Shown: positions 1-64,000, numbered from the stretch's first letter. The stretch is 64,000 nt of DNA from Elusimicrobiota bacterium (GCA_026388095.1 JAPLKL010000043.1:1-64000), one strand, 5' to 3'. The notes: a model not told the origin generated them from the sequence alone. Translations and numbers: made by a program.

Positions 1-1152
1 GACCGGGTCCTCTATCCCATCCAGGACGCCAAGGGCTCGGTGGTGGGCTTCGGAGCGCGGGCCCTGGGCGAGGCCATGCCCAAGTACCTCAACTCTCCCG
101 AGTCCCCCGTGTTCTCCAAGGGGCGCGTCCTTTACGGACTCTGCCTCGGCCTGCCGGAAGTGCGCAAGCAGCGCCGCGTGGTCCTGATGGAAGGCTACAT
201 GGACGTGATGGCCGCGCACCAGCACGGCCTCAAGACCGCCTGCGCGCCGCTGGGCACCGCGCTGACCGTGGACCAGGTCGCCTTGGTCAAGCGCTACGCC
301 GGCGAGGCGGTCGTGGTCTTCGACGCCGACCAGGCCGGAGAGAACGCCGCCCTGCGCAGCGCGGAGCTGCTGCTGGCCGAGGGGCTGGGCGTCTGCGTGG
401 CGACCGTGCCCCAGGGCAAGGACCCGGACGAGTTCCTGCATGCCCACGGCCTGCCGGCCTTCCAGAAATGCCTGGCCGGGGCCGTGGACCTCGCCCAGTT
501 CCAGACCGAGCTGGCTTTGAAGCGCCGCCCCGGGGCCCTAAGCCCGACCGAGAAGTCCGCCGTGGCCCGGGCGGTGCTGGAGACCATCAGCCGCTGCCCG
601 GACGAGATCGTCAAGAGCGGGTGGCTCACGCGCCTGGCGCAGAGGCTCAAGATCGACGAGGGCTCTCTGCGCCTGCAGCTCGCCAAGCGCGGGCATGTCC
701 GTCCGCTGCGGCCGCCCTCCGCCGGGACGGCGCCTGCGGTGCTCCCGCAGGCCGCCTTGGCCGGCGGCGAGGAGGACATCCTCACCGACGTCTTCATGGA
801 GCCGGGGCTCTTCGCATTGGTGCGGGAAGAGGATTTTTCTTCCGAGACCGGCCGGCGCATATGGCGGGCCCTGGCCAAGCTGCAGCCTTGGCCGGGCGAC
901 TGGTCCCGGAGAGTGCGCGAGACGCTCGCGCCGGAGGAGAACTCTCTGGTCCAGAGGCTCCTGCTCAGGTCGGATGAGTTCGACCGGACCGAAGTGGCGT
1001 CGCGCCTGGATGCGACGCTGGCCCGGCGGCGGGCTCAGACCCGATGGGAGGAGCTCCGCCAGGCTTTGAGCCGCGACGGCAGGCTCGGCGAGGTCCAGCA
1101 AGCCGAATACTCCCGGCTCATACGTGAATTGAAAGGTTCGCCGAAGAAATGA
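1..1152 (+). CDS. dnaG: DNA primase DnaG, C-terminal part (cut by window edge)
   Basis: Primase that makes RNA primers at the replication fork. The reading frame is open from base 1, so the zinc-binding N-terminus lies outside the window. The TOPRIM core is visible: the KYLNSPES motif, the catalytic EGYMDVMAAHQHG segment and the metal-binding FDADQAGENA segment. The last 200 or so residues are the variable helicase-interacting region. rpoD follows 101 bp downstream, the dnaG-rpoD order of the classic macromolecular synthesis operon. The short gap before rpoD shows no strong terminator. Confidence 0.95.
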   Translation, partial: DRVLYPIQDAKGSVVGFGARALGEAMPKYLNSPESPVFSKGRVLYGLCLGLPEVRKQRRVVLMEGYMDVMAAHQHGLKTACAPLGTALTVDQVALVKRYAGEAVVVFDADQAGENAALRSAELLLAEGLGVCVATVPQGKDPDEFLHAHGLPAFQKCLAGAVDLAQFQTELALKRRPGALSPTEKSAVARAVLETISRCPDEIVKSGWLTRLAQRLKIDEGSLRLQLAKRGHVRPLRPPSAGTAPAVLPQAALAGGEEDILTDVFMEPGLFALVREEDFSSETGRRIWRALAKLQPWPGDWSRRVRETLAPEENSLVQRLLLRSDEFDRTEVASRLDATLARRRAQTRWEELRQALSRDGRLGEVQQAEYSRLIRELKGSPKK

Positions 1153-1253
1153 ATGGGGCTACCATGCCTGATCCGGTCAAGGCCGGTTGGGCGTCTTGGA
1201 ATTGAGTATGGTGTCCCCGTAATTGCGGAGGACGTGCATTAGGAGAGACGCCC

Positions 1254-2969
1254 ATGGCACTGCATGCGAGTCAGGCGATCAGGAATCTCGTCGCGCTGGG
1301 TCAGGAGCACGGTTATCTCACCCTCGATGAGATAAGCCGGACCCTGTCCATGTCCAACGTGAGCTTCAAGGAGGTCGACGAGCTGATGAGCACGCTCGAG
1401 GACCTCGGCATCGAGATCGTGGACCACAAGAAGTCCGCGATGACCACGGTAGTCGAGAAGGGGCGCTTCGCCGAGGAGTGGGGCGCGGGCTCGGACATCT
1501 CCAACTCCATCCGGATGTATCTCTCCCAAATGGGCCGCGTGCCGCTGTTGAGCCGTGAAGAAGAGGTCACCTTGGCCCGCAACGTCCGCGAGCGCGAGAA
1601 GGAGCTGCGCCTGCTGGTGCTGGAGTCGCCGGTCACCCAGCGCGAGATCCGCTCCTGGGAGACCTTGATCGAGGCCCAGGAGATGACGCCCAAGGAGCTC
1701 ATGCCGCGCGGCCGCAAGACCGCCTCGGAGCTCTCGGGCATGCGTCGGCGCATGAAGTCCGTGGCCGATTTCATCGGGAAGTCCGAGAAGGTGATGAACG
1801 CCCTGCGCGAGAAGCTCAAGAACCCCAGGCTCAAGCCCCTGGCGCGCATCAAGCTGACCAAGGTCATCGAGGCCCGCAACAAGCTGGTCATCGCCAAGAT
1901 CGTGAGCCTCAATCTCAACCAGGACAAGATCAAGCGTCTGACCAACAAGATCAAGAACCTGGCCGCCAAGATCCATGAGTGCCGCGACGAGTTGGGGCGC
2001 TATCACCGCCGCTTCGGCATGAGCTTCGAGCAGCTGCGCGCCTACTACAACCAGGTCAAGAAGGGGCGCATGAAGCCAGACGCTTTCCGGGCCAAGACCG
2101 GCTATTCGCCCACGGCGGTGGAGGCGGCCCTGGAGAACATGCAGGGCGTGGCCGACCACCTGGCGCGCCTCCAGCACACCTTGCCCATCTCCGTGGACAC
2201 ATTTCTCGAGCTCAACGACAAGATCGTGGCCCTGGAGAACGTCATCTTGATCGACAAGCTCAAGCTCATCAAGGCCAACCTGCGCCTAGTGGTCTCCATC
2301 GCCAAGAAGCACGTCCACTCCAACATCGAGCTCTCCGACCTCATCCAGGAGGGCGGCCTGGGGCTGATGAAGGCGGTCGAGAAGTTCGAGTACAAGCGGG
2401 GCTTCAAGTTCTCCACCTACGCGACCTGGTGGATCCGGCAGTCCATCGACCGCGCCATCGCGGACCAGGCGCACACCATCCGCATCCCGGTGCACATGAA
2501 AGAGTTCATCTCCAAGCTCACCAAGGTCACGCGGCGCTACCGGCAGGAGCTGGGCCGCGACCCGAACCTTGAGGAATACACCCGCTTCCTGCACATCTCC
2601 ATGGACAAGGTCAAGCACGTCCTGAAGATCATGCAGGAACCGGTGTCCTTGTCCACGCCGATCGGCGAGAACGAGGATTCCTATCTGGAGGACTTCATCG
2701 AGGACCGGGCCGAAGCGGCGCCGTCCAATTCCGCCAGCTCTTTCCTGCGCCGCCGCGAGGTGGAGAAGGTGCTCGCGACCTTGACCGGCCGGGAGGCCAA
2801 GATCATCAAGCTGCGCTTCGGCATCGACTCGGGTTATCCCCGGACCTTGGAGGAGGTGGGGCGCATCTTCCGGGTGACGCGCGAGCGCGTGCGTCAGATC
2901 GAGGCCAAGGCCATCCGCAAGCTGCGCCATCCTTCCCGCAGCAAGTCCCTGCGGGACTACCTGGAGTAG
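1254..2969 (+). CDS. rpoD: RNA polymerase primary sigma factor (sigma-70)
   Basis: Housekeeping sigma factor, 571 aa. Region 1.1-like sequence ([13 protein letters not shown]) is at the N-terminus, followed by a charged non-conserved spacer, then region 2 with [19 protein letters not shown] and [18 protein letters not shown], region 3 and region 4 with [20 protein letters not shown]. The C-terminus is the usual LRDYLE. The start is set by AGGAGAG about 7 nt upstream. The intact region 2.4 predicts recognition of TATAAT-like -10 elements, matching the hexamers seen before many genes here. Hairpins follow the stop codon. Confidence 0.97.
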
Positions 2970-3008
2970 CCATGAGACACCAGAACGCCAGAAAACCGGG
3001 TCCCTGAT

Positions 3009-3117
3009 GGCTATCGGCGCCTGAACTTTTCCGATGATAGCCCCGGACTTGACCGCCGCCGCCGGCCGTAAGGAAATCCGTCCGGCCGGTGCCTGCGGAA
3101 CTTCCGATACCGCAGGC
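3009..3117. repeat. Hairpin array downstream of rpoD
   Basis: Three consecutive inverted repeats fill the 168-bp gap between rpoD and the next gene: 3009-3042 (GGCTATCGG with CCGATgATAGCC, one bulge), 3062-3089 (CCGGCCG with CGGCCGG) and 3091-3117 (GCCTGCGG with CCGCAGGC, perfect 8 bp). None is followed by a T run. They may form a rho-independent-like end for rpoD or belong to the hairpin arrays seen at 10.0, 36.7 and 39.3 kb. Confidence 0.55.
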
Positions 3118-3137
3118 GCCGGCCTGCGGGGAGGAAC

Positions 3138-4259
3138 ATGACCCGCCGGCTCGTCATCGCGGGGGGCTTCCTGGCTTCGCTGGGCCTGCTAGCCTATCTC
3201 ATCGGGGGCCGGCTTACGGCCCTGCTGCGCATCGGCACCCAGTTGGACTGGTCGTACGTGGCCGCGGCGGTGCTTTGCGCGCTGGCCAGCTATTTCATGG
3301 TGGGGCTGGTTTTGCGCCAGGTGCTGGCCCTCCTCGGGCATTCCCTGCCCTTCCCCGTCGTGCTGGGCATCGCCTTGGTCTCCACCTCGGTCAACTATTT
3401 CGTCTCCACCGCGGGTGTCAGCGGATTCGCGCTCAAGGCGCACCTGCTGCGCAAGAGGCAGGTCCCCTACGCCACGACCGTGATGGCGGCCGTGGTCAGT
3501 TCAGCCATCCTCTATTTCGTCCTGGCCGGCATCCTCGGCCAAGGGCTGATCTATCTTTTCATGCACCTGCAAGGGGCGCGCATCGCCATCATGGAGGGGA
3601 TCGTGGGGCTGGGTCTGCTGCTGGGGACCGCCATCGTCCTCATGGTCTTCGTCTTCAACCACAAGCTGCGCGGCCGCGTCATGCGCAGCGCCTTCCACCG
3701 TCTCAATCGGGTGGTCTTCTCCTTCTCCAAGCGGGATATCCCCCGTGAGGAGTTCGTGGAGTTCGAGCACCAGCTGGCCGCGGGACTGGGCACCATCCAC
3801 CACCACAAGGGCAGGCTCACCAAGGCCATAGCCTTCACCGGGCTCGACTGGGTCTTGGCCATGCTCACCCTGCATTTCTGCCTGTGCGCGGTGGGGATGG
3901 TGCATATGCCGGTCGGCCACCTCGTCGCCGGCTTCAGCGCCGGCCAGGCCACGACGCTCATCCCGGGCCTGCCCGGAGGCCTGGGCGCCATGGAGGGGTC
4001 CGTAGCCGCGACTTTCAGCGGCCTCGGACTGGACTGGGACGACGCGCTCATGGCCGTCCTGCTCTACCGCGTCGCGTACTATCTCATCCCCGGCATCCTG
4101 AGCGTCTTCGTCCTGTGGGGCCTGAAGATGTCCGAGCCTGACCTCATGGCTCAGACGGCGCTCGATACCGAGACCCTGCCGGAGGAGCTCAAACGCAAGG
4201 CGCGCGAGCTCGAGCACAGCCAGCCCTGGCCGCATGCGCATCGGCAGGGAAGGGATTGA
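3138..4259 (+). CDS. Lysylphosphatidylglycerol synthase TM-domain (UPF0104) membrane protein
   Basis: Integral membrane protein of 373 aa with about eight hydrophobic segments and the family hallmark PGLPGGLGAMEGSVAA near residue 280. This domain is the flippase half of MprF and also occurs alone in many bacteria, where its lipid substrate is usually unknown. There is no LPG synthase catalytic domain here, so lipid or lipid-linked cargo movement is inferred only. The start has GGGGAGGAAC directly before ATG. It is probably transcribed independently of rpoD, since the hairpin array separates them. Confidence 0.8.
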   Translation: MTRRLVIAGGFLASLGLLAYLIGGRLTALLRIGTQLDWSYVAAAVLCALASYFMVGLVLRQVLALLGHSLPFPVVLGIALVSTSVNYFVSTAGVSGFALKAHLLRKRQVPYATTVMAAVVSSAILYFVLAGILGQGLIYLFMHLQGARIAIMEGIVGLGLLLGTAIVLMVFVFNHKLRGRVMRSAFHRLNRVVFSFSKRDIPREEFVEFEHQLAAGLGTIHHHKGRLTKAIAFTGLDWVLAMLTLHFCLCAVGMVHMPVGHLVAGFSAGQATTLIPGLPGGLGAMEGSVAATFSGLGLDWDDALMAVLLYRVAYYLIPGILSVFVLWGLKMSEPDLMAQTALDTETLPEELKRKARELEHSQPWPHAHRQGRD

Positions 4260-4263
4260 ACGC

Positions 4264-4458
4264 ATGAAGCGATGGACTGTCCTGCCGCTCCTGGCCGCCG
4301 CCACGTCCCCGGCTGCGGCCGAAACCTTCACCTTCACCGCGCGGCCCAGCCGGTTGGCGCGACAGCCGCCAAGCCTCAGCTCCAAGCGAAGCCGAGCTAG
4401 CAGAGGTCCACACCGCAGACACCCCAGCAGGGGACGCCGCCGAAGAAATAGGCACTGA
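4264..4458 (+). pseudogene. Short secreted ORF, probably decayed
   Basis: A 64-codon frame starts 5 nt after the flippase-like gene with an apparent signal peptide (MKRWTVLPLLAAATSPAAA), then becomes an arginine-rich tail typical of a wrong frame in GC-rich DNA. Another frame nearby reads as acidic, protein-like sequence (VHTADTPAGDAAEEIGTDQ, about 4405-4465). This suggests one or two frameshifts in a small secreted protein. No family was recognised. Confidence 0.3.
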
Positions 4459-4471
4459 CCAGGTGATAAAC

Positions 4472-4501
4472 GGGGCCCGCGTCAATGAGTGCGCGGGCCC
4501 C
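4472..4501 (+). terminator. Strong GC hairpin
   Basis: Perfect 10-bp inverted repeat GGGGCCCGCG / CGCGGGCCCC with a 10-nt loop, between the decayed ORF and the PAS kinase. There is no following T tract, so it is terminator-like rather than a canonical intrinsic terminator. Confidence 0.5.
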
Positions 4502-4537
4502 GTCAGCCTCCGGCAGGAGGACAGCAATATGCGGATT

Positions 4538-4546
4538 TGCTAGAAT
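4538..4546 (+). promoter_or_regulatory. Extended -10 promoter of PAS kinase
   Basis: TGCTAGAAT is an extended -10 (TGn plus five of six bases of TATAAT), ending 15 nt before the ATG at 4562. Transcription would start about 8 nt before the start codon. The same TGCTAGAAT occurs before the E1 gene at 55858. Confidence 0.5.
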
Positions 4547-4561
4547 CCAAATAAGAGACAC

Positions 4562-5695
4562 ATGGACACCACTAGCAAGACATCGGGGAACCAGACCCGC
4601 ATCCTCGCTTCAATCGTTGCGTCATCAGAGGATGCCATCTACGCCAAGACCCTGGATGGGATCATCACCCAGTGGAACAAAGGTGCTGAGAAGATATACG
4701 GATACACAGCGAAAGAGGCGATAGGCCAATCGGTCTCCATTCTGACCCCGCCGGATCGCAACGATGAGCTGCCGGGCATTCTCGCCAGAATCCGCAAGGG
4801 CGAGCATGTGGAACATTACGAAACGGGGCGCGTACGCAAGGACGCCTCTCTTGTCTACGTGTCCATCTCCATCTCGCCGATTCTTGACGCTAAGGGGGTG
4901 GTCACCGGTGCCTCCACGATTGCCAGGGACATCACTGGGCACCGGCGCCTCGAAGAGGCTCTCCGCAAGAACATACAGCTTGAGTCCGCCAACAAAATAC
5001 TTGATTCCTTCGGCCGTGCCATCGCTCACGAGTTGCGCAATCCACTGACAGTTCTCAAGGGCAACGTCTTCCTTCTGCTTAAAAATTATGGGGACAAGCT
5101 GGACTCCCAAGGGAAGAACATCCTAGAGATGACGGGACATGCGGTCGATAGGATAAGCGGGATCGTCGCGGACCTACAGGACCTCTGTAATGCCTCTTGC
5201 CCCGAGATACACTGCGAGTCAGTGGATTTGAGTTCTTTTGCCCATGCGGAAGCTGCCCGCCTCCAAGCAAGCAGTCCCAAACGGCGCGTGGATTGGCGCA
5301 TCGCTGATGGCTTGGTTGCCAAGGGCGATGCCGGGCTCTTGCGCATGGCGTTATCGAATCTGCTCAGAAACGCCTGGAAGTTCACGGCGAAGACCGAAAA
5401 GCCAATCATAGAATTCGGGATGTCCCCACGCGACGGAGTGCCCGTTTATTTCGTAATGGACAATGGAGCGGGTTTCGACATGGCTGACGCCCACAAACTT
5501 TTCCAGCCATTTTCCAGACTCCATGGGTCGAATGAATTTGTGGGTACTGGCATCGGCCTGACTATCGTCGAAAATGTCATCCGCCGCCACAACGGACGCG
5601 TGTGGGCCGAAGGCAAAGTCCAGGAAGGAGCGACCTTCCGCTTCACGCTCGCCGCGGAATGGCCTGGACCAATGCCTGAAGTACGGGCTACGTGA
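4562..5695 (+). CDS. PAS-domain sensor histidine kinase (soluble)
   Basis: 377 aa, no signal peptide or membrane segment, so probably cytoplasmic. A PAS domain covers about residues 15-135 (DAIYAKTLDGIITQWNKGAE, GYTAKEAIGQ). The HisKA phosphoacceptor helix has IAHELRNPLTVLKGN near residue 160. The HATPase domain has NLLRNAWKFT (N box), VMDNGAGFDMADA (G1) and GTGIGLTIVENVIRRHNGRV (G2). No response regulator is adjacent. Base composition is visibly less GC-rich than the neighbours, and an integrase scrap lies just downstream, so acquisition by transfer is plausible. Confidence 0.88.
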   Translation: MDTTSKTSGNQTRILASIVASSEDAIYAKTLDGIITQWNKGAEKIYGYTAKEAIGQSVSILTPPDRNDELPGILARIRKGEHVEHYETGRVRKDASLVYVSISISPILDAKGVVTGASTIARDITGHRRLEEALRKNIQLESANKILDSFGRAIAHELRNPLTVLKGNVFLLLKNYGDKLDSQGKNILEMTGHAVDRISGIVADLQDLCNASCPEIHCESVDLSSFAHAEAARLQASSPKRRVDWRIADGLVAKGDAGLLRMALSNLLRNAWKFTAKTEKPIIEFGMSPRDGVPVYFVMDNGAGFDMADAHKLFQPFSRLHGSNEFVGTGIGLTIVENVIRRHNGRVWAEGKVQEGATFRFTLAAEWPGPMPEVRAT

Positions 5696-5735
5696 AGCCC
5701 ATTTATCTGCAGTAGCGGCCTGGGGCAGGCCGCCC

Positions 5736-5822
5736 TATGCCACGCATTTCGTGATGCCGGGAGGAGACTTGCTGACCCTCTCGAAGTTGCTGGGGCATTC
5801 AACGACCACTATCCCTAAAAGG
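5736..5822 (+). pseudogene. Tyrosine recombinase C-terminal fragment
   Basis: A stretch of about 29 codons reads YATHFVMPGGDLLTLSKLLG then HSTTTIPK. This matches the tyrosine recombinase/phage integrase signature in which the catalytic R-H-x-x-R region leads to ATHFVxxGxDLxxLxxLLGH and then the nucleophile Tyr. The LRH arginine before it and the Tyr after it are both gone, so this is a remnant only. It sits between the lower-GC kinase and the MscS gene and probably marks an old integration boundary. Confidence 0.65.
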
Positions 5823-5852
5823 TCTGGTCTGTGCGTCCCGCCCGCGATTAGC

Positions 5853-5858
5853 TAGAAT
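5853..5858 (+). promoter_or_regulatory. -10 element, leaderless start of MscS gene
   Basis: TAGAAT is followed by exactly 6 nt and then the ATG at 5865. A transcription start 7 nt past the hexamer would be the A of the start codon. No Shine-Dalgarno sequence is present. Confidence 0.6.
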
Positions 5859-5864
5859 CCCTGT

Positions 5865-7406
5865 ATGGGTCTCCGGGACTGCCTGGCCGCCGTCTTCACC
5901 CCGACCTTGCTCTGGCTCTATCCGTTCATTTTGGCGGCCATCCTGCTCATCTACGCGGCGGCGCCCCCGGCTCGCCGGCGCCTGGCCGCCGCCGCGCTCC
6001 TGGCTTTGGCTTCGGCCGCGGGCCTGCTCGCGGCCGCGGTCCTGCGCCGCGTCGGCTTCGCGCCGGACGCCGGCTTCTACCGGATCACCCATGGGCTCTC
6101 GGCCTTGCTCCTGGCTCTGGCCGCCATCAACACGGCGGCCGCCACGGCCTTCGACATCATCTTGCCGGCCCTGCGCCTGCCCCTGCCGGCGCTCCTGAGC
6201 GACCTGGTCCTGGCCATCGTCTACGTCGGAGCCGCCCTGACCGTAGCCGGACACGAGGGCGCCAACCTCACGGGGATCCTGGCCACCTCGGCCATGGTCA
6301 CGGCCGTGGTCGCCTTCTCGTTGCAGGACACCTTGGGCAACGTCATCGGCGGCATGGTCCTGCACTTGGAGAGCTCCTTCGCTCCCGGGGACTGCATCCG
6401 CGCCGGGAAGGACGAAGGCATGGTCCGTGAGATCCGCTGGCGGCAGACCACGCTGGACACGGGCTCGGGCGACATCATCGTCATCCCCAACAGCACCCTC
6501 ATGAAGGGGACCGTGACGGTCCTGGGCCGCGCCGGCGGGCCGCCGCTGCGCAGCCTTATGAAGATCCCTTTCAACGTGTACTATGACCGGCCGCCCAACG
6601 AGGTCATCGCCGCCGTGGAGGCGGCCCTGCGCGCCGACCCGCCCCCGGGCGTGGCCGCGGACCCGGCGCCCGGTTGCGTTCTCCTCGACTTCGCCGAGAG
6701 CCATGCGGTCTATGCCGCGCGCTATTGGCTCACCGCCATCGACCGGCCCGAGGCCACGGCCTCCGAGGTGCGCGTGCGCATCTACTACGCCTTGGCTCGA
6801 GCCGGCATCAAGCTCTCCATCCCCAGCCGCTCCATCGTCGTCACCCAGAAGGACGCCGACGTCCAGGAGAGCAGGGGCCGCTTCGAGCTGGAACGCCGCA
6901 TCGAGGCCCTGCGCGGCGTGGACTTGTTCCGGAGCCTCAACGACGAGGAGATCCGCACGCTGGCCGGCCGCCTCAATGCCGCCCCGTTCGCCCGCGGGGA
7001 GGCCCTCACCCGGCAGGGGGCCCCGGACGACTGGCTTTACATCGTCTATGACGGAGAGGCCGATATCCGCCTGCACGCCTCCGGCGGCCAGGCTTTCCAG
7101 AGCGTGGCCCGGCTCAAAGCCGGCGCTTTCCTGGGGGAGATGAGCCTCATGACCGGCGAGCCGCGTTCGGCGACGGTCGTGGCCGTGACCGATATGGGCT
7201 GCTACCGCCTTGACCGGCAGGACTTCAAGGACATCCTGCTCCACCGCCCCCAGATCGCGGAAGCCATCTCGTCGGTGCTGGCCCAGCGCAAGCTGGAGCT
7301 CGAGAGCGCGCGCGAAGGCCTCGATGAGGAGGCCGGCCGTCAGCGCCTGCAGAGCGCGCAGGGCGATCTGCTCTCGCGCATACGCAGCCTGTTCGCCCTG
7401 GGCTGA
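5865..7406 (+). CDS. MscS-type mechanosensitive channel with C-terminal cyclic-nucleotide-binding domain
   Basis: 513 aa. About four N-terminal hydrophobic segments precede the MscS pore and beta domain (residues about 140-210: DTLGNVIGGMVLHLESSFAP, GMVREIRWRQTTLDT, IVIPNS). Residues about 350-490 form a cNMP-binding domain, with phosphate-binding-cassette-like GAFLGEMSLMTGEPRSATV. Related proteins couple channel gating to cyclic nucleotides, though ligand identity cannot be read here. The channel would act in osmotic down-shock. Translation appears leaderless. About 75 bp separate it from the next gene. Confidence 0.9.
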   Translation: MGLRDCLAAVFTPTLLWLYPFILAAILLIYAAAPPARRRLAAAALLALASAAGLLAAAVLRRVGFAPDAGFYRITHGLSALLLALAAINTAAATAFDIILPALRLPLPALLSDLVLAIVYVGAALTVAGHEGANLTGILATSAMVTAVVAFSLQDTLGNVIGGMVLHLESSFAPGDCIRAGKDEGMVREIRWRQTTLDTGSGDIIVIPNSTLMKGTVTVLGRAGGPPLRSLMKIPFNVYYDRPPNEVIAAVEAALRADPPPGVAADPAPGCVLLDFAESHAVYAARYWLTAIDRPEATASEVRVRIYYALARAGIKLSIPSRSIVVTQKDADVQESRGRFELERRIEALRGVDLFRSLNDEEIRTLAGRLNAAPFARGEALTRQGAPDDWLYIVYDGEADIRLHASGGQAFQSVARLKAGAFLGEMSLMTGEPRSATVVAVTDMGCYRLDRQDFKDILLHRPQIAEAISSVLAQRKLELESAREGLDEEAGRQRLQSAQGDLLSRIRSLFALG

Positions 7407-7482
7407 GGGCCGCCATAGCGGCCTCGGTTTGGAATAAATCCGATACATCCTCCAGCCATAACATAAGCAGCCCGGGACGGAG

Positions 7483-8301
7483 ATGAGGCCCATGCTTTGC
7501 GCGACCAAGATCGGGATCTGCCTGGCTTTGGCCGCGCTCTGCCCGGCCGGGGCCTGGGGCGAGCCACCGCTGGGGCCGGGCCCGGATCCCGCGCCGGCGC
7601 TCGGCGAGCGCTGGGACGGAGCCGTGGCGGGGACGGTCCAGCCGGCTTATCGCTTCGTGGAAGGGATATCGGACGGGGTCTATGATTTCATGCGCGAGCA
7701 CGTCATCGGCAGCATCATGCCGGGCCGCATGACCCGCAACCTCAAAGCCGCCCCCCGAGAGGATTCGGCCCCGCTGTTCGAGCAGAACCTGCGCGGGAAG
7801 GAGTCGCGCTTCCTGCAGCGCGCGCGCGAGGCCTATCCGGTCCTGGACGACAGGGACGGCCCCCCGGATCCGGTCCGGTTCCAGCAATGGCGCTCCTGGG
7901 CCGTCGAGGAGCAGGTCAGCGTGACGGTCGACGCGCTCAAGGACACCCTGCTCGAGCGCTACCAGCTCGAGCTCTTCGGCCGTTCCGCCCAAGCCTACGC
8001 CCTGCAGCGGCGCAACTGGGACCCTGGCCTCGTGACCATGGCCGGGCTCGTGGGCGGCGCCCTCCTCTACGTCAACGGCATGCACGCCGTGGCCCATATG
8101 GGCCGCTGGTCGCTCGCCGTGGACCTGCGCTCCGGAGCGCGCCTTCGGCAAGCCCTGCAGAACGGCGCCTCCTCCGGGAGGCTGGCGGGCTTGGAGCTGG
8201 GCTACCGGGACCTGCCCCTGGCTTTGGCCGCGGAATGGGGATCGCAAGGCGGCCGCTTGCGCGGCGAGCGCGTGGGGCTCATCTACCGGCTCCGGTACTG
8301 A
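7483..8301 (+). CDS. Hypothetical secreted protein
   Basis: 272 aa with a clear signal peptide (ICLALAALCPAGAWG, cleavage near residue 26). The mature part has no motif I recognise. It contains hydrophobic VTMAGLVGGALLYVNGMHAV around residue 185 and ends in alternating beta-like sequence (YRDLPLALAAEWG, LIYRLRY), which would be compatible with an outer-membrane-associated or short beta-barrel segment. GGGACGGAG lies just before ATG. It ends 2 bp before the convergent gene on the minus strand. Function unknown. Confidence 0.65.
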   Translation: MRPMLCATKIGICLALAALCPAGAWGEPPLGPGPDPAPALGERWDGAVAGTVQPAYRFVEGISDGVYDFMREHVIGSIMPGRMTRNLKAAPREDSAPLFEQNLRGKESRFLQRAREAYPVLDDRDGPPDPVRFQQWRSWAVEEQVSVTVDALKDTLLERYQLELFGRSAQAYALQRRNWDPGLVTMAGLVGGALLYVNGMHAVAHMGRWSLAVDLRSGARLRQALQNGASSGRLAGLELGYRDLPLALAAEWGSQGGRLRGERVGLIYRLRY

Positions 8302-8303
8302 GC

Positions 8304-8969
8304 TCAGCGGTAGGGGATGAAGGCCGCTACCTTGTCGGGGCCGCCGTTGGTGCAGTCGGCGTAGAGGGGCTGGCAGTGGTCGCTGCAGCCCACCAGAGCG
8401 CCGGAGCCGTCCGGGTCCGGGGCCACGACCTCGATGTGCCCTGAGTCCCGGCTGAAGCACTGGCCGCGCTGGTAGACCAAGATGGTCCCGGGCAGAAGCT
8501 GGGCGGGGTCTTCGGGGACGGCCACTTCCTTGAGTTTGATCGCCGCGAGCTTGTCCGGCATGTCTCTAGCCCAGAGGGTGAACTGGAAGGCGCGGTCGCC
8601 GTAGCCGGAGTCGATGCCCAGCGCGTACCAACTCCTGGCCGCGCCCGGGTCGTTGTCGCTCTGCACGATATCCGCGGCTTCCAGCGCTTCCGCCACGCCT
8701 TCATAGCAATGGCCGACGGTGCCGCGGCGCTTGGCCACGGCGCGGGCCGCCGCCGCCAGAGCCGAGGCGCGGTCCTGGTCATAGGCCTCGGCCGGGGCCG
8801 CGGCCTGAGCCGAGACTTGGGGGACTTCGGCTGGCGGCGCGTGCGCCCCCACCTCGGCGGAGGTGCGCGCGAGGGCTCCCGCGGCCGCGGAGAGGTCAAG
8901 CCTGTGCGTGCCGGCATCCGCGGCAGCGCTTGAGGAGCAGGCCAGCAGCAGCAAGGTCAGGAGGCTCAT
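8304..8969 (-). CDS. Secreted NlpC/CHAP-like cysteine hydrolase (inferred)
   Basis: 221 aa with a signal peptide that may be a lipoprotein type (LLTLLLLACSSS). The C-terminal half has the arrangement of a papain-like amidase: GHCYEGV near residue 85 (candidate nucleophile Cys), LLPGTILVYQRG, then SGHIEVV (candidate His). That suggests a peptidoglycan hydrolase, but the assignment rests on motif spacing only. The ATG is preceded at exactly 6 nt by TATGCT (8976-8981 complement), a leaderless promoter pattern. The neighbour on the plus strand ends 2 bp away. Confidence 0.6.
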   Translation of the reverse strand: MSLLTLLLLACSSSAAADAGTHRLDLSAAAGALARTSAEVGAHAPPAEVPQVSAQAAAPAEAYDQDRASALAAAARAVAKRRGTVGHCYEGVAEALEAADIVQSDNDPGAARSWYALGIDSGYGDRAFQFTLWARDMPDKLAAIKLKEVAVPEDPAQLLPGTILVYQRGQCFSRDSGHIEVVAPDPDGSGALVGCSDHCQPLYADCTNGGPDKVAAFIPYR

Positions 8970-9033
8970 ATCCCTAGCATAGGCCGAGCGGCCCGGCTCT
9001 TCCCGGGCCCGGGGACCCGGGTCGGGCTGGGCC

Positions 9034-9537
9034 CTAAGGCCCAGGAGCTTTCGCGAACCTCGTCCAAAAGCTTATGAGCCAGCCGAGCGCGAAGGCCACA
9101 TAGGCGATCAGGCTCTCGACCGGGTGATCGAGCTTCGTCGCCTGGCCGAGGTTGAAGCGGAACACCTGATGGAATATGTCGAAGAGCAGCAGGAAGGTCG
9201 CGGCGCCGAACCAGAGGAAGTAGGCGGTGATGACGGAGAAGGTCTCCTCCCGGCGCTGCGGCGCCAGCCAATAGCTCTTGTTGGGCAGGTTGATGCGGGA
9301 GTCCGGGTACTTGGGCAGCGACCAAGTCGTGGCCGAGAAGAGCAGGGCCAGCAGAGCGGCCGCGATGATGTCCGTCCAGACGAGCGCGCCTTTGGGCATC
9401 CAGCCGTTCGGGGCGCCGGAGGCGCCGAAGTGCGAGGCGACCCTCGCGGGCAGGAGCGGATGATAGTATAAGGCCTGGGCGACGCACAGGGCCCCTGTGC
9501 CCAGGAATACCATCAGAGGAAGCTTCCGTCCCGTCAT
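9034..9537 (-). CDS. DUF1648-type membrane protein
   Basis: 167 aa starting MTGRKLPLMVFLGT. The first segment with HPLLPARVASHFGASGAPNGW is the DUF1648 signature shared with SdpI-like immunity and membrane proteins (helix, then P-x-H-F-x-x-x-G-x-x-x-x-W). Three further hydrophobic segments follow. Function is unknown in most members. The start chosen is the ATG lying 7 nt downstream of TATGAT, rather than the ATG 12 nt further upstream. It is divergent from osmC with overlapping promoter elements. Confidence 0.75.
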   Translation of the reverse strand: MTGRKLPLMVFLGTGALCVAQALYYHPLLPARVASHFGASGAPNGWMPKGALVWTDIIAAALLALLFSATTWSLPKYPDSRINLPNKSYWLAPQRREETFSVITAYFLWFGAATFLLLFDIFHQVFRFNLGQATKLDHPVESLIAYVAFALGWLISFWTRFAKAPGP

Positions 9538-9543
9538 GTGTGA

Positions 9544-9552
9544 TATCATACT
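9544..9552. promoter_or_regulatory. Overlapping divergent -10 elements
   Basis: The palindromic core TGATATCA provides TATGAT on the minus strand (9545-9550, 7 nt before the DUF1648 ATG) and TATCAT or CATACT on the plus strand (9544-9552, about 20 nt before the OsmC ATG). Two polymerases could not bind at once, so the genes may be expressed alternately. The minus transcript would be leaderless and the plus transcript would carry a Shine-Dalgarno sequence. Confidence 0.45.
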
Positions 9553-9572
9553 TCACAAGTGAGGGGGTGGCT

Positions 9573-9974
9573 ATGGCAGTCAAGATCACGGCGCGATACA
9601 TGGGCGACGATACGGTGGAGCTGGAGCACGGTCCCAGCGGCAAGAAGATCCTGACGGACCTGCCCGCGGACAACGGGGGCCGGGGCCGGACCTTCTCGCC
9701 CACCGACCTGTTGGCCGCTTCGCTGTCTTCCTGCATCCTGACCATCATGTCCATGTCGGCGAAGAAGGACGGCCTGGACCTCAAGGGATCGTCGGTGGAA
9801 GTGGAGAAGGAGATGCAGTCCAGCCCCCGTCGCGTGGCGCGTTTCGTCGGCCGCATCGTGCTGCCGGCGCACCTGTCCTCGGCGCAGAAGGAGAAGCTCA
9901 AGGCCTACATCAAGGCCTGTCCGGTGGGCGGCAGCCTGCATCCGGACGTCAAGGTCGACCTTGCGGTCGAATGA
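9573..9974 (+). CDS. OsmC/Ohr family protein
   Basis: 133 aa. OsmC-family proteins are thiol peroxidases or structural relatives acting on organic hydroperoxides. The two reactive cysteines are present: SLSSCILTIMS near residue 55 and the KACPVGGSLHPDVKV segment near the C-terminus. The start is the ATG at 9573, behind GAGGGGG. This is the plain OsmC-like (YhfA-type) form rather than clearly Ohr. A hairpin-rich gap follows. Confidence 0.88.
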   Translation: MAVKITARYMGDDTVELEHGPSGKKILTDLPADNGGRGRTFSPTDLLAASLSSCILTIMSMSAKKDGLDLKGSSVEVEKEMQSSPRRVARFVGRIVLPAHLSSAQKEKLKAYIKACPVGGSLHPDVKVDLAVE

Positions 9975-10031
9975 CGGACCTCGCTGCGGAACCTTTGTGT
10001 GCACTGCCAGCAGACCGCATGCCGTCCTGAC

Positions 10032-10159
10032 ATTCCGACGGGCGAAGCCCGTCGGAATCCCGCGCACGGGGCGCGGAACAGATGAACTGTGTCCGGACAT
10101 AGTATGTCCCAGACACCCTCAGGGTGTCTGGGCGGGTTCCGGCGCTGCGCGCCGGAACC
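10032..10159. repeat. Triple perfect hairpin array with 17-nt palindromic element
   Basis: The 282-bp gap between osmC and the next gene holds three perfect hairpins: 10032-10058 (12-bp stem, GAA loop), 10108-10132 (12-bp stem CCCAGACACCCT with its complement) and 10135-10159 (11-bp stem, TGC loop). Between the first two lies CTGTGTCCGGACATAGT (10087-10103), found again at 39539-39555. The first hairpin may end osmC transcripts. I see no gene in this gap. Confidence 0.7.
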
Positions 10160-10256
10160 TCAGCAGCGGCAGATTCGGGTGAGGCCGAGATGGTCCCGTT
10201 CTCTAAGGAGGCCATAGGTTGAAGCTCCTATCCCGCCGGGGCATCGACCCCAAAGC

Positions 10257-10724
10257 ATGATCCCCGAGCGCATCGTCTCAGGCGGCCAGACCGGCGTGGA
10301 CCGGGCCGCGCTCGACGCGGCCCTGGAGGCGGGCCTGTCCTGCGGCGGCTTCGTGCCCAAGGGCCGCCGCGCCGAGGACGGTCCCATCCCGGAGCGCTAT
10401 CCGCTTCAGGAATGCGACACCCTTGACTACGCGGTGCGCACCGAGCTCAACGTCATCCATTCGGACGCCACGCTCATCCTCAATCGCGGCAAGCTCGACG
10501 GCGGAACCTCGGGCACCGTCGAATTCTGCCAGGAGCACGACAAGCCTTACAGCGTCGTGCAGCTTGAGCAAGTCTCGGTCGAGCAGGCCGCTCTCAGCAT
10601 CCGCTATTTCTTGTCCCAGGCCAAGCCCCGCACGCTCAACGTCGCCGGCCCGCGCGAGAGCAAGTGCCCCGGCATCCATCAGGCGACCTTGGACCTTTTG
10701 CGGCTGGTCCTGAGGCCTGGTTGA
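10257..10724 (+). CDS. Putative molybdenum carrier protein
   Basis: 155 aa with the pattern of the Rossmann-like putative molybdenum carrier family: IVSGGQTGVDRAALDAALE at the N-terminus, GGFVPKGRRAEDGPIPERYP, then RTELNVIHSDATLILNRG and GGTSGTVEF. Structures of this family resemble lysine-decarboxylase-like nucleotide-binding proteins; the in vivo role is not firmly established. The stop codon overlaps the TTG start of the transporter gene, so the two are translationally coupled. No other molybdenum gene is in the window. Confidence 0.8.
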   Translation: MIPERIVSGGQTGVDRAALDAALEAGLSCGGFVPKGRRAEDGPIPERYPLQECDTLDYAVRTELNVIHSDATLILNRGKLDGGTSGTVEFCQEHDKPYSVVQLEQVSVEQAALSIRYFLSQAKPRTLNVAGPRESKCPGIHQATLDLLRLVLRPG

Positions 10725-11611
10725 ACGGCCTGCTCTACGGCCTGCTCTGCCTGATCTGGGGCTCGACCTGGGCGGGCATCAAGTTCGGCATCGACGGCGT
10801 GCCGCCGCTGCTCGGCGCCGGCCTGCGCTTCGCCCTGGCCGCCGCGGTGCTCGCGCCCATGGCCTGGGCGCGGCCCCGCCGCGCCCTGACCCCGGACGAC
10901 AAGGCCGCCATCTCTTCCTGCGGCTTCATGGGCTTCACGGTCTCCTATGCCGCGGTCTACTGGGCCGAGCAGTACATCGCCAGCGGCCTGACCGCGATCC
11001 TTTACTGCACCATGCCGCTCTTCGTCGCGGTGCTGAGCGCCTACTGGACCAAGGCCGAGAGGCTCGGAGCGCGCACGCTGGCCGGCATCGGCGTGGGCAT
11101 GGCGGGCACCGTGATCCTGTTCTGGCCCGCGGGGGGCCTGGAGCGGCGGCAGTGCGCGGGCATGCTGGCCGCCTTGGCCGGCAGCCTCGCCTCCGCCGTC
11201 AACCTGGTCACCATGAAGAAGCGCTCCCGGCATACGGACATCTACGTGCTCAATTGCGTCGGCATGGCCATCGGCTCGGCCTGCCTGCTGGGGCTCAGCG
11301 CGCTCAGCGAGTCCTACTCGGGCCTGCGCTGGTCGCAGTCCAACGTCATCGCCTTGGTCTATCTCTCGCTGTTCGGCTCGGTGGCAGCCTTCCTGAGCTA
11401 CTACCACCTCATCAAGACCATGGACGCCACGCCTTTGAGCCTGATCTCGCTCATCATCCCTATCGTGGCCGTGGTCCTGGGCTGGGCTTTCCTCGGCGAG
11501 AAGGTGACGGCCGCCACCGGCGCGGGCATCGCCACCATCCTGGCGGGAGTCTGCATCGCGGTCCTGCCGGCGCGCCGGCCCAAGACGCCGGCTCAGCCGG
11601 CGGGCGTGTAG
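10721..11611 (+). CDS. EamA/DMT-family transporter
   Basis: Ten-helix drug/metabolite transporter, about 296 aa, with two EamA repeats: an N-terminal LLCLIWGSTWAGIKFGIDG and a second repeat ending in LIPIVAVVLGWAFLGEKVT. The likely start is the TTG at 10721, because TTGA overlaps the upstream stop codon and the next residues enter helix 1 at once. An upstream ATG would add a non-hydrophobic tail inside the previous gene. Substrate unknown. Its last 19 nt overlap the 3' end of the convergent gene. Confidence 0.85.
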   Translation: MNGLLYGLLCLIWGSTWAGIKFGIDGVPPLLGAGLRFALAAAVLAPMAWARPRRALTPDDKAAISSCGFMGFTVSYAAVYWAEQYIASGLTAILYCTMPLFVAVLSAYWTKAERLGARTLAGIGVGMAGTVILFWPAGGLERRQCAGMLAALAGSLASAVNLVTMKKRSRHTDIYVLNCVGMAIGSACLLGLSALSESYSGLRWSQSNVIALVYLSLFGSVAAFLSYYHLIKTMDATPLSLISLIIPIVAVVLGWAFLGEKVTAATGAGIATILAGVCIAVLPARRPKTPAQPAGV

Positions 11612-12168
11612 AGGATCTCGACGGATTTGGCCGGCCGGGCGCACAGGGAGCTGCCGTCCATGAGAAAGCCCCGCACCACGGGCCGGGCCGGCAGGATATG
11701 GCCCGCGGCATCGATGTCCACGTAGACCGCGGCGAAAGCCAGGTTCAGCTCGCCGCAGGCCGCCGGCTTCTCATGGGACCATATCTCCGCCACGACGTTC
11801 CAGCCGTCGGCCTCGCGCGCTCCCCCGCTCACATGGAAGCGCCCGGAGGACGGCTCGCCTTCCACCATGAGGGCCCCCTTGTCGCTGAACGGCAGGTCCC
11901 AGCCCGACTCCACGGCCACGCCGGCGCGCTTGATGCAGATCCGCAACGGCAGGCCCAAGGCGTCGGCTTCGGCTTGCGGCGGGCGCGTCCAGCAGGCGTT
12001 CACCTCGGAGTAGGTCTCGCGCGGGGTCGGAGACGCCGCGGGCGCCTGGGACTCGGCGCGCGCGGGGACGACGGCCGCAGCGGCCTGGGAGAAGGCTTCC
12101 TCCAGGGATGGGGCGGCGAGGAGCGGCGTGCACAGGAACAGGGCGGAAAGCGAGAGCAGGGTTTTTAT
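11593..12168 (-). CDS. Hypothetical secreted protein with unusual start (AUA)
   Basis: About 191 aa. An excellent signal peptide, KTLLSLSALFLCTPLLAA, begins directly after an ATA codon at 12168, with no ATG, GTG or TTG close enough to give a normal n-region. ATGs at 12246, 12252 and 12300 would add 26 or more unrelated residues. TGTTATCAT (12178-12186 complement, extended -10) ends 9 nt before the ATA, the same geometry as leaderless genes here. Either AUA initiates or the ATG mutated and the gene is dying. The mature part has several cysteines and no recognised family. Function unknown. Confidence 0.5.
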   Translation of the reverse strand: MKTLLSLSALFLCTPLLAAPSLEEAFSQAAAAVVPARAESQAPAASPTPRETYSEVNACWTRPPQAEADALGLPLRICIKRAGVAVESGWDLPFSDKGALMVEGEPSSGRFHVSGGAREADGWNVVAEIWSHEKPAACGELNLAFAAVYVDIDAAGHILPARPVVRGFLMDGSSLCARPAKSVEILYTPAG

Positions 12169-12262
12169 AGTGGAGCTATGATAACATGATTCCGGCTGGC
12201 CGCTTTGGGTCTCCAGTCCCCGCCCGGAGGGGTCCAAATGGCCCATGGTCATCAATGGGCTA

Positions 12263-12271
12263 TGATATAAT
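12263..12271 (+). promoter_or_regulatory. Extended -10 promoter of membrane histidine kinase
   Basis: TGATATAAT is a full-consensus extended -10 (TGn-TATAAT). It ends 21 nt before a TTG and 27 nt before the ATG of the kinase, giving a short leader. No clear -35 is visible, as expected for extended -10 promoters. Confidence 0.6.
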
Positions 12272-12298
12272 AATGTTTTCAGGCGAAACTTCTTGTCC

Positions 12299-14251
12299 AT
12301 GATCCTCCTGCTCCTGCAGTTCTCGAAGCTGGCCGGAACCGGCGCCGTCGCGCTCGGCAGCTTCATCCTTTTCTGCTGGCTCGCGAATCACAACGCGCTG
12401 CTCAAGCTCCCCGCAGGCTTGCTCGCCGTGCACCCGGCTACGGCGATCCTGTTCATATTGGCGGGGGTTTCGCTGCGCCTTTCCGGTCTGACCTCTGTCC
12501 GGTGGCGGCGCGCCGGGCAGCTGTGCGCAGGCTTGCTGGTCTTCATCATCATGGCCGTGCCGGTCAGCTGGTTCGAACGGTTCTTCCGCGGGCCGGGGAG
12601 CGCCATGATGCAGTTGGATCCCCTGGCCTCCCTGAGCCTGCTCGGGGCTGGATTGGCATTGATCGCCCTGGACGTCGAGTGGCCGCGCGGGTTCTGGCCG
12701 GCCCAGTACTTGTGCATCGCGGGCCTGTCTTTAGGGTTGTTGACGCTGGTCGGATACGGCTACGGGATCAAGCCCTTGCTGCACCAAGCCCTTTCCTTCG
12801 ACGTGATGCAGCTCAACATCGCCCTGACCATCGCCATCCTGAATCTCGGCATACTGTGCGTCCGGCCCGACCGGGGGCTCATGGCCCTGGCCATCAGCCA
12901 GGGCCCCGGCGGCTCGACCGTGCGGGTGCTGCTGCCGGCGATGATCATCATACCCACCGGCCTCGCGGCGATCCGGTTGGCCGCGGCGAACACCGGCCTG
13001 TACTACAGCGTCTCGGGCTCCACGACCTTCGGCCTGGCCAACCTGCTGGTCTTCGCCATCCTGATCTGGTGGAATGCCGCCTCGCTGCAGCGGATCAGCG
13101 CCGAGCAGAATCGGGCCAAGCAGCAGGCCGAGGCGCTCCTGTTCTCCATCAGCGACGGCATCCTGATGCTCGACGAGAAGGGCCTCATCCAGCTCGCCAA
13201 CCGCCGGCTGCGCGAGTTCCTGGACTTGAGCCCGGCCCTGAACATCGAAGGCAAGAGCCTGCGCGAGGTCATGCCTGACTCGCGCCTGCGCGAGGCGGTG
13301 CTCCAGGCCTGCGCCGAGCCTCGTCCGAACGTCTTCCGGGAAATCGACCTTTCGACGGAGGAGAGGCGCCGCTACCTGCGCATCAGCGCGGTGCCGGTCG
13401 TGGCCCCGGCGACCGGCGCGACGCTGGGGGTGATCACGGCCGTGCGCGACGCCACTTTCGAGAAGGACCTCGACAAGATGAAGGAGGACTTCCTCCACGA
13501 CATCACCCATGACCTGCGCAATCCCGTCGGCTCGGCCATGGGCTTCGTGGACGTGCTCCTCAAGGGCACGGTCGGCGAGCTCAACCCCGAGCAGAAATCG
13601 ATGCTGGCCTCCGTCAGACGCTCGGCCAGCCGCCTGATGGGCATGATCAACAACATCCTGGACATCGCCAAGATGGATTCGGGCCGCATCCAGATGGACC
13701 TGCGCCCCGCTTCGCTGACCGCCATCGCCGGCCGCGCGGTCGCCGAGATGGCGCCCCTGGCCCGGCCCAAGAACATCAAGCTGGCTCTGGAGACCGTCGA
13801 AGACCATGTCGTCACGGCCGATGCGGAGCTCTTGCTGCGGGTGGTGGTCAACCTGGTGGGCAACGCCATCAAGTTCACGCCCGAGGCGGGGGTGGTGACG
13901 GTGCGCGTCACGGACAAGGGGCCGGCGGCGGAGCTCGAGGTCGCCGACACGGGCGAAGGCATTCCGCTCGAGGACCAGACGCGCATATTCCAGAAATTCG
14001 AGCAGGTGGCGCGGCAGAGGCGCGGGGGCACGGGGCTGGGTCTGGCCATAGCCAAGTTCTTTGTGGAGGCGCACCGCGGCCGCATCTGGGTGGATTCGCA
14101 GGAGGGCAAGGGTTCGCGCTTCACCTTCACCATCCCCAAGGGTCTGGCGCACGACAAAGACGGGGCCGTGGTCTTGGGACCTGCGCCTGCGCCGCCGCCG
14201 GGCCAGGCCAAGAAGAGCCCTCAGGGCACGGAGCAGGCCAAGCCCTGTTGA
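12299..14251 (+). CDS. Membrane sensor histidine kinase with PAS domain
   Basis: About 650 aa. Residues 1-260 hold roughly eight hydrophobic segments (MASE-like sensor region, unnamed). A PAS domain follows (SISDGILMLDEKGLIQLANR). HisKA has FLHDITHDLRNPVGSAMGFV, and HATPase has NLVGNAIKFT, VADTGEGI and GGTGLGLAIAKFFVEAHRG. The C-terminal tail is Pro/Ala-rich. No partner regulator is adjacent. The start could be the TTG 6 nt upstream. The last 31 nt overlap the convergent activase gene. Confidence 0.88.
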   Translation: MILLLLQFSKLAGTGAVALGSFILFCWLANHNALLKLPAGLLAVHPATAILFILAGVSLRLSGLTSVRWRRAGQLCAGLLVFIIMAVPVSWFERFFRGPGSAMMQLDPLASLSLLGAGLALIALDVEWPRGFWPAQYLCIAGLSLGLLTLVGYGYGIKPLLHQALSFDVMQLNIALTIAILNLGILCVRPDRGLMALAISQGPGGSTVRVLLPAMIIIPTGLAAIRLAAANTGLYYSVSGSTTFGLANLLVFAILIWWNAASLQRISAEQNRAKQQAEALLFSISDGILMLDEKGLIQLANRRLREFLDLSPALNIEGKSLREVMPDSRLREAVLQACAEPRPNVFREIDLSTEERRRYLRISAVPVVAPATGATLGVITAVRDATFEKDLDKMKEDFLHDITHDLRNPVGSAMGFVDVLLKGTVGELNPEQKSMLASVRRSASRLMGMINNILDIAKMDSGRIQMDLRPASLTAIAGRAVAEMAPLARPKNIKLALETVEDHVVTADAELLLRVVVNLVGNAIKFTPEAGVVTVRVTDKGPAAELEVADTGEGIPLEDQTRIFQKFEQVARQRRGGTGLGLAIAKFFVEAHRGRIWVDSQEGKGSRFTFTIPKGLAHDKDGAVVLGPAPAPPPGQAKKSPQGTEQAKPC

Positions 14252-15064
14252 GCGAAGGTGCGGGCCGCCGCCTCGGTCCTTCCGCCTAGAGGGTCCGCGT
14301 CCGGCAGGCAGGCGGGCGCGCGGCCGAGCCCCTCCCACTTGCCCAGCCCCAGGGGATGGTACGGGATCAGTTCGATCCTCCCGAGCTTGAGCTCATGGAG
14401 CAGCCCGGCCAGGGCCGAAAGGTTCTCCGGGGTGTCCGAGATGCCCGGCACCACGGTCAGACGGGGCACGAGTCTTCCTGGACAAAGGCCGGCGAGAAAC
14501 CGGAAATTGTCCAGGATCAGCCGGTTGTCTTGCCCGGTGAGCCGGCGATGCCGCTCCGGGTCCAAGACCTTCAGATCGAACAGAAAAAGATCCACGGCCG
14601 GCTCCAGGGCCGCTAGGGTCCCGGGCTGGGCCTGCCCGCAGGTCTCCACGGCGCAGTGTATGCCGCGGCCGCGGCAGCCGGCCAGCAATTCCCCCAGGAA
14701 TACCGCCTGGGAAAAAGGCTCTCCTCCCGAGAAAGTGACGCCGCCTCCGGAGTTGCGGTAGAAGTCCCGGTCGCGCTCGATCTCGTCGAGCAGTTCCTCC
14801 GCCGCGACTTCGCGGCCGACCAGGCCCAGGGCGCCGCTCGGGCAGGCCTCCACCGCGGCCAGATCCGGGGATGCCGCGGCGCAGCGGCCGCAGGCGACGC
14901 AGAGCCCGGGCCTGCGCATGAGCTCGGGCCGGGCTTGCTGGGATTCGGGGTTGCAGCACCAGGCGCAGCTCAGCGGGCAGCCCTTGAGGAAGACCAAGGA
15001 CCGTATGCCCGGCCCGTTCGTGGACCGCGTAGCGCTGCAGGTCGAAGATCCGGCCGCGGCTCAC
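14221..15064 (-). CDS. Glycyl-radical enzyme activase (radical SAM), with apparent +1 frameshift
   Basis: Makes the glycyl radical on the enzyme encoded upstream. Translation probably starts at the GTG that overlaps the enzyme's stop codon (GTGA). The first frame gives RIFDLQRYAVH, then the match to the consensus HDGPGIRSLVFLKGC continues only in another frame, with one extra T (plus strand) at about 15017-15018. After that come the radical-SAM CPLSCAWCCNPE cluster motif, a ferredoxin-like CVACGRC...C insert typical of activases of non-PFL enzymes, and GGGVTFSGGEP. The single-base shift is either a sequence error or a real inactivating change. The 3' end overlaps the convergent kinase gene by 31 nt. 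Confidence 0.85.
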
Positions 15065-17505
15065 AGCCCGTGCTCGGTGCGCCAGATGACCTGGTCCTGC
15101 AGGGCCCGGCTCATCTCCACCCAGTAGGCGGAGAAGCCGGCCACGCGCACGACCAGGTCCCGGTAGGCCTCGGGCCGCTTCTGGGCGTCGCGCAGCATGC
15201 GCGAGTCCACCACGTTGAACTGCACGTGGAAGCCCGGGCCTTCGAAGTAGGTCTTGATGAAGGCCAGCAGGTTGCGCGAGCCGTTGTCTCCGCGCAGGGC
15301 CGAGGGATGGAATTTGAGGTTGAGCAGGCCGCCCCGGATCAAGGTATGGTCCACCTTGGAGCTGGAGCGCGCGACCGCGGTCGGGCCCTGGACGTCGGTC
15401 CCGGGGAAAGGCGAGGTGACCCCGTCGGCCAGGGGCTCGCCCGCGCGCCGGCCGTCCGGAAACGCCCCGCAGGCTTTGCCGAAGGGCACCGGCGTGGAGA
15501 TGGCGAGCATGGAGGGATCGTAAGGCTCGCCCAGGTAGTTGTCCTGGCCGGGGACCCAGCGGCAGTACTCGGCGAAGAGGTCGAGGAATATGGAATCGGC
15601 CCGGTCGTCGTCGTTGCCCCACTTGGGCGCGGCCAGGGCGCGCTTGCGCAGGGCTTCGTGCCCCTTCCAGTCCGCGGCGAGAGCGGTCTTGAGCTCTCCG
15701 AGGCCGCAGGCCTTGTCCTCGAAGCAGAGCTTGCGGATGGCGGCGAAGGAGTTGGCCACGTTGACCAACCCGGAGGAGAGCGTGGTGGGGGTGCGGTTGA
15801 GCCGCGCGCCGCCGTCGTCCATGCACAGGCCTCGGCCGAGGCAGTCCTGGACGAACACGGAGCAGAAGACCAAGGGCACGGTGTCCCGGTGCGCGGCCAT
15901 CGCGTAGTTCCAGTATTGCTGCCAGCGCCGCACCGAGACGCGCATCTTGTCGAGGTAGGAGTCGCGCAGGTCGGCGTAGCTCTTGGGGGAGCGGGGCGCG
16001 AAGAGGCGCGCGCCGGTCACGGGGTCCGCGCCGTCGTTGAGGGTGAGGTCGAGGAGCTTGCCGTGGTTGACGAAGCCGGCCTGCACCACCCCGTAGGACA
16101 TGCCCTGCAGGACCGGCTCGGTGCAGCCGCCCATGGCCGCGTGCTTGCGCACGGTCGCGACGGGGAGCCCGCTGGTCCGGGTCTCGTGGCGGATATAGGT
16201 CTTGAGGTTGAAGAATGCGGGGTAGCCGACGCCGGTCTTGACGCATGCGGCGGCTTTGAGCAGGAAGCGCTCGGAGAGGGAGTCGTCGTGCCACACCGAG
16301 AGCGTGGGCTGGGTCATCTGCATGCGGATCTGGGCGTCCAGGATGGCCAAGGACAGCTCATTGTCGGCCGGCTTGCCGTCCGCGTCCAGGCCGCCCAGGA
16401 TGAGGTTCTGGTAGAGGTTGCCGTGGCCCAGGCCCTGCCAGCTGAGGCTGGCGAGGTATTCGATCTGGGTCATCTTGACGAAGAGCTCCTCGAAGAGCTC
16501 CACGGCTTGGGCGTAGCCGGCGCCTCGGTAATACGGCAAAAGGGTCTGGTCCAGGCGGCCCGGAGAATAGCCCAGGTGCGAGCCTTCCAGATGGCCCAGG
16601 AGATAGGTGAACCAGAAGGACTGCACCGCCTCCTGGAGATCGCGCGGCGGCAGGGCCGGGACGCGGCGGCAAGTCTCGGCCAGCCGCCCCAGCCCCAGCC
16701 GGGCCGCCTCGTCGGCGTAGTGGCCCGCGAAGGCCAGAGCCCCTTGAAGGACCCGCTTGGAGGCGCGCCAGAACTGCAATTTCCCGGTCTCCTGCATGCG
16801 GCCGGGCCGCCAGGAGCTCAGGCGTTCATCGATCTCCTCGATCGTCCTGAGGTAGCCTTTGGCCAGCGCAGTCTCGAAATCGAGGATCAGGCGGCCTTCA
16901 GGGCAGGGCTCGTGGGGGGCCGTGTAGAGGCCGACCGCCCAGCCTTGCTCGATGAAGCCCGCGTCCGGGAAATGGGCCTTCCAGAGCCTCTCTCCCGCGG
17001 ACATGAAGTCCTTGTGCTCCCAATACGAGCAGGACTCGCGCAGGGACTCGTAGTCTTCCGGCGAGATGAGGAACTTGCCCGAGAAGACCCGGCAGCCTTC
17101 CTTCTCGGCCTGGGCCAGAGCCCCGGCTATGCCTCCGCCCTGGCCCTGATCGACGTGCTTCTGCTGGGCGTCCTGTTCCTGGCGGCGCATCTCTTTGAGG
17201 AAGGGACCAGCCGCGTAGTTGGCGTAGGGGATGGCGCCGCGGATGAAGCGGGTCTTGTTGGCCGCGATCTCGTCCTGCGCATGGATGACCGGGGTCAGCC
17301 GCTCCAGGGCATAGGCGTGGTCTTCGGCCCGGCGCTCCAGGACCGGCAGGCCGTCGGTCCGGCGGTGCGACTCGGTGAGCAGGCGGATGTATTCGACGTC
17401 CACGCGCAAAGGCGCTTCGAGATAGCGCTTCTTGAGCAGCGCGGTGCGCGGGGTGGAGGGGCTGGCCGCGACCTCCCTGGGGCAGTATCCGGTCTCCGCT
17501 ACCAT
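15061..17505 (-). CDS. Glycyl-radical enzyme (PFL-like family, substrate unassigned)
   Basis: 814 aa, full family length. The radical-bearing glycine is Gly790 in VVRVAGFSAYWVEMS and the catalytic cysteine is Cys461 in MGGCTEPVLQG. A single Cys followed by x-Glu (GCTEP) is the pattern of dehydratase/decarboxylase/lyase members. Pyruvate formate-lyase has two adjacent cysteines, so PFL proper is unlikely. The enzyme is oxygen-sensitive and implies anaerobic metabolism. ATG overlaps the stop of the EF-hand gene (ATGGTAG) and its own stop overlaps the activase GTG, so all three are coupled. No microcompartment genes are visible. Substrate cannot be assigned by eye. Confidence 0.9.
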   Translation of the reverse strand: MVAETGYCPREVAASPSTPRTALLKKRYLEAPLRVDVEYIRLLTESHRRTDGLPVLERRAEDHAYALERLTPVIHAQDEIAANKTRFIRGAIPYANYAAGPFLKEMRRQEQDAQQKHVDQGQGGGIAGALAQAEKEGCRVFSGKFLISPEDYESLRESCSYWEHKDFMSAGERLWKAHFPDAGFIEQGWAVGLYTAPHEPCPEGRLILDFETALAKGYLRTIEEIDERLSSWRPGRMQETGKLQFWRASKRVLQGALAFAGHYADEAARLGLGRLAETCRRVPALPPRDLQEAVQSFWFTYLLGHLEGSHLGYSPGRLDQTLLPYYRGAGYAQAVELFEELFVKMTQIEYLASLSWQGLGHGNLYQNLILGGLDADGKPADNELSLAILDAQIRMQMTQPTLSVWHDDSLSERFLLKAAACVKTGVGYPAFFNLKTYIRHETRTSGLPVATVRKHAAMGGCTEPVLQGMSYGVVQAGFVNHGKLLDLTLNDGADPVTGARLFAPRSPKSYADLRDSYLDKMRVSVRRWQQYWNYAMAAHRDTVPLVFCSVFVQDCLGRGLCMDDGGARLNRTPTTLSSGLVNVANSFAAIRKLCFEDKACGLGELKTALAADWKGHEALRKRALAAPKWGNDDDRADSIFLDLFAEYCRWVPGQDNYLGEPYDPSMLAISTPVPFGKACGAFPDGRRAGEPLADGVTSPFPGTDVQGPTAVARSSSKVDHTLIRGGLLNLKFHPSALRGDNGSRNLLAFIKTYFEGPGFHVQFNVVDSRMLRDAQKRPEAYRDLVVRVAGFSAYWVEMSRALQDQVIWRTEHGL

Positions 17506-17789
17506 TTGTAGACCACGCCGACGGGCTTGAATTCATCCCGCGTCAGGTAGCCGTTGCCGTCCTTGTCCAACTGCTTGAAGATCCTGCGCGCCTCGTCCTT
17601 GTCCAGGGGAAGCTTCGAGAACTCCTCGACGCTGAGCTTCTCGTCCTTGTTCGTGTCCAAGGCGTCGAAAGCGAACTTGGGATCGACGGGCGATTCGCGC
17701 GCGGGCGTCGAGCGGCAGGCGCCGAAGGCGCCGAGCAGCGTCATCCCCCAGACCGTCAGAAGCAGATTTCCGGTTTTAAACCAGTTCAT
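17499..17789 (-). CDS. EF-hand calcium-binding lipoprotein
   Basis: 96 aa with a lipoprotein signal peptide (LLGAFGAC lipobox, Cys25). Two EF-hand loops follow: DTNKDEKLSVEEF and DKDGNGYLTRDEF, each with acidic residues at the Ca-ligand positions. Start preceded by GGGAGC. The stop overlaps the ATG of the glycyl-radical enzyme, an odd operon partner because this protein is exported while the enzyme is cytoplasmic. A Ca2+ sensing or buffering role at the membrane is inference. Confidence 0.8.
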   Translation of the reverse strand: MNWFKTGNLLLTVWGMTLLGAFGACRSTPARESPVDPKFAFDALDTNKDEKLSVEEFSKLPLDKDEARRIFKQLDKDGNGYLTRDEFKPVGVVYKW

Positions 17790-17804
17790 GGGCAGCTCCC
17801 TTTC

Positions 17805-18935
17805 CTACTGAGCCGTCGCTGCGGCTTGTCCCTTCGTCGCCGCGGCTTTGGGGATCGTGAAGATGAAGCGCGCCCCTTTGCCGGGCGTGCTTTCCGCACA
17901 GATTGTTCCCTGATGCGCCTCCAGGATCTCCCTGCAGATGGAGAGGCCTAGGCCCGTTCCCTTCGCGGCATGCGCTTTCCCCGGCTGGCTGAATTTCTGG
18001 AAAAGCCTCGGTATATCTTCCGGCGCGACGCCCGGACCGGTATCCGCCACGCTGCAGCGGATGAGATCCTGGTCTTCCTCCGCCCGGATCTCGATCTGTC
18101 CTGTCCTGGTGAATTTCAGCGCGTTATGGATGAGGTTCGTGAGAACCCTCGCGATCTGATCGCGGTCGGCGAATATTTCGACGTCATGATCAGGCGCGAT
18201 CGCCTTGAAGGCCAGGCCCTTGCTCTCGATCTCCCGGCGGAAGAATTGTCCGATCTCCTGGACCAGGGAATTCAAGCTGAAATTCGCGCGTCGGAAAGAA
18301 TATTTTTGTTTTTCCATTTTCGCCAGATCCAATAGATCCTCGGTGGTTCTGACGAGCCGGCGGATGGCGTTAAGGGTGATTTGGAGGATCTCTTTCTGCT
18401 CTGCGGCGTCCACGACCATGCCCTCGTGGAGCATCCAGATGGAGGTCTGCAGGGTGGTCAGCGGATTCTTCAACTCGTGGCTGACCACATGGACGAAATG
18501 ATCCCGCATCAGCAGGAGTTTTTTTCTTTCCATGGCGTAATTCAAGGCTCGCAGCAGGGAGCGTTGATCCACCTGCCCTTTGATCAGATAGTCTTGGGCG
18601 CCTTGGTGGATGGCTTCCATGGCGTGTTGTTCATCCAGGATGCTGCCGGTCAGCAATACGATCGGGGCATCGGGCTTTTGTTCGGACAAAGCGTTGAAAA
18701 CCTCCAATCCGGACGCGTCCGGGAGGTGCAAGTCGCTCAGGATGACGTCGTAAGTCTCCGTTCTTAGGAATTCGAGTCCTGCAGCCATGGTGCCGGCGTG
18801 GGTCAGGCGGAATGTCGGTGAATCCCGGAGCGCGCGCTCCACCCATTTCGCGTCCACCTCGTCGTCTTCGATGAGCAATATCTTCACCTGGCTTTGGCTT
18901 GGGGGATTCTTTTTAGGCTCGGAATTCGGCTGCAT
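17805..18935 (-). CDS. Receiver-histidine kinase hybrid (REC-HisKA-HATPase)
   Basis: 376 aa, soluble. REC domain about residues 18-135 (ILLIEDDEVDAKWVERAL, phospho-Asp in VILSDLHLPDASG, Lys in DYLIKG). HisKA follows with VHVVSHELKNPLTTLQTSI and HATPase with NLIHNALKFT, VADTGPGV and KGTGLGLSICREILEAHQG. An N-terminal receiver lets the kinase be controlled by an upstream phosphodonor, here probably the Cache kinase of the same operon. Last gene of the binding-protein/two-component operon; about 30 bp follow the preceding gene. Confidence 0.9.
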   Translation of the reverse strand: MQPNSEPKKNPPSQSQVKILLIEDDEVDAKWVERALRDSPTFRLTHAGTMAAGLEFLRTETYDVILSDLHLPDASGLEVFNALSEQKPDAPIVLLTGSILDEQHAMEAIHQGAQDYLIKGQVDQRSLLRALNYAMERKKLLLMRDHFVHVVSHELKNPLTTLQTSIWMLHEGMVVDAAEQKEILQITLNAIRRLVRTTEDLLDLAKMEKQKYSFRRANFSLNSLVQEIGQFFRREIESKGLAFKAIAPDHDVEIFADRDQIARVLTNLIHNALKFTRTGQIEIRAEEDQDLIRCSVADTGPGVAPEDIPRLFQKFSQPGKAHAAKGTGLGLSICREILEAHQGTICAESTPGKGARFIFTIPKAAATKGQAAATAQ

Positions 18936-18965
18936 GATAGGCTCCTGGCGTCTGGTCCCTCTATT

Positions 18966-19373
18966 CTAATACGGTAATTCGCTCGTCTTCCAATAGATCG
19001 AGATCGTCCTCATGACCGAGATGTAGAGCTTGGGGTCCACGGGTTTGACCATGAAGCCGGCGATCCCCAGGTCGAACGCGCGGGCCCGGTCCGTTTCCTC
19101 CCGCGAGGTCGTGAGGGCGACGACCGGGACTTTTCTCAAGTCCAGGTCGCCTTTCACCTTGGCCAGGAATTCCAGGCCGTCCATCACGGGCATCCTGAGA
19201 TCCAGAAGGACCAGTCCGGGCTTGGGATGGGTCTTAAGCCACTGCAGGGCTTCCTCGCCGTTGCGGCAGGTGGCGACCGGGTTCTTCACATTGAGCTCTT
19301 TGATGGCGCGGCTGACCGCCATGACGTCCACCTCGTCGTCGTCCACAAGCAGGATCGTTTGATTCTCAATCAT
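18966..19373 (-). CDS. Single-domain response regulator
   Basis: 135 aa, receiver domain only: ILLVDDDEVDVMAVSRAIKE, phospho-Asp in LVLLDLRMPVMDG, switch Thr in VVALTTS, Lys in MVKPVDP. This is the Rcp1/CheY-like type found beside phytochrome and hybrid kinases, acting as phospho-shuttle rather than DNA binder. Start at 19373 has AAAGGAGAAAGCC before it. An ATG at 19400 overlapping the upstream stop (ATGA) would add nine residues. It sits between two kinases and could carry phosphate from one to the next. Confidence 0.9.
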   Translation of the reverse strand: MIENQTILLVDDDEVDVMAVSRAIKELNVKNPVATCRNGEEALQWLKTHPKPGLVLLDLRMPVMDGLEFLAKVKGDLDLRKVPVVALTTSREETDRARAFDLGIAGFMVKPVDPKLYISVMRTISIYWKTSELPY

Positions 19374-19396
19374 GGCTTTCTCCTTTTGCGTTGCGC

Positions 19397-21277
19397 TCAT
19401 TTCGGAAGCGTGAAGAAAAACCTGCTTCCGACCCCCACCTTTGATTCCACCCAGACCTTCCCATGATGGAACGTCACCGCTTTCTGCACCAGCGCCAGGC
19501 CGATGCCCGTGCTGTCCGTCTTGCCGGGCGGGGCCACGGTGTTGAATATTTTGAATATTTTATCGAAATATCTCTCCGCGATGCCCGGGCCGTCGTCTTC
19601 CACGCAAAACTGCCAATGGCTGTTCTTGTCCTCGCCGCTGATCTTGATCTCGCCCGTTTCCTTGCCCATATGCTTGACGGCGTTGTCCAGGAGGTTTTGA
19701 AAGACCTGCCTGACGCGGGTCGGGGAGCAGCTGACCTGCGGGAGGGGCTCTCCCCGGATGATGCGGATGGACGCGGGCGGATCCAGGGCTGAGAGGACCT
19801 CGTCCACCAGGAGGTTCAGGTCCGTCAGGGCGTATTCCTCCTGCAGCCTGTGGAGCCGGGAATACTGCAAGATCCCATTGATCAGATTATCCATCCTGAC
19901 CGCGCGCTGCCTTATCAGCTGCAATTGATGCCTGCCCTCATCGTCCAATCTGTCCGCATAGTCGGTCTCGATCCATGTGGAGAGGGAGGAGATGCCGCGC
20001 AAAGGCGCTTTCAAGTCATGGGAGACGACATAGGCGAAATCCTCAAGCCCCTGATTGGACGCTTCCAGATCGGCTTTTAGGATCTCCAGAGCCTTCCTGG
20101 AGGCCGTTTGGGTCTTCAGGTTCTCCGTCATCCGGTCGAAAGCCCGGGACAGGTCGCCGATCTCATTGTCCAATGGGAGCCCCACTTTGAAATCAAGATC
20201 ACCGCGGCCGATGATTTCGCTCCCTTTTTGGAGGGCCATTATGGGCTCGGTGACCATCCGGGACACGGCCGCCGCGATCCAGGCCACGCCCAAGGCCATG
20301 AGCGCGCAGAAAAGCCATGTGATCCGTCTCAAACGCCGGACCGGAGCGAAAATGTCCTCGACATCCGCCTTGACGACCATGCCCCAGCGCAACTGCGGGA
20401 TATACAGCCAGCGGGCAAAGACGGCTTTTCCGCGGTAATCCCTCGCGACCCCGGCGCCCGTTTGCCCGTTGATGGCCCTCTGCGCCGGGACGGCGTCAAG
20501 AGAGCCGATCCGCACCCGCAAGGTCTGCGCGGCATCCGGCCGCAGGCGCAGCGGAGTGGTGGAAACGACCTCGTCTCCGGCTTGTTTGACGAAGAAGAAC
20601 TCGCCGGTGCCGGGAAGTCCGGCATAATTCCGGGCGAGCTGATACAGGGTTTCCGGCTTGATCCGGACCGCCAGGACGCCGAAGAGCTTCTCCTTGCCAA
20701 AGACCGGAGCGGCGACGAACAAGGCGGGACCTTGGGCGGGCGGGTAGAAGTCGAAATCCGAGATCACCGGGCTCAGATGCGCATGCACGGAGCCGACCGC
20801 ATCGGCCAGGATGGTGTTTTTGAGGGCCGGGCCGCGGATCGCTTCTCCCAAATCAGCGCCGCGGCGCATGGAAAAGAAAACGGTTCCCTGGGCTGAGATC
20901 AAAAGCATGTCATCCAAGGATTCATGGATGTTGAAGTATTTTTGAAAAACTCCTCTGTATTGCGATTCCAGGGCCGCGTATTCTTTGCCGCGGATGCCGG
21001 CTTTCTCAAAAGGCGCGCTGAGCTTCTCAAACGCCGTCAGGGTCACGGGATCGGAGCCTCGTTCAGCGACGAAGTCCATGAGGGAGTCCGTCGTTGTATT
21101 CACCAGCGTCTGCCTGGAGTCGCTTATGGCGAGGAGCTTGTTCTGGATGTGCTCCTGCAGGGATCGGGAAAAGAAATGATCGGTGATGAGGGTCAGGCCC
21201 AGGAGGGGCGCCAGCGCGGCCAGGAAAAAACGCCAGAATATGCTTACGAACAGGCTCGATCTCCTGAAAAAACTCAT
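19397..21277 (-). CDS. Membrane histidine kinase with extracytoplasmic Cache-like sensor
   Basis: About 626 aa. One N-terminal helix (VSIFWRFFLAALAPLLGLTL), a periplasmic region of about 270 residues with dCache-like features (GVLAVRIKPETLYQLARNYA, LRWGMVVKADVEDIF), a second helix, HAMP (PIMALQKGSEIIGRGDLDFK), a coiled linker, HisKA with FAYVVSHDLKAPLRGISSL, and HATPase with NLLDNAVKH, VEDDGPGI and STGIGLALVQKAVTFHHGKV. Start ATG overlaps the stop of the binding-protein gene (ATGA), so sensor and binding protein are made together. Confidence 0.9.
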   Translation of the reverse strand: MSFFRRSSLFVSIFWRFFLAALAPLLGLTLITDHFFSRSLQEHIQNKLLAISDSRQTLVNTTTDSLMDFVAERGSDPVTLTAFEKLSAPFEKAGIRGKEYAALESQYRGVFQKYFNIHESLDDMLLISAQGTVFFSMRRGADLGEAIRGPALKNTILADAVGSVHAHLSPVISDFDFYPPAQGPALFVAAPVFGKEKLFGVLAVRIKPETLYQLARNYAGLPGTGEFFFVKQAGDEVVSTTPLRLRPDAAQTLRVRIGSLDAVPAQRAINGQTGAGVARDYRGKAVFARWLYIPQLRWGMVVKADVEDIFAPVRRLRRITWLFCALMALGVAWIAAAVSRMVTEPIMALQKGSEIIGRGDLDFKVGLPLDNEIGDLSRAFDRMTENLKTQTASRKALEILKADLEASNQGLEDFAYVVSHDLKAPLRGISSLSTWIETDYADRLDDEGRHQLQLIRQRAVRMDNLINGILQYSRLHRLQEEYALTDLNLLVDEVLSALDPPASIRIIRGEPLPQVSCSPTRVRQVFQNLLDNAVKHMGKETGEIKISGEDKNSHWQFCVEDDGPGIAERYFDKIFKIFNTVAPPGKTDSTGIGLALVQKAVTFHHGKVWVESKVGVGSRFFFTLPK

Positions 21278-22563
21278 GCTCCGTTTCCAGGGGCGGCGGC
21301 CCAATGGCCGTTCCATCTTCGATAGAGCCGGTCGAGCAAGCCTTCCCAATAGGCCTTATCACGGAAATCAGGGTAGGGAACCGGGATGACGGAGCCTTTT
21401 GAAGTCCAGAGGACATCGAAAGCCCCCGCGTCATTGAGCCTGCCGATACGGGTGGTCTTGCGCGCGTGAAGATTGTCGTCGATGCTGATGACGCCCTCGG
21501 GGGCAGGCATGGTGATGAGCTTCAAGTGGCCCAGCAGCTCTTGAACATCATCGGCATTCCCGGATTCGTTGACGGCCTGGCTCCACAGCCGGACTCCGAT
21601 GTAAGCGGCCTCCATGGGATCCGTGACCCTGCGATTTTTTCCATATTCTTTCTTGAATTTATCAATAAAGTCTGCATTAAGCGGAGTGTCGATGCTTTCA
21701 AAATAGTTCCAGCAGGCGTAAGTGCCCGCCAGATGCTGCTTGATGAAGTGAGCGGCTTCTTGGGGACGAGCGGCCTGGAAGTGTTCCTGAATGGAGCTGA
21801 TCCCATTCTCATCCAGGCTCAGGGAGAATATCGCGATCTTCGATGAGGGGAGTTCGGCATCGTGCAAAGCCTCAAAAAGGGAAATATTGCTGTCGCCGTT
21901 GACGGTGTTTAAAACAACGTCCGGCTTCGCCTTTTTGATCGCTTCCGCTATCCCCGCGAAATCCGTCCCGCCCAGCAGGACATAATCCTCGCCGACGACT
22001 TGGCCCCCGATGTAGCGCAGCACGTCTTTGGCGATGGCGTTGGCCATTCTGGGAAAAACATAATCCGAGCCGACCAGGAAGAATCTCTTGCCCAAATGCT
22101 CCCGGGCCCAGACCAAAGCCGGAATAAGCTGCTGATTGGGCGCCGCCCCCAGGTAGACGATGTTCGGGGATTGCTCCAGCCCTTCGCTCTGGACGGGATA
22201 TAAGAGGAGGGAATGGTATTTCTCCACGATCGGCTTGACCGCCTTGCGGCTGGCCGAGGTCCAGCAGCCGAAAATGACCGCGACATGCTCCTGCGTGATC
22301 AGCCGCTCGGCTTCTCTTTGAAAAACATCGGGGTCGGATCGGCCGTCCGCAACGACCGGCTCGAGCTTCCGGCCCAGCACCCCGCCGCTTTTGTTGACCT
22401 CATCGACGGCCAAGAGGACGGCATCGGCCACGGGCTTCTCGCTGGCGGCCATCGTGCCGGAGAGGGAATGGAGGATGCCGACCTTGATGGGAGGATGGAA
22501 TGCGGCCTTGCACGCGAGCTGGGCCCCCGCGGCCGCGATCAACAGCAACGTCTTAAACGTCAT
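21274..22563 (-). CDS. Urea/amide-type periplasmic binding protein, lipoprotein, without transporter
   Basis: About 429 aa, lipoprotein signal (AAAGAQLACKA). Type I periplasmic binding fold of the UrtA/FmdD/AmiC group: IKVGILHSLSGTMAASEKPV, DEVNKSGGVLGRKLEPVVAD, FGCWTSASRKAVKPI, GTYACWNYFESIDTPLNADF. In transporters this partner feeds permease and ATPase subunits; here the next genes are two kinases and a receiver. It may therefore act as a ligand-sensing subunit like AmiC. Start at 22563 lies 12 nt from TATGAT (22576-22581 complement); a second ATG is at 22572. Confidence 0.85.
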   Translation of the reverse strand: MTFKTLLLIAAAGAQLACKAAFHPPIKVGILHSLSGTMAASEKPVADAVLLAVDEVNKSGGVLGRKLEPVVADGRSDPDVFQREAERLITQEHVAVIFGCWTSASRKAVKPIVEKYHSLLLYPVQSEGLEQSPNIVYLGAAPNQQLIPALVWAREHLGKRFFLVGSDYVFPRMANAIAKDVLRYIGGQVVGEDYVLLGGTDFAGIAEAIKKAKPDVVLNTVNGDSNISLFEALHDAELPSSKIAIFSLSLDENGISSIQEHFQAARPQEAAHFIKQHLAGTYACWNYFESIDTPLNADFIDKFKKEYGKNRRVTDPMEAAYIGVRLWSQAVNESGNADDVQELLGHLKLITMPAPEGVISIDDNLHARKTTRIGRLNDAGAFDVLWTSKGSVIPVPYPDFRDKAYWEGLLDRLYRRWNGHWAAAPGNGA

Positions 22564-22648
22564 ACGCACCATCGTATCATAACGAGGAGCCGTCATCCCA
22601 TTCTGAGGCCGTACGCGCATGCCAACGAGGTTCGAGCTGCTTCCTGAT

Positions 22649-23233
22649 CTACGATCCAAGCCGCGCGGCGAGCCGGGGCACGGCTCGGTGGCGGAAGCAG
22701 CCCACCAGGTGGTCGTTGACCATGCCCACCGCCTGCATGTGTGAGTAGATCACGGTCGAGCCCACGAAGCTCATACCCCGCGCCTTGAGGTCCTTGCTGA
22801 AGGCATCGGAGATCCTGGAATTGGCGGGCAGCTGGGAGAGCCTCTTCCAGCGGTTCTGGATCGGGCGGCCGCCCACGAAGCGCCATTGATAGGCGCTGAA
22901 GCTGCCGAACTCCTTCTGGATGTCGAGGAAGACCCGCGCGTTGCGGATCGCGGCCCGGACCTTCAGCCGGTTGCGTATGATGCCGGTGTCCCGCAGGAGC
23001 CGCGCCGCGTCCCTCTCGTCGAACCGTGCCACCTTTTCCGGGTCGAAGCCCGCGAAGGCCTTGCGGTAGCCCTCGCGGCGGCGCAGGATGGTCAGCCAGG
23101 AGAGCCCCGCCTGCGCCCCTTCCAGAATCAAGAACTCGAAGAGCTTGCGGTCGTCCGTGACCGGGACGCCCCATTCCTCGTCGTGGTAGGCCAGGTAGTC
23201 GGCGTGGCCTTCGCCCCAGCCGCAGCGCTTCAT
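22649..23233 (-). CDS. tag: DNA-3-methyladenine glycosylase I
   Basis: 194 aa. Removes 3-methyladenine from alkylated DNA. Family signature at the N-terminus: MKRCGWGEGHADYLAYHDEE then WGVP. Further core motifs are LFEFLILEGAQAGLSW (catalytic Glu region), a helix-hairpin region, and SHMQAVGMVNDHLVGCFRH, which supplies the zinc-binding His/Cys with the N-terminal Cys. Start at 23233 is preceded by GGGGAAGAGG; TAGAAT (about 35 nt upstream) is a likely -10. Full length. Confidence 0.93.
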   Translation of the reverse strand: MKRCGWGEGHADYLAYHDEEWGVPVTDDRKLFEFLILEGAQAGLSWLTILRRREGYRKAFAGFDPEKVARFDERDAARLLRDTGIIRNRLKVRAAIRNARVFLDIQKEFGSFSAYQWRFVGGRPIQNRWKRLSQLPANSRISDAFSKDLKARGMSFVGSTVIYSHMQAVGMVNDHLVGCFRHRAVPRLAARLGS

Positions 23234-23324
23234 CCGGACCTCTTCCCCTTTATGCTCATAAAGCCCATCCATTCTAGCTGTTTATCCGGATGTCGGGCAG
23301 GGCCGCAAGGCCTAGCGCCCAGCC

Positions 23325-24170
23325 CTATTCCTTCGCCCGTCGTCCCCAATGCTCCCAGCGCTGGTCGAACCCGTAGGAAGTCAGCGTCACCCCAGTCATC
23401 CCGGCGGAGCTCTGGTCGCCCGGAGCGCGCCGGGCCAGGAACAAGGTGCAGTCCCGGGCCATCTGTCCGAGATCCTTGGCGCTTGGCTTCCAGATCTCCA
23501 GTGTGGCGCTCTCCTGCCCCGGCGTCCGGGACAGGTCGAGGACCCGGATGGCGTTGGCGGGCTTGATGGATACCCATTCCTCCCCCGGCTTGCGCATGTA
23601 CTCCGGCCACCTCGGGCAGACGAAGTACGTGTCCACGCGGTCTCCCGGCTCCAGGAAGCGCAGTTGGCTCTCGGCGACCCGGAAGCTCATCGCGGCATGG
23701 GCTTCGCGAGGGGCGATAGGGGCCGGACCGTGCTTCTCCGGCGCGGTCACCCACTCGGTCATGATAGGCACGTCTCCCGCGGTCCGGTAGGGCGGGGTCC
23801 CGGTCGCGGAGGGAGCCAGGCGCGCGGCCGCGCAGCGCTTGAGCAGCAGCGCCGTGTAGAGCGCGTCGTACGAGTACGGGAACAGCAGCTCCGCCACCGC
23901 CGCGCCTCCGCTCCGGGAGACGGTCCCCAGGGGCACTCCTCGCAGCGGAGTGACGGGCTCCTGCCGCGCCGGATCGGTCCCGACGGCCGGGCAGAGGGCC
24001 GTGACGTCGGCCCGTCCGGCCCGGTCGAGCGCGTCGGCGTCGGCCGCCGGCACCGCGACCGCCAGCCCCAGATACCCGGGGCGCAGGGTCCGCTCCTGCG
24101 GCGTCCCGCCGTAGGCGAGGGCGCAGATCCCCAATGACAGCACTCCGGCCAGCCGCTGGAAGTTCTTCAT
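23325..24170 (-). CDS. Secreted CpaB/RcpC-like protein (inferred)
   Basis: 281 aa with a signal peptide (VLSLGICALAYG). The layout resembles Flp-pilus assembly protein CpaB: a SAF-like first half (LRPGYLGLAVAVPAADADAL, VTPLRGVPLG) and a second half with LEPGDRVDTYFVCP, AIRVLDLS, SATLEIWKPSAKDLGQMA and DCTLFLARRAPGD, which parallels the CpaB GDRVDV...TLEVTPEQAQ...LALR pattern. CpaB normally helps stabilise the secretin of tight-adherence pili. It lies next to the receiver-fused pilus ATPase, but no other pilus gene is in view. Start has GGAGGTC upstream. Confidence 0.6.
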   Translation of the reverse strand: MKNFQRLAGVLSLGICALAYGGTPQERTLRPGYLGLAVAVPAADADALDRAGRADVTALCPAVGTDPARQEPVTPLRGVPLGTVSRSGGAAVAELLFPYSYDALYTALLLKRCAAARLAPSATGTPPYRTAGDVPIMTEWVTAPEKHGPAPIAPREAHAAMSFRVAESQLRFLEPGDRVDTYFVCPRWPEYMRKPGEEWVSIKPANAIRVLDLSRTPGQESATLEIWKPSAKDLGQMARDCTLFLARRAPGDQSSAGMTGVTLTSYGFDQRWEHWGRRAKE

Positions 24171-24276
24171 GGCAGATAGACCTCCATCATTGGATACGGG
24201 GGAGCGTCGTTCCCATTACACCGGCCGCGGCGCTTTGTATTAGCAGGCCGCGCGGAGCGAGGAGGGGTTGTTTCTC

Positions 24277-27200
24277 CTACGACTTCTCGGCCAGCGCGCG
24301 GCGGACGCTCAGCAGCAGCGTTTCCTTGGCGACCGGCTTGCGCAGATAACCGGCAGCCCCCAGCCGCAAGGCTTGGGATTGCAGCTCCGGGCTGGCTTGA
24401 GCGGTCAGGAAGATGACCGGCGTGTCGATGCCCTTGAGACTCTTGATCTCGAGGAGCTTCAGGCCGTCGAGGTTGGGCATGTTGATGTCGGAAAGGATCA
24501 GGTCGAAGCGCCTGACGGCGAGCTGCATGAGCGCGTCGGCCCCGTCTCCGGCCGGCGTGACGCGGTGACCGCCGTTGGCGAGGACGCGCTGGACCCAGGC
24601 GAGGGTGGCCGGATCGTCCTCGACTACCAGGATCTCCGATTCCGGTTGGGCCTGGGCGGCCGGCGTCTCTGATTCCGGACCCTCATGAGGCTGCTCGGCA
24701 TCTTCCATGAGGACCTGCCGGACCACATCCTTGACCGCGAAGAGGCCGGCGCGGACCTTGGTCATGGCGTGGTCGCTGATGAGGTAGTCGCCGCGCTGCC
24801 GGGCGAAGTCCCGGATCTTGGTGACGGGCGCCCCTTGGCGGACCATCTCGGAGATCTCCGGGTAGAAGGCGACGATCTCATAGACGCCTTCCCGCCCCAG
24901 ATAGCCGGTCTGGGCGCACCGGGGGCAGCCCTTGGGGTGCGCCACCCGCTCCGGGATATCCTTGGTGAAGGCGGCCAGCATCTCGATCTCCTCCGGGGAG
25001 GGCGGGGACAGCTCCTTGCAGTGCGGGCAGACGAGCTTGATGAGCTTCTGGGCGATCACGGCCAGGATGCTGTCGGCCATGGAACCCCGGCTTATGCCCA
25101 GGCGTTCCAGACGGAAGATGGCCTTGGTGGCGCTGGTGGTGTGCACCGAGCTCAGGGTCAGGTGCCCCGTGCTGGAGAAATCGATCGCCATCTTGGCGGA
25201 GAAGGCGTCGCGGACCTCGCCCAGGAAGAGGATGTCCGGGTCCTGGCGCACCGAGGATTTCAGCAGGGCCTCGAAGTCCAGTCCGGCCTTCTCGTCGACC
25301 TGCTGCTGGTTGGCCGCGGGGATGCGGTACTCCACCGGGTCCTCGACGGAGATGAGGCTGCGCGTCAGGCAATCGATGTGCTGCAGGAGGCTGTAGATCG
25401 TGGTGGTCTTGCCCGAGCCGGTGGTGCCGGCGACGAGGAGCAGCCCGTGCTGGCGCCGGGCGAACTCCAGCATGTGCGCGACCTGGGTCGCCGCCATGCC
25501 CAGCTCCTCCAAGGACTTGGGCTTGGCCCAGGGCTCCAGCAGCCGCATGACCACGCTTTCTCCCTGGGGAGTGGAGGTGGTGGCCAGGCGCACGATGAAG
25601 GAGCGGCCGGCGATGGTGGTCTGCAGGGTCCCGTCCTGGGGCTTGCGCCGTTCGGCGACGTCCATCCTCCCCAGGGCCTTGAGCCGGCTGACCAGCATCT
25701 GCCCCGAGTCGCGGCTGAGGGCGTAGACCTCCCGGAGGTCCCCGTCGACGCGGAAGCGCACCAGCGTGCTCGACTCCTTGGGCTCGATGTGGATGTCGCT
25801 GGCCCGGTCCGCTACCGCGCTCTCTAGGATGTTGTGGGCCATGTCGCTGACGGAGACCTTGTTGCTGTCCGTGCGCAGGAGCTCCGTCACGGCCTCGCGG
25901 TCCGGCTGCTTGAGCAGCCGCAGGATGTTCGCCGGGTCGGTCACCAAGGGCCGGCGCGGGTCACCCAGTTCGGGATAGCGCTTGAGGATGTCGAAGAGCT
26001 CGGCCTGCAGGGGATTGCTCACCACGAAGGCGTTGCGCCCCGGTTCCTTCTCGATGACTATGACCTGATGTTCGCGGCAGAAGGGGAGCGGCAGGGCGCC
26101 GAGCTGGACGGAATTGGGATTGATATGCGGAAGATGCTCCAAGGACAGGAACTCCGAGGCCAGGCGCGCCATCTGCGCGGCGCTCAGGCCCAGTTCCGCG
26201 GCCAGAGCGTAGATGTCGCGGGACGCGCCCTGAGCGACGCGGTCCCGGGCTTCGGCCGGGGCCCCGCTCTGCCGGCAGACGAAGGCGAGGAAGCGCTTGA
26301 AGTCGTCGCCGCGGCGGGCCGGGAAAGAGACGGTTTCCCGGCGCAGGCGTTGCCAGCGGCTGCCGGTGGCGAGGTGCTTGCGCACGGCAGCCAGCAGGGT
26401 CTCCCGCCCCACGGGCTTGGCGATGTGCTCGACGGCTCCGGCCGCGAGGGCGGCGGCGCGGTCTTTCTCCTGGTCCAAGGCCGTCAGGAAGATGACCGGG
26501 ACCACGGCGAGCTCCCGGTCGGCCTGCAGTTTGGCGCACATGCCGTAGCCGTCGAGGCCGGGCATCATGACGTCGCTGAGGATCAGGTCCGGCTTGAGGA
26601 TCTTCGCTTGCGCCAGGCCCGCCTGCCCGTCGCCCGCGACGAGCACCTTGAAGCCGGAGTGAGCCAGCCAACTGTCGATGAGCAGCAGGAGGCTGGGGTC
26701 GTCTTCGACGACCAGGATGACCTGCGCCCGGCCGTCGTCCTTTCCGGCAGCGGAGCCCGTCTGACCGTCAGGGACGGCGGGTCCTGGGCCGCCGGCGGGG
26801 ACGGGGACGCGGTCCAGGCATTCGGCCCATCGCCGGAGGAGCGCCGCGATGCCTGGCGCGTCCTGATCCTTGGCCGCCTGCTCCAGGTCGCGGCCGATGC
26901 GGCTGATCGCCGCGAATCCGTAACTGGCGCCGGCCCCGATCAGGCGGTGTCCGCAGTCCGCCAGCTTGGCATGATCGGCGCGGCTCAGCGCCGCCGTCAT
27001 GGATTCGATATCCCGGCGCTGCAGGGAGATGAACGCCGGCAGCAAGTCCGCCAATCCGGGGTCGAGGGAGGCGGGGCCGCCCGGGCTGCCGGCGTCCGCG
27101 GCCAGGGGAGGGCGGGCTTCGCCTGCGCTGGAGACCGCGGCCAGCAGCTGCTTCTTGCTGAAGGGCTTGCGCAGAAAGGCGGTGCACCCGGCCGCCAGGC

Positions 27201-27513
27201 AGCGCTGGGCTTCATCAGCCGCGGTCCCGGCGGTCAGGCCGATGATGGGCAGGGGCCGGGCGGCGCCGCGCTCCTTCTCCCGTTGACGGATCTGGGCCAC
27301 CGCGGCGGGACCGTCCAGCACGGGCATACGCATGTCCATGAGGACCAAGTCGTATTGTCCGGAGGAGAAACGCGCGACGGCATCGCCGCCGTCCGCCGCC
27401 ACGTCGATCTGATGCCCGGCCCGAGCCAGGCAGTCTCGCATCAGGAGGGCGATGGAAGGGTCGTCCTCCGCGACGAGGACGCGCAGAGGGGGCCGCGCTG
27501 GGGAGGCTTCCAC
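24277..27513 (-). CDS. Five-domain fusion: REC-Hpt-REC-PilB/GspE ATPase-REC
   Basis: 1078 aa, GTG start. Domains in order: receiver 1 (VLVAEDDPS, phospho-Asp60 in LMDMRMP); Hpt about 150-250 (His189 in GHRLIGAGASYGF); receiver 2 (ILVVEDDPS, Asp314 in LSDVMMPGLDG); GspE/PilB N-domain about 405-535 (LPFCREHQVIVIEKEPG, VVSNPLQAELFDILKRYPEL); secretion ATPase about 540-930 with Walker A AGTTGSGKTTT (Lys702), Walker B DILFLGEVRD, His box LTLSSVHTTSA and two CxxC zinc pairs; receiver 3 (EILVVEDDP, Asp1009). The ATPase motifs look intact except GEVRD for GEIRD. Phosphorelay control of a pilus or secretion motor is inferred. TAGAAT lies 6 nt before GTG. Confidence 0.93.
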   Translation of the reverse strand: MEASPARPPLRVLVAEDDPSIALLMRDCLARAGHQIDVAADGGDAVARFSSGQYDLVLMDMRMPVLDGPAAVAQIRQREKERGAARPLPIIGLTAGTAADEAQRCLAAGCTAFLRKPFSKKQLLAAVSSAGEARPPLAADAGSPGGPASLDPGLADLLPAFISLQRRDIESMTAALSRADHAKLADCGHRLIGAGASYGFAAISRIGRDLEQAAKDQDAPGIAALLRRWAECLDRVPVPAGGPGPAVPDGQTGSAAGKDDGRAQVILVVEDDPSLLLLIDSWLAHSGFKVLVAGDGQAGLAQAKILKPDLILSDVMMPGLDGYGMCAKLQADRELAVVPVIFLTALDQEKDRAAALAAGAVEHIAKPVGRETLLAAVRKHLATGSRWQRLRRETVSFPARRGDDFKRFLAFVCRQSGAPAEARDRVAQGASRDIYALAAELGLSAAQMARLASEFLSLEHLPHINPNSVQLGALPLPFCREHQVIVIEKEPGRNAFVVSNPLQAELFDILKRYPELGDPRRPLVTDPANILRLLKQPDREAVTELLRTDSNKVSVSDMAHNILESAVADRASDIHIEPKESSTLVRFRVDGDLREVYALSRDSGQMLVSRLKALGRMDVAERRKPQDGTLQTTIAGRSFIVRLATTSTPQGESVVMRLLEPWAKPKSLEELGMAATQVAHMLEFARRQHGLLLVAGTTGSGKTTTIYSLLQHIDCLTRSLISVEDPVEYRIPAANQQQVDEKAGLDFEALLKSSVRQDPDILFLGEVRDAFSAKMAIDFSSTGHLTLSSVHTTSATKAIFRLERLGISRGSMADSILAVIAQKLIKLVCPHCKELSPPSPEEIEMLAAFTKDIPERVAHPKGCPRCAQTGYLGREGVYEIVAFYPEISEMVRQGAPVTKIRDFARQRGDYLISDHAMTKVRAGLFAVKDVVRQVLMEDAEQPHEGPESETPAAQAQPESEILVVEDDPATLAWVQRVLANGGHRVTPAGDGADALMQLAVRRFDLILSDINMPNLDGLKLLEIKSLKGIDTPVIFLTAQASPELQSQALRLGAAGYLRKPVAKETLLLSVRRALAEKS

Positions 27514-27519
27514 CGAGAC

Positions 27520-27585
27520 ATTCTATTATATTGGCATGTCATCGGCATCGGCTGGTCCACGGGCAACGTCTCCAAAAACTATAAT
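27520..27585. promoter_or_regulatory. Divergent leaderless promoters (ATPase fusion / surE)
   Basis: The 77-bp divergent gap holds TAGAAT on the minus strand (27520-27525, 6 nt before the GTG at 27513) and TATAAT on the plus strand (27580-27585, 5 nt before the ATG at 27591). Neither gene has a Shine-Dalgarno sequence. A second minus-strand TATAAT overlaps the first hexamer. Both mRNAs are predicted to begin at or next to the start codon. Confidence 0.6.
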
Positions 27586-27590
27586 ATCCC

Positions 27591-28397
27591 ATGGCCGCGC
27601 CGAAGATCCTCGTGTGCAACGACGACGGCATCGGCTCCCCCGGACTGCGCGCCGCGGCCGAGGCGGTCCTGGGCCTGGGGGAGGTCGTGGTGGTCGGGCC
27701 CCAGCGCCAGCAGACGGCGTCCGGACGCAGCCTGACCGCGCACCCGGACGCCGTGCTCGAGCCCGTGGACTTCCGGGTCGACGGCCGCCCCCTGGAGGCT
27801 TATCAAGCGGACTGCGCGCCGGCGCGCCTGGTCCAGCATGCCGTTCGGGCCCTGTTCCCAGTGGGCCTGCCGGCTTTGGTGGTCTCCGGCATCAACTACG
27901 GCGAGAACGTCGGCACCACCATCACTTCCTCGGGCACGGTCGGAGCGGCCCTGCAGGCGGCCAGCTACGGCGTGCCCGCGCTGGCCGTGTCCCGCCAGAC
28001 CGGCGTCGAGCACCACTTCGCCTACGGCGAACTCGACTGGGCCGCGGCCCGGCATTTCACCCGCCTCTTCGCGGAGAAGCTCCTGGCCGGCCGGCTCGGG
28101 CCGGACGTAGACGTGCTCAACGTCAACGTCCCGGCCGGCGCCGGCCCGGACACGCCCTGGCGCGTGACCAAGGTCTCGCGCCAGCCCTACTTCGTGTTCG
28201 AGTTCGACGAGATGTCCTCCCGCACCCCCATGATCGACGGCAAGGTGCGCATCACCGTGGACCTCGAAGCCTTGGAGGAGGGCTCGGATATCCATGCCGT
28301 GGCGCGGCAAGGGGTGGTATCCGTGACGCCCTTGAGCCTGGACCTGACCTCGCGCACCGACCTGCAGGAGCTCGGACGGAGGCTCGCGGGGGACTAA
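27591..28397 (+). CDS. surE: 5'/3'-nucleotidase SurE
   Basis: 268 aa. Metal-dependent phosphatase of nucleoside monophosphates. Diagnostic motifs are all present: ILVCNDDGIGSPGL at the N-terminus (metal-binding DD), VVVGPQRQQTASGRSLT, VVSGINYGENVGTTITSSGT followed by VGAA, and near the C-terminus DIHAVARQGVVSVTPLSLDLT. Full length with an ATG 5 nt after TATAAT. Cytoplasmic. The convergent gene on the other strand ends 19 bp downstream. Confidence 0.95.
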   Translation: MAAPKILVCNDDGIGSPGLRAAAEAVLGLGEVVVVGPQRQQTASGRSLTAHPDAVLEPVDFRVDGRPLEAYQADCAPARLVQHAVRALFPVGLPALVVSGINYGENVGTTITSSGTVGAALQAASYGVPALAVSRQTGVEHHFAYGELDWAAARHFTRLFAEKLLAGRLGPDVDVLNVNVPAGAGPDTPWRVTKVSRQPYFVFEFDEMSSRTPMIDGKVRITVDLEALEEGSDIHAVARQGVVSVTPLSLDLTSRTDLQELGRRLAGD

Positions 28398-28416
28398 GAC
28401 GCCGCGGCCGGTGGCG

Positions 28417-28842
28417 CTATTTCATATCCGCCTTGAAGTCCTCGAAGGCCTTCTTGAGATCGCTCACCGCGTCGTCGACCCCGGCCTTGAACTTGTCCCA
28501 CTCCTTCTCTGAGGCGGCCTTCACCTTGTCGAACTTCTTCCCGGCGGCCTTCCTCTTCTGCTTCAGCGCCTTGACTTGGGCCTTGGCCTTCTTCCTGCCT
28601 TCCTGGCTCAGGGCCGACATCTTCTTGCCGAGCTGATCGATCTTGGCGTCCAGTTCGTCCAGTTCCGCCTTGGTCCGCTTCTCGTAGTCCGCTTTTTTCT
28701 CGCCGACATACGTCTTCACGTCATTGGCCGTCTGCTTGACGTCGTCTTTCGCTTTCTGGCCGGACGTGGGCTGCGCTCCGAGCCACGCGGCGTTCGCCGC
28801 GACGACGCAGGCCAGACCCAGGATCACTGCATTCCGCTTCAT
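28417..28842 (-). CDS. Secreted lysine/aspartate-rich coiled-coil protein
   Basis: 141 aa: signal peptide (AVILGLACVVAANAAWLGAQ), then a highly charged helical region with repeated K-A-E-D content (DELDAKIDQLGKKMSALSQE, EWDKFKAGVDDAVSDLKKAF). Predicted coiled coil or apolipoprotein-like helices in the periplasm; no enzyme motif. AGGAGG is 9 nt before the ATG chosen and only 3 nt before another ATG at 28848, so 28842 is preferred. Function unknown. Confidence 0.7.
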   Translation of the reverse strand: MKRNAVILGLACVVAANAAWLGAQPTSGQKAKDDVKQTANDVKTYVGEKKADYEKRTKAELDELDAKIDQLGKKMSALSQEGRKKAKAQVKALKQKRKAAGKKFDKVKAASEKEWDKFKAGVDDAVSDLKKAFEDFKADMK

Positions 28843-29052
28843 TTTCATATGCCTCCTTTCTTGACACAATACTCTTCTTGCGCATTGGGCCGCAATGCGG
28901 AATTATACGGGCGGCTATGGGGTAATTCCCTCCTCGGTGTGGCCCGCGGGGAACTAAAACGCTCCTGGGCCGTATTATAGGTGATGGGTCTTAAGGTCCA
29001 GATCCCAGGGGGCCCTTGGACCCAAGTCCGGAAGGCCTTTGAAAGATATCAT

Positions 29053-30201
29053 ATGAGCAGTCAGATGAAGATACTCCTTGCCGCCTCATTGGCGGCCTGG
29101 CTCGCCCTCCCTGCCCAAGCTCTAGAGGTCGGCAGGGGCGTCGATTTCAGCGATTTCGCGATGAAGAAGCGCGCGGCCTTGCCGGCCCAGCCCGGTCCCG
29201 ACGGCGTCGTGTGGGAGTCCGGCGCGAGCGAGCCGGTCGCGGCGGATTTCAAGGCCTTGCTCTTCCAGGGCATAGCCAGCCGGCCCGGGCTGCTCTTCGA
29301 GGCGTCCATCAAGAGCGGCCCGGACTGGGGCCCCTGGGCCGCGGCGGAGGGGGAGCGCTTCAAGAGCGGCCGCTTCTGGGCTAAAGCGGCCGTGTCCGGC
29401 AAGAAGGGCGACCTCGTGCGCTTGCGGGCCAAGTCCAGAGGGGCCGGCTCGCCGGGCTGGATAGAATTCTTCGGCCTGGACGCCTCGGCCATGGAGGAGG
29501 AGGACGGAGGTTCTTCCTCCGCGTCGTTTCAGCCCCTGGGGACCCTTCCGGTCGCCGCCGACGCCGGGCTCAAGCCCGACGTCCAGCCGCGCTCGGCTTG
29601 GAGCGCCAAGCCCGCCACCAAGCCCTACGAGCCCATGCTTCCCGACCGCATCACCGTGCACCATACGGAATCCGGACAGCCCATGGGCCGCGAGGCCGCC
29701 ATCGACGAGCTGCAGGCCATCCAGAGCTTCCATCAGCACGGCCGGGGCTGGATCGACATCGGCTACCATTTCATCATCGACGGCAACGGCCAGATCTGGG
29801 AGGGACGGCCGATGACGGTGATCGGCGCCCACGTCAAGGACAAGAACGACGGCAACGTGGGCATCTCGCTGATGGGCGACTTCCATAAGCCCAAGTACCA
29901 GAAGCCCACCGCGGCGCAGTTCAAATCCTTGACCGCGCTGGCGCGCTGGCTCTCCGCGACCTATGGCATCCCGGCGGACCGCATCCTGGGCCACCGCGAC
30001 CAGGAGCAGACGACCTGCCCGGGAGACATCCTCTACGCGCGCCTGGGCGAGCTGCGCAAGGCCGTGGCCGCGCCGGCCGTCCCCTTGATCGCCCAGCAGC
30101 CCCATACCGGAGCGGCCCAGGCCAAGGTCGCCTCCATGCCGGTCTTCGACCTCGAGCCCGGCGGCCTGCAGGCCATGTTCGACGGAGAGCTGTCGCCATG
30201 A
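29053..30201 (+). CDS. N-acetylmuramoyl-L-alanine amidase (PGRP/amidase-2 domain)
   Basis: 382 aa from ATG 29053; signal peptide ILLAASLAAWLALPAQA. An N-terminal beta-rich region precedes the amidase domain (about residues 200-350): RSAWSAKPATKPYEP, ITVHHTESG (zinc His), SFHQHGRGWIDIGYHFIIDG, ILGHRDQEQTTCPGD (zinc His and Cys). It cleaves the lactyl-peptide amide in peptidoglycan. An alternative ATG at 28984 lies 5 nt after TATTAT (28973-28978) and would put 23 residues before this start. Stop overlaps the next start (ATGA). Confidence 0.85.
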   Translation: MSSQMKILLAASLAAWLALPAQALEVGRGVDFSDFAMKKRAALPAQPGPDGVVWESGASEPVAADFKALLFQGIASRPGLLFEASIKSGPDWGPWAAAEGERFKSGRFWAKAAVSGKKGDLVRLRAKSRGAGSPGWIEFFGLDASAMEEEDGGSSSASFQPLGTLPVAADAGLKPDVQPRSAWSAKPATKPYEPMLPDRITVHHTESGQPMGREAAIDELQAIQSFHQHGRGWIDIGYHFIIDGNGQIWEGRPMTVIGAHVKDKNDGNVGISLMGDFHKPKYQKPTAAQFKSLTALARWLSATYGIPADRILGHRDQEQTTCPGDILYARLGELRKAVAAPAVPLIAQQPHTGAAQAKVASMPVFDLEPGGLQAMFDGELSP

Positions 30202-30809
30202 CCCGAGCTGTCCTGCTCTTCTGCGTCCTGATCGGCGCGGCTCCCGCCGGGGCCTCAGGTCTGCCCGAGTTCGAGGCGCCTCTGGCCGAGCTGCGCGCCG
30301 CGGTCCGCTCCCAGCCGCTTGCGCTGGGGGGGGCCTTGAAGGCCAGGCCCAGGCCCGCCCCGAAGGGCCCCGAGCGCGTGAGCGACCCCGAGACCTGGGC
30401 CAGGATGCTCGAGCGCGCCCGCCGCAACCCCACCTTGACGCAGGACCTGCGCGTGGGAGACACCGATTACAAGGTCTTCGTGGCGGTCTCCGAATCGGTG
30501 GTCCCGGGGCAGGAGTGCGCGGCGGGCTTCCAGCCGCGCAACGCGCTCTACGTTTCCCAGGCCGTCAGCGGACCGGGAAACGCGGTCTATCCGGTGCGCC
30601 TGGTCTCGGACTGCGTGGGGCCGGCCCTCACTTTGCAGCTTTTCGCTTTGGACGCGGACGCCGCGGGCTTCATCGCGGACAGCGCGCTCTACGACCCGGC
30701 GAAGGGAAAGCCCTTGGACCCCAGCCGGGATCGATTGAGCCCGGCCCAAGTCGACCGCTTCTACGCCTACCTGACCGGGATGGTCCGCCTCTTCGCCGGC
30801 GGCCAGTAA
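30198..30809 (+). CDS. Hypothetical secreted protein coupled to PGRP amidase
   Basis: 203 aa with a signal peptide (VLLFCVLIGAAPAGASG). The mature part has a basic N-terminal stretch and a Cys pair (GQECAAGF, LVSDCVGP) that could form a disulfide. No family recognised. The ATGA overlap with the amidase stop implies co-translation, so a role at the cell wall or as an amidase accessory is possible but is inferred only from position. It converges on pepT. Confidence 0.65.
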   Translation: MTRAVLLFCVLIGAAPAGASGLPEFEAPLAELRAAVRSQPLALGGALKARPRPAPKGPERVSDPETWARMLERARRNPTLTQDLRVGDTDYKVFVAVSESVVPGQECAAGFQPRNALYVSQAVSGPGNAVYPVRLVSDCVGPALTLQLFALDADAAGFIADSALYDPAKGKPLDPSRDRLSPAQVDRFYAYLTGMVRLFAGGQ

Positions 30810-30818
30810 GCCCGGCCG

Positions 30819-32078
<1,260 letters not shown>

Positions 32079-32152
32079 GGCTCCTCCAATAGGGAACGGT
32101 GAGCCAGTTTACCTCTGTGGAGGGCGGCCTGGCAAGGAGGGTCCGGAGGAAC

Positions 32153-32416
32153 TCAGCCGGTCTTGGGCTTCTTGGCCTTTTCCAGGGACTTCTTGACCGC
32201 CTTCTTGATGTCCTCGGGCAGGCCTTCGCCCCGTTCGAAGTCCTTGGCCTTCTCGATCTTCTCGACAGGGAAATCCTCAGGCTTGCGCTTCTCGTTGAAG
32301 GTCTCCGGGACGGGTGCCATGGAGCGGGCCTCCTGGGGCTTGCCCTTGCAGGTGCAGGCCGCCGGCCCCAGCAGCAGGGGCCAGGCGGCCAGCAGCCAGT
32401 ATCCGGCTCTTCTCAC
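32153..32416 (-). CDS. Small Lys/Glu-rich lipoprotein
   Basis: 87 aa, GTG start overlapping the stop of the S41 peptidase gene (GTGA). Signal LLAAWPLLLGPAAC gives a candidate lipobox Cys21. The remainder is charged and helical (EKIEKAKDFERGEGLPEDIK, KKSLEKAKK). No family recognised. Tight coupling to a periplasmic processing protease suggests an adaptor or substrate, as small lipoproteins such as NlpI do for Prc, but this is inference. Confidence 0.65.
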   Translation of the reverse strand: MRRAGYWLLAAWPLLLGPAACTCKGKPQEARSMAPVPETFNEKRKPEDFPVEKIEKAKDFERGEGLPEDIKKAVKKSLEKAKKPKTG

Positions 32417-33903
32417 TTGGAAAGCAGTTCCAGGCCCTTGCTCAAGACCGGGTCGGCCACGGGGGCGCCGTCCGGGGACGCTCCCTGGATCTCGCGGTAG
32501 AGTTGCTTCATGACTGCCGCTTCCTGGTCCTCGGTGAGGACGATGAGATGGTCGGGGATGACGCCGCCGGTATCCTTGACCTTCTCCTTGGTCACGGGGT
32601 CGTGCTGGGCGTCGATGCTGCGGTCGCGAGGGGTGTACCAGCGGCCGATGGTGAGCTTGAGCGCCCGGCCTTGCTGGTCGGGCAGGACGGTCTGCATGGT
32701 GCCCTTGCCGTAGGAGCGGCTGCCCACGATGACCGGGCCGCGCACGTCCTGGATGGCTCCGGCCAGGATCTCGCTGGCCGAGGCCGAGCCGCCGTTGACC
32801 AGCACCACGACCGGCATGTCGAGGAAGCGTCCGTCGCCGTCGGCTACGGTGGAGTACATCACCTGGCCCTGGCGCTTGAAGCTGACGATGGTCTGCTGGT
32901 CCTTCACGAACTCGGATACCAGCGAGGAGACGGAGTCGACCGTGCCGCCGGGGTTGCCGCGCACGTCGATGATGAGCTTTTTGGCGCCCTTCTCCTTGAG
33001 CTGGCCGATGGCCGCGATCATCTCTTTGTCGCAGTCCGGGCTGAACTGGCCGAGATAGATGTAGCCGATGTCCGCAGCCGCCATCTTGGCGTAGACGTTG
33101 CGGGTGCTGACCTGGCCCCGGACGATGCGGACAGGAGGCAAAGTCTGCCCTGCGCGCTGGACCTGGACGTTCACCGGCACGCCCTCCTTGCCGAGGGTCT
33201 TCTTGATGACCTGCTCGGAGGTGCTCACGGCGGTGCCGTCCACGTTGACGATCTTGTCGCCGGCCTTCAAGCCCGCCTTCTCCGCCGGGCCTCCGGGGAC
33301 GAGCATGTCGATGGTCCCGTCCGGCTTGAGGATGGCGCCGATGCCCACGAAAGAGTTGGTCATGGAGTCCTGGAAGCGCTTGAACTCCTCCTTGGTCCAG
33401 TACACGGAGAAGGGGTCGAGCATCTTGCCGGTCGCGACCTTGATCATGGCGCTGACCGTGCTGTCCCAGTTCTTGGTCTTGGAGAACTCCCTGGCCGCGG
33501 TCATGTTCATGTCCGCGATGGCCTTGTCCCAGACCTCCTTGGGGATGGTGTCCACGTAGTTCTGGTCGATGGTGACGCAGTTGGCGATGAGCCGCATCAC
33601 GTCCGCCTCGCTCAGGGTCAGCTGCCTGGAGCCGCGCGGCAAGGTGACGGCTTCCGCCGCGACCATGCCCTGGAGCAGGGTTTCCATCTGCTCCTTGGTC
33701 AAAGTGGGTGGCGGGAGCTGGCTGGGGTCCTGGTACTGGGGATTGGGGACCTGCTTGAAGCCGGCCTGGATGATGACCGGCGCGCCCATGCCGGCGGAGG
33801 GGACGTCCATGGGATGCGCGCGCACCATGTCCATGAGGCTCTGCGCCGCGGCGAGCTGCGGGGCGAGGGCGAGGATGAGTGCCAGCTTGAATGTTCTGTT
33901 CAT
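32413..33903 (-). CDS. S41 C-terminal processing peptidase (CtpA/Prc type) with PDZ domain
   Basis: 496 aa with a signal peptide (LALILALAPQLAAAQS). PDZ domain about residues 195-275 (IDMLVPGGPAEKAGLKAGDK, IVNVDGTAV); catalytic Ser in VNGGSASASEILAGAIQD and catalytic Lys in GSRSYGKGTMQTV. Such proteases recognise exposed C-termini of periplasmic proteins. Coupled to the small lipoprotein downstream. TATCCT (33910-33915 complement) sits exactly 6 nt before ATG, a leaderless pattern. Relevant to the shared C-terminal tails found at 50-60 kb. Confidence 0.93.
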   Translation of the reverse strand: MNRTFKLALILALAPQLAAAQSLMDMVRAHPMDVPSAGMGAPVIIQAGFKQVPNPQYQDPSQLPPPTLTKEQMETLLQGMVAAEAVTLPRGSRQLTLSEADVMRLIANCVTIDQNYVDTIPKEVWDKAIADMNMTAAREFSKTKNWDSTVSAMIKVATGKMLDPFSVYWTKEEFKRFQDSMTNSFVGIGAILKPDGTIDMLVPGGPAEKAGLKAGDKIVNVDGTAVSTSEQVIKKTLGKEGVPVNVQVQRAGQTLPPVRIVRGQVSTRNVYAKMAAADIGYIYLGQFSPDCDKEMIAAIGQLKEKGAKKLIIDVRGNPGGTVDSVSSLVSEFVKDQQTIVSFKRQGQVMYSTVADGDGRFLDMPVVVLVNGGSASASEILAGAIQDVRGPVIVGSRSYGKGTMQTVLPDQQGRALKLTIGRWYTPRDRSIDAQHDPVTKEKVKDTGGVIPDHLIVLTEDQEAAVMKQLYREIQGASPDGAPVADPVLSKGLELLSK

Positions 33904-33980
33904 GCTATCAGGATAGGATATCGTAGAGCATCCCGCATGGGGCTATGGGGAGGGCCTGGGGCTAGGTCTTTCGGTCCGGC

Positions 33981-34640
33981 CTACGGCCTTTGGCCGGCCG
34001 CCCGGTAGCGGACGGCGGCTTCGTTGAGGCGCCTCAGCTCGTCCGGGGACAGCAGGTTCTGCTTGCCGGCGATCAAGGTTCCCAGGACGATCTCGGCGAA
34101 GTGCTCCACGAGCTCCATCTTGCCGTGGGCGTCGAAGAGGTCGGGGCCGTAGGTCACCACGCCGTGGTTGCCCATGAGGATTGCGCTGTGGTGCGGCACG
34201 AGGTAGGCCAAGGCCGCGGCCAGGTCCGGGGTCCCGGGGGTGCCGTACTTGGCCAGGGGCACGGAGCCTAAAGCCTGGGAGAACTCGCTGGCGATGGGCT
34301 GGTCCAGGGCGATGCCGGCGCAGGCGAAGGCCGTGGCCTTGGGCGGATGGGCGTGGACCACGGCTCTGACGTCCGGACGCAGCCGGTAGATGAGCAGGTG
34401 CATCTGCTTCTCCGAGGAGGCGTTCTTGCGGCCGAAGCGGTGCTGGCCCTGGGGCGAGATGACGGCCAGGTCCTCGGGCTTCATGTCGCCCTTGGAGACC
34501 CCGGTGGGCGTCATGAGGATGCGGCAGTCGTCAAGGCGCACGGAGAGGTTCCCGGAGGTGGCGGGGCAGAAGCCTTTCTCGAATAGGAGCCGGCCGAATT
34601 TGACGAGGTCGGCGCGGTGCTGGGCGTCGGTCTTGACCAT
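33981..34640 (-). CDS. Class II aldolase/adducin family protein
   Basis: 219 aa. Family hallmarks: TSGNLSVRLDD, MTPTGVSKGDM, VVHAHPPKATAFACAG (zinc histidines) and NHGVVTYGPDLFDAHGKME. Members include fuculose/ribulose-phosphate aldolases and methylthioribulose-phosphate dehydratase; the sequence alone does not decide the sugar. TAGACT (34649-34654 complement) lies 8 nt before the ATG, so the message is near-leaderless. The 3' neighbour is the S41 peptidase promoter. Confidence 0.85.
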   Translation of the reverse strand: MVKTDAQHRADLVKFGRLLFEKGFCPATSGNLSVRLDDCRILMTPTGVSKGDMKPEDLAVISPQGQHRFGRKNASSEKQMHLLIYRLRPDVRAVVHAHPPKATAFACAGIALDQPIASEFSQALGSVPLAKYGTPGTPDLAAALAYLVPHHSAILMGNHGVVTYGPDLFDAHGKMELVEHFAEIVLGTLIAGKQNLLSPDELRRLNEAAVRYRAAGQRP

Positions 34641-34659
34641 CCGTGACAAGTCTACCAAA

Positions 34660-36579
34660 TCATCTTGTTCTATGGGCCCCTAAATGCCGCAGGAGCGCGG
34701 ATAATTGGTCACGAGCTTGTTGGGAGGAGGGATCCTGCTTGAGGATCTGCTGATAAGGGTAGACGGCCTCATCGAACTTGCCCTCCTGCATCAGCGCCGC
34801 GCCCCAGTTGTAATAGGCCAAAACCAGACTGGGGTCTATGTTCAGGGCCTTTTTGTATTTGCCGATCCCCTCTTCTACTTTCCCCTGTTTGACCAGCGCT
34901 GCGCCCCAATTTATGAAAGCCAGAGCGTTATTAGGATTCGCATGCGACGCTTCTTCAAATGCGCGGATGGATCCATCGAGCTTCCCCTGGTTATACAGGA
35001 TGATGCCCGCATTAAAGCGCGCGAACATGTAATACGGGCTGGCGGAGGGGATCATCCGATATTCAGAGACAGCTTGATCCAATAGGCCTTGACGGCCGAG
35101 CGTATTGCCCAGGTTGTACCGCGCTTCCGCGAAATGCGGATCGAGTATAAGAGCCTCTTTGAATCGCGTGATGGCATCCGCTGGTGTTTTTTCCATCACC
35201 GCGGAGCCTAGATTGAAATGAGCCGTCGCATTCGTCGGATCGACCGACAAGGAGTATCGCCACAGGCTCTCCGAATCATGCCAGACTGCCGTTTGTCTCC
35301 AGCAGAGGCAGCCTGATATGACCACCAGCAGCCCAGCGGCGGTCAAGCCACAGCTTCTATGCCACGAGTCGTTTTTTCTGGCCAGTATAGACGCCAAGCA
35401 TCCCCCGGCTAGCGCGGCCCAGCCCAGGCAGGAAAGATACGTGTATCGATCCGCTGTGATCTGTGGTCCGAATTGGACCAGACCAAGGACCGGCAGTAGG
35501 GTCACGACATAGAAGCCCCACAAGACGATCCCCGCTCTCCAGCGGTGGCGGAGCAAAATGAGGCCGCCGCTGATAGCCAATACCAGCAGCGCACTCAGCG
35601 TGAACGGCCAATAAAGAAGATCGATCCGGTGCGGCATCCGATACAATGGCACAAGATGGATGGGAAACAGCGTCTTGCCAAGGTAAAAGATCAGACCATA
35701 ACCGGATTGCGCCAGGCGTTGGCCCAGTCCGTAGTCATGCAAAGAGGTCACGACGCCGGATCGATCCTGGGCGATATATCCAACCGCTCCCAATATCAGG
35801 GCCAGCAGGAAAAAGGGGACTTTCTCAAGCAGTATGGCTCGTTTCGCCGGTTCCAACCATGCTCGCGCATCCCAGCCTAGACGCTCCAGGGGGTAGATGT
35901 CCAGAAGAATCAGCGTCAGCGGGATGCTGATCCCTATGCCCTTGGACAAGAGCGACAAGGGAAAAACCGCTATCGCCAGGGCTAGCCAGAGTCTGCGGCT
36001 GCCCTGCCCTCCGGAACCGGATTGCGCTTTTAAATAGGCGATGAGAGTCAGCAGATAGAAGAAACCCGAAAGCACGTCGCCGCGTTCGCTTATCCATGCG
36101 GCCGACTCCACTCGCAAGGGATGCACCCCAAAGAGGAGCGCAGAGAAACCCGCCGCAAGCCGCAACATCCCGACCTTTGTCTGAGGCATGACCAGTCTAA
36201 GCAGACCTAGGCTCAATAGGTAGAACAAAGCGGCATTCGCCGCATGCAAGAGCAGGCTGGTCAGATGATAGCCGGTTGGATTGAGGCCCCAGAGCCTATG
36301 ATCCAGCGCGTAGGTCACATAGGACAGCGGCTGATATTTGCCTCCATAGAAGGTCCCGAACATCTGCTGGATATTGCTCCAAGAAAGCGCGCGGAAATCT
36401 TTCGTCCCTAGTATGATCTTGTCATCGTCGAAATTCACGAAGCCCGCCTTGAGGGCCGGGAGGAAGGCTGCTGCCGTCAACAGGCAGACCAAGACCGGAA
36501 TCAGCGGGGAGAATGCCGCGGACCCGTCGCTCGTGGGCGCTGGGTCTGCTGTGCGTGGATCGTCCTTGTGTCGTGCCAT
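34660..36579 (-). CDS. TMTC-like membrane protein with C-terminal TPR repeats
   Basis: 639 aa. About ten to twelve hydrophobic segments at residues 25-430 with the conserved start of the TMTC/DUF1736 family (AGFVNFDDDKIILG, YQPLSYVTYALDHRLWG, GVHPLRVESAAWISERGDVL). Residues about 440-620 hold five or six TPRs (HFNLGSAVMEKTPADAITRF, AFINWGAALVKQGKVEEGIG). Likely a lipid-linked-sugar-dependent glycosyltransferase. The ATG at 36579 is preferred to one 90 nt upstream; TACAAT lies 11 nt before it. Composition is less GC-rich than its neighbours, suggesting transfer. Confidence 0.82.
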   Translation of the reverse strand: MARHKDDPRTADPAPTSDGSAAFSPLIPVLVCLLTAAAFLPALKAGFVNFDDDKIILGTKDFRALSWSNIQQMFGTFYGGKYQPLSYVTYALDHRLWGLNPTGYHLTSLLLHAANAALFYLLSLGLLRLVMPQTKVGMLRLAAGFSALLFGVHPLRVESAAWISERGDVLSGFFYLLTLIAYLKAQSGSGGQGSRRLWLALAIAVFPLSLLSKGIGISIPLTLILLDIYPLERLGWDARAWLEPAKRAILLEKVPFFLLALILGAVGYIAQDRSGVVTSLHDYGLGQRLAQSGYGLIFYLGKTLFPIHLVPLYRMPHRIDLLYWPFTLSALLVLAISGGLILLRHRWRAGIVLWGFYVVTLLPVLGLVQFGPQITADRYTYLSCLGWAALAGGCLASILARKNDSWHRSCGLTAAGLLVVISGCLCWRQTAVWHDSESLWRYSLSVDPTNATAHFNLGSAVMEKTPADAITRFKEALILDPHFAEARYNLGNTLGRQGLLDQAVSEYRMIPSASPYYMFARFNAGIILYNQGKLDGSIRAFEEASHANPNNALAFINWGAALVKQGKVEEGIGKYKKALNIDPSLVLAYYNWGAALMQEGKFDEAVYPYQQILKQDPSSQQARDQLSALLRHLGAHRTR

Positions 36580-36669
36580 GCGCGTGCGTAATTGTACCAC
36601 AGGAGCGTTCCGCGCATGTATCCGATGAAACTTCGGCACATGGCATAAAACTGTGAATTCAAACGGCAT

Positions 36670-36895
36670 CCTGGGCTGACTTATCCACCAACTTAGCCCA
36701 GGGACGAGTCGGTGGATAAGTCCCGGAATAGGAGCCTGCCGGGACTATGGCCGAGCGCGAGGACCTCAAACGAACGCGCGCCCGCAGGGCGCGCGGAACC
36801 GCCCCCGAAGGGGGCGGAGCCGTTGCCATTGTTGCGTAACGGGGCTTTTGCGGGCTTCGTGCCCGCGACTCCGACGCGCAACAGCGCGCCGGAGT
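36670..36895. repeat. Hairpin array with pseudoknot-like interlocked repeats
   Basis: The 353-bp divergent gap before the ECF sigma gene holds two interlocked inverted repeats (CCTGGGCT 36670-36677 with AGCCCAGG 36695-36702; ACTTATCCACC 36679-36689 with GGTGGATAAGT 36711-36721), then four hairpins: 36776-36794 (8 bp, GCA loop), 36799-36817 (8 bp, GAA loop), 36850-36866 (6 bp) and 36868-36895 (6 bp plus 5 bp with one mismatch). No gene is seen here. Confidence 0.65.
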
Positions 36896-36920
36896 GCCAG
36901 GACGGATCAGCGGCCTTTCA

Positions 36921-36926
36921 TAAAAT
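36921..36926 (+). promoter_or_regulatory. -10 element, leaderless start of ECF sigma
   Basis: TAAAAT followed by 6 nt and then ATG at 36933. This supports the upstream ATG as the true start and suggests housekeeping-sigma transcription of the ECF gene. Confidence 0.5.
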
Positions 36927-36932
36927 CCTGTC

Positions 36933-37535
36933 ATGAGCCGAAACTTCCCGACCGGATTTTTCGTAAGCTTTAGCAGGATGGAATCCAAGACCGACCGGGA
37001 CCTGGTGCTGGCCTGCCTGGTGGGCGAGGCCGCGGCCTTCGAGGCCCTGCTGGGCCGCTATCAGGTGCGGGTCTTCAGCTTCATCCTGAGGCTGGCCGGC
37101 AACGCCTCCGACGCCGAGGACCTCTGCCAGGAGACCTTCCTCAAAGCCTTCGACAACCTGGAGGCTTACGACCAGCAGCGGCCTTTGGGATCCTGGCTGC
37201 TGGGCATCGCGCACAATACGGCGGTGGATTTCCTGCGCTCCCGCAAGGCCGCGGTGTCCTTGGATGACGAGGCCGACGCGCTGGAGCTCGGCGACCCGGG
37301 GCAGTCCGTGGAGGGGGCGGCGCAGGCGGCCTGGGATCAGCAGACCATGGAGCGGCTGATGGCGGAGCTGCCTGCGCTCTATCGGGAGGCTGTGGTCCTG
37401 CGCCACAACGAGGGCCTCGACTATGCGAGCCTGGCCGAAGTCCTCCAGATCCCCGAGGGCACGGCGAAGATCCGCCTGTTCCGGGGCCGGGAGCTTCTGC
37501 GCCGGAGACTCGCGGCGCTGGGCTACGGGGCATGA
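36933..37535 (+). CDS. ECF-type RNA polymerase sigma factor
   Basis: 200 aa. Region 2: LVGEAAAFEALLGRYQVRVF, DAEDLCQETFLKAFDNL, PLGSWLLGIAHNTAVDFLR. Region 4: LPALYREAVVLRHNEGLDY, LAEVLQIPEGTAKIRLFRGR. No region 3, as expected for ECF factors. The ATG at 36933 sits 6 nt after TAAAAT; a second ATG at 36978 is also possible. Followed after 43 bp by a zinc-finger membrane anti-sigma gene, the usual partner. Confidence 0.92.
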   Translation: MSRNFPTGFFVSFSRMESKTDRDLVLACLVGEAAAFEALLGRYQVRVFSFILRLAGNASDAEDLCQETFLKAFDNLEAYDQQRPLGSWLLGIAHNTAVDFLRSRKAAVSLDDEADALELGDPGQSVEGAAQAAWDQQTMERLMAELPALYREAVVLRHNEGLDYASLAEVLQIPEGTAKIRLFRGRELLRRRLAALGYGA

Positions 37536-37560
37536 AACTTTTGGCGCGGTTCATCCGTAT
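37533..37560 (+). promoter_or_regulatory. Candidate ECF-dependent promoter between sigma and anti-sigma genes
   Basis: TGAAACTTTT starting at 37533 contains AAC (37536-37538), followed by 17 nt and CGTAT (37556-37560). AAC-N16/17-CGT is the general ECF promoter pattern. It could let the sigma factor drive its own anti-sigma and the downstream membrane gene. Confidence 0.4.
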
Positions 37561-37578
37561 ACCTTGATGAGGCAAGCC

Positions 37579-38163
37579 ATGGACTGCAGACAAGCGGCGT
37601 TTAAGATGCAGGAGCTGCTAGACCGGGCGCTGGCCGCCGATGAGGAGGAGCTCCTGCGCGCGCATCTGGCCGCCTGCGCCGCCTGCGGCCGCGCCTTCAG
37701 GACGTTCGCCGCTGTGGCGAGGTCCTTGGCCGGGCTGCCCGCCTACAGCCTGGCTCCGGAGTCCCGGGCGCGGATCTTGGCGGCCTGGGCCGCGCGGCGC
37801 CGGAGCAAGACCTGGCTGCTTTGGACTTCGGCCGCGGCGCTGGCTTTCGTCTCCTGCGGCCTGGCCTCCGGCTTGTGGCTCTTGGACCGCAGCCTGACTT
37901 TGCAGAACGGCATGGCCGCCCTGGACCTGTTCCGGCAGCCGGAGCTGGCCTGGGGCATGCTGCGCCTGCAGCTCATGGACAAGTGCGTCGTCCTGGGCCA
38001 GTGGTGGTCGGCCGAGGCGGCTTGGCTGAGGCCCTCCTTGCTGGGCCTGACCGGGGGCACGGCTTTGACCTTGGTCCTATTCGCCGTCATGGCTTCCATA
38101 CTCTTGGTGATCTCGCTCATCGACCGGGTGCGCCCGGAGCCGCAACTAGGGAGGTATTTATGA
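37579..38163 (+). CDS. Membrane anti-sigma factor with zinc finger
   Basis: 194 aa. The N-terminal domain is zf-HC2-like: MDCRQAAFKMQELLDRALAA then LRAHLAACAACGRAF, giving the H-x3-C-x2-C core. Two hydrophobic segments follow (LLWTSAAALAFVSCGLASGL and LTLVLFAVMASILLVISLI). It would hold the upstream ECF factor at the membrane. Start at 37579 has TGAGG upstream; another ATG lies at 37567. The stop overlaps the next start (ATGA). Confidence 0.85.
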   Translation: MDCRQAAFKMQELLDRALAADEEELLRAHLAACAACGRAFRTFAAVARSLAGLPAYSLAPESRARILAAWAARRRSKTWLLWTSAAALAFVSCGLASGLWLLDRSLTLQNGMAALDLFRQPELAWGMLRLQLMDKCVVLGQWWSAEAAWLRPSLLGLTGGTALTLVLFAVMASILLVISLIDRVRPEPQLGRYL

Positions 38164-39314
38164 ACTTCGATCGCAGCGCGCGCGGCGCTTGTCTGGCGGC
38201 TTTGGCCTTGGCGGCCTCGGCCGCGCTGCCGGCCCCGTCCTGGGCCCGGCACCGGACCAGCTTCAACGTGGAGGCCAGGAACACGCGCCAGGGCGACGTC
38301 CTGGTCCCCAAGGGCGAGACCTTGCGCGAGAACCTGGCCGCCACCGGCGCCATCGTCGTCGACGGCGTGGTGGACGGAGACTGCGTGTCCTTGGGCGGCG
38401 CGGTCACCATCAACGGCGAGGTGCGCGGCGACGTGGCCGCTCTGGGAGGCCCCGCCGACGTGTCCGGCACGGTCAACGGCGACCTGGCGGTCATGGGCGG
38501 ACCGCTGCACATCTCCGGCACGGTGCGCGGCGACGCCGCGGACATGGGCGGGGACGTGACCTTGGACCCCAAGGCCGAAGTGGACGGCGACCTGTCCTTG
38601 CTGGGCGGCAAGCTGCACAAGGCCGACGGGGCGGTGATCAAGGGGACGGTCAGCCTGACGGACCTGGGCTTGGCCAAGACTCTCATGCCTTTGGCGAGCT
38701 CGCTGCGCTACGCCCCGAAGCTGGCCGAGAGGCTCTCGCCCTTCAAGCGCGTCCTGGAGTTCGTCATGTTCCTGATCTTCGCGGCCGGCATGGGCCTGAT
38801 GACCGTGCTCTTGACGGTGTTCCTGCCCAAGCAGGTCGAGGCCACGGCCGCGCTGATGAAGGCCGATTTCTGGAAGACGGCCGGGGTCGGGGCTTTGGTC
38901 GTCATGCTCACCTTCCCGGGCTTGCTCTTGATGGTGGTGTCCGTCCTGGGCATCCCGCTCATCCCGGTGGCGATACTCGTCTATTGCGCCGCCATCGTGA
39001 TGTCCATGGCCGCCTGCGGCCTGGTTCTGACCGGCCGCTTCTGCGAGGTGCGCCAGATGCCGGCGCCTCCGACTTTGGCCGGAGCGGCGCTGGGCTATGG
39101 CCTGCTGGTGGGTCTCATGGTCGTGGGCAAGTTCCTGCAGATCTTCGGCTCCGCCGGGGTCTTGCTGGGCGGCATATTCGTGGTGGCCAACCTCGTCGTG
39201 CTCTCCTGCGGCGTGGTCGTGGGCCTGGGAGCGATCTGGCTGACGCGCATGGGCACCAAGCCACGGACGCCGGCGGCGGCGCTGGCTCCGGCCGCGCCCG
39301 TCCCGCACCCCTAG
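38160..39314 (+). CDS. Bactofilin-like/polymer-forming membrane protein
   Basis: 384 aa. Signal peptide, then about 130 residues of glycine-punctuated beta repeats (VDGDCVSLGGAVTINGEVRG, VSGTVNGDLAVMGGPLHISG), typical of the bactofilin/polymer-forming right-handed beta helix. The C-terminal half has four or more membrane helices (MFLIFAAGMGLMTVLLTVFL, VVMLTFPGLLLMVVSVLGI). Such proteins accompany ECF/anti-sigma pairs in several phyla with unknown function. GGGAGG precedes ATG, which overlaps the anti-sigma stop. Confidence 0.8.
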   Translation: MNFDRSARGACLAALALAASAALPAPSWARHRTSFNVEARNTRQGDVLVPKGETLRENLAATGAIVVDGVVDGDCVSLGGAVTINGEVRGDVAALGGPADVSGTVNGDLAVMGGPLHISGTVRGDAADMGGDVTLDPKAEVDGDLSLLGGKLHKADGAVIKGTVSLTDLGLAKTLMPLASSLRYAPKLAERLSPFKRVLEFVMFLIFAAGMGLMTVLLTVFLPKQVEATAALMKADFWKTAGVGALVVMLTFPGLLLMVVSVLGIPLIPVAILVYCAAIVMSMAACGLVLTGRFCEVRQMPAPPTLAGAALGYGLLVGLMVVGKFLQIFGSAGVLLGGIFVVANLVVLSCGVVVGLGAIWLTRMGTKPRTPAAALAPAAPVPHP

Positions 39315-39340
39315 CCGGGGGCTGTACCAGCCCTTTACGA

Positions 39341-39555
39341 GCGGGCGAGCGACAGCTCGCCCGCAACCGCCCCGCGCACCTGTCCGTAAGGAAAGCGCGC
39401 AGGTACCTTGCGTCCCTGGCGTTCTCCTTAACGCACGGCAGCGGGGCAGAAGAACCTCTCCGGCTGGTCGGTGGTCGAGCGGAGAATGGCGCCTTCGGCG
39501 CGACTGGCGAGCCTTCGGCTCGCCAGTTCTAGGACGGGCTGTGTCCGGACATAGT
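39341..39555. repeat. Hairpin array with second copy of the 17-nt palindromic element
   Basis: The 284-bp gap between convergent genes has hairpins at 39341-39364 (perfect 10 bp, GACA loop), 39419-39434 (5 bp), 39489-39501 (5 bp, TTC loop) and 39503-39527 (perfect 11 bp, TTC loop), then CTGTGTCCGGACATAGT at 39539-39555, identical to 10087-10103. It may end transcripts from both sides. No gene is seen here. Confidence 0.65.
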
Positions 39556-39598
39556 GGTCATGCGACCTTGGGGCTCTTCCCGGTCCGTCTGCGCCCTG

Positions 39599-40324
39599 CT
39601 AGGGCAGTGCTCTCTCGGGAGCGCGCCAGAGCGTCTTGGGCGGGACCGGCTCGGAGTAGAACACCAGCTGGCCGCCCTCGACCTTCATGCCGTAGAGGAC
39701 GCCGTTGACGCCCAGGAACCACTGGATCTCTTTCTGCACGTCCGCGAGCTTGTTGTAGTTGACCATCAGCTGGCCCTGCGCATCCTCGCGGATCAGCGAG
39801 ACCGAGCCGGGCACGAGGCCGCCGTCCTCGTAGAGTACCGCGTATTCCACGGGCGTGAAGAGCACGTGCTCGGCGAGCTCGTAGGTCCGGCGCAGCAAGG
39901 CCGCCACCGAGACATCGGCTTGCGGCGTCTGCGGCTGGGCCGCGGGATAGGCGCGGATCATCCAGTCCTTCACGGCGAAATGATAGGCCTCCACCGGGAA
40001 TGCTTCGTCGAGCCCCTGCTCCAGGTCCGCGACTGGGTGGGCCGCGGCTCGGCTGCCCTGGCGGAATTTGACCCAGAGGTCGGCCTGAGGATCGAGACCG
40101 AGGCTGAAGCCGATGTCGCCTCGGCCGACCTGGCGCGATTCGGCGGCGCGGTCGGCCTGGGAGACGATCTCCTGGAGCGGAATGCGCAGGACTTCCCTGG
40201 GGGCGGGTTGGGCGGCCAAAGGCGCTAGGGCCGGGGCGGCTGAGGGCGGCGGGGCAACGCGGCCGTCCACGCCGGCGAGCTGCGCGGAGAGGAGCAAGGC
40301 TTGGAAAGCGCTGATGGGTTCCAT
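39599..40324 (-). CDS. Hypothetical protein, leaderless
   Basis: 241 aa from ATG 40324, which lies exactly 6 nt after TATAAT (40331-40336 complement). An upstream frame extension is low-complexity and unlikely. The N-terminus (ISAFQALLLSAQLAG) is only weakly hydrophobic, then a Pro/Ala-rich linker leads into a mixed domain (DIGFSLGLDPQADLWVKFRQ, GGLVPGSVSLIREDAQGQLM). No family recognised. Its stop faces the hairpin array. Confidence 0.6.
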   Translation of the reverse strand: MEPISAFQALLLSAQLAGVDGRVAPPPSAAPALAPLAAQPAPREVLRIPLQEIVSQADRAAESRQVGRGDIGFSLGLDPQADLWVKFRQGSRAAAHPVADLEQGLDEAFPVEAYHFAVKDWMIRAYPAAQPQTPQADVSVAALLRRTYELAEHVLFTPVEYAVLYEDGGLVPGSVSLIREDAQGQLMVNYNKLADVQKEIQWFLGVNGVLYGMKVEGGQLVFYSEPVPPKTLWRAPERALP

Positions 40325-40337
40325 GAGCCGATTATAG

Positions 40338-42305
40338 CTAAATGGAGGGTTTCTTGGCGGCGCCAAGGATGGCGTGGATCGCGGACAGGGCTTCTCTGTC
40401 CCGCGGCCCCGGCGACCGCATGAACCGCTCGGCGTACTGCCGGGCGTAGAGCTTGGTGTTCTCATCAAGGTAGGGCTCCATGCCCGAGAAGGCGAGCTGG
40501 GCGCCATAGCGGCTGCCCTCAAGCACAGCTGCGGCGCGCCGGCGCCCTTGCGGCGTCAACGCGGCCCCGATCTGCGCGAGGAACCCGCGCGCCTCCTGGG
40601 CCAGCACGGGGTCGCTGGTGTCCAGGAGATTGAACGCCAGACCGGCGAAAAGCTCCTCCCGATGCTCGTCAGGCAGGAAGAAATAGACCCGCAATCCATG
40701 GCCGTACTCCGCGACGCTCAAGAAGCGGCCGGGACCGAAGCAATCGCGCACCTCCTGCGGCTCGACGCCCCAGAGCGCGCGAAAACTGTCCTGGACGGCT
40801 TTGTCGTCCAGCAAGTCGGAGAGCGCGTAGACGGGGAGGCCGTGGCGCATCACGTCTTGCAGAAAAGCGTGGAAGTTGGCCAAGGCCTGCGGCTTGGGCG
40901 CGGCACGCAAGAAATATTCCAGCGCCCAATTGGAGCGCTTGGAGAACTGGGTCAGGTACACCTTGGAGTTGGGAAAGCCGAAGCCGGAGGTGACGACCCA
41001 AGAGGTCGGGACCGTGTGAGCCTTGACGAACAAAGCCTGGCGATAGCCGGAGTTGTTCTCGATGCGGCCTTGGGGGGAGATCCCGGTCTTGAGATTCCAC
41101 CCGCCCATCGCCAACGCCAGGCACAGCCCCAGGCCCAACTGCCTGTTGCGGCTGGCTCCGGCTGCTCCCGCCAAGAGCTTCGCCCAGAACAAGCCGGCCA
41201 GCGCGAGGAACGCGAACGCCGGCGGGCCCCAAAGGAATACCCCTCCCCCCCAGAAGCAGTCCAAAAGGGCAAAAGACGAGCCCAAGAGCGCCAACAGGGC
41301 CGCGGCTCGTCGTTGGTCCGCCTCCAACCTGGGCCAGGAGGCTTTGGCGGCGGCGGCCAGCGCCGCCAAGAGGCCGGCGCCGGCCAGCGCGGCGCCGAGG
41401 CCTTGAGCCGGCGAGAAGACCAGCGAACCGCTCAGCTGTTGCAGCGCCGTTTCAACCCGCGACCAGGGCCGAAGACCGCCTCTGAAGAAAAAATCCCACA
41501 GCAGCGAGCCCCAGCTTCCCGTCCCGGGCGTCGCCCGGAACTCGGTCGCCGCCAGCAGAAAAGACAGCAGCGAAGCGGGCCCCCGGATGTGGAAAGCCGC
41601 GGCGTACACGGCGGCGATTCCCAAGCAGGCTGCCAGCAGAGCGCCGAAGAACGCCGCGCGCCTTCCCTGCGGCGCCGCGAACCATAGCGCCGCGGCCGCC
41701 AGGGGCAGCAGAGCGGCATTGGCCGCGTGAAACAGGACCGCCGCGGCGAAGATCGCCGACAAGCCCGCGACCCGGCGTGGGCGCGGGTCTTCGACGACCT
41801 CCAAGGCCGCCCACCCCGTCGCCAAGGCGCCGACGGTCATGATGAGGTAGACCTGGCCTTCCGCGGCACGGCCCCAGAAGACGTAGGAGAGCCCGAGGCA
41901 GACGGCGCAGACCCCGGAGACCGCGGCGTCCCGCGTCAGCCGCAGGAGCAGGCGGTAATAGAGCCACACGCCCAGCGTCCCGAGCACGGCGTTGACCTTC
42001 TGGACGAGCTCATAGCCTGCCACGGGGTGGCCGGCCGCCACCAAGAGGTCGCGCAGTCCCAGCATGACCGGCATGAAGAGCAGATGCCTGCGGTTGAGCA
42101 AGGCCAACGCCAGGTTGGGCACGTGCCTTTCGATGACGAAGGAGAACATGACGCCATCGAAAACGTATATCTTGTCGGGGAAGGCGAGGTAGAGGCAAAG
42201 CAGGATGAGCAGCGCCGAGGCGATGAGCTTTGTGGTCTGTCTCTCCTCGGCCTTTCGGCTGGGCTCGACCGGCAGAGCCGGGCCGCGACCGTGCGAGCGT
42301 GCCAT
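40338..42305 (-). CDS. Polytopic membrane protein, glycosyltransferase-like (inferred)
   Basis: 655 aa. A dozen hydrophobic segments in the first 400 residues, opening with LIASALLILLCLYLAF and FDGVMFSFVIERHVPNLALA, then CLGLSYVFWGRAAEGQVY, a pattern seen in DUF2723/PMT-like GT-C enzymes (early Asp in a loop after helix 1). The C-terminal 250 residues are soluble and probably outside. It begins 15 bp after the stop of the PLD gene, so it is likely in the same operon. Enzyme activity is not proven. Confidence 0.6.
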   Translation of the reverse strand: MARSHGRGPALPVEPSRKAEERQTTKLIASALLILLCLYLAFPDKIYVFDGVMFSFVIERHVPNLALALLNRRHLLFMPVMLGLRDLLVAAGHPVAGYELVQKVNAVLGTLGVWLYYRLLLRLTRDAAVSGVCAVCLGLSYVFWGRAAEGQVYLIMTVGALATGWAALEVVEDPRPRRVAGLSAIFAAAVLFHAANAALLPLAAAALWFAAPQGRRAAFFGALLAACLGIAAVYAAAFHIRGPASLLSFLLAATEFRATPGTGSWGSLLWDFFFRGGLRPWSRVETALQQLSGSLVFSPAQGLGAALAGAGLLAALAAAAKASWPRLEADQRRAAALLALLGSSFALLDCFWGGGVFLWGPPAFAFLALAGLFWAKLLAGAAGASRNRQLGLGLCLALAMGGWNLKTGISPQGRIENNSGYRQALFVKAHTVPTSWVVTSGFGFPNSKVYLTQFSKRSNWALEYFLRAAPKPQALANFHAFLQDVMRHGLPVYALSDLLDDKAVQDSFRALWGVEPQEVRDCFGPGRFLSVAEYGHGLRVYFFLPDEHREELFAGLAFNLLDTSDPVLAQEARGFLAQIGAALTPQGRRRAAAVLEGSRYGAQLAFSGMEPYLDENTKLYARQYAERFMRSPGPRDREALSAIHAILGAAKKPSI

Positions 42306-42320
42306 CGGGATGGCGCTGGC

Positions 42321-43529
42321 CTATTTGCGCGGCTTGGGGTAATCCTTGCCGATGTCGAGGGCCTCGGTGTAGCTGGAGGTCCAGAGCTGGTCGTGGACCG
42401 CCGCGGCTTCCTTGGCCAGGGCCTCGTCCTTGACCACGACCTCCAGGTTGCGGGAGTCGTCGAGATAACCGCCGCTCCAGTTGCTGGTGCCCAGCCACAG
42501 AGTCTTGCCGTCCACCGTCATGAACTTGGAGTGGACCGTGCGCGAGAAGGGGATGGTCCCTTCGGCGGCCTCGGGGATGGTGATGATGCGGATCTCGACG
42601 TTGGGCAGCAGCGAGAGGCTCTTCAAGTGGTCGATGCCGGGCTTTTCCATGTTCCAGTGCGAGACCAGGAGCTTGACCTTGACCCCGCGAACCGCCGCGT
42701 CGCGCAGGGCGTTGTCGATGGGGGGGTAGAAGCGGCGCGGCCGGGAGAAGCTCAGGGGCTCGTAATCGAGCAAAGTGACGGCGATCTCGTTCTGGGCCGT
42801 GCCGATCAGCCGCGGCAGCTCGGTCTGGGAGTCTCCCACCCCCGGCGGGTCGAAGGACCAGGGGCTGGCCACCAAGTAGGCGCGGCGGTCCGTGGCCGCG
42901 GGCTGCGGCTTTTTGGCCAAAGGCGTCACGGGCTTGCCGGCCGCAGCCAGGGCCTGCGCCTTCCAGTCCTGCTCGAAGATGGCCCGCATGCCTTTGACGA
43001 TGCTCTCGTCGCTGACCAGAAGTCCCATCTCGTGGATGTGCTTGAGCGAGCGCCAGTCGAAGTTCTGCGAGCCCACGTAGCCGGTCTTGCCGTCGAAGAC
43101 CATGTACTTGGCGTGGATGATGCCGCTTCCGGCCGGGTTGACCTTGGCCCATTCGATGACGCGCAGCTCCAGGTTGGGGATGGCCTTGAGGCGGTCGAGG
43201 CCCTCGGGAGTGGTGGCGCCGCTCTTCTGCACCAGGAAGCGGATCTTGACCCCGCGCGCGCCGGCCGCGGCCAGGGCGGAGAAGACCGCGTCGATGGGCT
43301 CGGGCTTGGTGGAGACCGCGACGTAGAACTGGGCGATGTCGATGGTCTTCCGGGCCGCGGCGATGGCCTCGGGCCAGACCTCGGCGGCGCGGCGCAGCTC
43401 CGGCCGCTCCAAGGTCGTCTCGACCGGATAGCTGTAGACCAGCTCGAAGCCGGGCACGGTGAAGGCGGCGCGGGCCGCGTTCGCCGCGCCGCAGAGGATC
43501 AGGACGGCCAGGATTCTCGGGATTCTCAT
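42321..43529 (-). CDS. Secreted phospholipase D-like protein (two HKD motifs)
   Basis: 402 aa with a signal peptide (ILAVLILCGAANAARA). Two HKD half-sites: IIHAKYMVFDGKTGYVGSQN and VHSKFMTVDGKTLWLGTSN, each with the following G-S/T-x-N. The two-domain layout matches cardiolipin synthase/nuclease-like PLD enzymes; the substrate could be lipid or nucleic acid. AGGAGC precedes ATG. It lies 17 bp after DUF1460 and upstream of the membrane protein in an apparent operon. Confidence 0.88.
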   Translation of the reverse strand: MRIPRILAVLILCGAANAARAAFTVPGFELVYSYPVETTLERPELRRAAEVWPEAIAAARKTIDIAQFYVAVSTKPEPIDAVFSALAAAGARGVKIRFLVQKSGATTPEGLDRLKAIPNLELRVIEWAKVNPAGSGIIHAKYMVFDGKTGYVGSQNFDWRSLKHIHEMGLLVSDESIVKGMRAIFEQDWKAQALAAAGKPVTPLAKKPQPAATDRRAYLVASPWSFDPPGVGDSQTELPRLIGTAQNEIAVTLLDYEPLSFSRPRRFYPPIDNALRDAAVRGVKVKLLVSHWNMEKPGIDHLKSLSLLPNVEIRIITIPEAAEGTIPFSRTVHSKFMTVDGKTLWLGTSNWSGGYLDDSRNLEVVVKDEALAKEAAAVHDQLWTSSYTEALDIGKDYPKPRK

Positions 43530-43546
43530 ATGGGAACGCTCCTTGA

Positions 43547-44449
43547 TCAGCGGGCGAGGATCTGCTCCAGGTTCACGCCGACGACTTTCCAGGCAGCGTT
43601 GTCGTAGCGCGAGAAGAACTTGTCAGCGGGCTGCTCCTCCATCGTCTTGCCGTAGGCGGCGTGGCGCACGAAGCGCTTGCCGTCCTTGGCCACGATGAGC
43701 ATCTGGTGCGTGATGGCCTGGGGCTTGTCCGGCAGGTCCTCGCGGACGAGGTTGGCGACCGTGCCGGAAGGGATCCGGTCCATGACTTGCGCAAGCGCGG
43801 CCAGGGGCACGTAGGTTATGGTGGAGACCTCGTCTTGGAATTGCGCGCCCAGCTCCCGCATGCGCTTGAGCTTGGCCTCCAGCTCCGGCTTGGGCAGGTC
43901 GGAGAAGCCCTTGATGTCGTTGAAGGTGTGGGTGAGGTACCAGGCGCGCTTGGAGATGCGCTTGTGCATCACCATGGCCCGGCCGCCGGCCACGTCGCGG
44001 GTGATGTCTTTGAGGAAGCCCGCGGCTTCGTTGTTGACCCTCCAGTCCGTCTCCGGGAAATGGTTGCGCGTCTCGTATGAGACCTGGCCGTCCCGGTAGC
44101 GGATCTTCTGCAGGAGCGCCTTGGCCCGGTCCAGGTCGCTCTCCCAGGACAGCGCCATCGCCTCCTCGACGAAGGTCGTGCAGTCCAGCGACCGGAAGCT
44201 GTACGTGGGGCTGTGGTCGAACTCGCCGTTCGGACCTTCGCCCATGGGCCCCAGGTTATAAGGGATCCCCAGGAAGGCCGCGCTCACGGCCTCGAAGCGC
44301 TCCGGCCAATCCGGATGGGACTTATGGATGGCGCGCAGGGCCTGGGCGATCTCCGGCTCGGAGAGGTCCTTGAAGCGGGGCTCCGCCTGGGGCGAGGCCG
44401 CCCAAGAGGAGGCGGCCAAGCCCAGGCAGCAGAACGTCAGAAAGGACAT
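43547..44449 (-). CDS. DUF1460 family N-acetylmuramoyl-L-alanine amidase-like protein
   Basis: 300 aa, signal peptide (FLTFCCLGLAASSWA). DUF1460 features: AAFLGIPYNLGPMGEGPNGE, FRSLDCTTFVEEAMAL (catalytic Cys of the NlpC/P60-like fold), IRYRDGQVSYETRNHF (His), and TITYVPLAALAQVMDRIPSG then TVANLVRED. A structurally studied member is a cell-wall amidase. Starts 12 bp after the DUF2914 gene; probably one envelope operon with PLD. Confidence 0.82.
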   Translation of the reverse strand: MSFLTFCCLGLAASSWAASPQAEPRFKDLSEPEIAQALRAIHKSHPDWPERFEAVSAAFLGIPYNLGPMGEGPNGEFDHSPTYSFRSLDCTTFVEEAMALSWESDLDRAKALLQKIRYRDGQVSYETRNHFPETDWRVNNEAAGFLKDITRDVAGGRAMVMHKRISKRAWYLTHTFNDIKGFSDLPKPELEAKLKRMRELGAQFQDEVSTITYVPLAALAQVMDRIPSGTVANLVREDLPDKPQAITHQMLIVAKDGKRFVRHAAYGKTMEEQPADKFFSRYDNAAWKVVGVNLEQILAR

Positions 44450-44461
44450 CGACGCCGGCGG

Positions 44462-44944
44462 CTACTTGGTGGCCGGAGCCGGGGCCGGGGCGGCAGCCGG
44501 AGCCGCGGCCTCAGCGCTCACCGTGAATTCCACGGAGCCGAGGCTCTCGCCGCTCTCGGACTGGAGTTCGACCTTCCAGGAGCCGGGCTGGACCTTCTTG
44601 GAGGCCCACCAGCGGCCGGAGGTCTTGATCTCGATCGGGTGCTCGTAGACCGGCTTGCCGCTCATGGACCAGACGTACTTGACCTTGGCCGGGGGCTCGG
44701 TCACCGCGAGCTTCGTCCAGCAGTAGACCTGTCCCACTTCGGCGCCGAACGTGGTGGCTTCGCCGGTCGCTTCCCGGTTCTCCACGCCCGTGGCCACGAG
44801 GATCTTCTCGACCTTGACTGCGGCCGGGGCCGGGGCGGCCTTGGTCTCGGCCGGCGTGGCCGCCGGTGCTGCCGGGGCCGCAGGGGCCTGGGCCCAGCCG
44901 GAGACAGCCGCGAACATCAGGACTGACGCGAACCACTTTTTCAT
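44462..44944 (-). CDS. Secreted DUF2914-like protein
   Basis: 160 aa. Signal peptide (FASVLMFAAVSGWAQA), Ala/Pro-rich linker, then a beta domain with the DUF2914 pattern: VGQVYCWTKL, KVKYVWSMSGKPVYEHPIEI, GRWWASKKVQPGSWKVELQS, SVEFTV. Ends in another Ala/Pro tail. Carbohydrate- or envelope-binding is guessed from the fold only. AAGGAGG precedes ATG at 44944, and TATAAT (44987-44992 complement) gives a leader of about 36 nt: an ordinary Shine-Dalgarno gene. Confidence 0.72.
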   Translation of the reverse strand: MKKWFASVLMFAAVSGWAQAPAAPAAPAATPAETKAAPAPAAVKVEKILVATGVENREATGEATTFGAEVGQVYCWTKLAVTEPPAKVKYVWSMSGKPVYEHPIEIKTSGRWWASKKVQPGSWKVELQSESGESLGSVEFTVSAEAAAPAAAPAPAPATK

Positions 44945-44986
44945 GATGAATCCTCCTTGAGATTTGCCGGACACGACTCTGGCCGT

Positions 44987-44992
44987 ATTATA
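44987..44992 (-). promoter_or_regulatory. TATAAT promoter of the DUF2914-DUF1460-PLD operon
   Basis: Consensus -10 on the minus strand, about 42 nt before the ATG at 44944 with AAGGAGG between. It contrasts with the leaderless promoters elsewhere in the window. Confidence 0.5.
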
Positions 44993-45014
44993 CTCTAAGT
45001 GAGCCTGCGCTGCG

Positions 45015-46517
45015 CTATTTTTTCTCCCCGAACACCTCCGCGGTGAAGACCTCCAAAGTCGTGCCCGGCGTCTTCCAGCAATCATCGGGCAAGCCCGCCT
45101 TCTGCGAGCACAGTTCCGACAGGAACCGCTCCTTGCTCCAGCCGGTCTCCGTGGCCACCTGCGGCAGGAACACGCCGCGGTTGGAGAAGCCGCGGCTGAC
45201 GATCACGCCGTGCTTGCCCAGGACGATCTCATCGGCGCTCTTGACCGCGCGGGGCTTGGACAGGACCGAGACCTCGATGTGGATGTCTTTGAGCTCATCG
45301 GCCGAGACCGGGGGGAAGCGGGGGTCCTCGGAGGCCGCCGCGATGGCCATGGCGCGCACGGTCTTGCATAGAGGGCCGCTGCCCAGGATGTTGCCGATGC
45401 AGCCCCGCAGCTGGCCCCGCTTCTGGAGGGTCACGAACGCCCCTTCTTCCGCGTTGAGCCGCTTGTCGGTCTCCGCGACCTCCGGCGCGTGGCCGGTCTT
45501 CACGAGAGCCTCGACGGTCGAACGGGCGATGGCCAGAAGCCGGGACTTCTGAGACGCGCTCAAAGGAGCTACGCCCTTCTCGGCCTGGAAAGCGGCGGCT
45601 ACGGCCTTCTTGTCCCGGTAGAGCATGATCGAGGCGTAGCCGACCACGCTGGACGGGTCCCCCGTGACATCGGCGGAGGTCGCGCGCTTGAGCACCTTGG
45701 CCTTGGTGTAGCCCGCCAACCGGGCGTAGAGCATCGCGGCCGTCACGACATGGAAGCCGTCCACTTCCATCTCTCCCTTCTCGTGCCCGGCCCAGAACCG
45801 GTCGACATCCATGGCCTCGATCGCCTTGAGCCCGCGCGCGTCGATGGCTTGGGCGTCTTTCAGGGGATGAAAATGCGACTGGTCCACGCTCACGTCCACC
45901 AGGACATCGTCGCGCCCCTTGAGGGCCGCGGCCAGCGCCCCGGCGAGGGCGCGCAGGACATCGAGGTCGGGCGGGAAGCCCACGATGATGGGGACGATCT
46001 TCGCGCCGGGGAATGCCTTCTGGATCAAGGGGAGCTGAGTCTCGACCGAATTCTCGGCTTGGCCCGGAGCCCCTTCGAAGACGTCCCGGCGGAAGCCGAA
46101 GCGCTTGTCGGCCCCCGTGATCTTCTTGGCCAGTTCCGCGTCGACCGCGATGCTCCCCAGCGGCGTCAAAAAGGCCCCGTCCGGCCAGATCGAGGCGCCT
46201 GAAGACGAGATGTGGTGGCTGGGCGCCAGAATCACGATCGTGGATATCTTCTTGGCCTGCGCGGCCTTCCAGCCGTAGGCGGCCACCGGCCCGGAGAAGA
46301 CCAGGCCCGCGTGCGGGGAGATGATGACGCCGATGTCCGCGCCCTTGGGCACGGACTGCACCTGGGCGAAGAACCCGTCGACCATGGCCGACAACTCGTC
46401 CTTGCCGGCCGGATACCAGCTCCCGGCCAGGCCGGCGGGCTTGACATGGTCTTCGGCTCGGGAGCAGGAGGTCGCGGTCATAAGGATTAGCGCTGAAAAG
46501 AGAGCCAGTTGTCTCAT
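45015..46517 (-). CDS. MEMO1-AMMECR1 fusion (AmmeMemoRadiSam B and A)
   Basis: 500 aa. Lipoprotein-like N-terminus (LMTATSCS). Residues about 25-290 are the MEMO domain (AGLAGSWYPAGKDELSAMVD, ISPHAGLVFSGPVAAYGW, ILAPSHHI), structurally like LigB dioxygenases. Residues about 325-500 are AMMECR1 (FVTLQKRGQLRGCIGNILGS, GVIVSRGFSNRGVFLPQVA, WKTPGTTLEVF). These partners usually occur with a radical SAM protein; none is within the window. A signal peptide on this normally cytoplasmic pair is unusual. Confidence 0.88.
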   Translation of the reverse strand: MRQLALFSALILMTATSCSRAEDHVKPAGLAGSWYPAGKDELSAMVDGFFAQVQSVPKGADIGVIISPHAGLVFSGPVAAYGWKAAQAKKISTIVILAPSHHISSSGASIWPDGAFLTPLGSIAVDAELAKKITGADKRFGFRRDVFEGAPGQAENSVETQLPLIQKAFPGAKIVPIIVGFPPDLDVLRALAGALAAALKGRDDVLVDVSVDQSHFHPLKDAQAIDARGLKAIEAMDVDRFWAGHEKGEMEVDGFHVVTAAMLYARLAGYTKAKVLKRATSADVTGDPSSVVGYASIMLYRDKKAVAAAFQAEKGVAPLSASQKSRLLAIARSTVEALVKTGHAPEVAETDKRLNAEEGAFVTLQKRGQLRGCIGNILGSGPLCKTVRAMAIAAASEDPRFPPVSADELKDIHIEVSVLSKPRAVKSADEIVLGKHGVIVSRGFSNRGVFLPQVATETGWSKERFLSELCSQKAGLPDDCWKTPGTTLEVFTAEVFGEKK

Positions 46518-46602
46518 GCCTGGGGGAGCGCTGCCAAGTGCAATCTATCAAGGATGGCGCGGGCAAGTCAATGTCCGGGGCTGAAATGATATTCTTTTCA
46601 AC

Positions 46603-47850
46603 ATGAGCGGAAACACCATCCGCAAACGCAAAGGAGGCCCTGTGGCGCATACCCTTTCCTCTATCCGGCCGGCCCGGCGCACGGCCGGCATCACCTACGC
46701 GGTGCGCGACGTGGTGGCCTTGGCCCACGAGGTGGCCAAGACCGGCAAGGAGATGCTCTTCCTCAACATCGGCGACCCGAACCGCTTCGACTTCGAGACG
46801 CCGCCGCACCTCATCGAGGCGGTCTTGAAGGCCATGCGCGACAACCACAACGGCTATTCGCCGTCCTCCGGCATACCGGCCGCGGTCAAGGCGGTCGAGC
46901 GCGAGGCCGCGCGCCACGGGATCGCCAACATCCGCGACGTGTTCGTGACCAGCGGGGGCAGCGAGGCCATCGAGGTCTGCCTGACGGCCTTGGTGGACAA
47001 GGGCGACAACGTGCTCATCCCTTATCCGGGCTATCCGCTCTACGAGGCGGTGCTGGCCAAGCTCGAGGCCGTGGCCAAGCCTTACTTCCTCTCCGAGGAG
47101 AAGGGCTGGCAGCCGGACGTGGAGGACATCCGCAAGCGCATCGACGACAAGACCCGGGCGCTCGTGCTCATCAACCCGAACAATCCGACCGGCGTGGTCT
47201 ACCAGCGCGAGACCTTGCGCAAGATCCTGGCGCTGGCCGCGTCCAAGGGCGTGCTGGTCTTCGCCGACGAGATCTACGACAAGATGATCCTCGGCGGCCA
47301 GGAGCATGTCTCCATCGCGTCCTTGGACCCGGAGGCGCCGGTCATCACGTTCAACGGGCTTTCCAAGGGCTTTTTGGCTCCGGGCTGGCGCATCGGCTGG
47401 GGCGTGGTGAGCGGCCATTCGGCTCTCCTGAAAGATTACGTGGCGGCGATCAACAAGCTGCTGCGCGCGCGGCTGTGCGCTAGCCATCCGATGCAGCACG
47501 CGATCACCGCGGCCCTGGACGGGCAGAAGGAGTTCATCGCGCATGTCCGCGAGAAGCTGGTCCGGCGGCGCGACATCACGCATGAGATGCTCAACTCCGC
47601 GCCGGGCATCTCCTGCGTCAAGGCCGACGCGGCGTTCTACGCATTCCCCAAGCTCGACATCAAGGGCTCGGACGAGGAGTTCGTCAAGGGGCTGATCCGT
47701 GAGACGGGGGTGGTGACGGTGCACGGCTCGGGCTTCGGGGAGAAGCCGGGGACCAAGCATCTGCGCGTGGTGTTCCTGCCGCAGGAAGAGGTCCTGCGCA
47801 AGGCCTACGCAAGCCTGCTGGACTACCTCAAGAAGAACCGGAAGGGCTGA
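46603..47850 (+). CDS. PLP-dependent aminotransferase class I (alanine/aspartate type)
   Basis: 415 aa from ATG 46603, or 402 aa from GTG 46642. Fold-type I motifs: FLNIGDPNRFDFETP, YSPSSGIPAAVKAVEREAAR, INPNNPTGVVY (cofactor Asn), VFADEIYDKMI (Asp/Tyr), FNGLSKGFLAPGWRIGW (Schiff-base Lys, Arg). It resembles AlaA-like glutamate-pyruvate aminotransferases. TATTCT (46590-46595) sits 7 nt before ATG 46603, favouring a leaderless start; AGGAGG sits 4 nt before the GTG, so the two signals compete. Confidence 0.9.
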   Translation: MSGNTIRKRKGGPVAHTLSSIRPARRTAGITYAVRDVVALAHEVAKTGKEMLFLNIGDPNRFDFETPPHLIEAVLKAMRDNHNGYSPSSGIPAAVKAVEREAARHGIANIRDVFVTSGGSEAIEVCLTALVDKGDNVLIPYPGYPLYEAVLAKLEAVAKPYFLSEEKGWQPDVEDIRKRIDDKTRALVLINPNNPTGVVYQRETLRKILALAASKGVLVFADEIYDKMILGGQEHVSIASLDPEAPVITFNGLSKGFLAPGWRIGWGVVSGHSALLKDYVAAINKLLRARLCASHPMQHAITAALDGQKEFIAHVREKLVRRRDITHEMLNSAPGISCVKADAAFYAFPKLDIKGSDEEFVKGLIRETGVVTVHGSGFGEKPGTKHLRVVFLPQEEVLRKAYASLLDYLKKNRKG

Positions 47851-47856
47851 CCGGCC

Positions 47857-48657
47857 TTGCTGAGCCCTCGCCTGCTCGTTTTGGCGGCCGCCGCGTCCTT
47901 TGGCGCCTGCGTGTCGCTGGAGGACGCTCCGATGGTCAAGGGCGCCATGGCGCAGGGCCAGAGCACAGTGGTGTTCGTGTTCGCCGCGCCGGGCCCGGTG
48001 ATGAGCGAGAGGAGCTCGAACCTCGAGCAGGCGGCCAAGGTGGTGCCCGGGCTGGGCATCCTGATGAAGGCGTCCCAGGACAAGCGCGACTTCGACGCCT
48101 CCCAGGATTTGCAGAGGTTCCTGCCGGCGTGGCAGCCGGCCCAGCTCTTTGCTCCCGGCCTCATGCAGGCGCTGGCCGGCAGCGGCTTGCCGGGCCGGCT
48201 GCTGACGCCGGCCGAGGCCGGCGTCCCGGATGCGGCGCTCAGCGAGCTTAACCGGGCGCAGGACATCTCGGATTGGCAGTTGCGCTACTACGTGCGCGGC
48301 GTCGACCCGGAGCCGGCGCCGCGCGGCTACCGGGGCCTGGCGTCCTTGCGCGACGCGCTGGTCCTGGAGGCGAACCTGGCCTACGGCGCGCCGTCCGATG
48401 GGGAGGGGCGCTGGATGCCGGAGCTCTCCGCGGTGATGAAGCTCTATCGCGCCTCGGACATGACTTTGCTCTGGCGGCATGAGGACGTGGTGGACGACAA
48501 GGCCGGCAAGAGGACTTCCGGCGGATTCAAGAAGGAGCCGGGGGATCTGGTCGCCAAGTGGCAGGCCCTGATGCCGGCCTTGGCCCAGGCCATGGCCGCG
48601 AGCTTGCGTCAGAACCTGCAGGGTGCGGGCGCCTTCGTGCCCGCCGAGGCCAAGTAG
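47857..48657 (+). CDS. Hypothetical lipoprotein
   Basis: 266 aa with TTG start and lipoprotein signal (LLVLAAAASFGACVS, Cys18). The mature part has a region rich in short hydrophobic helices and YVRGVDPEPAPRGYRGL, then MKLYRASDMTLLWRHEDVVD and TSGGFKKEPGDLVAKWQALM. It resembles proteobacterial-type outer-membrane lipoproteins of unknown function; no named family seen. It begins 6 nt after the aminotransferase stop. The next gene starts 1 nt after its stop. Confidence 0.6.
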   Translation: MLSPRLLVLAAAASFGACVSLEDAPMVKGAMAQGQSTVVFVFAAPGPVMSERSSNLEQAAKVVPGLGILMKASQDKRDFDASQDLQRFLPAWQPAQLFAPGLMQALAGSGLPGRLLTPAEAGVPDAALSELNRAQDISDWQLRYYVRGVDPEPAPRGYRGLASLRDALVLEANLAYGAPSDGEGRWMPELSAVMKLYRASDMTLLWRHEDVVDDKAGKRTSGGFKKEPGDLVAKWQALMPALAQAMAASLRQNLQGAGAFVPAEAK

Positions 48658-48658
48658 C

Positions 48659-49129
48659 ATGATGTCTCGCCGAGGTGCTGGCTTGGTTCGGCGCCTGCGC
48701 CTTGAGCCTCATCCGGAGGGGGGATTCTACCGGGAGACCTATCGGGCGGCGGGGCGTCTGCCAGATGGCCGGTGCTTTTCGACCGCGATCCTGTTCCTTT
48801 TGCCGAAGGGCTGCGTCTCCCGCCTGCACCGCATCAAGTCGGATGAGCTTTGGCATTTCCACTCGGGCGGGCCGTTGATCGTGGTGGAACTCGACCCGAG
48901 GACGGGCCGGACGCGCTCCACGACTTTGGGGCCGGGCAAGGTCCAGCATGTGGTCAAGGCGGGGACTTGGTTCGGGGCGCGGCTGGGGCCGGGGGCGGAC
49001 TACGCCTTGGCGGGCTGCACCGTGGCGCCGGGCTTCGAGTTCAGGGATTTCGAGCTGGGGCGCAGGGATGTGCTTCTGCGGCGGTTCCCAAGAAGCCGAC
49101 GGGCCATTGAACGGCTCCTGCCTACCTGA
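48659..49129 (+). CDS. Cupin, DUF985 (YML079W-like)
   Basis: 156 aa. RLEPHPEGGFYRETYRAAGR and the cupin core RIKSDELWHFHSGGPLIVVE, GPGKVQHVVKAGTWFGARLG, YALAGCTVAPGFEFRDFEL are the DUF985 signature. It is a small beta-barrel probably binding a metal or sugar-like ligand; the reaction is unknown. Tandem ATGs at 48659 and 48662. It overlaps none of its neighbours and ends 30 bp before the convergent antitoxin gene. Confidence 0.88.
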   Translation: MMSRRGAGLVRRLRLEPHPEGGFYRETYRAAGRLPDGRCFSTAILFLLPKGCVSRLHRIKSDELWHFHSGGPLIVVELDPRTGRTRSTTLGPGKVQHVVKAGTWFGARLGPGADYALAGCTVAPGFEFRDFELGRRDVLLRRFPRSRRAIERLLPT

Positions 49130-49158
49130 CGGTCTCTCCTTCAAGCATCAGATCGGCC

Positions 49159-49413
49159 TTAGGCGTTCCCGAAGATGGCTTTGTGCTCGATGAAACGTTT
49201 GGCATGCTCATCTTCCTTGGCCTTTAGGAGAGATGCCATGAGCTTTTTGTCGGCCAGGATTTCTAGGGTTTCCAGTTCTTCGGGAGACACGAGGACGGCC
49301 GAGGCGGTGCCGTTGCGGGTGATGACGATGCGGTCGCGCTTCTTCTGCCCGAGGGAAGCGACAAGCTCAGGCAGGTGCGCCCGCGCATGGGAAATCGGGA
49401 CGATTCTGTTCAT
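49159..49413 (-). CDS. Phd/YefM-type antitoxin, no toxin partner
   Basis: 84 aa from ATG 49413. IVPISHARAHLPELVASLGQ then RIVITRNGTASAVLVSPEEL is the Phd/YefM N-terminal DNA-binding fold; the C-terminus (LLKAKEDEHAKRFIEHKAIF) would be the toxin-binding segment. The usual downstream toxin is missing: the next gene is the cupin on the opposite strand, 30 bp away. An orphan antitoxin left by toxin loss is likely. Confidence 0.82.
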   Translation of the reverse strand: MNRIVPISHARAHLPELVASLGQKKRDRIVITRNGTASAVLVSPEELETLEILADKKLMASLLKAKEDEHAKRFIEHKAIFGNA

Positions 49414-49450
49414 GGATCTGCCCTTAGTCATATTGTGGAATCCTGTCAGT

Positions 49451-49699
49451 TCAAGCCGCGTACTGATGGATCAACTCCGAAACGAAGCTCTGGTACGGGA
49501 TGCCCATTCGTCTGGCCTTTTCCTTGATGCTTGCCAAGTCCTGGCTGTTGACGCGGATATTCAAGACGGCATCCTTCTTGCGTCTGGCTACAGCTTCGGC
49601 GATCCGGTTGAATTCCGCCTGTTTCACGGGACGATACTCGCCACGAAGCAATGCCCGCTCGATGGCCTTCTCGCTTCGGCTGAGATTGGTCTTTTTCAT
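49451..49699 (-). CDS. CopG/BrnA-type antitoxin with decayed toxin upstream
   Basis: 82 aa. VLNIRVNSQDLASIKEKARR then MGIPYQSFVSELIHQYAA is the ribbon-helix-helix pattern of CopG/BrnA antitoxins paired with BrnT toxins. AGGGAGAG lies 5 nt before the ATG, which overlaps the stop of the toxin remnant (TCATGA), as in functional brnT-brnA pairs. The gene itself looks intact. Confidence 0.8.
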   Translation of the reverse strand: MKKTNLSRSEKAIERALLRGEYRPVKQAEFNRIAEAVARRKKDAVLNIRVNSQDLASIKEKARRMGIPYQSFVSELIHQYAA

Positions 49700-49815
49700 G
49701 AAAGCTCTCCCTGTATCCATTTCTTGGTGAACTTCCGGTCGGTAATTCCCTCGAACGAAACGCCCCGCGTGCGCATAAGCCAATCGCTTTTGCGTTGATC
49801 CTACCGGATGTCCAT
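49696..49815 (-). pseudogene. BrnT-like toxin remnant (nonsense and internal deletion)
   Basis: Reads MDIR, then a TAG stop where BrnT proteins have Trp (TGG to TAG), then DQRKSDWLMRTRGVSFEGI, which matches the BrnT N-terminus (W-D-x-x-K-...-RGVSFE-x). This joins directly to TDRKFTKKWIQGELS, the usual toxin C-terminus. Around 45-50 residues of the middle are missing. The toxin cannot be functional, whereas the antitoxin downstream is open. Confidence 0.65.
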
Positions 49816-49817
49816 CG

Positions 49818-49839
49818 ATTATAGTGTAATACAAGTGTA
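49818..49839 (-). promoter_or_regulatory. Promoter with tandem operator-like repeats of the dead TA module
   Basis: TATAAT on the minus strand (49818-49823) is overlapped by two direct AGTGTA repeats on the plus strand at 49823-49828 and 49834-49839, 11 bp apart (one helical turn). This is a plausible site for antitoxin autorepression. Confidence 0.45.
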
Positions 49840-50413
49840 TGGACAAAGCAAGGCGGTGGCCAACGGAGACAGATAGTGAGTGCGCATTTATGCCGCCAGT
49901 TCTCACATTCAATGGGCGCTCTTTTTGTATTTTTTTCGACGGCCAACCGGTCTTGGCGGCCTTCCGCCTTCCTGGGCAGGCTTCTCATTTCTTTGACGGG
50001 CTTTCGTTCCCTTCGTTTTTAAAAAAATTGTCCTTTGTTTTGCAGCGCTATTCGCATCGCGCGCGCGATGTGAATAGCATATGTATTTTCAGCGTTATTT
50101 TTGTAAAAACGTAGGCCATCTGCCCTCGCATGGCGCTCAATTGCGCCTCATTCGCGCTCGCAAGGGAGGCGCTTCTCCAGCAGGCGCTTGTCGGACACGA
50201 CCGACGCGGCATATGCGCATCGATCCCCCTCGGCCCGGGCTGCTTCGCCGAGTAAAGATGACGGGAACCGTGGCCCGCACCATCGGCTCAATGCCTCTCG
50301 CAACGGGCATCGCAAATCCCGGATTGGGTGACTGAAGTGCATATGCCAACACCGCCCGCTATGCAGTGTTTGTCGGCCGCCCTCGATGCCCTTGCCGCGT
50401 CCGCGGCTGCCGT
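49840..50413. other. AT-richer gene-free stretch
   Basis: About 570 bp with no credible gene. Composition is visibly lower in GC than the surroundings (runs such as TTTTTAAAAAAATTG near 50020). Minus-strand frames are basic and short (for example GRPPRPVGRRKKYKKSAH ending near 49920) and may be the end of a lost protein. It contains the 32-bp inverted repeat listed separately. Together with two orphan antitoxins it looks like the scar of a lost mobile segment. Confidence 0.5.
50047..50078. repeat. 32-bp near-perfect inverted repeat
   Basis: GCTATTCGCATCGCGC followed immediately by GCGCGATGTGAATAGC: 16-nt arms with a single mismatch and no spacer. It lies in the AT-richer gap with no gene close on either side. 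It could be a protein binding site, a resolution-type site or a terminator-like hairpin. Confidence 0.6.
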
Positions 50414-51076
50414 TCAGCGCAGAAGCGGCGCCGCGCCGGGCCCTTCATCCGGCTGCGCGGCGACCGGCTTGATCGAGCTGGATACGCGCAGGAATCCCTC
50501 GGCATACGCCTCGGCGCACGCCGCCAGGTCCCCGCCGGCGCGCGTCTGCGTGATGCAGCTGAAGATCAGCATCCGAGTGCCGATGTCCACGGCCAGGTAG
50601 GAATGCGTCACATACGGATGCCGTTCGTCGCCGGGCTCGGAGCGCGTGACCTGATTGGCCGGTCTGCCCGCCTGCTTGCGCAGGCGGATCACCTGCTTCG
50701 GCTCATCGGCCGAGCGGGCCTTGCCCTTCATGAAGCTGTCGGCCACGCTCTTCAGCGAGGCGTATTCCGCCATGTCCTTCGGGAAGATCCTGATGTCCCA
50801 GGAATACTCGCAGGTGCGCCGGGGCATGACCAGCGGGAAAGCCTTGCGCAGCAGCTTCCCGGTCACCACATGCGGCGCCGCTTTCCCTGCCAAATGCTCG
50901 GCCATGGCCCGGGTCGGGGCCGAGACCAGCCAGCCGGAGCGGTTCCCAGATTCGAGGATCTCCTCCGTTGCCCAGTCATCTTCCACCTTGGGGATGTCCT
51001 TCGCCCAAGCGCAGAGAGGGACCAGCAAGGAAACGGCGATCGTTATGAGCCCGCCGACGCCCCTCTTCTCAGCCAT
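50414..51076 (-). CDS. Secreted protein with C-terminal PLLR tail (1)
   Basis: 220 aa. Signal peptide (LITIAVSLLVPLCAWA), then an unrecognised domain with Cys residues (RRTCEYSWDIRIF, LIFSCITQTRAGGDLAACAE). It ends SSIKPVAAQPDEGPGAAPLLR: a Pro/Ala/Gly linker and a terminal GAAPLLR. Its ATG overlaps the stop of the GNAT gene by a few nt, so three genes (51605, 51069, 50414) form one coupled operon. Function unknown; shares only the tail with its namesakes. Confidence 0.7.
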   Translation of the reverse strand: MAEKRGVGGLITIAVSLLVPLCAWAKDIPKVEDDWATEEILESGNRSGWLVSAPTRAMAEHLAGKAAPHVVTGKLLRKAFPLVMPRRTCEYSWDIRIFPKDMAEYASLKSVADSFMKGKARSADEPKQVIRLRKQAGRPANQVTRSEPGDERHPYVTHSYLAVDIGTRMLIFSCITQTRAGGDLAACAEAYAEGFLRVSSSIKPVAAQPDEGPGAAPLLR

Positions 51077-51593
51077 CGTGTTTCACCTTCGCGTACATGA
51101 ATTGATCCAAGATCTTGCCGTCCTTGATGACACTGTTGCGCAGTCGGCCTTCCAAGGTGAATCCCGCCTTCTCCAACAGCCGGCAGGAGCCCGCATTGCC
51201 GGCGTATGGCTCGGCGTAGATCCTCGCCAGGCCGAACTCCTTCATCGCCTGCTCGGTGAACTTCATCACCGTCTCGGTCATGAAGCCCTTGCCCCAGAAA
51301 GGCTCGGCCAGCCAATAGCCCATCTCCGCGGTCAAGCGGTGCACGTCCTTGTTGAGGCTGATGCCGATGCTCCCGATCGCCTCTTCGGCCGTGGCCAGGG
51401 CGAAGAACGTCGTCGGAGCCTGGCTTTTCACCAGGGCCAGGAAAGCGCGCGCGCTGTCCGCCGTGTAAGGGTGCGGGAAACCGTCGCGCAGGTTCAGCCA
51501 GATCTTGCGGTTGTTCGCGTATTTGACCAGCGCGGGCGCATCGCTGTCGCGCCACGGCCGGATCTCGCCATAGGAAGTCGCGATCGGCTGCAT
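51069..51593 (-). CDS. GNAT acetyltransferase (RimJ/RimL-like)
   Basis: 174 aa. IRPWRDSDAPALVKYANNRK, IGSIGISLNKDVHRLTAEMG, YWLAEPFWGKGFMTE (acetyl-CoA pyrophosphate loop) and YAGNAGSCRLLEKAGFTLEG are typical of the RimJ/RimL N-acetyltransferase group. Start at 51593, 11 nt after the stop of the upstream PLLR gene with GAAGG between. It sits between two genes for PLLR-tailed secreted proteins; a functional link is only suggested by position. Confidence 0.88.
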   Translation of the reverse strand: MQPIATSYGEIRPWRDSDAPALVKYANNRKIWLNLRDGFPHPYTADSARAFLALVKSQAPTTFFALATAEEAIGSIGISLNKDVHRLTAEMGYWLAEPFWGKGFMTETVMKFTEQAMKEFGLARIYAEPYAGNAGSCRLLEKAGFTLEGRLRNSVIKDGKILDQFMYAKVKHDG

Positions 51594-51604
51594 CGTCCTT
51601 CTCA

Positions 51605-52408
51605 TCATCTTAGCAGCGGCACCACGCCGCCGGACGAAGACGGCTGGGCGGGCGCCTGCGGCGCTTGGGTCTGCGGCTGAGTCTGGGCCCGGCCCCACCA
51701 AGGCGCCTTCTTGAACACATCGAGCGCGACTGTCTTCTCACCCGCCGCAAAAGCCCAAAGCGTGTTCGTCGCGAGCCCCTCCAAAGCCGGCCGCCCCAAG
51801 AACCTATCGTAAGCCTTGCCCAGATCGAAGAGCCGCGCCTGCACATCCGCCAGGCCCCCCGGCCGCCGGCCCGGCCGCGTCTTCACTTTCCCAGACCTCG
51901 GGTCCGCCTCCATATCCACAAAATCCGTCTTCTTGCGGTCCCAGCCCTTCTTCGAGATCCCCTTCAGCGTCACATACTCCCGCCAAGCAACGCTCAGCAA
52001 CGACTCCAGCAGACGCTTGCCGCAGTCGTCCAAAATCGGCTGGAACTGCGACTCAGGCGCTCCCTCCGGCAGGATCTGTTTGCCCAGACAGCCCGCGTCG
52101 ATGAAGGAGACCTGGACCCCCTGCCTGCGCCGCAGGACCTGGCACATCAGGTTGTTGCCCGTCAGAAGCCCACCCGCGTCCTTGGCGAACTTCTGGTCCC
52201 GGTCGTAGACCCCGATATAGCACTCCTGGTCCTCGAAGGCATGGGCCATGCGCGCGGGGTCCGAGAAAGTCGTGGCCCGGATCGTGCGGCCGTACGTGTC
52301 GATGATCCGGTACATCTCGCGGGCATCCACCGTCTGCGCGGAGCAAGAAGGCGGACTCCAGATATTCAGTACGGCCAGGACGACATGGATGAATGTCATG
52401 GTGCGCAC
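51605..52408 (-). CDS. Secreted protein with C-terminal PLLR tail (2)
   Basis: 267 aa. Signal peptide (FIHVVLAVLNIWSPPSCSAQ). The mature domain has GGLLTGNNLMCQVLRRRQGV, FIDAGCLGKQILPEG and ILDDCGKRLLESLL, with cysteines at regular intervals, but matches no family I know. The end is a Gln/Pro/Ala/Ser linker (QTQPQTQAPQAPAQPSSS) then GGVVPLLR. First of three coupled genes; only 7 bp after the preceding gene's stop. Confidence 0.7.
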   Translation of the reverse strand: MRTMTFIHVVLAVLNIWSPPSCSAQTVDAREMYRIIDTYGRTIRATTFSDPARMAHAFEDQECYIGVYDRDQKFAKDAGGLLTGNNLMCQVLRRRQGVQVSFIDAGCLGKQILPEGAPESQFQPILDDCGKRLLESLLSVAWREYVTLKGISKKGWDRKKTDFVDMEADPRSGKVKTRPGRRPGGLADVQARLFDLGKAYDRFLGRPALEGLATNTLWAFAAGEKTVALDVFKKAPWWGRAQTQPQTQAPQAPAQPSSSGGVVPLLR

Positions 52409-52415
52409 CCCGCGC

Positions 52416-52838
52416 TCATTTCTGGACCTTTTCCACCACCAGCAGCCGGACCTCGTTCGAACTGAACCCTTTGCCCTTCCAGACCAGACGGTGCGCGCCC
52501 GGCTCCTTCACCACCAGGCTGAGCAGCAGGCCGGTGCTCGCATGGTCGCCCGGCGCCAGGCTCTTCCCGGGCCCCAGCGGACTGCTGTAGAAGAACGCGT
52601 CGATCAGCTCGCCCTTTATCGGCCGGCCATCCAGGAAAAGCTGAGACCCTAGTTTCGCGGGCTCGACCGCGGCGCCGCCCTCGTTGAGCAGGAGCAGGAC
52701 CAGGGGGTACTTCTCCAGATCGTCCACGGTGAAGAAAAGCGCCTGCGCGCCGAGCATGGCCGTGAGCTTCGGCTGGCTTTGGGCGGCAGACGGCAGGGCC
52801 AGAAAAGCGGCGAGCGCGGCAGGTAAAATCCAATTCAT
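52416..52838 (-). CDS. Hypothetical secreted protein
   Basis: 140 aa starting MNWILPAALAAFLALPSAAQS, preceded by AGGGAGG. The mature part looks like one beta-sandwich domain (LFFTVDDLEKYPLVLLLLNE, GKSLAPGDHASTGLLLSLVV, AHRLVWKGKGFSSNEVRLLV). No family recognised and no PLLR tail. It probably heads the operon with the two tailed proteins; TATAAT (52873-52878 complement) is its promoter. Confidence 0.7.
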   Translation of the reverse strand: MNWILPAALAAFLALPSAAQSQPKLTAMLGAQALFFTVDDLEKYPLVLLLLNEGGAAVEPAKLGSQLFLDGRPIKGELIDAFFYSSPLGPGKSLAPGDHASTGLLLSLVVKEPGAHRLVWKGKGFSSNEVRLLVVEKVQK

Positions 52839-52872
52839 GGGATCCTCCCTTTCGAAACCCCGACTACAGCGG

Positions 52873-52878
52873 ATTATA
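52873..52878 (-). promoter_or_regulatory. TATAAT promoter of the 52.8-50.4 kb operon
   Basis: Consensus -10 on the minus strand about 34 nt before ATG 52838, leaving a leader of about 28 nt with a Shine-Dalgarno sequence. It would drive the hypothetical protein, both PLLR proteins and the GNAT gene. Confidence 0.5.
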
Positions 52879-52918
52879 GTCGTTATTCCCTGGAAAGCCA
52901 AGACGACGATAAGTCAAA

Positions 52919-54952
52919 ATGTCTCTGAGCAATCCCATGGAGCTTCTCGCCCCGGCCGGAGACTTCGCCTGCCTGCAAGCCGCCTTGGAAGCCGGCGCCG
53001 ACGCCGTCTACCTCGGCCTGGAGAGCCTCAACGCCCGCCGCCGCGCCCGCAATTTCAGCCCCGACGAGTTCGCCCGCGCCGTGGCCGCGGCCCACGCCAA
53101 AGGCGCGCGCGTCTACCTGACCCTCAATATAGACCTCTCCGAGCGCGAGCTCGGCGAGGCCGCCCGCATCCTGGAGCTCGCCCGAAGCTGCAAGGCTGAT
53201 GCCGTGCTCATCCGCGACCCCGCGCTTCTGGCGCTCAAGCCCGCCTTCCCCGAGCTCGAGTTCCACCTCAGCACCCAGGCCTGCGCAGCCAGCAGCGCGG
53301 ATATCCGCGCCGCGGCCGAGCTCGGCCTGCGCCGCGCGGTCCTGGCCCGCGAGCTTTCTTTAGCCGAGATCTCCGCCTGCTCGGGCATCCCGGGTATGGG
53401 AATCGAAGTCTTCGTGCAGGGCGCCTTGTGCTGTTCCGTGTCCGGCCGCTGCCTGCTGTCGAGCTGGGCCGGAGGCCGCTCCGGCAACCGCGGCGCCTGC
53501 ACCAGCCCCTGCCGCGTGCCCTGGACAGCGGCGGGGGAGCCGGCTGGGACGCCTCTATCGATGAAGGACCTCGCGGCCTGGCGGAGCCTGAAGGAATTGC
53601 GTCAGGCCGGAGTCTCCGCCCTCAAGATCGAAGGCCGGCTCAAGAACCCGGACTGGGTGCGGCGCGCGGTGAGCCTCTACCGCCGCGCCCTCTCCGGAGA
53701 GGCCCCCGAGACCCTGGCCGCGGAGGCGGAGCGCCTGGGCGCCGTGGCCGGCCGCGAGCACACCAGCGCCTATCTCGAAGGAAAACGGGATGACCTCACC
53801 GGAGTCTGGGGCCGCAAGAAGGGCGAGGCCCCGGCAGAGCCTGCCGAAGCTCAGGCCGACGACTCCTATGACCTCGACATCGAGGTCGAAGAGAAGAGCC
53901 TGTCCTGCCGATGCAGCTTCTGCGGACAGGCCCGGCAGTGGAGCCTGCCCAAGACCAAGGTCGTGCGGCAGGCCAAGGCCGTGTCTCTGGCCGAGGTGCT
54001 CCAGGACTTGTCCGAGAAGTCCGTCCAAGGCCTGAGGCTCGGCCGAAGGCGGGCCAGCCAGCCTGAACTGCTCCTGCCGCCCCGGGCCGCCAACGCCTTG
54101 AAGGACCGGCTCTCCGTCGAGCTGCGGCTCATGCGCAAGAAGCCGGACGGCAAGGTCAAAGTCGAGCTCCCTGAGCAGGTGCGCAAGCTCCTGGCCAAGT
54201 CCGCACCCAGTCCCGAGAACCGCCTGCGCCTCGGCGACGCTCCGGACCGGCTGCGCATCGAGGCCGGCCAGTTCGCGGCCATGCGCGGGTCTTTGCCGCC
54301 CGGCGGCGCCGTGGTGGAGGGGCTCTCGGCGGAGGCCCTGGAGACTGTGTCCGGACACAGCAAGTCCGTGGCCGCCGCACTGCCCCCCATCTTCTTCGAA
54401 GCCGATATCCCCGGACTCCAGGCGCTCTTGGAAGGCTGCAAACGCCATGGCCTGAGCGTGGAGGTCAACAGCCTGGGGGGCTGGCTTCTGGCCAAGGAGG
54501 CGGGCGCGGCCATGGAAGGCGGCCCCGGCCTGCCGGTCCTCAACTCCTTGGCCGCCAAACAGCTTCTGGACATGGGACTGCGCGGCGTGACCATCTCCAT
54601 GGAGGCCGACCGCGAACAGATCGAAGAGATATCCAAGGCCTGCCCGGCGCCGGTGTCCCTCGTCGTCTACGGCCGGCCCCCTTTGATGACCACCCGCGCC
54701 CGACTGCGGCCCGAGCTGCTCGGCAAGGACTTCGCTGACCGCCGAGGCATCCGCATGCGGCCGCGCCTAGAACGGGGACTCTGGACGTTCAGGCCCGTGG
54801 AGCCCTTTGACTGGCGGGGCCTGCGCGATCCCGACATCCGGGCCAAGCACCTGGTCATGGACCTCGTGGGCTGCGAGTCGCCCGCCGCAGAATGGGAGTC
54901 CTCGCCCCGGAAAGACGGCAGCCGCTTCAATTACGACCGCGCTCTGTTCTAA
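52919..54952 (+). CDS. Peptidase U32 family protein
   Basis: 677 aa. N-terminal barrel MELLAPAGDFACLQAALEAG, ADAVYLGLE, RRRARNFS; the U32 signature is IEVFVQGALCCSVSGRCLLS then GRSGNRGACTSPCR, with four cysteines that probably bind an iron-sulfur cluster. Members act in tRNA or rRNA hydroxylation (TrhP, RlhA) and ubiquinone hydroxylation rather than clear proteolysis. The C-terminal 300 residues form the extended region of the long U32 type. Start at 52919 (another Met six codons on). Confidence 0.9.
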   Translation: MSLSNPMELLAPAGDFACLQAALEAGADAVYLGLESLNARRRARNFSPDEFARAVAAAHAKGARVYLTLNIDLSERELGEAARILELARSCKADAVLIRDPALLALKPAFPELEFHLSTQACAASSADIRAAAELGLRRAVLARELSLAEISACSGIPGMGIEVFVQGALCCSVSGRCLLSSWAGGRSGNRGACTSPCRVPWTAAGEPAGTPLSMKDLAAWRSLKELRQAGVSALKIEGRLKNPDWVRRAVSLYRRALSGEAPETLAAEAERLGAVAGREHTSAYLEGKRDDLTGVWGRKKGEAPAEPAEAQADDSYDLDIEVEEKSLSCRCSFCGQARQWSLPKTKVVRQAKAVSLAEVLQDLSEKSVQGLRLGRRRASQPELLLPPRAANALKDRLSVELRLMRKKPDGKVKVELPEQVRKLLAKSAPSPENRLRLGDAPDRLRIEAGQFAAMRGSLPPGGAVVEGLSAEALETVSGHSKSVAAALPPIFFEADIPGLQALLEGCKRHGLSVEVNSLGGWLLAKEAGAAMEGGPGLPVLNSLAAKQLLDMGLRGVTISMEADREQIEEISKACPAPVSLVVYGRPPLMTTRARLRPELLGKDFADRRGIRMRPRLERGLWTFRPVEPFDWRGLRDPDIRAKHLVMDLVGCESPAAEWESSPRKDGSRFNYDRALF

Positions 54953-54969
54953 TTGGTAGAATCCTGCCC

Positions 54970-55863
54970 GTGGCCAAGCGCTTCGACTGCGTCTGCGTGG
55001 GCCTGAGCACCGTTGACGTGCTGGCCCTGCTGGACCGGCGCCTGCGCGAGGACGAGAAGCTGGCCGCGCGGCGCATCGTGGTGGACGGCGGCGGGCCGGC
55101 CGGCACCGCGGCCTGCGCCGCGGCCGGCTGCGGCCTGAAGACCGCGGTCCTCTCCTGCATAGGCCGCGACCTCTGGTCCGACTTTATCCGGGAGGGCTTG
55201 CGGCGCTTCGGCGTCTCCACCCGGTTCATCCAGACGACCCCGTCCATTTCCACGCCGGTCTCGCTCATCGCGGTCAACCGCCGCAACGCTTCCCGCACCA
55301 TCATCTGGAACAACCAGAACGTGCACAGACAGCGCCTTTCCGTGCCCATGCTCCTGCGCCAGGGCCTGCTCCAGACGCGCTGCCTGCACTTCGACGGCCA
55401 CCTCATGAAGCTCTCCGTGAATCTGGCCCGGCTGGCCCGGAGTCGCGGCATCCTCACCTCGTACGATTGCGGCTCGGTCAAGCCCGGCTGGGAAGGTCTC
55501 GCGGCCCTGAGCGACGTGTTCATCGCCTCGCACAAGTTCTCGCGCCAGCTCGGCCTGCCCATCCCGCAGGCGGTGCGCCGCCTGCGCCGCAGGTTCGGCT
55601 TCCAGATCGCGGTGACCGCGGGCGAGAAGGGCTTCTACTACTTCGCGGAGTCCAGCGGCCGCGTGGAGCATGTCCCCCAGAAGCGCTACGCGGCTCTGGA
55701 CACCACCGGCTGCGGGGACGTGTTCCACGGCGCCTTCCTCGCCCGTTACCTCAAAGCGCGGGATTTCAGGGCCGCCCTCGTCTTCGCCCAGGCCGCGGCC
55801 GGACAGAAGACCCTGCGCCTGGGCGGCCGGGCCGGCATCCCCGGCCCGCGCCAAACCTGCTAG
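54970..55863 (+). CDS. PfkB-family carbohydrate/nucleoside kinase
   Basis: 297 aa. The GTG start lies 7 nt after TAGAAT (54957-54962). FDCVCVGLSTVDVLALLDRR, VVDGGGPAGTAACAAAGCGL, the lid GRDLWSDFIREGLRRFGVST and the C-terminal signature ALDTTGCGDVFHGAFLARYL, with the catalytic Asp in GCGD. Canonical PfkB has GAGD, so Cys replaces Ala. The sugar is not assignable. TAG stop is part of the next gene's TAGAAT. It precedes the oxoacid dehydrogenase genes. Confidence 0.88.
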   Translation: MAKRFDCVCVGLSTVDVLALLDRRLREDEKLAARRIVVDGGGPAGTAACAAAGCGLKTAVLSCIGRDLWSDFIREGLRRFGVSTRFIQTTPSISTPVSLIAVNRRNASRTIIWNNQNVHRQRLSVPMLLRQGLLQTRCLHFDGHLMKLSVNLARLARSRGILTSYDCGSVKPGWEGLAALSDVFIASHKFSRQLGLPIPQAVRRLRRRFGFQIAVTAGEKGFYYFAESSGRVEHVPQKRYAALDTTGCGDVFHGAFLARYLKARDFRAALVFAQAAAGQKTLRLGGRAGIPGPRQTC

Positions 55864-55866
55864 AAT
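55858..55866 (+). promoter_or_regulatory. Extended -10 promoter of the E1-E2 genes
   Basis: TGCTAGAAT, ending 9 nt before ATG 55876, gives a leader of at most three nt. The hexamer overlaps the TAG stop of the PfkB gene. Same extended -10 as at 4538. Confidence 0.5.
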
Positions 55867-55875
55867 CTCCCGGAT

Positions 55876-57837
55876 ATGGCCCGCGAGAACAAGGCCCCGG
55901 ACCGCGGCGAGCTCTTCCGCCAGGGCCTGCTCATCCGCGCCGTGGAGCGGCGCCTGCTGGACCTCTTCGAGCAGGGCAAGCTATCCGGCACCATCCACAC
56001 CTGCATCGGCCAGGAACTCTGCGCCGCGGCCCTGGGCCCGGCCTTGGGCGAGGGCGACATCGTGGTGGCCCCGCACCGCTGCCACGGCCACTACTTGGCG
56101 CGCACCAACGACGTTGAAGGGCTCATCGCCGAGGTCATGGGCAAGCGCACCGGCGCCAGCGGGGGCCGCGGCGGCAGCCAGCACATCGGGGCCCGCAACT
56201 TCTTCAGCAGCGGGGTGCAGGGCGGCATGGTCCCGGTCACGGCCGGCATGGCGCTGGCGCTGAAGCTCTCCGGCCGCCAGGACATCGCCGTGGCCGTCAT
56301 CGGCGACGGGACCTTGGGCGAAGGGGTGGTCTACGAGACCCTGAACATCGCGGCCAAGTGGGAGCTGCCCTTGCTGGTGGTCCTGGAGAACAACCTTTAC
56401 GCCCAGAGCACGCCCCAGTCCCAGAGCCTGGCCGGCGACATCTTGAGCCGCGCCGCGGCCTTCGGCATCGGCATATTCCGCGCCGACACCTGGGACCACG
56501 CCGCCTTGGCGCAGCGCTGCGCCGAGGTCGTGCGCCGCGTGCGCGAGGCCGGCAAGCCGATCTTCTTCGTGGTGGACACCTACCGGCTCATGGCCCATTC
56601 CAAGGGCGACGACGACCGCGACCCGGCAGAGATCAAGGGCTATTGGGAAAAGGACCCTTTGGAGCGCTTCACCCGCGACGAGCCGGAGGCGGCGGAGCCT
56701 CTGCTCGCCGAGGCCACGGCGCGGGTCGAGGCCGCGGTGGCCAAGGCCGAGGCCGCTGCCGCAGCCGAGCCGCACGATGACGACGAGGACCCGGAGGGCT
56801 TCGCGCCTTGCGCCTGGAAGCCGGGGGGGTTCTCCAGCGACGAGAGGTGCGCGGCCCTGCTCAACTCCGCCCTGCGCCGCAACCTCAAGCGCGACGAGCG
56901 CGTCGTCCTCATCGGCGAGGACATCGAAGCGCCCTACGGCGGGGCCTTCAAGGTCACCAAGGAGCTCAGCTCCGAGTTCCCCGGCCGGGTGCGCAACACG
57001 CCCATCTCCGAGGCGGCCATCGTGGGCCTGGGCAGCGGGCTGGCTGCGGAGGGCTTCCTGCCTGTCGTGGAGATCATGTTCGGCGACTTCCTGGCTTTGG
57101 CCGCGGACCAGTTCATCAACCAGGCCGCCAAGTTCCGCTTCATGTACGGCTGCCGGGACCGCATGCCGCTGGTGGTGCGCGCGCCCATGGGCGGCCGGCG
57201 CGGCTACGGGCCGACGCACAGCCAGTCCTTGGAGAAGCACTTCCTGGGCATCCCCGGCACGCTGGTGCTGGCTCTCAACGGCCGCACCGACCCGGGCGCG
57301 CTTTACGACACCTTGATCTCCACCGTGGACCGGCCGACCTTGGTGGTGGAGAACAAGCTGCTCTACGGCGCGCGCTTCTCCAAGCCCGTGCCCCAGGGCT
57401 TCACGCTGGAGACCAGCGACGAGCGCTATCCCACGGTCCGTTTGCGGCCGCAGGGCGCGGCGGACCTGACGCTCTTCTGCTACGGCGGCATGCTCCCCGA
57501 GGCGGAAGCGGCCCTGGAGACTCTTTTCGAGGAGCACGACATCCTCTGCGAGCTGGTCTGCCCCACGCAACTCTATCCCTTCAACTCCTTCCCGGTGCTC
57601 GACTCGGTGCGGCGCACGGGGCGGCTGCTGGTCGTTGAGGAAGGACAGGCTTTCGCGGCCTTGGGCAGCGAGGTCCTGGCCAAGGTGGCGGAGGCCGCGC
57701 CGGGAGTCTTGAAGCGCGCCGGGCGCTTGGCCGCGGCGCGCCATCCCATCCCGGCCGCGCCGAACCTCGAAGCCGAGGCCCTGCCCGGGGCCAGGCATAT
57801 CGTGCTAAAGGCAAAGGAACTGGTCCATGGCCAATGA
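55876..57837 (+). CDS. 2-oxoacid dehydrogenase E1, alpha-beta fusion
   Basis: 653 aa. Alpha half (1-290): GTIHTCIGQELCAAALG, GGRGGSQHIGARNFFSSGVQ and the thiamine-diphosphate motif GDGTLGEGVVYETLN to LENN. A charged linker of about 40 residues joins the beta half (about 325-653): VVLIGEDIEAPYGGAFKVTK, TPISEAAIVGLGSGLAAEG, QINQAAKF-like FINQAAKFRFMYG, GPTHSQSLEKHFLGIPG. It decarboxylates a 2-oxoacid (pyruvate, branched-chain oxoacid) or acetoin; which is not decidable here. Coupled with E2 by an 11-nt overlap. Confidence 0.92.
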   Translation: MARENKAPDRGELFRQGLLIRAVERRLLDLFEQGKLSGTIHTCIGQELCAAALGPALGEGDIVVAPHRCHGHYLARTNDVEGLIAEVMGKRTGASGGRGGSQHIGARNFFSSGVQGGMVPVTAGMALALKLSGRQDIAVAVIGDGTLGEGVVYETLNIAAKWELPLLVVLENNLYAQSTPQSQSLAGDILSRAAAFGIGIFRADTWDHAALAQRCAEVVRRVREAGKPIFFVVDTYRLMAHSKGDDDRDPAEIKGYWEKDPLERFTRDEPEAAEPLLAEATARVEAAVAKAEAAAAAEPHDDDEDPEGFAPCAWKPGGFSSDERCAALLNSALRRNLKRDERVVLIGEDIEAPYGGAFKVTKELSSEFPGRVRNTPISEAAIVGLGSGLAAEGFLPVVEIMFGDFLALAADQFINQAAKFRFMYGCRDRMPLVVRAPMGGRRGYGPTHSQSLEKHFLGIPGTLVLALNGRTDPGALYDTLISTVDRPTLVVENKLLYGARFSKPVPQGFTLETSDERYPTVRLRPQGAADLTLFCYGGMLPEAEAALETLFEEHDILCELVCPTQLYPFNSFPVLDSVRRTGRLLVVEEGQAFAALGSEVLAKVAEAAPGVLKRAGRLAAARHPIPAAPNLEAEALPGARHIVLKAKELVHGQ

Positions 57838-58936
57838 AGCTTTGACGGTGTTCATCCCAAAAGAAGCGGTCAACGACCTGACCGTGCGGCTCTCGGCCTG
57901 GCGGGCCGCGGACCGGGAGCAAGTGGAGGCCGGACGGGTCATCGCGGAGATCGAGACCAGCAAGGCGGTGCTGGAACTGCGCGCTCCAGCGGCGGGATTT
58001 TTGCGCCGCTCGCTCAAAGAGGGCTGCGACGTGCCGGTGGGCGGCCCGCTGTGCTTCATCACGCAGGGCGCCGAGGACCCGGTCCCGGAGCTTGAGACCG
58101 AGGCCGCGGCCCCGGCTGAGGGCGGCTTGGTGGCGCGCTTGAGCCGCAAGGCCGCGGAATTGGTCAAGCAGCACGGCATCGCTTTGGAGAGGTTCGCGGG
58201 CAAGGGGCTCATCCGGGAGGCGGACGTGCTGGCGCTTCTGGGTCAGCCGGTGCACGGGCCGGATATGGCGGCCGGGGTGGCGGCCAAGGCCGTGACCTTC
58301 AAGCGCGAGGCCTTGCCCAAGGCCAAGGTGGCAGAAGCGCGCTACCTGCTCTCAGGCTCCAACGCCTTGGCCAGCTCAGTGAGCGTGGCCTGCCCGACGC
58401 GGGGCCTGCGCGCCGCCGCGGCGCGGCACCCGGAATGGGGCGCCAGCCCCGCAGCCGCTATCGTGTCCGAGGCCGCGCGGCTTCTGCGCAAGCATCCGGT
58501 CTTCAACGCCTTCTACGAGGACGGGGCCGTCAACTACTACGACGAGGTGAACGTGGGCTTTGCCGTGGACGCGGGCGAGGGCTTGAAGGTGCCGGTGATC
58601 CGCGACGCGGACAAGAAGGACTTGGGCGCCATCGCGCGCGAGATACAGGACATCCTGCTGGCTTACACCAACGGGGAGATCACCTTGGAGGCGGCCTCGG
58701 GGGGGACTTTCACGGTGACGGACCTTTCCGGCGAGGGCGTGCTCTCCTTCCAGCCGCTCATCAACCACCGGCAGTCCGCGATTCTGGGCGTGGGCGCGGA
58801 GTTCCGCGCGCCGGGCAGCTCCGAGGGGTTCTACCAGCTCATCCTGGCTTTCGACCACCGCCTGACCGAGGGCCGGGCCGCGGCGCAGTTCCTCAAGGAC
58901 CTGCGCGACAAGCTCTCCGCGTACGAAGCGGGCTAG
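57827..58936 (+). CDS. Dihydrolipoamide acyltransferase E2 component
   Basis: 369 aa. One lipoyl domain (lipoyl Lys in AEIETSKAVLEL), a peripheral-subunit-binding domain (RLSRKAAELVKQHGIALERF), and a catalytic domain with VNVGFAVDAGEGLKVPVIRD and the active site AFDHRLTEGRAAAQFL. The usual H-x-x-x-D-G is H-x-x-x-E-G here; His is kept. No E3 (lipoamide dehydrogenase) gene is in the window, so the complex must borrow one. A 33-bp repeat lies just after the stop. Confidence 0.9.
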   Translation: MANEALTVFIPKEAVNDLTVRLSAWRAADREQVEAGRVIAEIETSKAVLELRAPAAGFLRRSLKEGCDVPVGGPLCFITQGAEDPVPELETEAAAPAEGGLVARLSRKAAELVKQHGIALERFAGKGLIREADVLALLGQPVHGPDMAAGVAAKAVTFKREALPKAKVAEARYLLSGSNALASSVSVACPTRGLRAAAARHPEWGASPAAAIVSEAARLLRKHPVFNAFYEDGAVNYYDEVNVGFAVDAGEGLKVPVIRDADKKDLGAIAREIQDILLAYTNGEITLEAASGGTFTVTDLSGEGVLSFQPLINHRQSAILGVGAEFRAPGSSEGFYQLILAFDHRLTEGRAAAQFLKDLRDKLSAYEAG

Positions 58937-59036
58937 GCGCTAGGATTGTAGTCGGGATAAGCAGGTCTTCGGGGCAGCCGATCATGCACTTCCCGTGTCC
59001 GTTCTCGTCCTTGCCCTGGTAGACTTTCGTGATCAT
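58893..59036 (-). CDS. Possible small protein containing the 33-bp repeat
   Basis: 47 codons from ATG 59036 with GGGAGG 9 nt upstream. Sequence begins MITKVYQGKDENGHGKCM and continues IGCPEDLLIPTTI, ending in a basic tail. The 33-bp repeat (58944-58976) equals exactly the 11 codons CPEDLLIPTTI. It overlaps the 3' end of the E2 gene on the other strand by 44 nt. No family recognised; it could be a real small secreted-free peptide or an accident of a good ribosome site. Confidence 0.35.
   Translation of the reverse strand: MITKVYQGKDENGHGKCMIGCPEDLLIPTTILAPSPLRTRRACRAGP
58944..58976. repeat. 33-bp direct repeat, copy 1
   Basis: Begins GATTGTAGTCGGGATAAGCA and ends TCTTCGGGGCA; identical over 33 bp to 59841-59873. 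Lies 8 bp after the E2 stop. Confidence 0.85.
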
Positions 59037-59138
59037 CTTGGTGTCCTCCCGAAGTGATTGGTTCAGTGAGGGGAAGAAACAGTCAAAGCAAGGACTCAAA
59101 GTAGTATTATTGCGACTGCTTATTTGGGAGGAATTGCC

Positions 59139-59822
59139 ATGAACAGCACCCGATTGAGACCATGCCTGAGCGTCGCCGCAGTGTGGCTGGGATGTGCTTT
59201 TTCCCAGGGCGTCGGATATGCTCAGACATCGCCTGGGCCGACGCCCAAGAAAACGGACTCCTACTGCATGTCTCTCGTCAACAAGCGCTGGGTCCAGCGC
59301 GCGGCCTGGCATTCTTCGGTCTGTCTGCCTCCCCAATGGCTGCCAAAGGACGAGGGATTGAAAGGCCACGTTTTGTTCGTCATCGGGAAGGACGCACCCG
59401 ATCCCTATTTCGGTTTCTCGATCAACGGGCATGAGCTCAAGACGCCGTATTATTCGAGTCAGGCGTTCAAGAACCTTTGGGCCGGCGGCGAGGGAAATCA
59501 CACCGAACTCAAGAGCGTGAAGATCGGCGGATTGGACGGCTATCAGAGGGTCACCACCATCCCGGCAGACAGGGGCCACTGGGCCGAGATGTCTCTCCAG
59601 ACCTATCTTCAGGCGCGCGAGGGCTTCTATGAGATCGTGGGCTCGTGCCCCCCGGAGCGGTTCAAGGAACTGCAGCCGATCTTCGAAAAGGCCGTGGCCT
59701 CATTCCGCTCCTCGTTGACGCCGACTGCGAGCGAGGCAGCGGCTGGGGGCGCGGATCGCACCGGCAAGACCGAACCCCAGCCGGCAGTGACGGGACAAGG
59801 CGTGGTCCCGCTGTTGCGTTGA
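59139..59822 (+). CDS. Secreted protein with C-terminal PLLR tail (3)
   Basis: 227 aa from ATG 59139, behind GGGAGGAATT. Signal peptide (LSVAAVWLGCAFSQGVGYAQ). The mature domain (VCLPPQWLPKDEGLKGHVLF, DAPDPYFGFSINGHELKTPY, KIGGLDGYQRVTTIPADRGH) resembles small periplasmic PsbP/lipid-type beta domains but was not identified. Tail: an Ala/Gly/Thr/Pro linker ending TGQGVVPLLR. TATTAT near 59104 may be the -10. Flanked by the two copies of the 33-bp repeat. Confidence 0.7.
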   Translation: MNSTRLRPCLSVAAVWLGCAFSQGVGYAQTSPGPTPKKTDSYCMSLVNKRWVQRAAWHSSVCLPPQWLPKDEGLKGHVLFVIGKDAPDPYFGFSINGHELKTPYYSSQAFKNLWAGGEGNHTELKSVKIGGLDGYQRVTTIPADRGHWAEMSLQTYLQAREGFYEIVGSCPPERFKELQPIFEKAVASFRSSLTPTASEAAAGGADRTGKTEPQPAVTGQGVVPLLR

Positions 59823-59840
59823 CAGCCCATCCTGGTTTGT

Positions 59841-59873
59841 GATTGTAGTCGGGATAAGCAGGTCTTCGGGGCA
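59841..59873. repeat. 33-bp direct repeat, copy 2
   Basis: Identical to 58944-58976. It lies in the 80-bp gap between two convergent genes, both for PLLR/QLLR-tailed secreted proteins. No start codon opens the equivalent minus-strand frame here. Confidence 0.85.
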
Positions 59874-59902
59874 ACATATCCCGGCGAGCTTGGTGCCAGG
59901 TC

Positions 59903-60514
59903 TTATCTGAGCAGTTGGGGAGTCCCGCTGGAGGTCCCGTCGCCTTCCGGCTTCGCGGCGGGGGGAGCGGCCGGCGCGGCCGCGGGGGCCGCGGGCGCCT
60001 TGGCCTTTAATTTCTTCTTGGCTTTGTCCTTGGGCTTCGTGAAGGGCCTGGGCCCCTTGAGCGGAGGCAGGCGCCTGCCGATGGCATTACCGCCGCCCTG
60101 CATGGACTCGGTCACCGCGCCCGTCACCATGTCCTGCATGCCGACCGGCCGCTCGATGATGGTGTTCGGGTCCGATTTCTTCCAGCAGTGCTGGACGCCC
60201 ATCTTCATGAGCAGGAGCGCGGGGTTCTGCTTGGCGGCCTCCTGAGAGGGGCCTTGCGTCGGATGGACCACGCCCTTCTCGCATATCAATTCGTCCTCCG
60301 ACCCTGACTGCGGCTGCGTCAGCCCCCTCAGGGCCGGTCTGCCAGCCTGAGCCTTGCCGTCATCCGATGCGGTCGGTGCGGGCTTCTGCCATTGGTACGG
60401 AGTCAAGTGCGGGCGGCCTTTCTCGTCATCCGATTTGGCGGAGTCTTGAGCCCTGGCCGAAGCGGCCAGCAGCGCTGATGCCAGGAATACGGCGCACCAC
60501 CCTAGTCCCTGCAT
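59903..60514 (-). CDS. Secreted protein with C-terminal QLLR tail (4)
   Basis: 203 aa. Signal peptide (CAVFLASALLAASARAQ), disordered charged N-region, a short domain with ELICEKGVVHP and MKMGVQHCWKKSDPNTIIE (Cys pair), then Lys/Pro/Ala-rich linker (KKLKAKAPAAPAAAPAAPPA) and terminal SSGTPQLLR. GGGAGG precedes ATG. No family recognised. Downstream of a GNAT-like gene on the same strand, 16 bp apart. Confidence 0.68.
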   Translation of the reverse strand: MQGLGWCAVFLASALLAASARAQDSAKSDDEKGRPHLTPYQWQKPAPTASDDGKAQAGRPALRGLTQPQSGSEDELICEKGVVHPTQGPSQEAAKQNPALLLMKMGVQHCWKKSDPNTIIERPVGMQDMVTGAVTESMQGGGNAIGRRLPPLKGPRPFTKPKDKAKKKLKAKAPAAPAAAPAAPPAAKPEGDGTSSGTPQLLR

Positions 60515-60530
60515 GCTGTCACCTCCCGAT

Positions 60531-61586
60531 CTATGACACGGCCGTCCCGTAGTCGCCCTGCAGGCCCACGAAGTAGGACTCCTCCGGCTTGACTCCCGCG
60601 AGGAGCTCCGGGGCCCCGTAGACCAAGGCCCGGCGGCCGGAGGCGTGCGCGAAGAGTCCGGCGCGGCCCAGGCGCTCGCCCAGGCTCCGGCTGAAATGCG
60701 GGAAGGCGAGCAGATCCAGGCCCCGGCCCTTGGCGTCCTGCCCAGCGGCTGAGATGAGCGATTCCAGTACTCCCGTGACCGCGGGGTCCTCCCAGAAATC
60801 AGCGCAGTCCCAGGTCTTCAAGCCCCGCCGGTTCCGCGCCTTGAACACGCTGTAGCCGGCCAGGACCCCCGAGGCTCGGCAGACGAAGAGCTTCTTCTCC
60901 ACGTCCGGGTCTCCCAGGCAGTGCCAGCGCAGAGCCTCGGCCGTGCGCACGTTCGTGTTTGCGAAAAGCCCGGAGGTCTTCTCCCAGAGCTCGTCGAAAT
61001 CGGCCCCTATCTCGGCGCAGGCGGCTGACTTAGGCAGGCCGGTCCGACCCAGCGGTCGCAGGCGAAGGTCTTGAAAAGCGGCGAGCGCGGCCGAGGCGAA
61101 TGAGGGCAGGCCGGCTGCGCCCAGACAGCGCTTGCAGTCCAGCACGAGGATGCTCTCCCGGTCCCCGGCCCAAGGCAGGGGCGTAAAGCCCATGGACTGC
61201 AGGATCTCGGCCACTTCGGGGGTCGGCGTGGTGTCGAAGAGCAAAGACTTCTCGGCCGCGCGCATGTGTTCCATGAGCAAGGACAGGCTCTGCTCGCGGA
61301 ACTCGGGCAGGACCATCCAGCTGGTGATGGAGAAGACGGTGAGCTGGCGGCCGCCCAGTTGGAAGAGGCTGGGAAGATTCCCCAGGAAGCCCTTGATGGC
61401 GCCGCCGCTGCGCAAAGTCCAGCCCGCCGGAACCCCGCGGAAGGCGGGATTGCCTTGCCACCAGAGCTGGAAGCGGTTCTTCCAGAACTCCGGCCTGCCT
61501 TCCAGGCCCGGGAAACCCGCGAGGAAAGCGGCCAAGGCCTCCTGGTCGGCCGGGGTGACCGGGACGAGCTCGGTCGGGCCGCCCAT
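60531..61586 (-). CDS. GNAT-superfamily acyltransferase-like protein
   Basis: 351 aa starting MGGPTELVPVTPADQEALAA. Two half-domains of the GNAT/BioF2-like type: GGAIKGFLGNLPSLFQLGGR, SWMVLPEFREQSLSLLMEHM and, in the second half, LRWHCLGDPDVEKKLFVCRA, GVLAGYSVFKARNRRGLKTW. Such proteins are often found with polysaccharide deacetylases and glycan-modifying genes. ATG overlaps the deacetylase stop (TGATG), so the two are coupled. The acyl acceptor is unknown. Confidence 0.75.
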   Translation of the reverse strand: MGGPTELVPVTPADQEALAAFLAGFPGLEGRPEFWKNRFQLWWQGNPAFRGVPAGWTLRSGGAIKGFLGNLPSLFQLGGRQLTVFSITSWMVLPEFREQSLSLLMEHMRAAEKSLLFDTTPTPEVAEILQSMGFTPLPWAGDRESILVLDCKRCLGAAGLPSFASAALAAFQDLRLRPLGRTGLPKSAACAEIGADFDELWEKTSGLFANTNVRTAEALRWHCLGDPDVEKKLFVCRASGVLAGYSVFKARNRRGLKTWDCADFWEDPAVTGVLESLISAAGQDAKGRGLDLLAFPHFSRSLGERLGRAGLFAHASGRRALVYGAPELLAGVKPEESYFVGLQGDYGTAVS

Positions 61587-62614
61587 CAGCGGCCTCCGGC
61601 CAATGCGATGAGGCGTCCGCGGATGCCTGAAAGCGTGGCGGCCATCACGGCCTCGCTGTCGCCTTCGGCCAAGGCCACGCGCTGGATGGCGAAGCGGTCC
61701 GTGCCCTCCGGATCGTTGAGGCGCAGGCCCCCGGCCACGGCGCAGAGGTAGCCGGCGGCCTCGACCAGACGCGAGACGGCCGGATTGCAGTCGCCGTTGG
61801 GATAGGAGAAGCTGGTGACCGGCTGTCCGCAGAAGGCCTCCAACAGTTGCTTGGACTCCACGATCTCGCGGCGGGCGTCGGCCTCGGGCATGGCGGTGAG
61901 GATGGCGTGGCGGCAGCCGTGCGAGCCGAAATCGATGAGGCCCGAAGCCGCCATCTCGCGCGCCTGCTCCCGGGAAAGAGGCGAGAACAGCGCCGGCGGC
62001 TCCGGCACATGCCAGCCGAGCAAGGCGCCGCAGATGCGGTCGACGAGCCCCTCGCGCTCGGCGTCGGGCAGGAGCTTGAGCCTGCGCTTGACCCAAAGAT
62101 AGCCAATCGTCTTGCCTGCCTCCGTGGCCAGAGGGAACCGCGTCCCCTCCGCAGGGTCCGTCCAGTCGCCGAGCTCGGTGCGCGCGAAGGCCAAGGCCAG
62201 CCGGTCCACCCAGAGCGGGGCGGCCTTGGTCACGAAATCCGCGGCCAAGAACACGGTCGCGGGCAGGCCGTGCTTGCGCAGCAGCGGGAAGGCCACGCCG
62301 GCGTTGTCGGCATAGCCGTCGTCGAAGGTGATCACCGCGCAGCCTTCGGGCAAGGTCTGGCGGCCGCGCAGGGCCTCGGCGTAGTCCGCCAGGCGGACCA
62401 CCTGGAAGTTCTCCTTGAGGAAGACCAGCTGCCTCTCGAAGTCCTCGACGAAGATGTGCTTCTTCTCGCAGTCGAGGACGCCCGGCCAGCGCCGGTCCGT
62501 CACGCCGTGGTAGAGCAGGACCGGGACGTGCCGGCGGTTCTTGCGCAGGAGCAGCCCGGTCAGGCCGGCCGCGTGGAGGGCGCCGTAGAGGATGTTCTTG
62601 ATTGTGGTCCGAAT
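61586..62614 (-). CDS. Polysaccharide deacetylase (NodB/CE4), non-canonical start
   Basis: CE4 motifs: VITFDDGYADN (catalytic Asp-Asp), SHGCRHAIL (metal His pair, SHxxxH) and SFSYPNGDCN. The family's leading VPVLLYHGV lies upstream of the first in-frame GTG (62503), so translation must begin earlier. Upstream to at least 62700 the frame has no ATG, GTG or TTG; ATT at 62614 preceded by AAAAGAGATC is the best guess, with TATTCT (62636-62641 complement) as -10. From there the protein is about 342 aa. No signal peptide is evident. Coupled to the downstream acyltransferase. Confidence 0.8.
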   Translation of the reverse strand: MRTTIKNILYGALHAAGLTGLLLRKNRRHVPVLLYHGVTDRRWPGVLDCEKKHIFVEDFERQLVFLKENFQVVRLADYAEALRGRQTLPEGCAVITFDDGYADNAGVAFPLLRKHGLPATVFLAADFVTKAAPLWVDRLALAFARTELGDWTDPAEGTRFPLATEAGKTIGYLWVKRRLKLLPDAEREGLVDRICGALLGWHVPEPPALFSPLSREQAREMAASGLIDFGSHGCRHAILTAMPEADARREIVESKQLLEAFCGQPVTSFSYPNGDCNPAVSRLVEAAGYLCAVAGGLRLNDPEGTDRFAIQRVALAEGDSEAVMAATLSGIRGRLIALAGGR

Positions 62615-62665
62615 AAGCTGATCTCTTTTGGGAATAGAATAGGCGTTTTCGTAAGTAACTACCCA

Positions 62666-62691
62666 GCGCAGGCCCCCATGGGGGCCTGCGC
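62666..62691. repeat. Perfect 26-bp palindrome
   Basis: GCGCAGGCCCCC-AT-GGGGGCCTGCGC, fully self-complementary. Lies about 25 bp upstream of the deacetylase promoter. It may be an operator or a terminator-like hairpin; there is no T tract on either side. The 62700-62940 stretch beyond it shows no convincing gene: one frame reads EDLREHAAALAP and another VDHAEVRRRLCDYVAEDFAP, possibly pieces of a lost gene. Confidence 0.7.
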
Positions 62692-62940
62692 AAACGCTAT
62701 GATAGCAAAAGGCCGCCGGAGTGAGCCGCTGGATCGAAGGAGAGAGGTCCGGTGGTCTGGGTCGAGGCAGAGCCGCGGCTACGCCGGAGGGAAATCATCG
62801 GACGGAAGGGCGTCGACTGGCCCGGAGGACCTGCGCGAGCACGCCGCGGCGCTGGCCCCGGCCCGGCCTGCGCGTGGACCATGCCGAGGTCCGGCGCCGG
62901 CTCTGCGACTACGTCGCCGAGGACTTCGCGCCGGGCCCGG

Positions 62941-63240
62941 CTATCCGCCTTGGCAGTCGCTGCCGCAGGAACAGCCGTCGGGTTCGCTGACGCCTTCCCA
63001 ACCTTCCCGGGCGATGAGGCCCGCGATGAGCAGGGCGGAGAGACTGTCCGCCCACCAGATGCCGAACGCGGCGTAAAGAGCGCTGCCGGCCAGGAGCACG
63101 AGGGAGAGCCAGACGCAGGCCAAGGAGCAGACAGCGTCGCTGCGCAAGGTCCGGCTTCCCGTTTCCCGGGCCAGGCGCATCTTCGCACGGTAGAGGAAGA
63201 CCATGAACGACAGGGAGGCCAGCGAGATGACGATGCCGGG
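62941..63240 (-). pseudogene. Truncated CDF-type cation transporter
   Basis: About 95 codons of the membrane part: PGIVISLASLSFMVFLYRAK, GSRTLRSDAVCSLACVWLSL, VLLAGSALYAAFGIWWADSL, SALLIAGLIAREG, ending in a Cys-rich tail CSCGSDCQGG. The pattern (GS-x-x-L-x-x-D-A, then W-W-A-D) fits helices 4-6 of cation diffusion facilitators. The N-terminal helices are missing; upstream sequence becomes low-complexity and a strong inverted repeat at 63329. No credible start codon, so scored as a remnant. Confidence 0.6.
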
Positions 63241-63328
63241 CAGGGCCGTGTCAGGATGTTGGGCGCGGGCTGGACCGGGACCTTGCCGCCCTACGGCTTC
63301 GCGGCTATCGAGCCCTCGACCAAATAGA

Positions 63329-63372
63329 GGAGTGCGCCAGCGGCGCGGCTTGGCGCACCTCTGGCGCACTCC
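63329..63372. repeat. 12-bp stem inverted repeat with alternative pairing
   Basis: GGAGTGCGCCAG (63329-63340) pairs perfectly with CTGGCGCACTCC (63361-63372). A second TGGCGCAC at 63351 can pair with the left arm instead, giving two competing hairpins. It lies where the missing N-terminal half of the CDF transporter should be. Confidence 0.55.
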
Positions 63373-63472
63373 CCCCCAGCTCATCGGAGCCGGGAGGAGC
63401 GGTCAACCGGCCTGGGCCTTTTGGCGGCCTAGGCCTGCCCCGACGGCCCTCCCTCCCGGCCGGGGGGACGGC

Positions 63473-63478
63473 TATACT
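63473..63478 (+). promoter_or_regulatory. -10 element, leaderless start of last gene
   Basis: TATACT followed by 6 nt and the GTG at 63485. No Shine-Dalgarno sequence. Confidence 0.5.
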
Positions 63479-63484
63479 CATCTC

Positions 63485-64000
63485 GTGAAGAGGATGCTGA
63501 CGCGCAGCGCCGTGGCCGCGGCCCTGCTGCTGCTCGCGTCCGGCCCGGCCGGCGCGGGCCCCGTTGCGGTGGTCCTGAGCCGGCAGGCTCCGGTCTCCCC
63601 GCTGGTCGCGGCCGGCCTTCGGCCGGCGGCGATGCCCGGCCTCTACGCCGCGCCCCTCCTTCCCGTCCCCTTGCCCGCCCTCGCCACCCTCACCCAGGTC
63701 CTGCCGGCTCCGGCGGTCGCCGGGAGACCCGCCGTCGCCGCCCAAGAGGTCCTTCTGGCAGGGGCGGAGAAGCTCGCCCAGGCCTCCCCGCAGGGCGTCC
63801 AGGCGGCCGTCCTCGACAGCGTCTTTGCCGGAGCCGCGTCCCAAGGCGCCTCCGGCTGGGAGCGCGCCGAGGCGGTCGTCCTGGCGGCTTCCCAGCGCGA
63901 CGCTGAGCCCGCCGCCGTCCATCGCGAGCTCTGGGTCTACGGACACAGCTTTCCCCGGCACGGTCCCGAGGTGCCCGACGAGAACGTCCTCAAGCGGCTG
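63485..64000 (+). CDS. Secreted protein, N-terminal part (cut by window edge)
   Basis: 172 codons visible, open at the right edge. GTG start then signal peptide (RSAVAAALLLLASGPAGAG). The mature part begins with an Ala/Pro/Leu/Val-rich low-complexity region of about 130 residues and then enters more ordinary sequence (RELWVYGHSFPRHGPEVPDE). The long Ala/Pro lead resembles the linkers of other exported proteins here. No function assignable. Confidence 0.6.
   Translation, partial: MKRMLTRSAVAAALLLLASGPAGAGPVAVVLSRQAPVSPLVAAGLRPAAMPGLYAAPLLPVPLPALATLTQVLPAPAVAGRPAVAAQEVLLAGAEKLAQASPQGVQAAVLDSVFAGAASQGASGWERAEAVVLAASQRDAEPAAVHRELWVYGHSFPRHGPEVPDENVLKRL

Follow-up and report, generated by a model that had tools for sequence, protein, structure and literature searches.

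A PilB/GspE-class motor ATPase fused to receiver and Hpt domains in Elusimicrobiota as a putative terminal regulator of a phosphorelay

In an Elusimicrobiota MAG (4.6 Mb in 79 contigs), a single reading frame joins a PilB/GspE-like motor ATPase to three receivers (REC) and an Hpt domain, and we consider it rather probable that a multi-step His-Asp-His-Asp phosphorelay ends on this motor, which would serve as its terminal response regulator. The wiring of the motor to the relay is well supported; the direction of control and the filament that would be driven are what we infer. The gene lies within the 64,000 nucleotides of DNA that were analyzed (the window), and its features are distributed as follows.

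24277..27513, minus strand: whole gene, REC-Hpt-REC-MshEN-T2SSE-REC fusion, stop included (1078 aa, GTG start)
27133..27480, minus strand: REC1 (residues 12-127, phospho-acceptor Asp60), by Pfam; similar to the last receiver of hybrid kinases
26806..27045, minus strand: Hpt (residues 157-236, His189), a four-helix bundle, by Pfam and AlphaFold2
26719..26805, minus strand: linker between Hpt and REC2, the in-frame fusion junction; shorter in the congener
26380..26718, minus strand: REC2 (residues 266-378, Asp314), whose last helix (370-394) extends towards MshEN, by Pfam and AlphaFold2
25906..26295, minus strand: divergent MshEN/GspE N-domain (residues 407-536), lacking the 24-residue c-di-GMP motif, by Pfam and motif scan
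24718..25854, minus strand: T2SSE ATPase core of the PilB/GspE class (residues 554-932), by Pfam and motifs
24304..24633, minus strand: REC3 (residues 961-1070, Asp1009), by Pfam

An earlier note on this DNA had described one 1078-aa frame containing REC, Hpt, REC, an N-domain with ATPase, and REC, and had numbered D60, H189, D314, K702, D1009 and two CxxC pairs. The Pfam search bore out this frame, which we place on the minus strand (the note gave none), and every residue number proved correct. The four profiles that the note had named were all found above their curated cut-offs, namely Response_reg three times (1.5e-78 overall), Hpt at residues 157-236 (3.1e-8), T2SSE (PF00437) at residues 554-932 (2.2e-106; 356 bits vs a cut-off of 24.9) and, as a weak match, MshEN at residues 461-536 (9.7e-7). 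The protein qualifies as a member of the T2SSE superfamily both by this score and by its core motifs, comprising Walker A (K702), Walker B (E766), the Asp box, the His box (H791) and the CxxC pairs 829/832 and 863/866. All receivers retain the acceptor Asp, the acidic pair, the T/S and the K residues intact, and the REC-Hpt-REC part, with its acceptor His, thus carries the residues expected of a phosphorelay. Coding potential was strong across the 24277-27513 frame. The AlphaFold2 model (27-row alignment, mean pLDDT 84.7) displayed the three receivers as alpha/beta folds and the Hpt as a bundle of four helices (152-235), the second of which bears His189, whereas confidence was low at 134-149, 239-260 and 941-955, which are inter-domain linkers. 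The final helix of REC2 runs unbroken from 370 to 394 towards the MshEN domain in this monomer model, in which the overall pTM was 0.49, so that the relative placement of the domains is not readable from it.

The same uninterrupted domain order was found in a congener (G006) at 69% identity, and five further congeners that were searched had no match. Between the window protein and its G006 counterpart, identity amounted to 61% in REC1, 50% in Hpt, 70% in REC2, 68% in MshEN, 78% in T2SSE and 77% in REC3, and dN was below dS for each domain by NG86, a method that gives approximate values in GC-rich DNA. The unbroken order in the congener, together with dN<dS in all domains, argues that the frame is neither a chance one nor an assembly join. 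Although the corresponding genes do occur as separate neighbors in related genera, as an assembly or sequencing artefact joining adjacent genes would require, the independent congener genome has the same fusion with another linker length, and because the linker lengths differ, the two assemblies do not reproduce one common error; we therefore hold such an artefact to be very improbable.

The earlier note had pointed to other genomes as a place to look for the same architecture, and the core REC-MshEN-T2SSE-REC was indeed recovered in 21 of 341 Elusimicrobiota genomes, as 22 loci spread through 11 of 100 genera. Outside this phylum, 18 genomes reached via other matches indicated Desulfobacterota, a phylum in which a match at E<=1e-140 was obtained in 14 of 395 genomes, 12 of them belonging to the ATPase clade described below. 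Nitrospirota contributed four REC-fused motors with partial architecture (L228-L231), while no matches at E<=1e-140 were obtained in Myxococcota (284 genomes) or Acidobacteriota (297), an absence that says little since these searches ran without a positive control. Genes in the relatives' loci were predicted with a simple caller and annotated with local HMMs, Pfam being applied to a sample.

In a tree of the ATPase core (quick search), the 22 Elusimicrobiota and 12 Desulfobacterota sequences formed one clade with an SH-aLRT of 100 and a long stem of 1.72 changes per column. The architecture throughout these 34 loci is REC-MshEN-T2SSE-REC or close to it; L199, for example, lacks the N-terminal REC and L155 the C-terminal REC. 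The window protein belongs to this family by its ATPase core, which lies in the clade, and by its linked Hpt. Topologies uniting all REC-fused T2SSE ATPases in a single clade (AU p 0.42), or the 34-member family with Nitrospirota L228 and L229 (AU p 0.72), were not rejected.

The unfused relatives show what the fusion joins. In the sister genera two genes are present, encoding REC-Hpt and REC-MshEN-T2SSE-REC, and the ATG of the ATPase gene overlaps the REC-Hpt stop (..CCATGAGC.. in L036), an overlap that falls at the Hpt/REC2 junction of the window protein; further families of the class have, in place of REC-Hpt, a gene for a lone Hpt of ~100 aa. Counting fused, upstream, divergent and downstream neighbors, an Hpt or REC-Hpt is fused or adjacent to the motor in 30 of the 33 assessable loci, that is, 19 of 21 in Elusimicrobiota and 11 of 12 in Desulfobacterota, the latter including L218, where the Hpt is a weaker one and lies downstream. 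The assessable loci where Hpt was not visible are L148 and L155 in Elusimicrobiota and L221 in Desulfobacterota. An overlap of 4 or 8 nt between the Hpt gene and the ATPase start was observed in 20 of 26 unfused same-strand cases. Since the whole source genome holds only five Hpt domains, one of them in the fusion, this neighborhood is not attributable to chance. A hybrid kinase, mostly HK-REC-REC, lies near the ATPase in ~14 loci, and the two kinases checked by Pfam have PAS domains. Of the 12 Desulfobacterota loci, 8 (L198, L199, L212, L213, L214, L216, L217 and L220) have a prepilin gene within the operon or next to it; no prepilin motif occurs in the window. Pfam confirmed the N_methyl motif of the prepilin in L212, and kinase, Hpt, ATPase and prepilin together in one locus. 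The reading of the window gene as a one-off fusion was ruled out by this operon survey across Elusimicrobiota and Desulfobacterota.

At L148:6217-7506, a second, truncated REC-MshEN-T2SSE copy is located near the full ATPase, two prepilin genes adjoin the full copy and no Hpt was seen. At L142:7116-9761 (G037:C13), a TAA breaks the ATPase gene between MshEN and the core; the Hpt gene is unbroken, and the same genome has a full copy (L140).

The two fused proteins, those of the window and of G006, are sisters in the tree and group with the genera having split REC-Hpt genes, and for this reason the fusion is most simply taken as derived. The most economical reading of these sequences would accordingly be that the fusion marks the final state of a conserved operon, REC-Hpt having been joined in frame to the motor in the window's genus. 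According to the earlier note, a split into separate genes in close relatives would have told against its proposal; the split does occur in other genera, yet in the only congener carrying the gene it is unsplit, and because the split state is a tightly coupled conserved operon, the functional claim is strengthened rather than refuted.

The phosphorelay residues are widely conserved. The Hpt His is invariant in 19 of 19 Elusimicrobiota sequences, and the Asp of the C-terminal REC is kept in all 20 Elusimicrobiota sequences in which it is readable. The Asp of the N-terminal REC is kept in 20 of 22 and was lost in G145 and G146, indicating that this receiver is not essential everywhere. Across the alignment of the 22 loci, Walker A/B, the His box and the zinc cysteines are likewise kept. 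In contrast, the tandem RLGxx(L/V/I)... 24-residue motif through which MshEN domains bind c-di-GMP (PMC5013675) was absent, in its published relaxed form, from all 34 clade members, whereas three other T2SSE ATPases that were scanned have one copy each; the MshEN domain of one genus (g9) has lost its N-terminal half. The absence of the motif alongside retained phospho-acceptors suggests that the input of this motor may have been swapped from c-di-GMP to phosphate. A separate Desulfobacterota protein, MshEN-T2SSE-REC at L223:6737-8956, lies beside CheW/CheA-like genes; its c-di-GMP-type motif is intact, and it may combine both inputs.

Extending this reading to the whole group, we place at even chances the proposal that the pilus-type motor class of Elusimicrobiota and Desulfobacterota, possibly with Nitrospirota, acts as the terminal regulator of a dedicated multi-step phosphorelay and has given up c-di-GMP sensing in favor of phosphate, with the window gene as its condensed, fused form.

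The provenance of REC1 bears on how the relay might run. Against a model built from the final receivers of the linked kinases, REC1 reached 105 bits, compared with ~65 bits on the REC2 and REC3 models and 45 bits on that of the first kinase receiver, and its best matches outside its own set were the last receivers of linked hybrid kinases. An HK-REC-REC-Hpt kinase encoded elsewhere in the source genome also fits the last-receiver model (118 bits), so that these scores establish only the class of REC1, that of Hpt-feeding receivers; descent from the operon's own hybrid kinase is possible. The earlier note had spoken of a motor carrying its own phosphorelay, which holds insofar as a PilB/GspE-class motor is joined to relay domains with intact residues, but not for the kinase, which the protein lacks and which must act in trans, a part often taken in relatives by a neighboring hybrid kinase. 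No kinase partner of the fusion could be assigned in the source genome or in the window. Kinases encoded near it at 17805-18935 and 19397-21277 are possible partners, without support from the relatives. They lie in a minus-strand region of the window (17805-22563) encoding a Peripla_BP_5 protein, a Cache-HAMP kinase, a lone REC and a REC-kinase, which looks like a solute-sensing two-component set; this set as the kinase source for the fusion is possible but unsupported. Elsewhere in the window (14221-17505, minus strand), the gene for a large enzyme, whose C-terminal motif is of the RVAGFSAY type, has that of a cysteine-rich partner downstream, and by eye the two resemble a glycyl radical enzyme with its activase.

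In the unfused layout, we propose that phosphate would pass from the HK-REC-REC hybrid kinase to the small Hpt protein, encoded by the gene overlapping the motor gene, and from there to one or both of the receivers flanking the motor in REC-MshEN-T2SSE-REC. In the fused form, a kinase in trans would phosphorylate D60 of REC1, from which phosphate would move to the tethered Hpt (H189) and then to D314 of REC2, possibly also to D1009 of REC3 at the C-terminus. This order, ending on D314 and/or D1009, is the likely one because REC1 is of the Hpt-feeding receiver class. Through its continuous helix, REC2 would be coupled to the MshEN-type domain, the c-di-GMP sensor of other motors, and the phosphorylation state would set whether the hexamer engages or drives the inner-membrane platform to build a pilus-type filament. 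Both the gating, whether of the ATPase or of its docking, and this output are put forward as predictions.

The phosphorylation state could alternatively set only localization or partner choice, that is, which ATPase occupies a shared platform, and not turnover. The source genome (G000; L159, L161-L174) contains 20 T2SSE matches over the cut-off and ten T2SSF matches, several of the latter being two per protein, counts that come from domain searches; most of its ATPases consequently lack a dedicated platform, in agreement with the neighborhoods examined. Such a scarcity of platform proteins fits a control of partner choice, as does FimX, which is needed for polar PilB localization without a demonstrable direct effect on the ATPase rate in vitro (PMC5595344). 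The predicted continuous helix from REC2 to MshEN instead suggests a direct conformational link, though in a monomer model, and we consider control of localization only to be possible, at well below even chances. Within the same genome we also observed two more REC-fused motors, a REC-T2SSE (L163) beside REC and kinase genes and a MshEN-T2SSE-REC (L159) adjacent to genes for a REC and a kinase-like protein of 1063 aa, as well as a group of bacterial microcompartment shell-like genes that ends with a PilT-like ATPase gene (L171, G000:C79:36000-52000; by eye, from translations).

The assignment of the motor to a known machine was also addressed. The window protein scored 386.7 bits on the GspE equivalog TIGR02533 and 345.3 bits on the PilB equivalog TIGR02538, far under the NCBIfam cut-offs of 630.25 and 675.65, and the TfpB cut-off was likewise not reached. 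Its ATPase core is ~33-37% identical to solved GspE, PilB and PilF structures, with V. vulnificus GspE as the best Foldseek match. GspE being the best match in both comparisons, the motor might serve type II-like secretion or DNA uptake under the same phosphorelay control. PilB and PilF structures fit the core equally well, both equivalog scores lie far below their cut-offs, and beside clade members prepilin genes were noticed but no T2SS genes, a weak argument since the prepilin motif cannot separate pilins from pseudopilins; taken together, a secretion or uptake role seems improbable.

The sub-threshold scores and the long stem of the clade also mean that it could have left filament assembly. 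Receivers and Hpt would then not gate a working motor: the former motor would have become the hub of a signalling pathway, its ATPase acting as a hexameric scaffold or as a sink for phosphate, with outputs elsewhere. This would accord with the shortage of dedicated platforms and with the window itself, where no pilus genes stand beside the fusion; Myxococcus PilB is moreover reported to act as a signalling protein (PMC5544727). Against it, the catalytic motifs and zinc cysteines are kept family-wide and prepilin genes accompany most of the Desulfobacterota operons, which makes a pure hub unlikely. The prepilin neighbors in Desulfobacterota favor, as the putative output of the motor, a pilus-type filament.

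Switching of pilus motors is known mainly via c-di-GMP and separate adaptor proteins. A motor with its own receivers and a linked Hpt would let a two-component phosphorelay act straight on a mechanical output, with neither transcription nor a second messenger in between, and the conserved relay genes neighboring it in relatives suggest that cells can control the motor directly by phosphate transfer. The gene fusion provides natural evidence that Hpt and motor cooperate, and the family supplies small defined parts (kinase, Hpt, receiver-motor) for asking in vitro if a hexameric pilus ATPase is gated by phosphorylation. The literature covered, which left out most subscription papers and bioRxiv, yielded no account of a REC-bearing T2SSE motor with a linked Hpt as its phosphate donor.

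With the PilB/GspE/PilF extension ATPases the window protein shares the T2SSE core, Walker A/B, the Asp and His boxes, the zinc CxxC pairs and a GspE/MshEN-type N-domain, but it differs from them in its REC and Hpt domains, its separate clade, its scores below the GspE, PilB and TfpB cut-offs and its missing c-di-GMP motif. The MshE-type c-di-GMP-gated motors similarly fuse a regulatory N-domain to the motor, and MshEN is associated with REC in some proteins (PMC5013675); here, in contrast, the 24-residue motif is lacking in 34 of 34 members and half of the domain is deleted in one subclade. Direct contact with a signalling protein regulates PilB1 in Synechocystis, through the receiver protein PixE (PATAN-REC; PMC7690835), and PilB in Pseudomonas, through FimX (PMC5595344); the regulator is a separate protein in both, whereas the receivers described here reside inside the motor and would be fed by Hpt. 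The other REC-fused T2SSE ATPases (Nitrospirota L228-L231, Desulfobacterota L222 and L223, and L159 and L163 of the source genome) also join REC to a motor, and in Nitrospirota L228 and L229 genes for HK-REC-REC and Hpt adjoin it, but these proteins have one REC each and fall outside the 34-member clade. The relay itself resembles phosphorelays of the BarA/ArcB/TorS type in combining HK-REC-REC, Hpt and a terminal REC, and REC1 is like the last receiver of such kinases; Sln1-Ypd1-Ssk1 is a further hybrid-kinase phosphorelay of comparable type. What sets the present system apart from these phosphorelays is its putative terminal output, which is a motor ATPase and not a DNA-binding regulator or a kinase.
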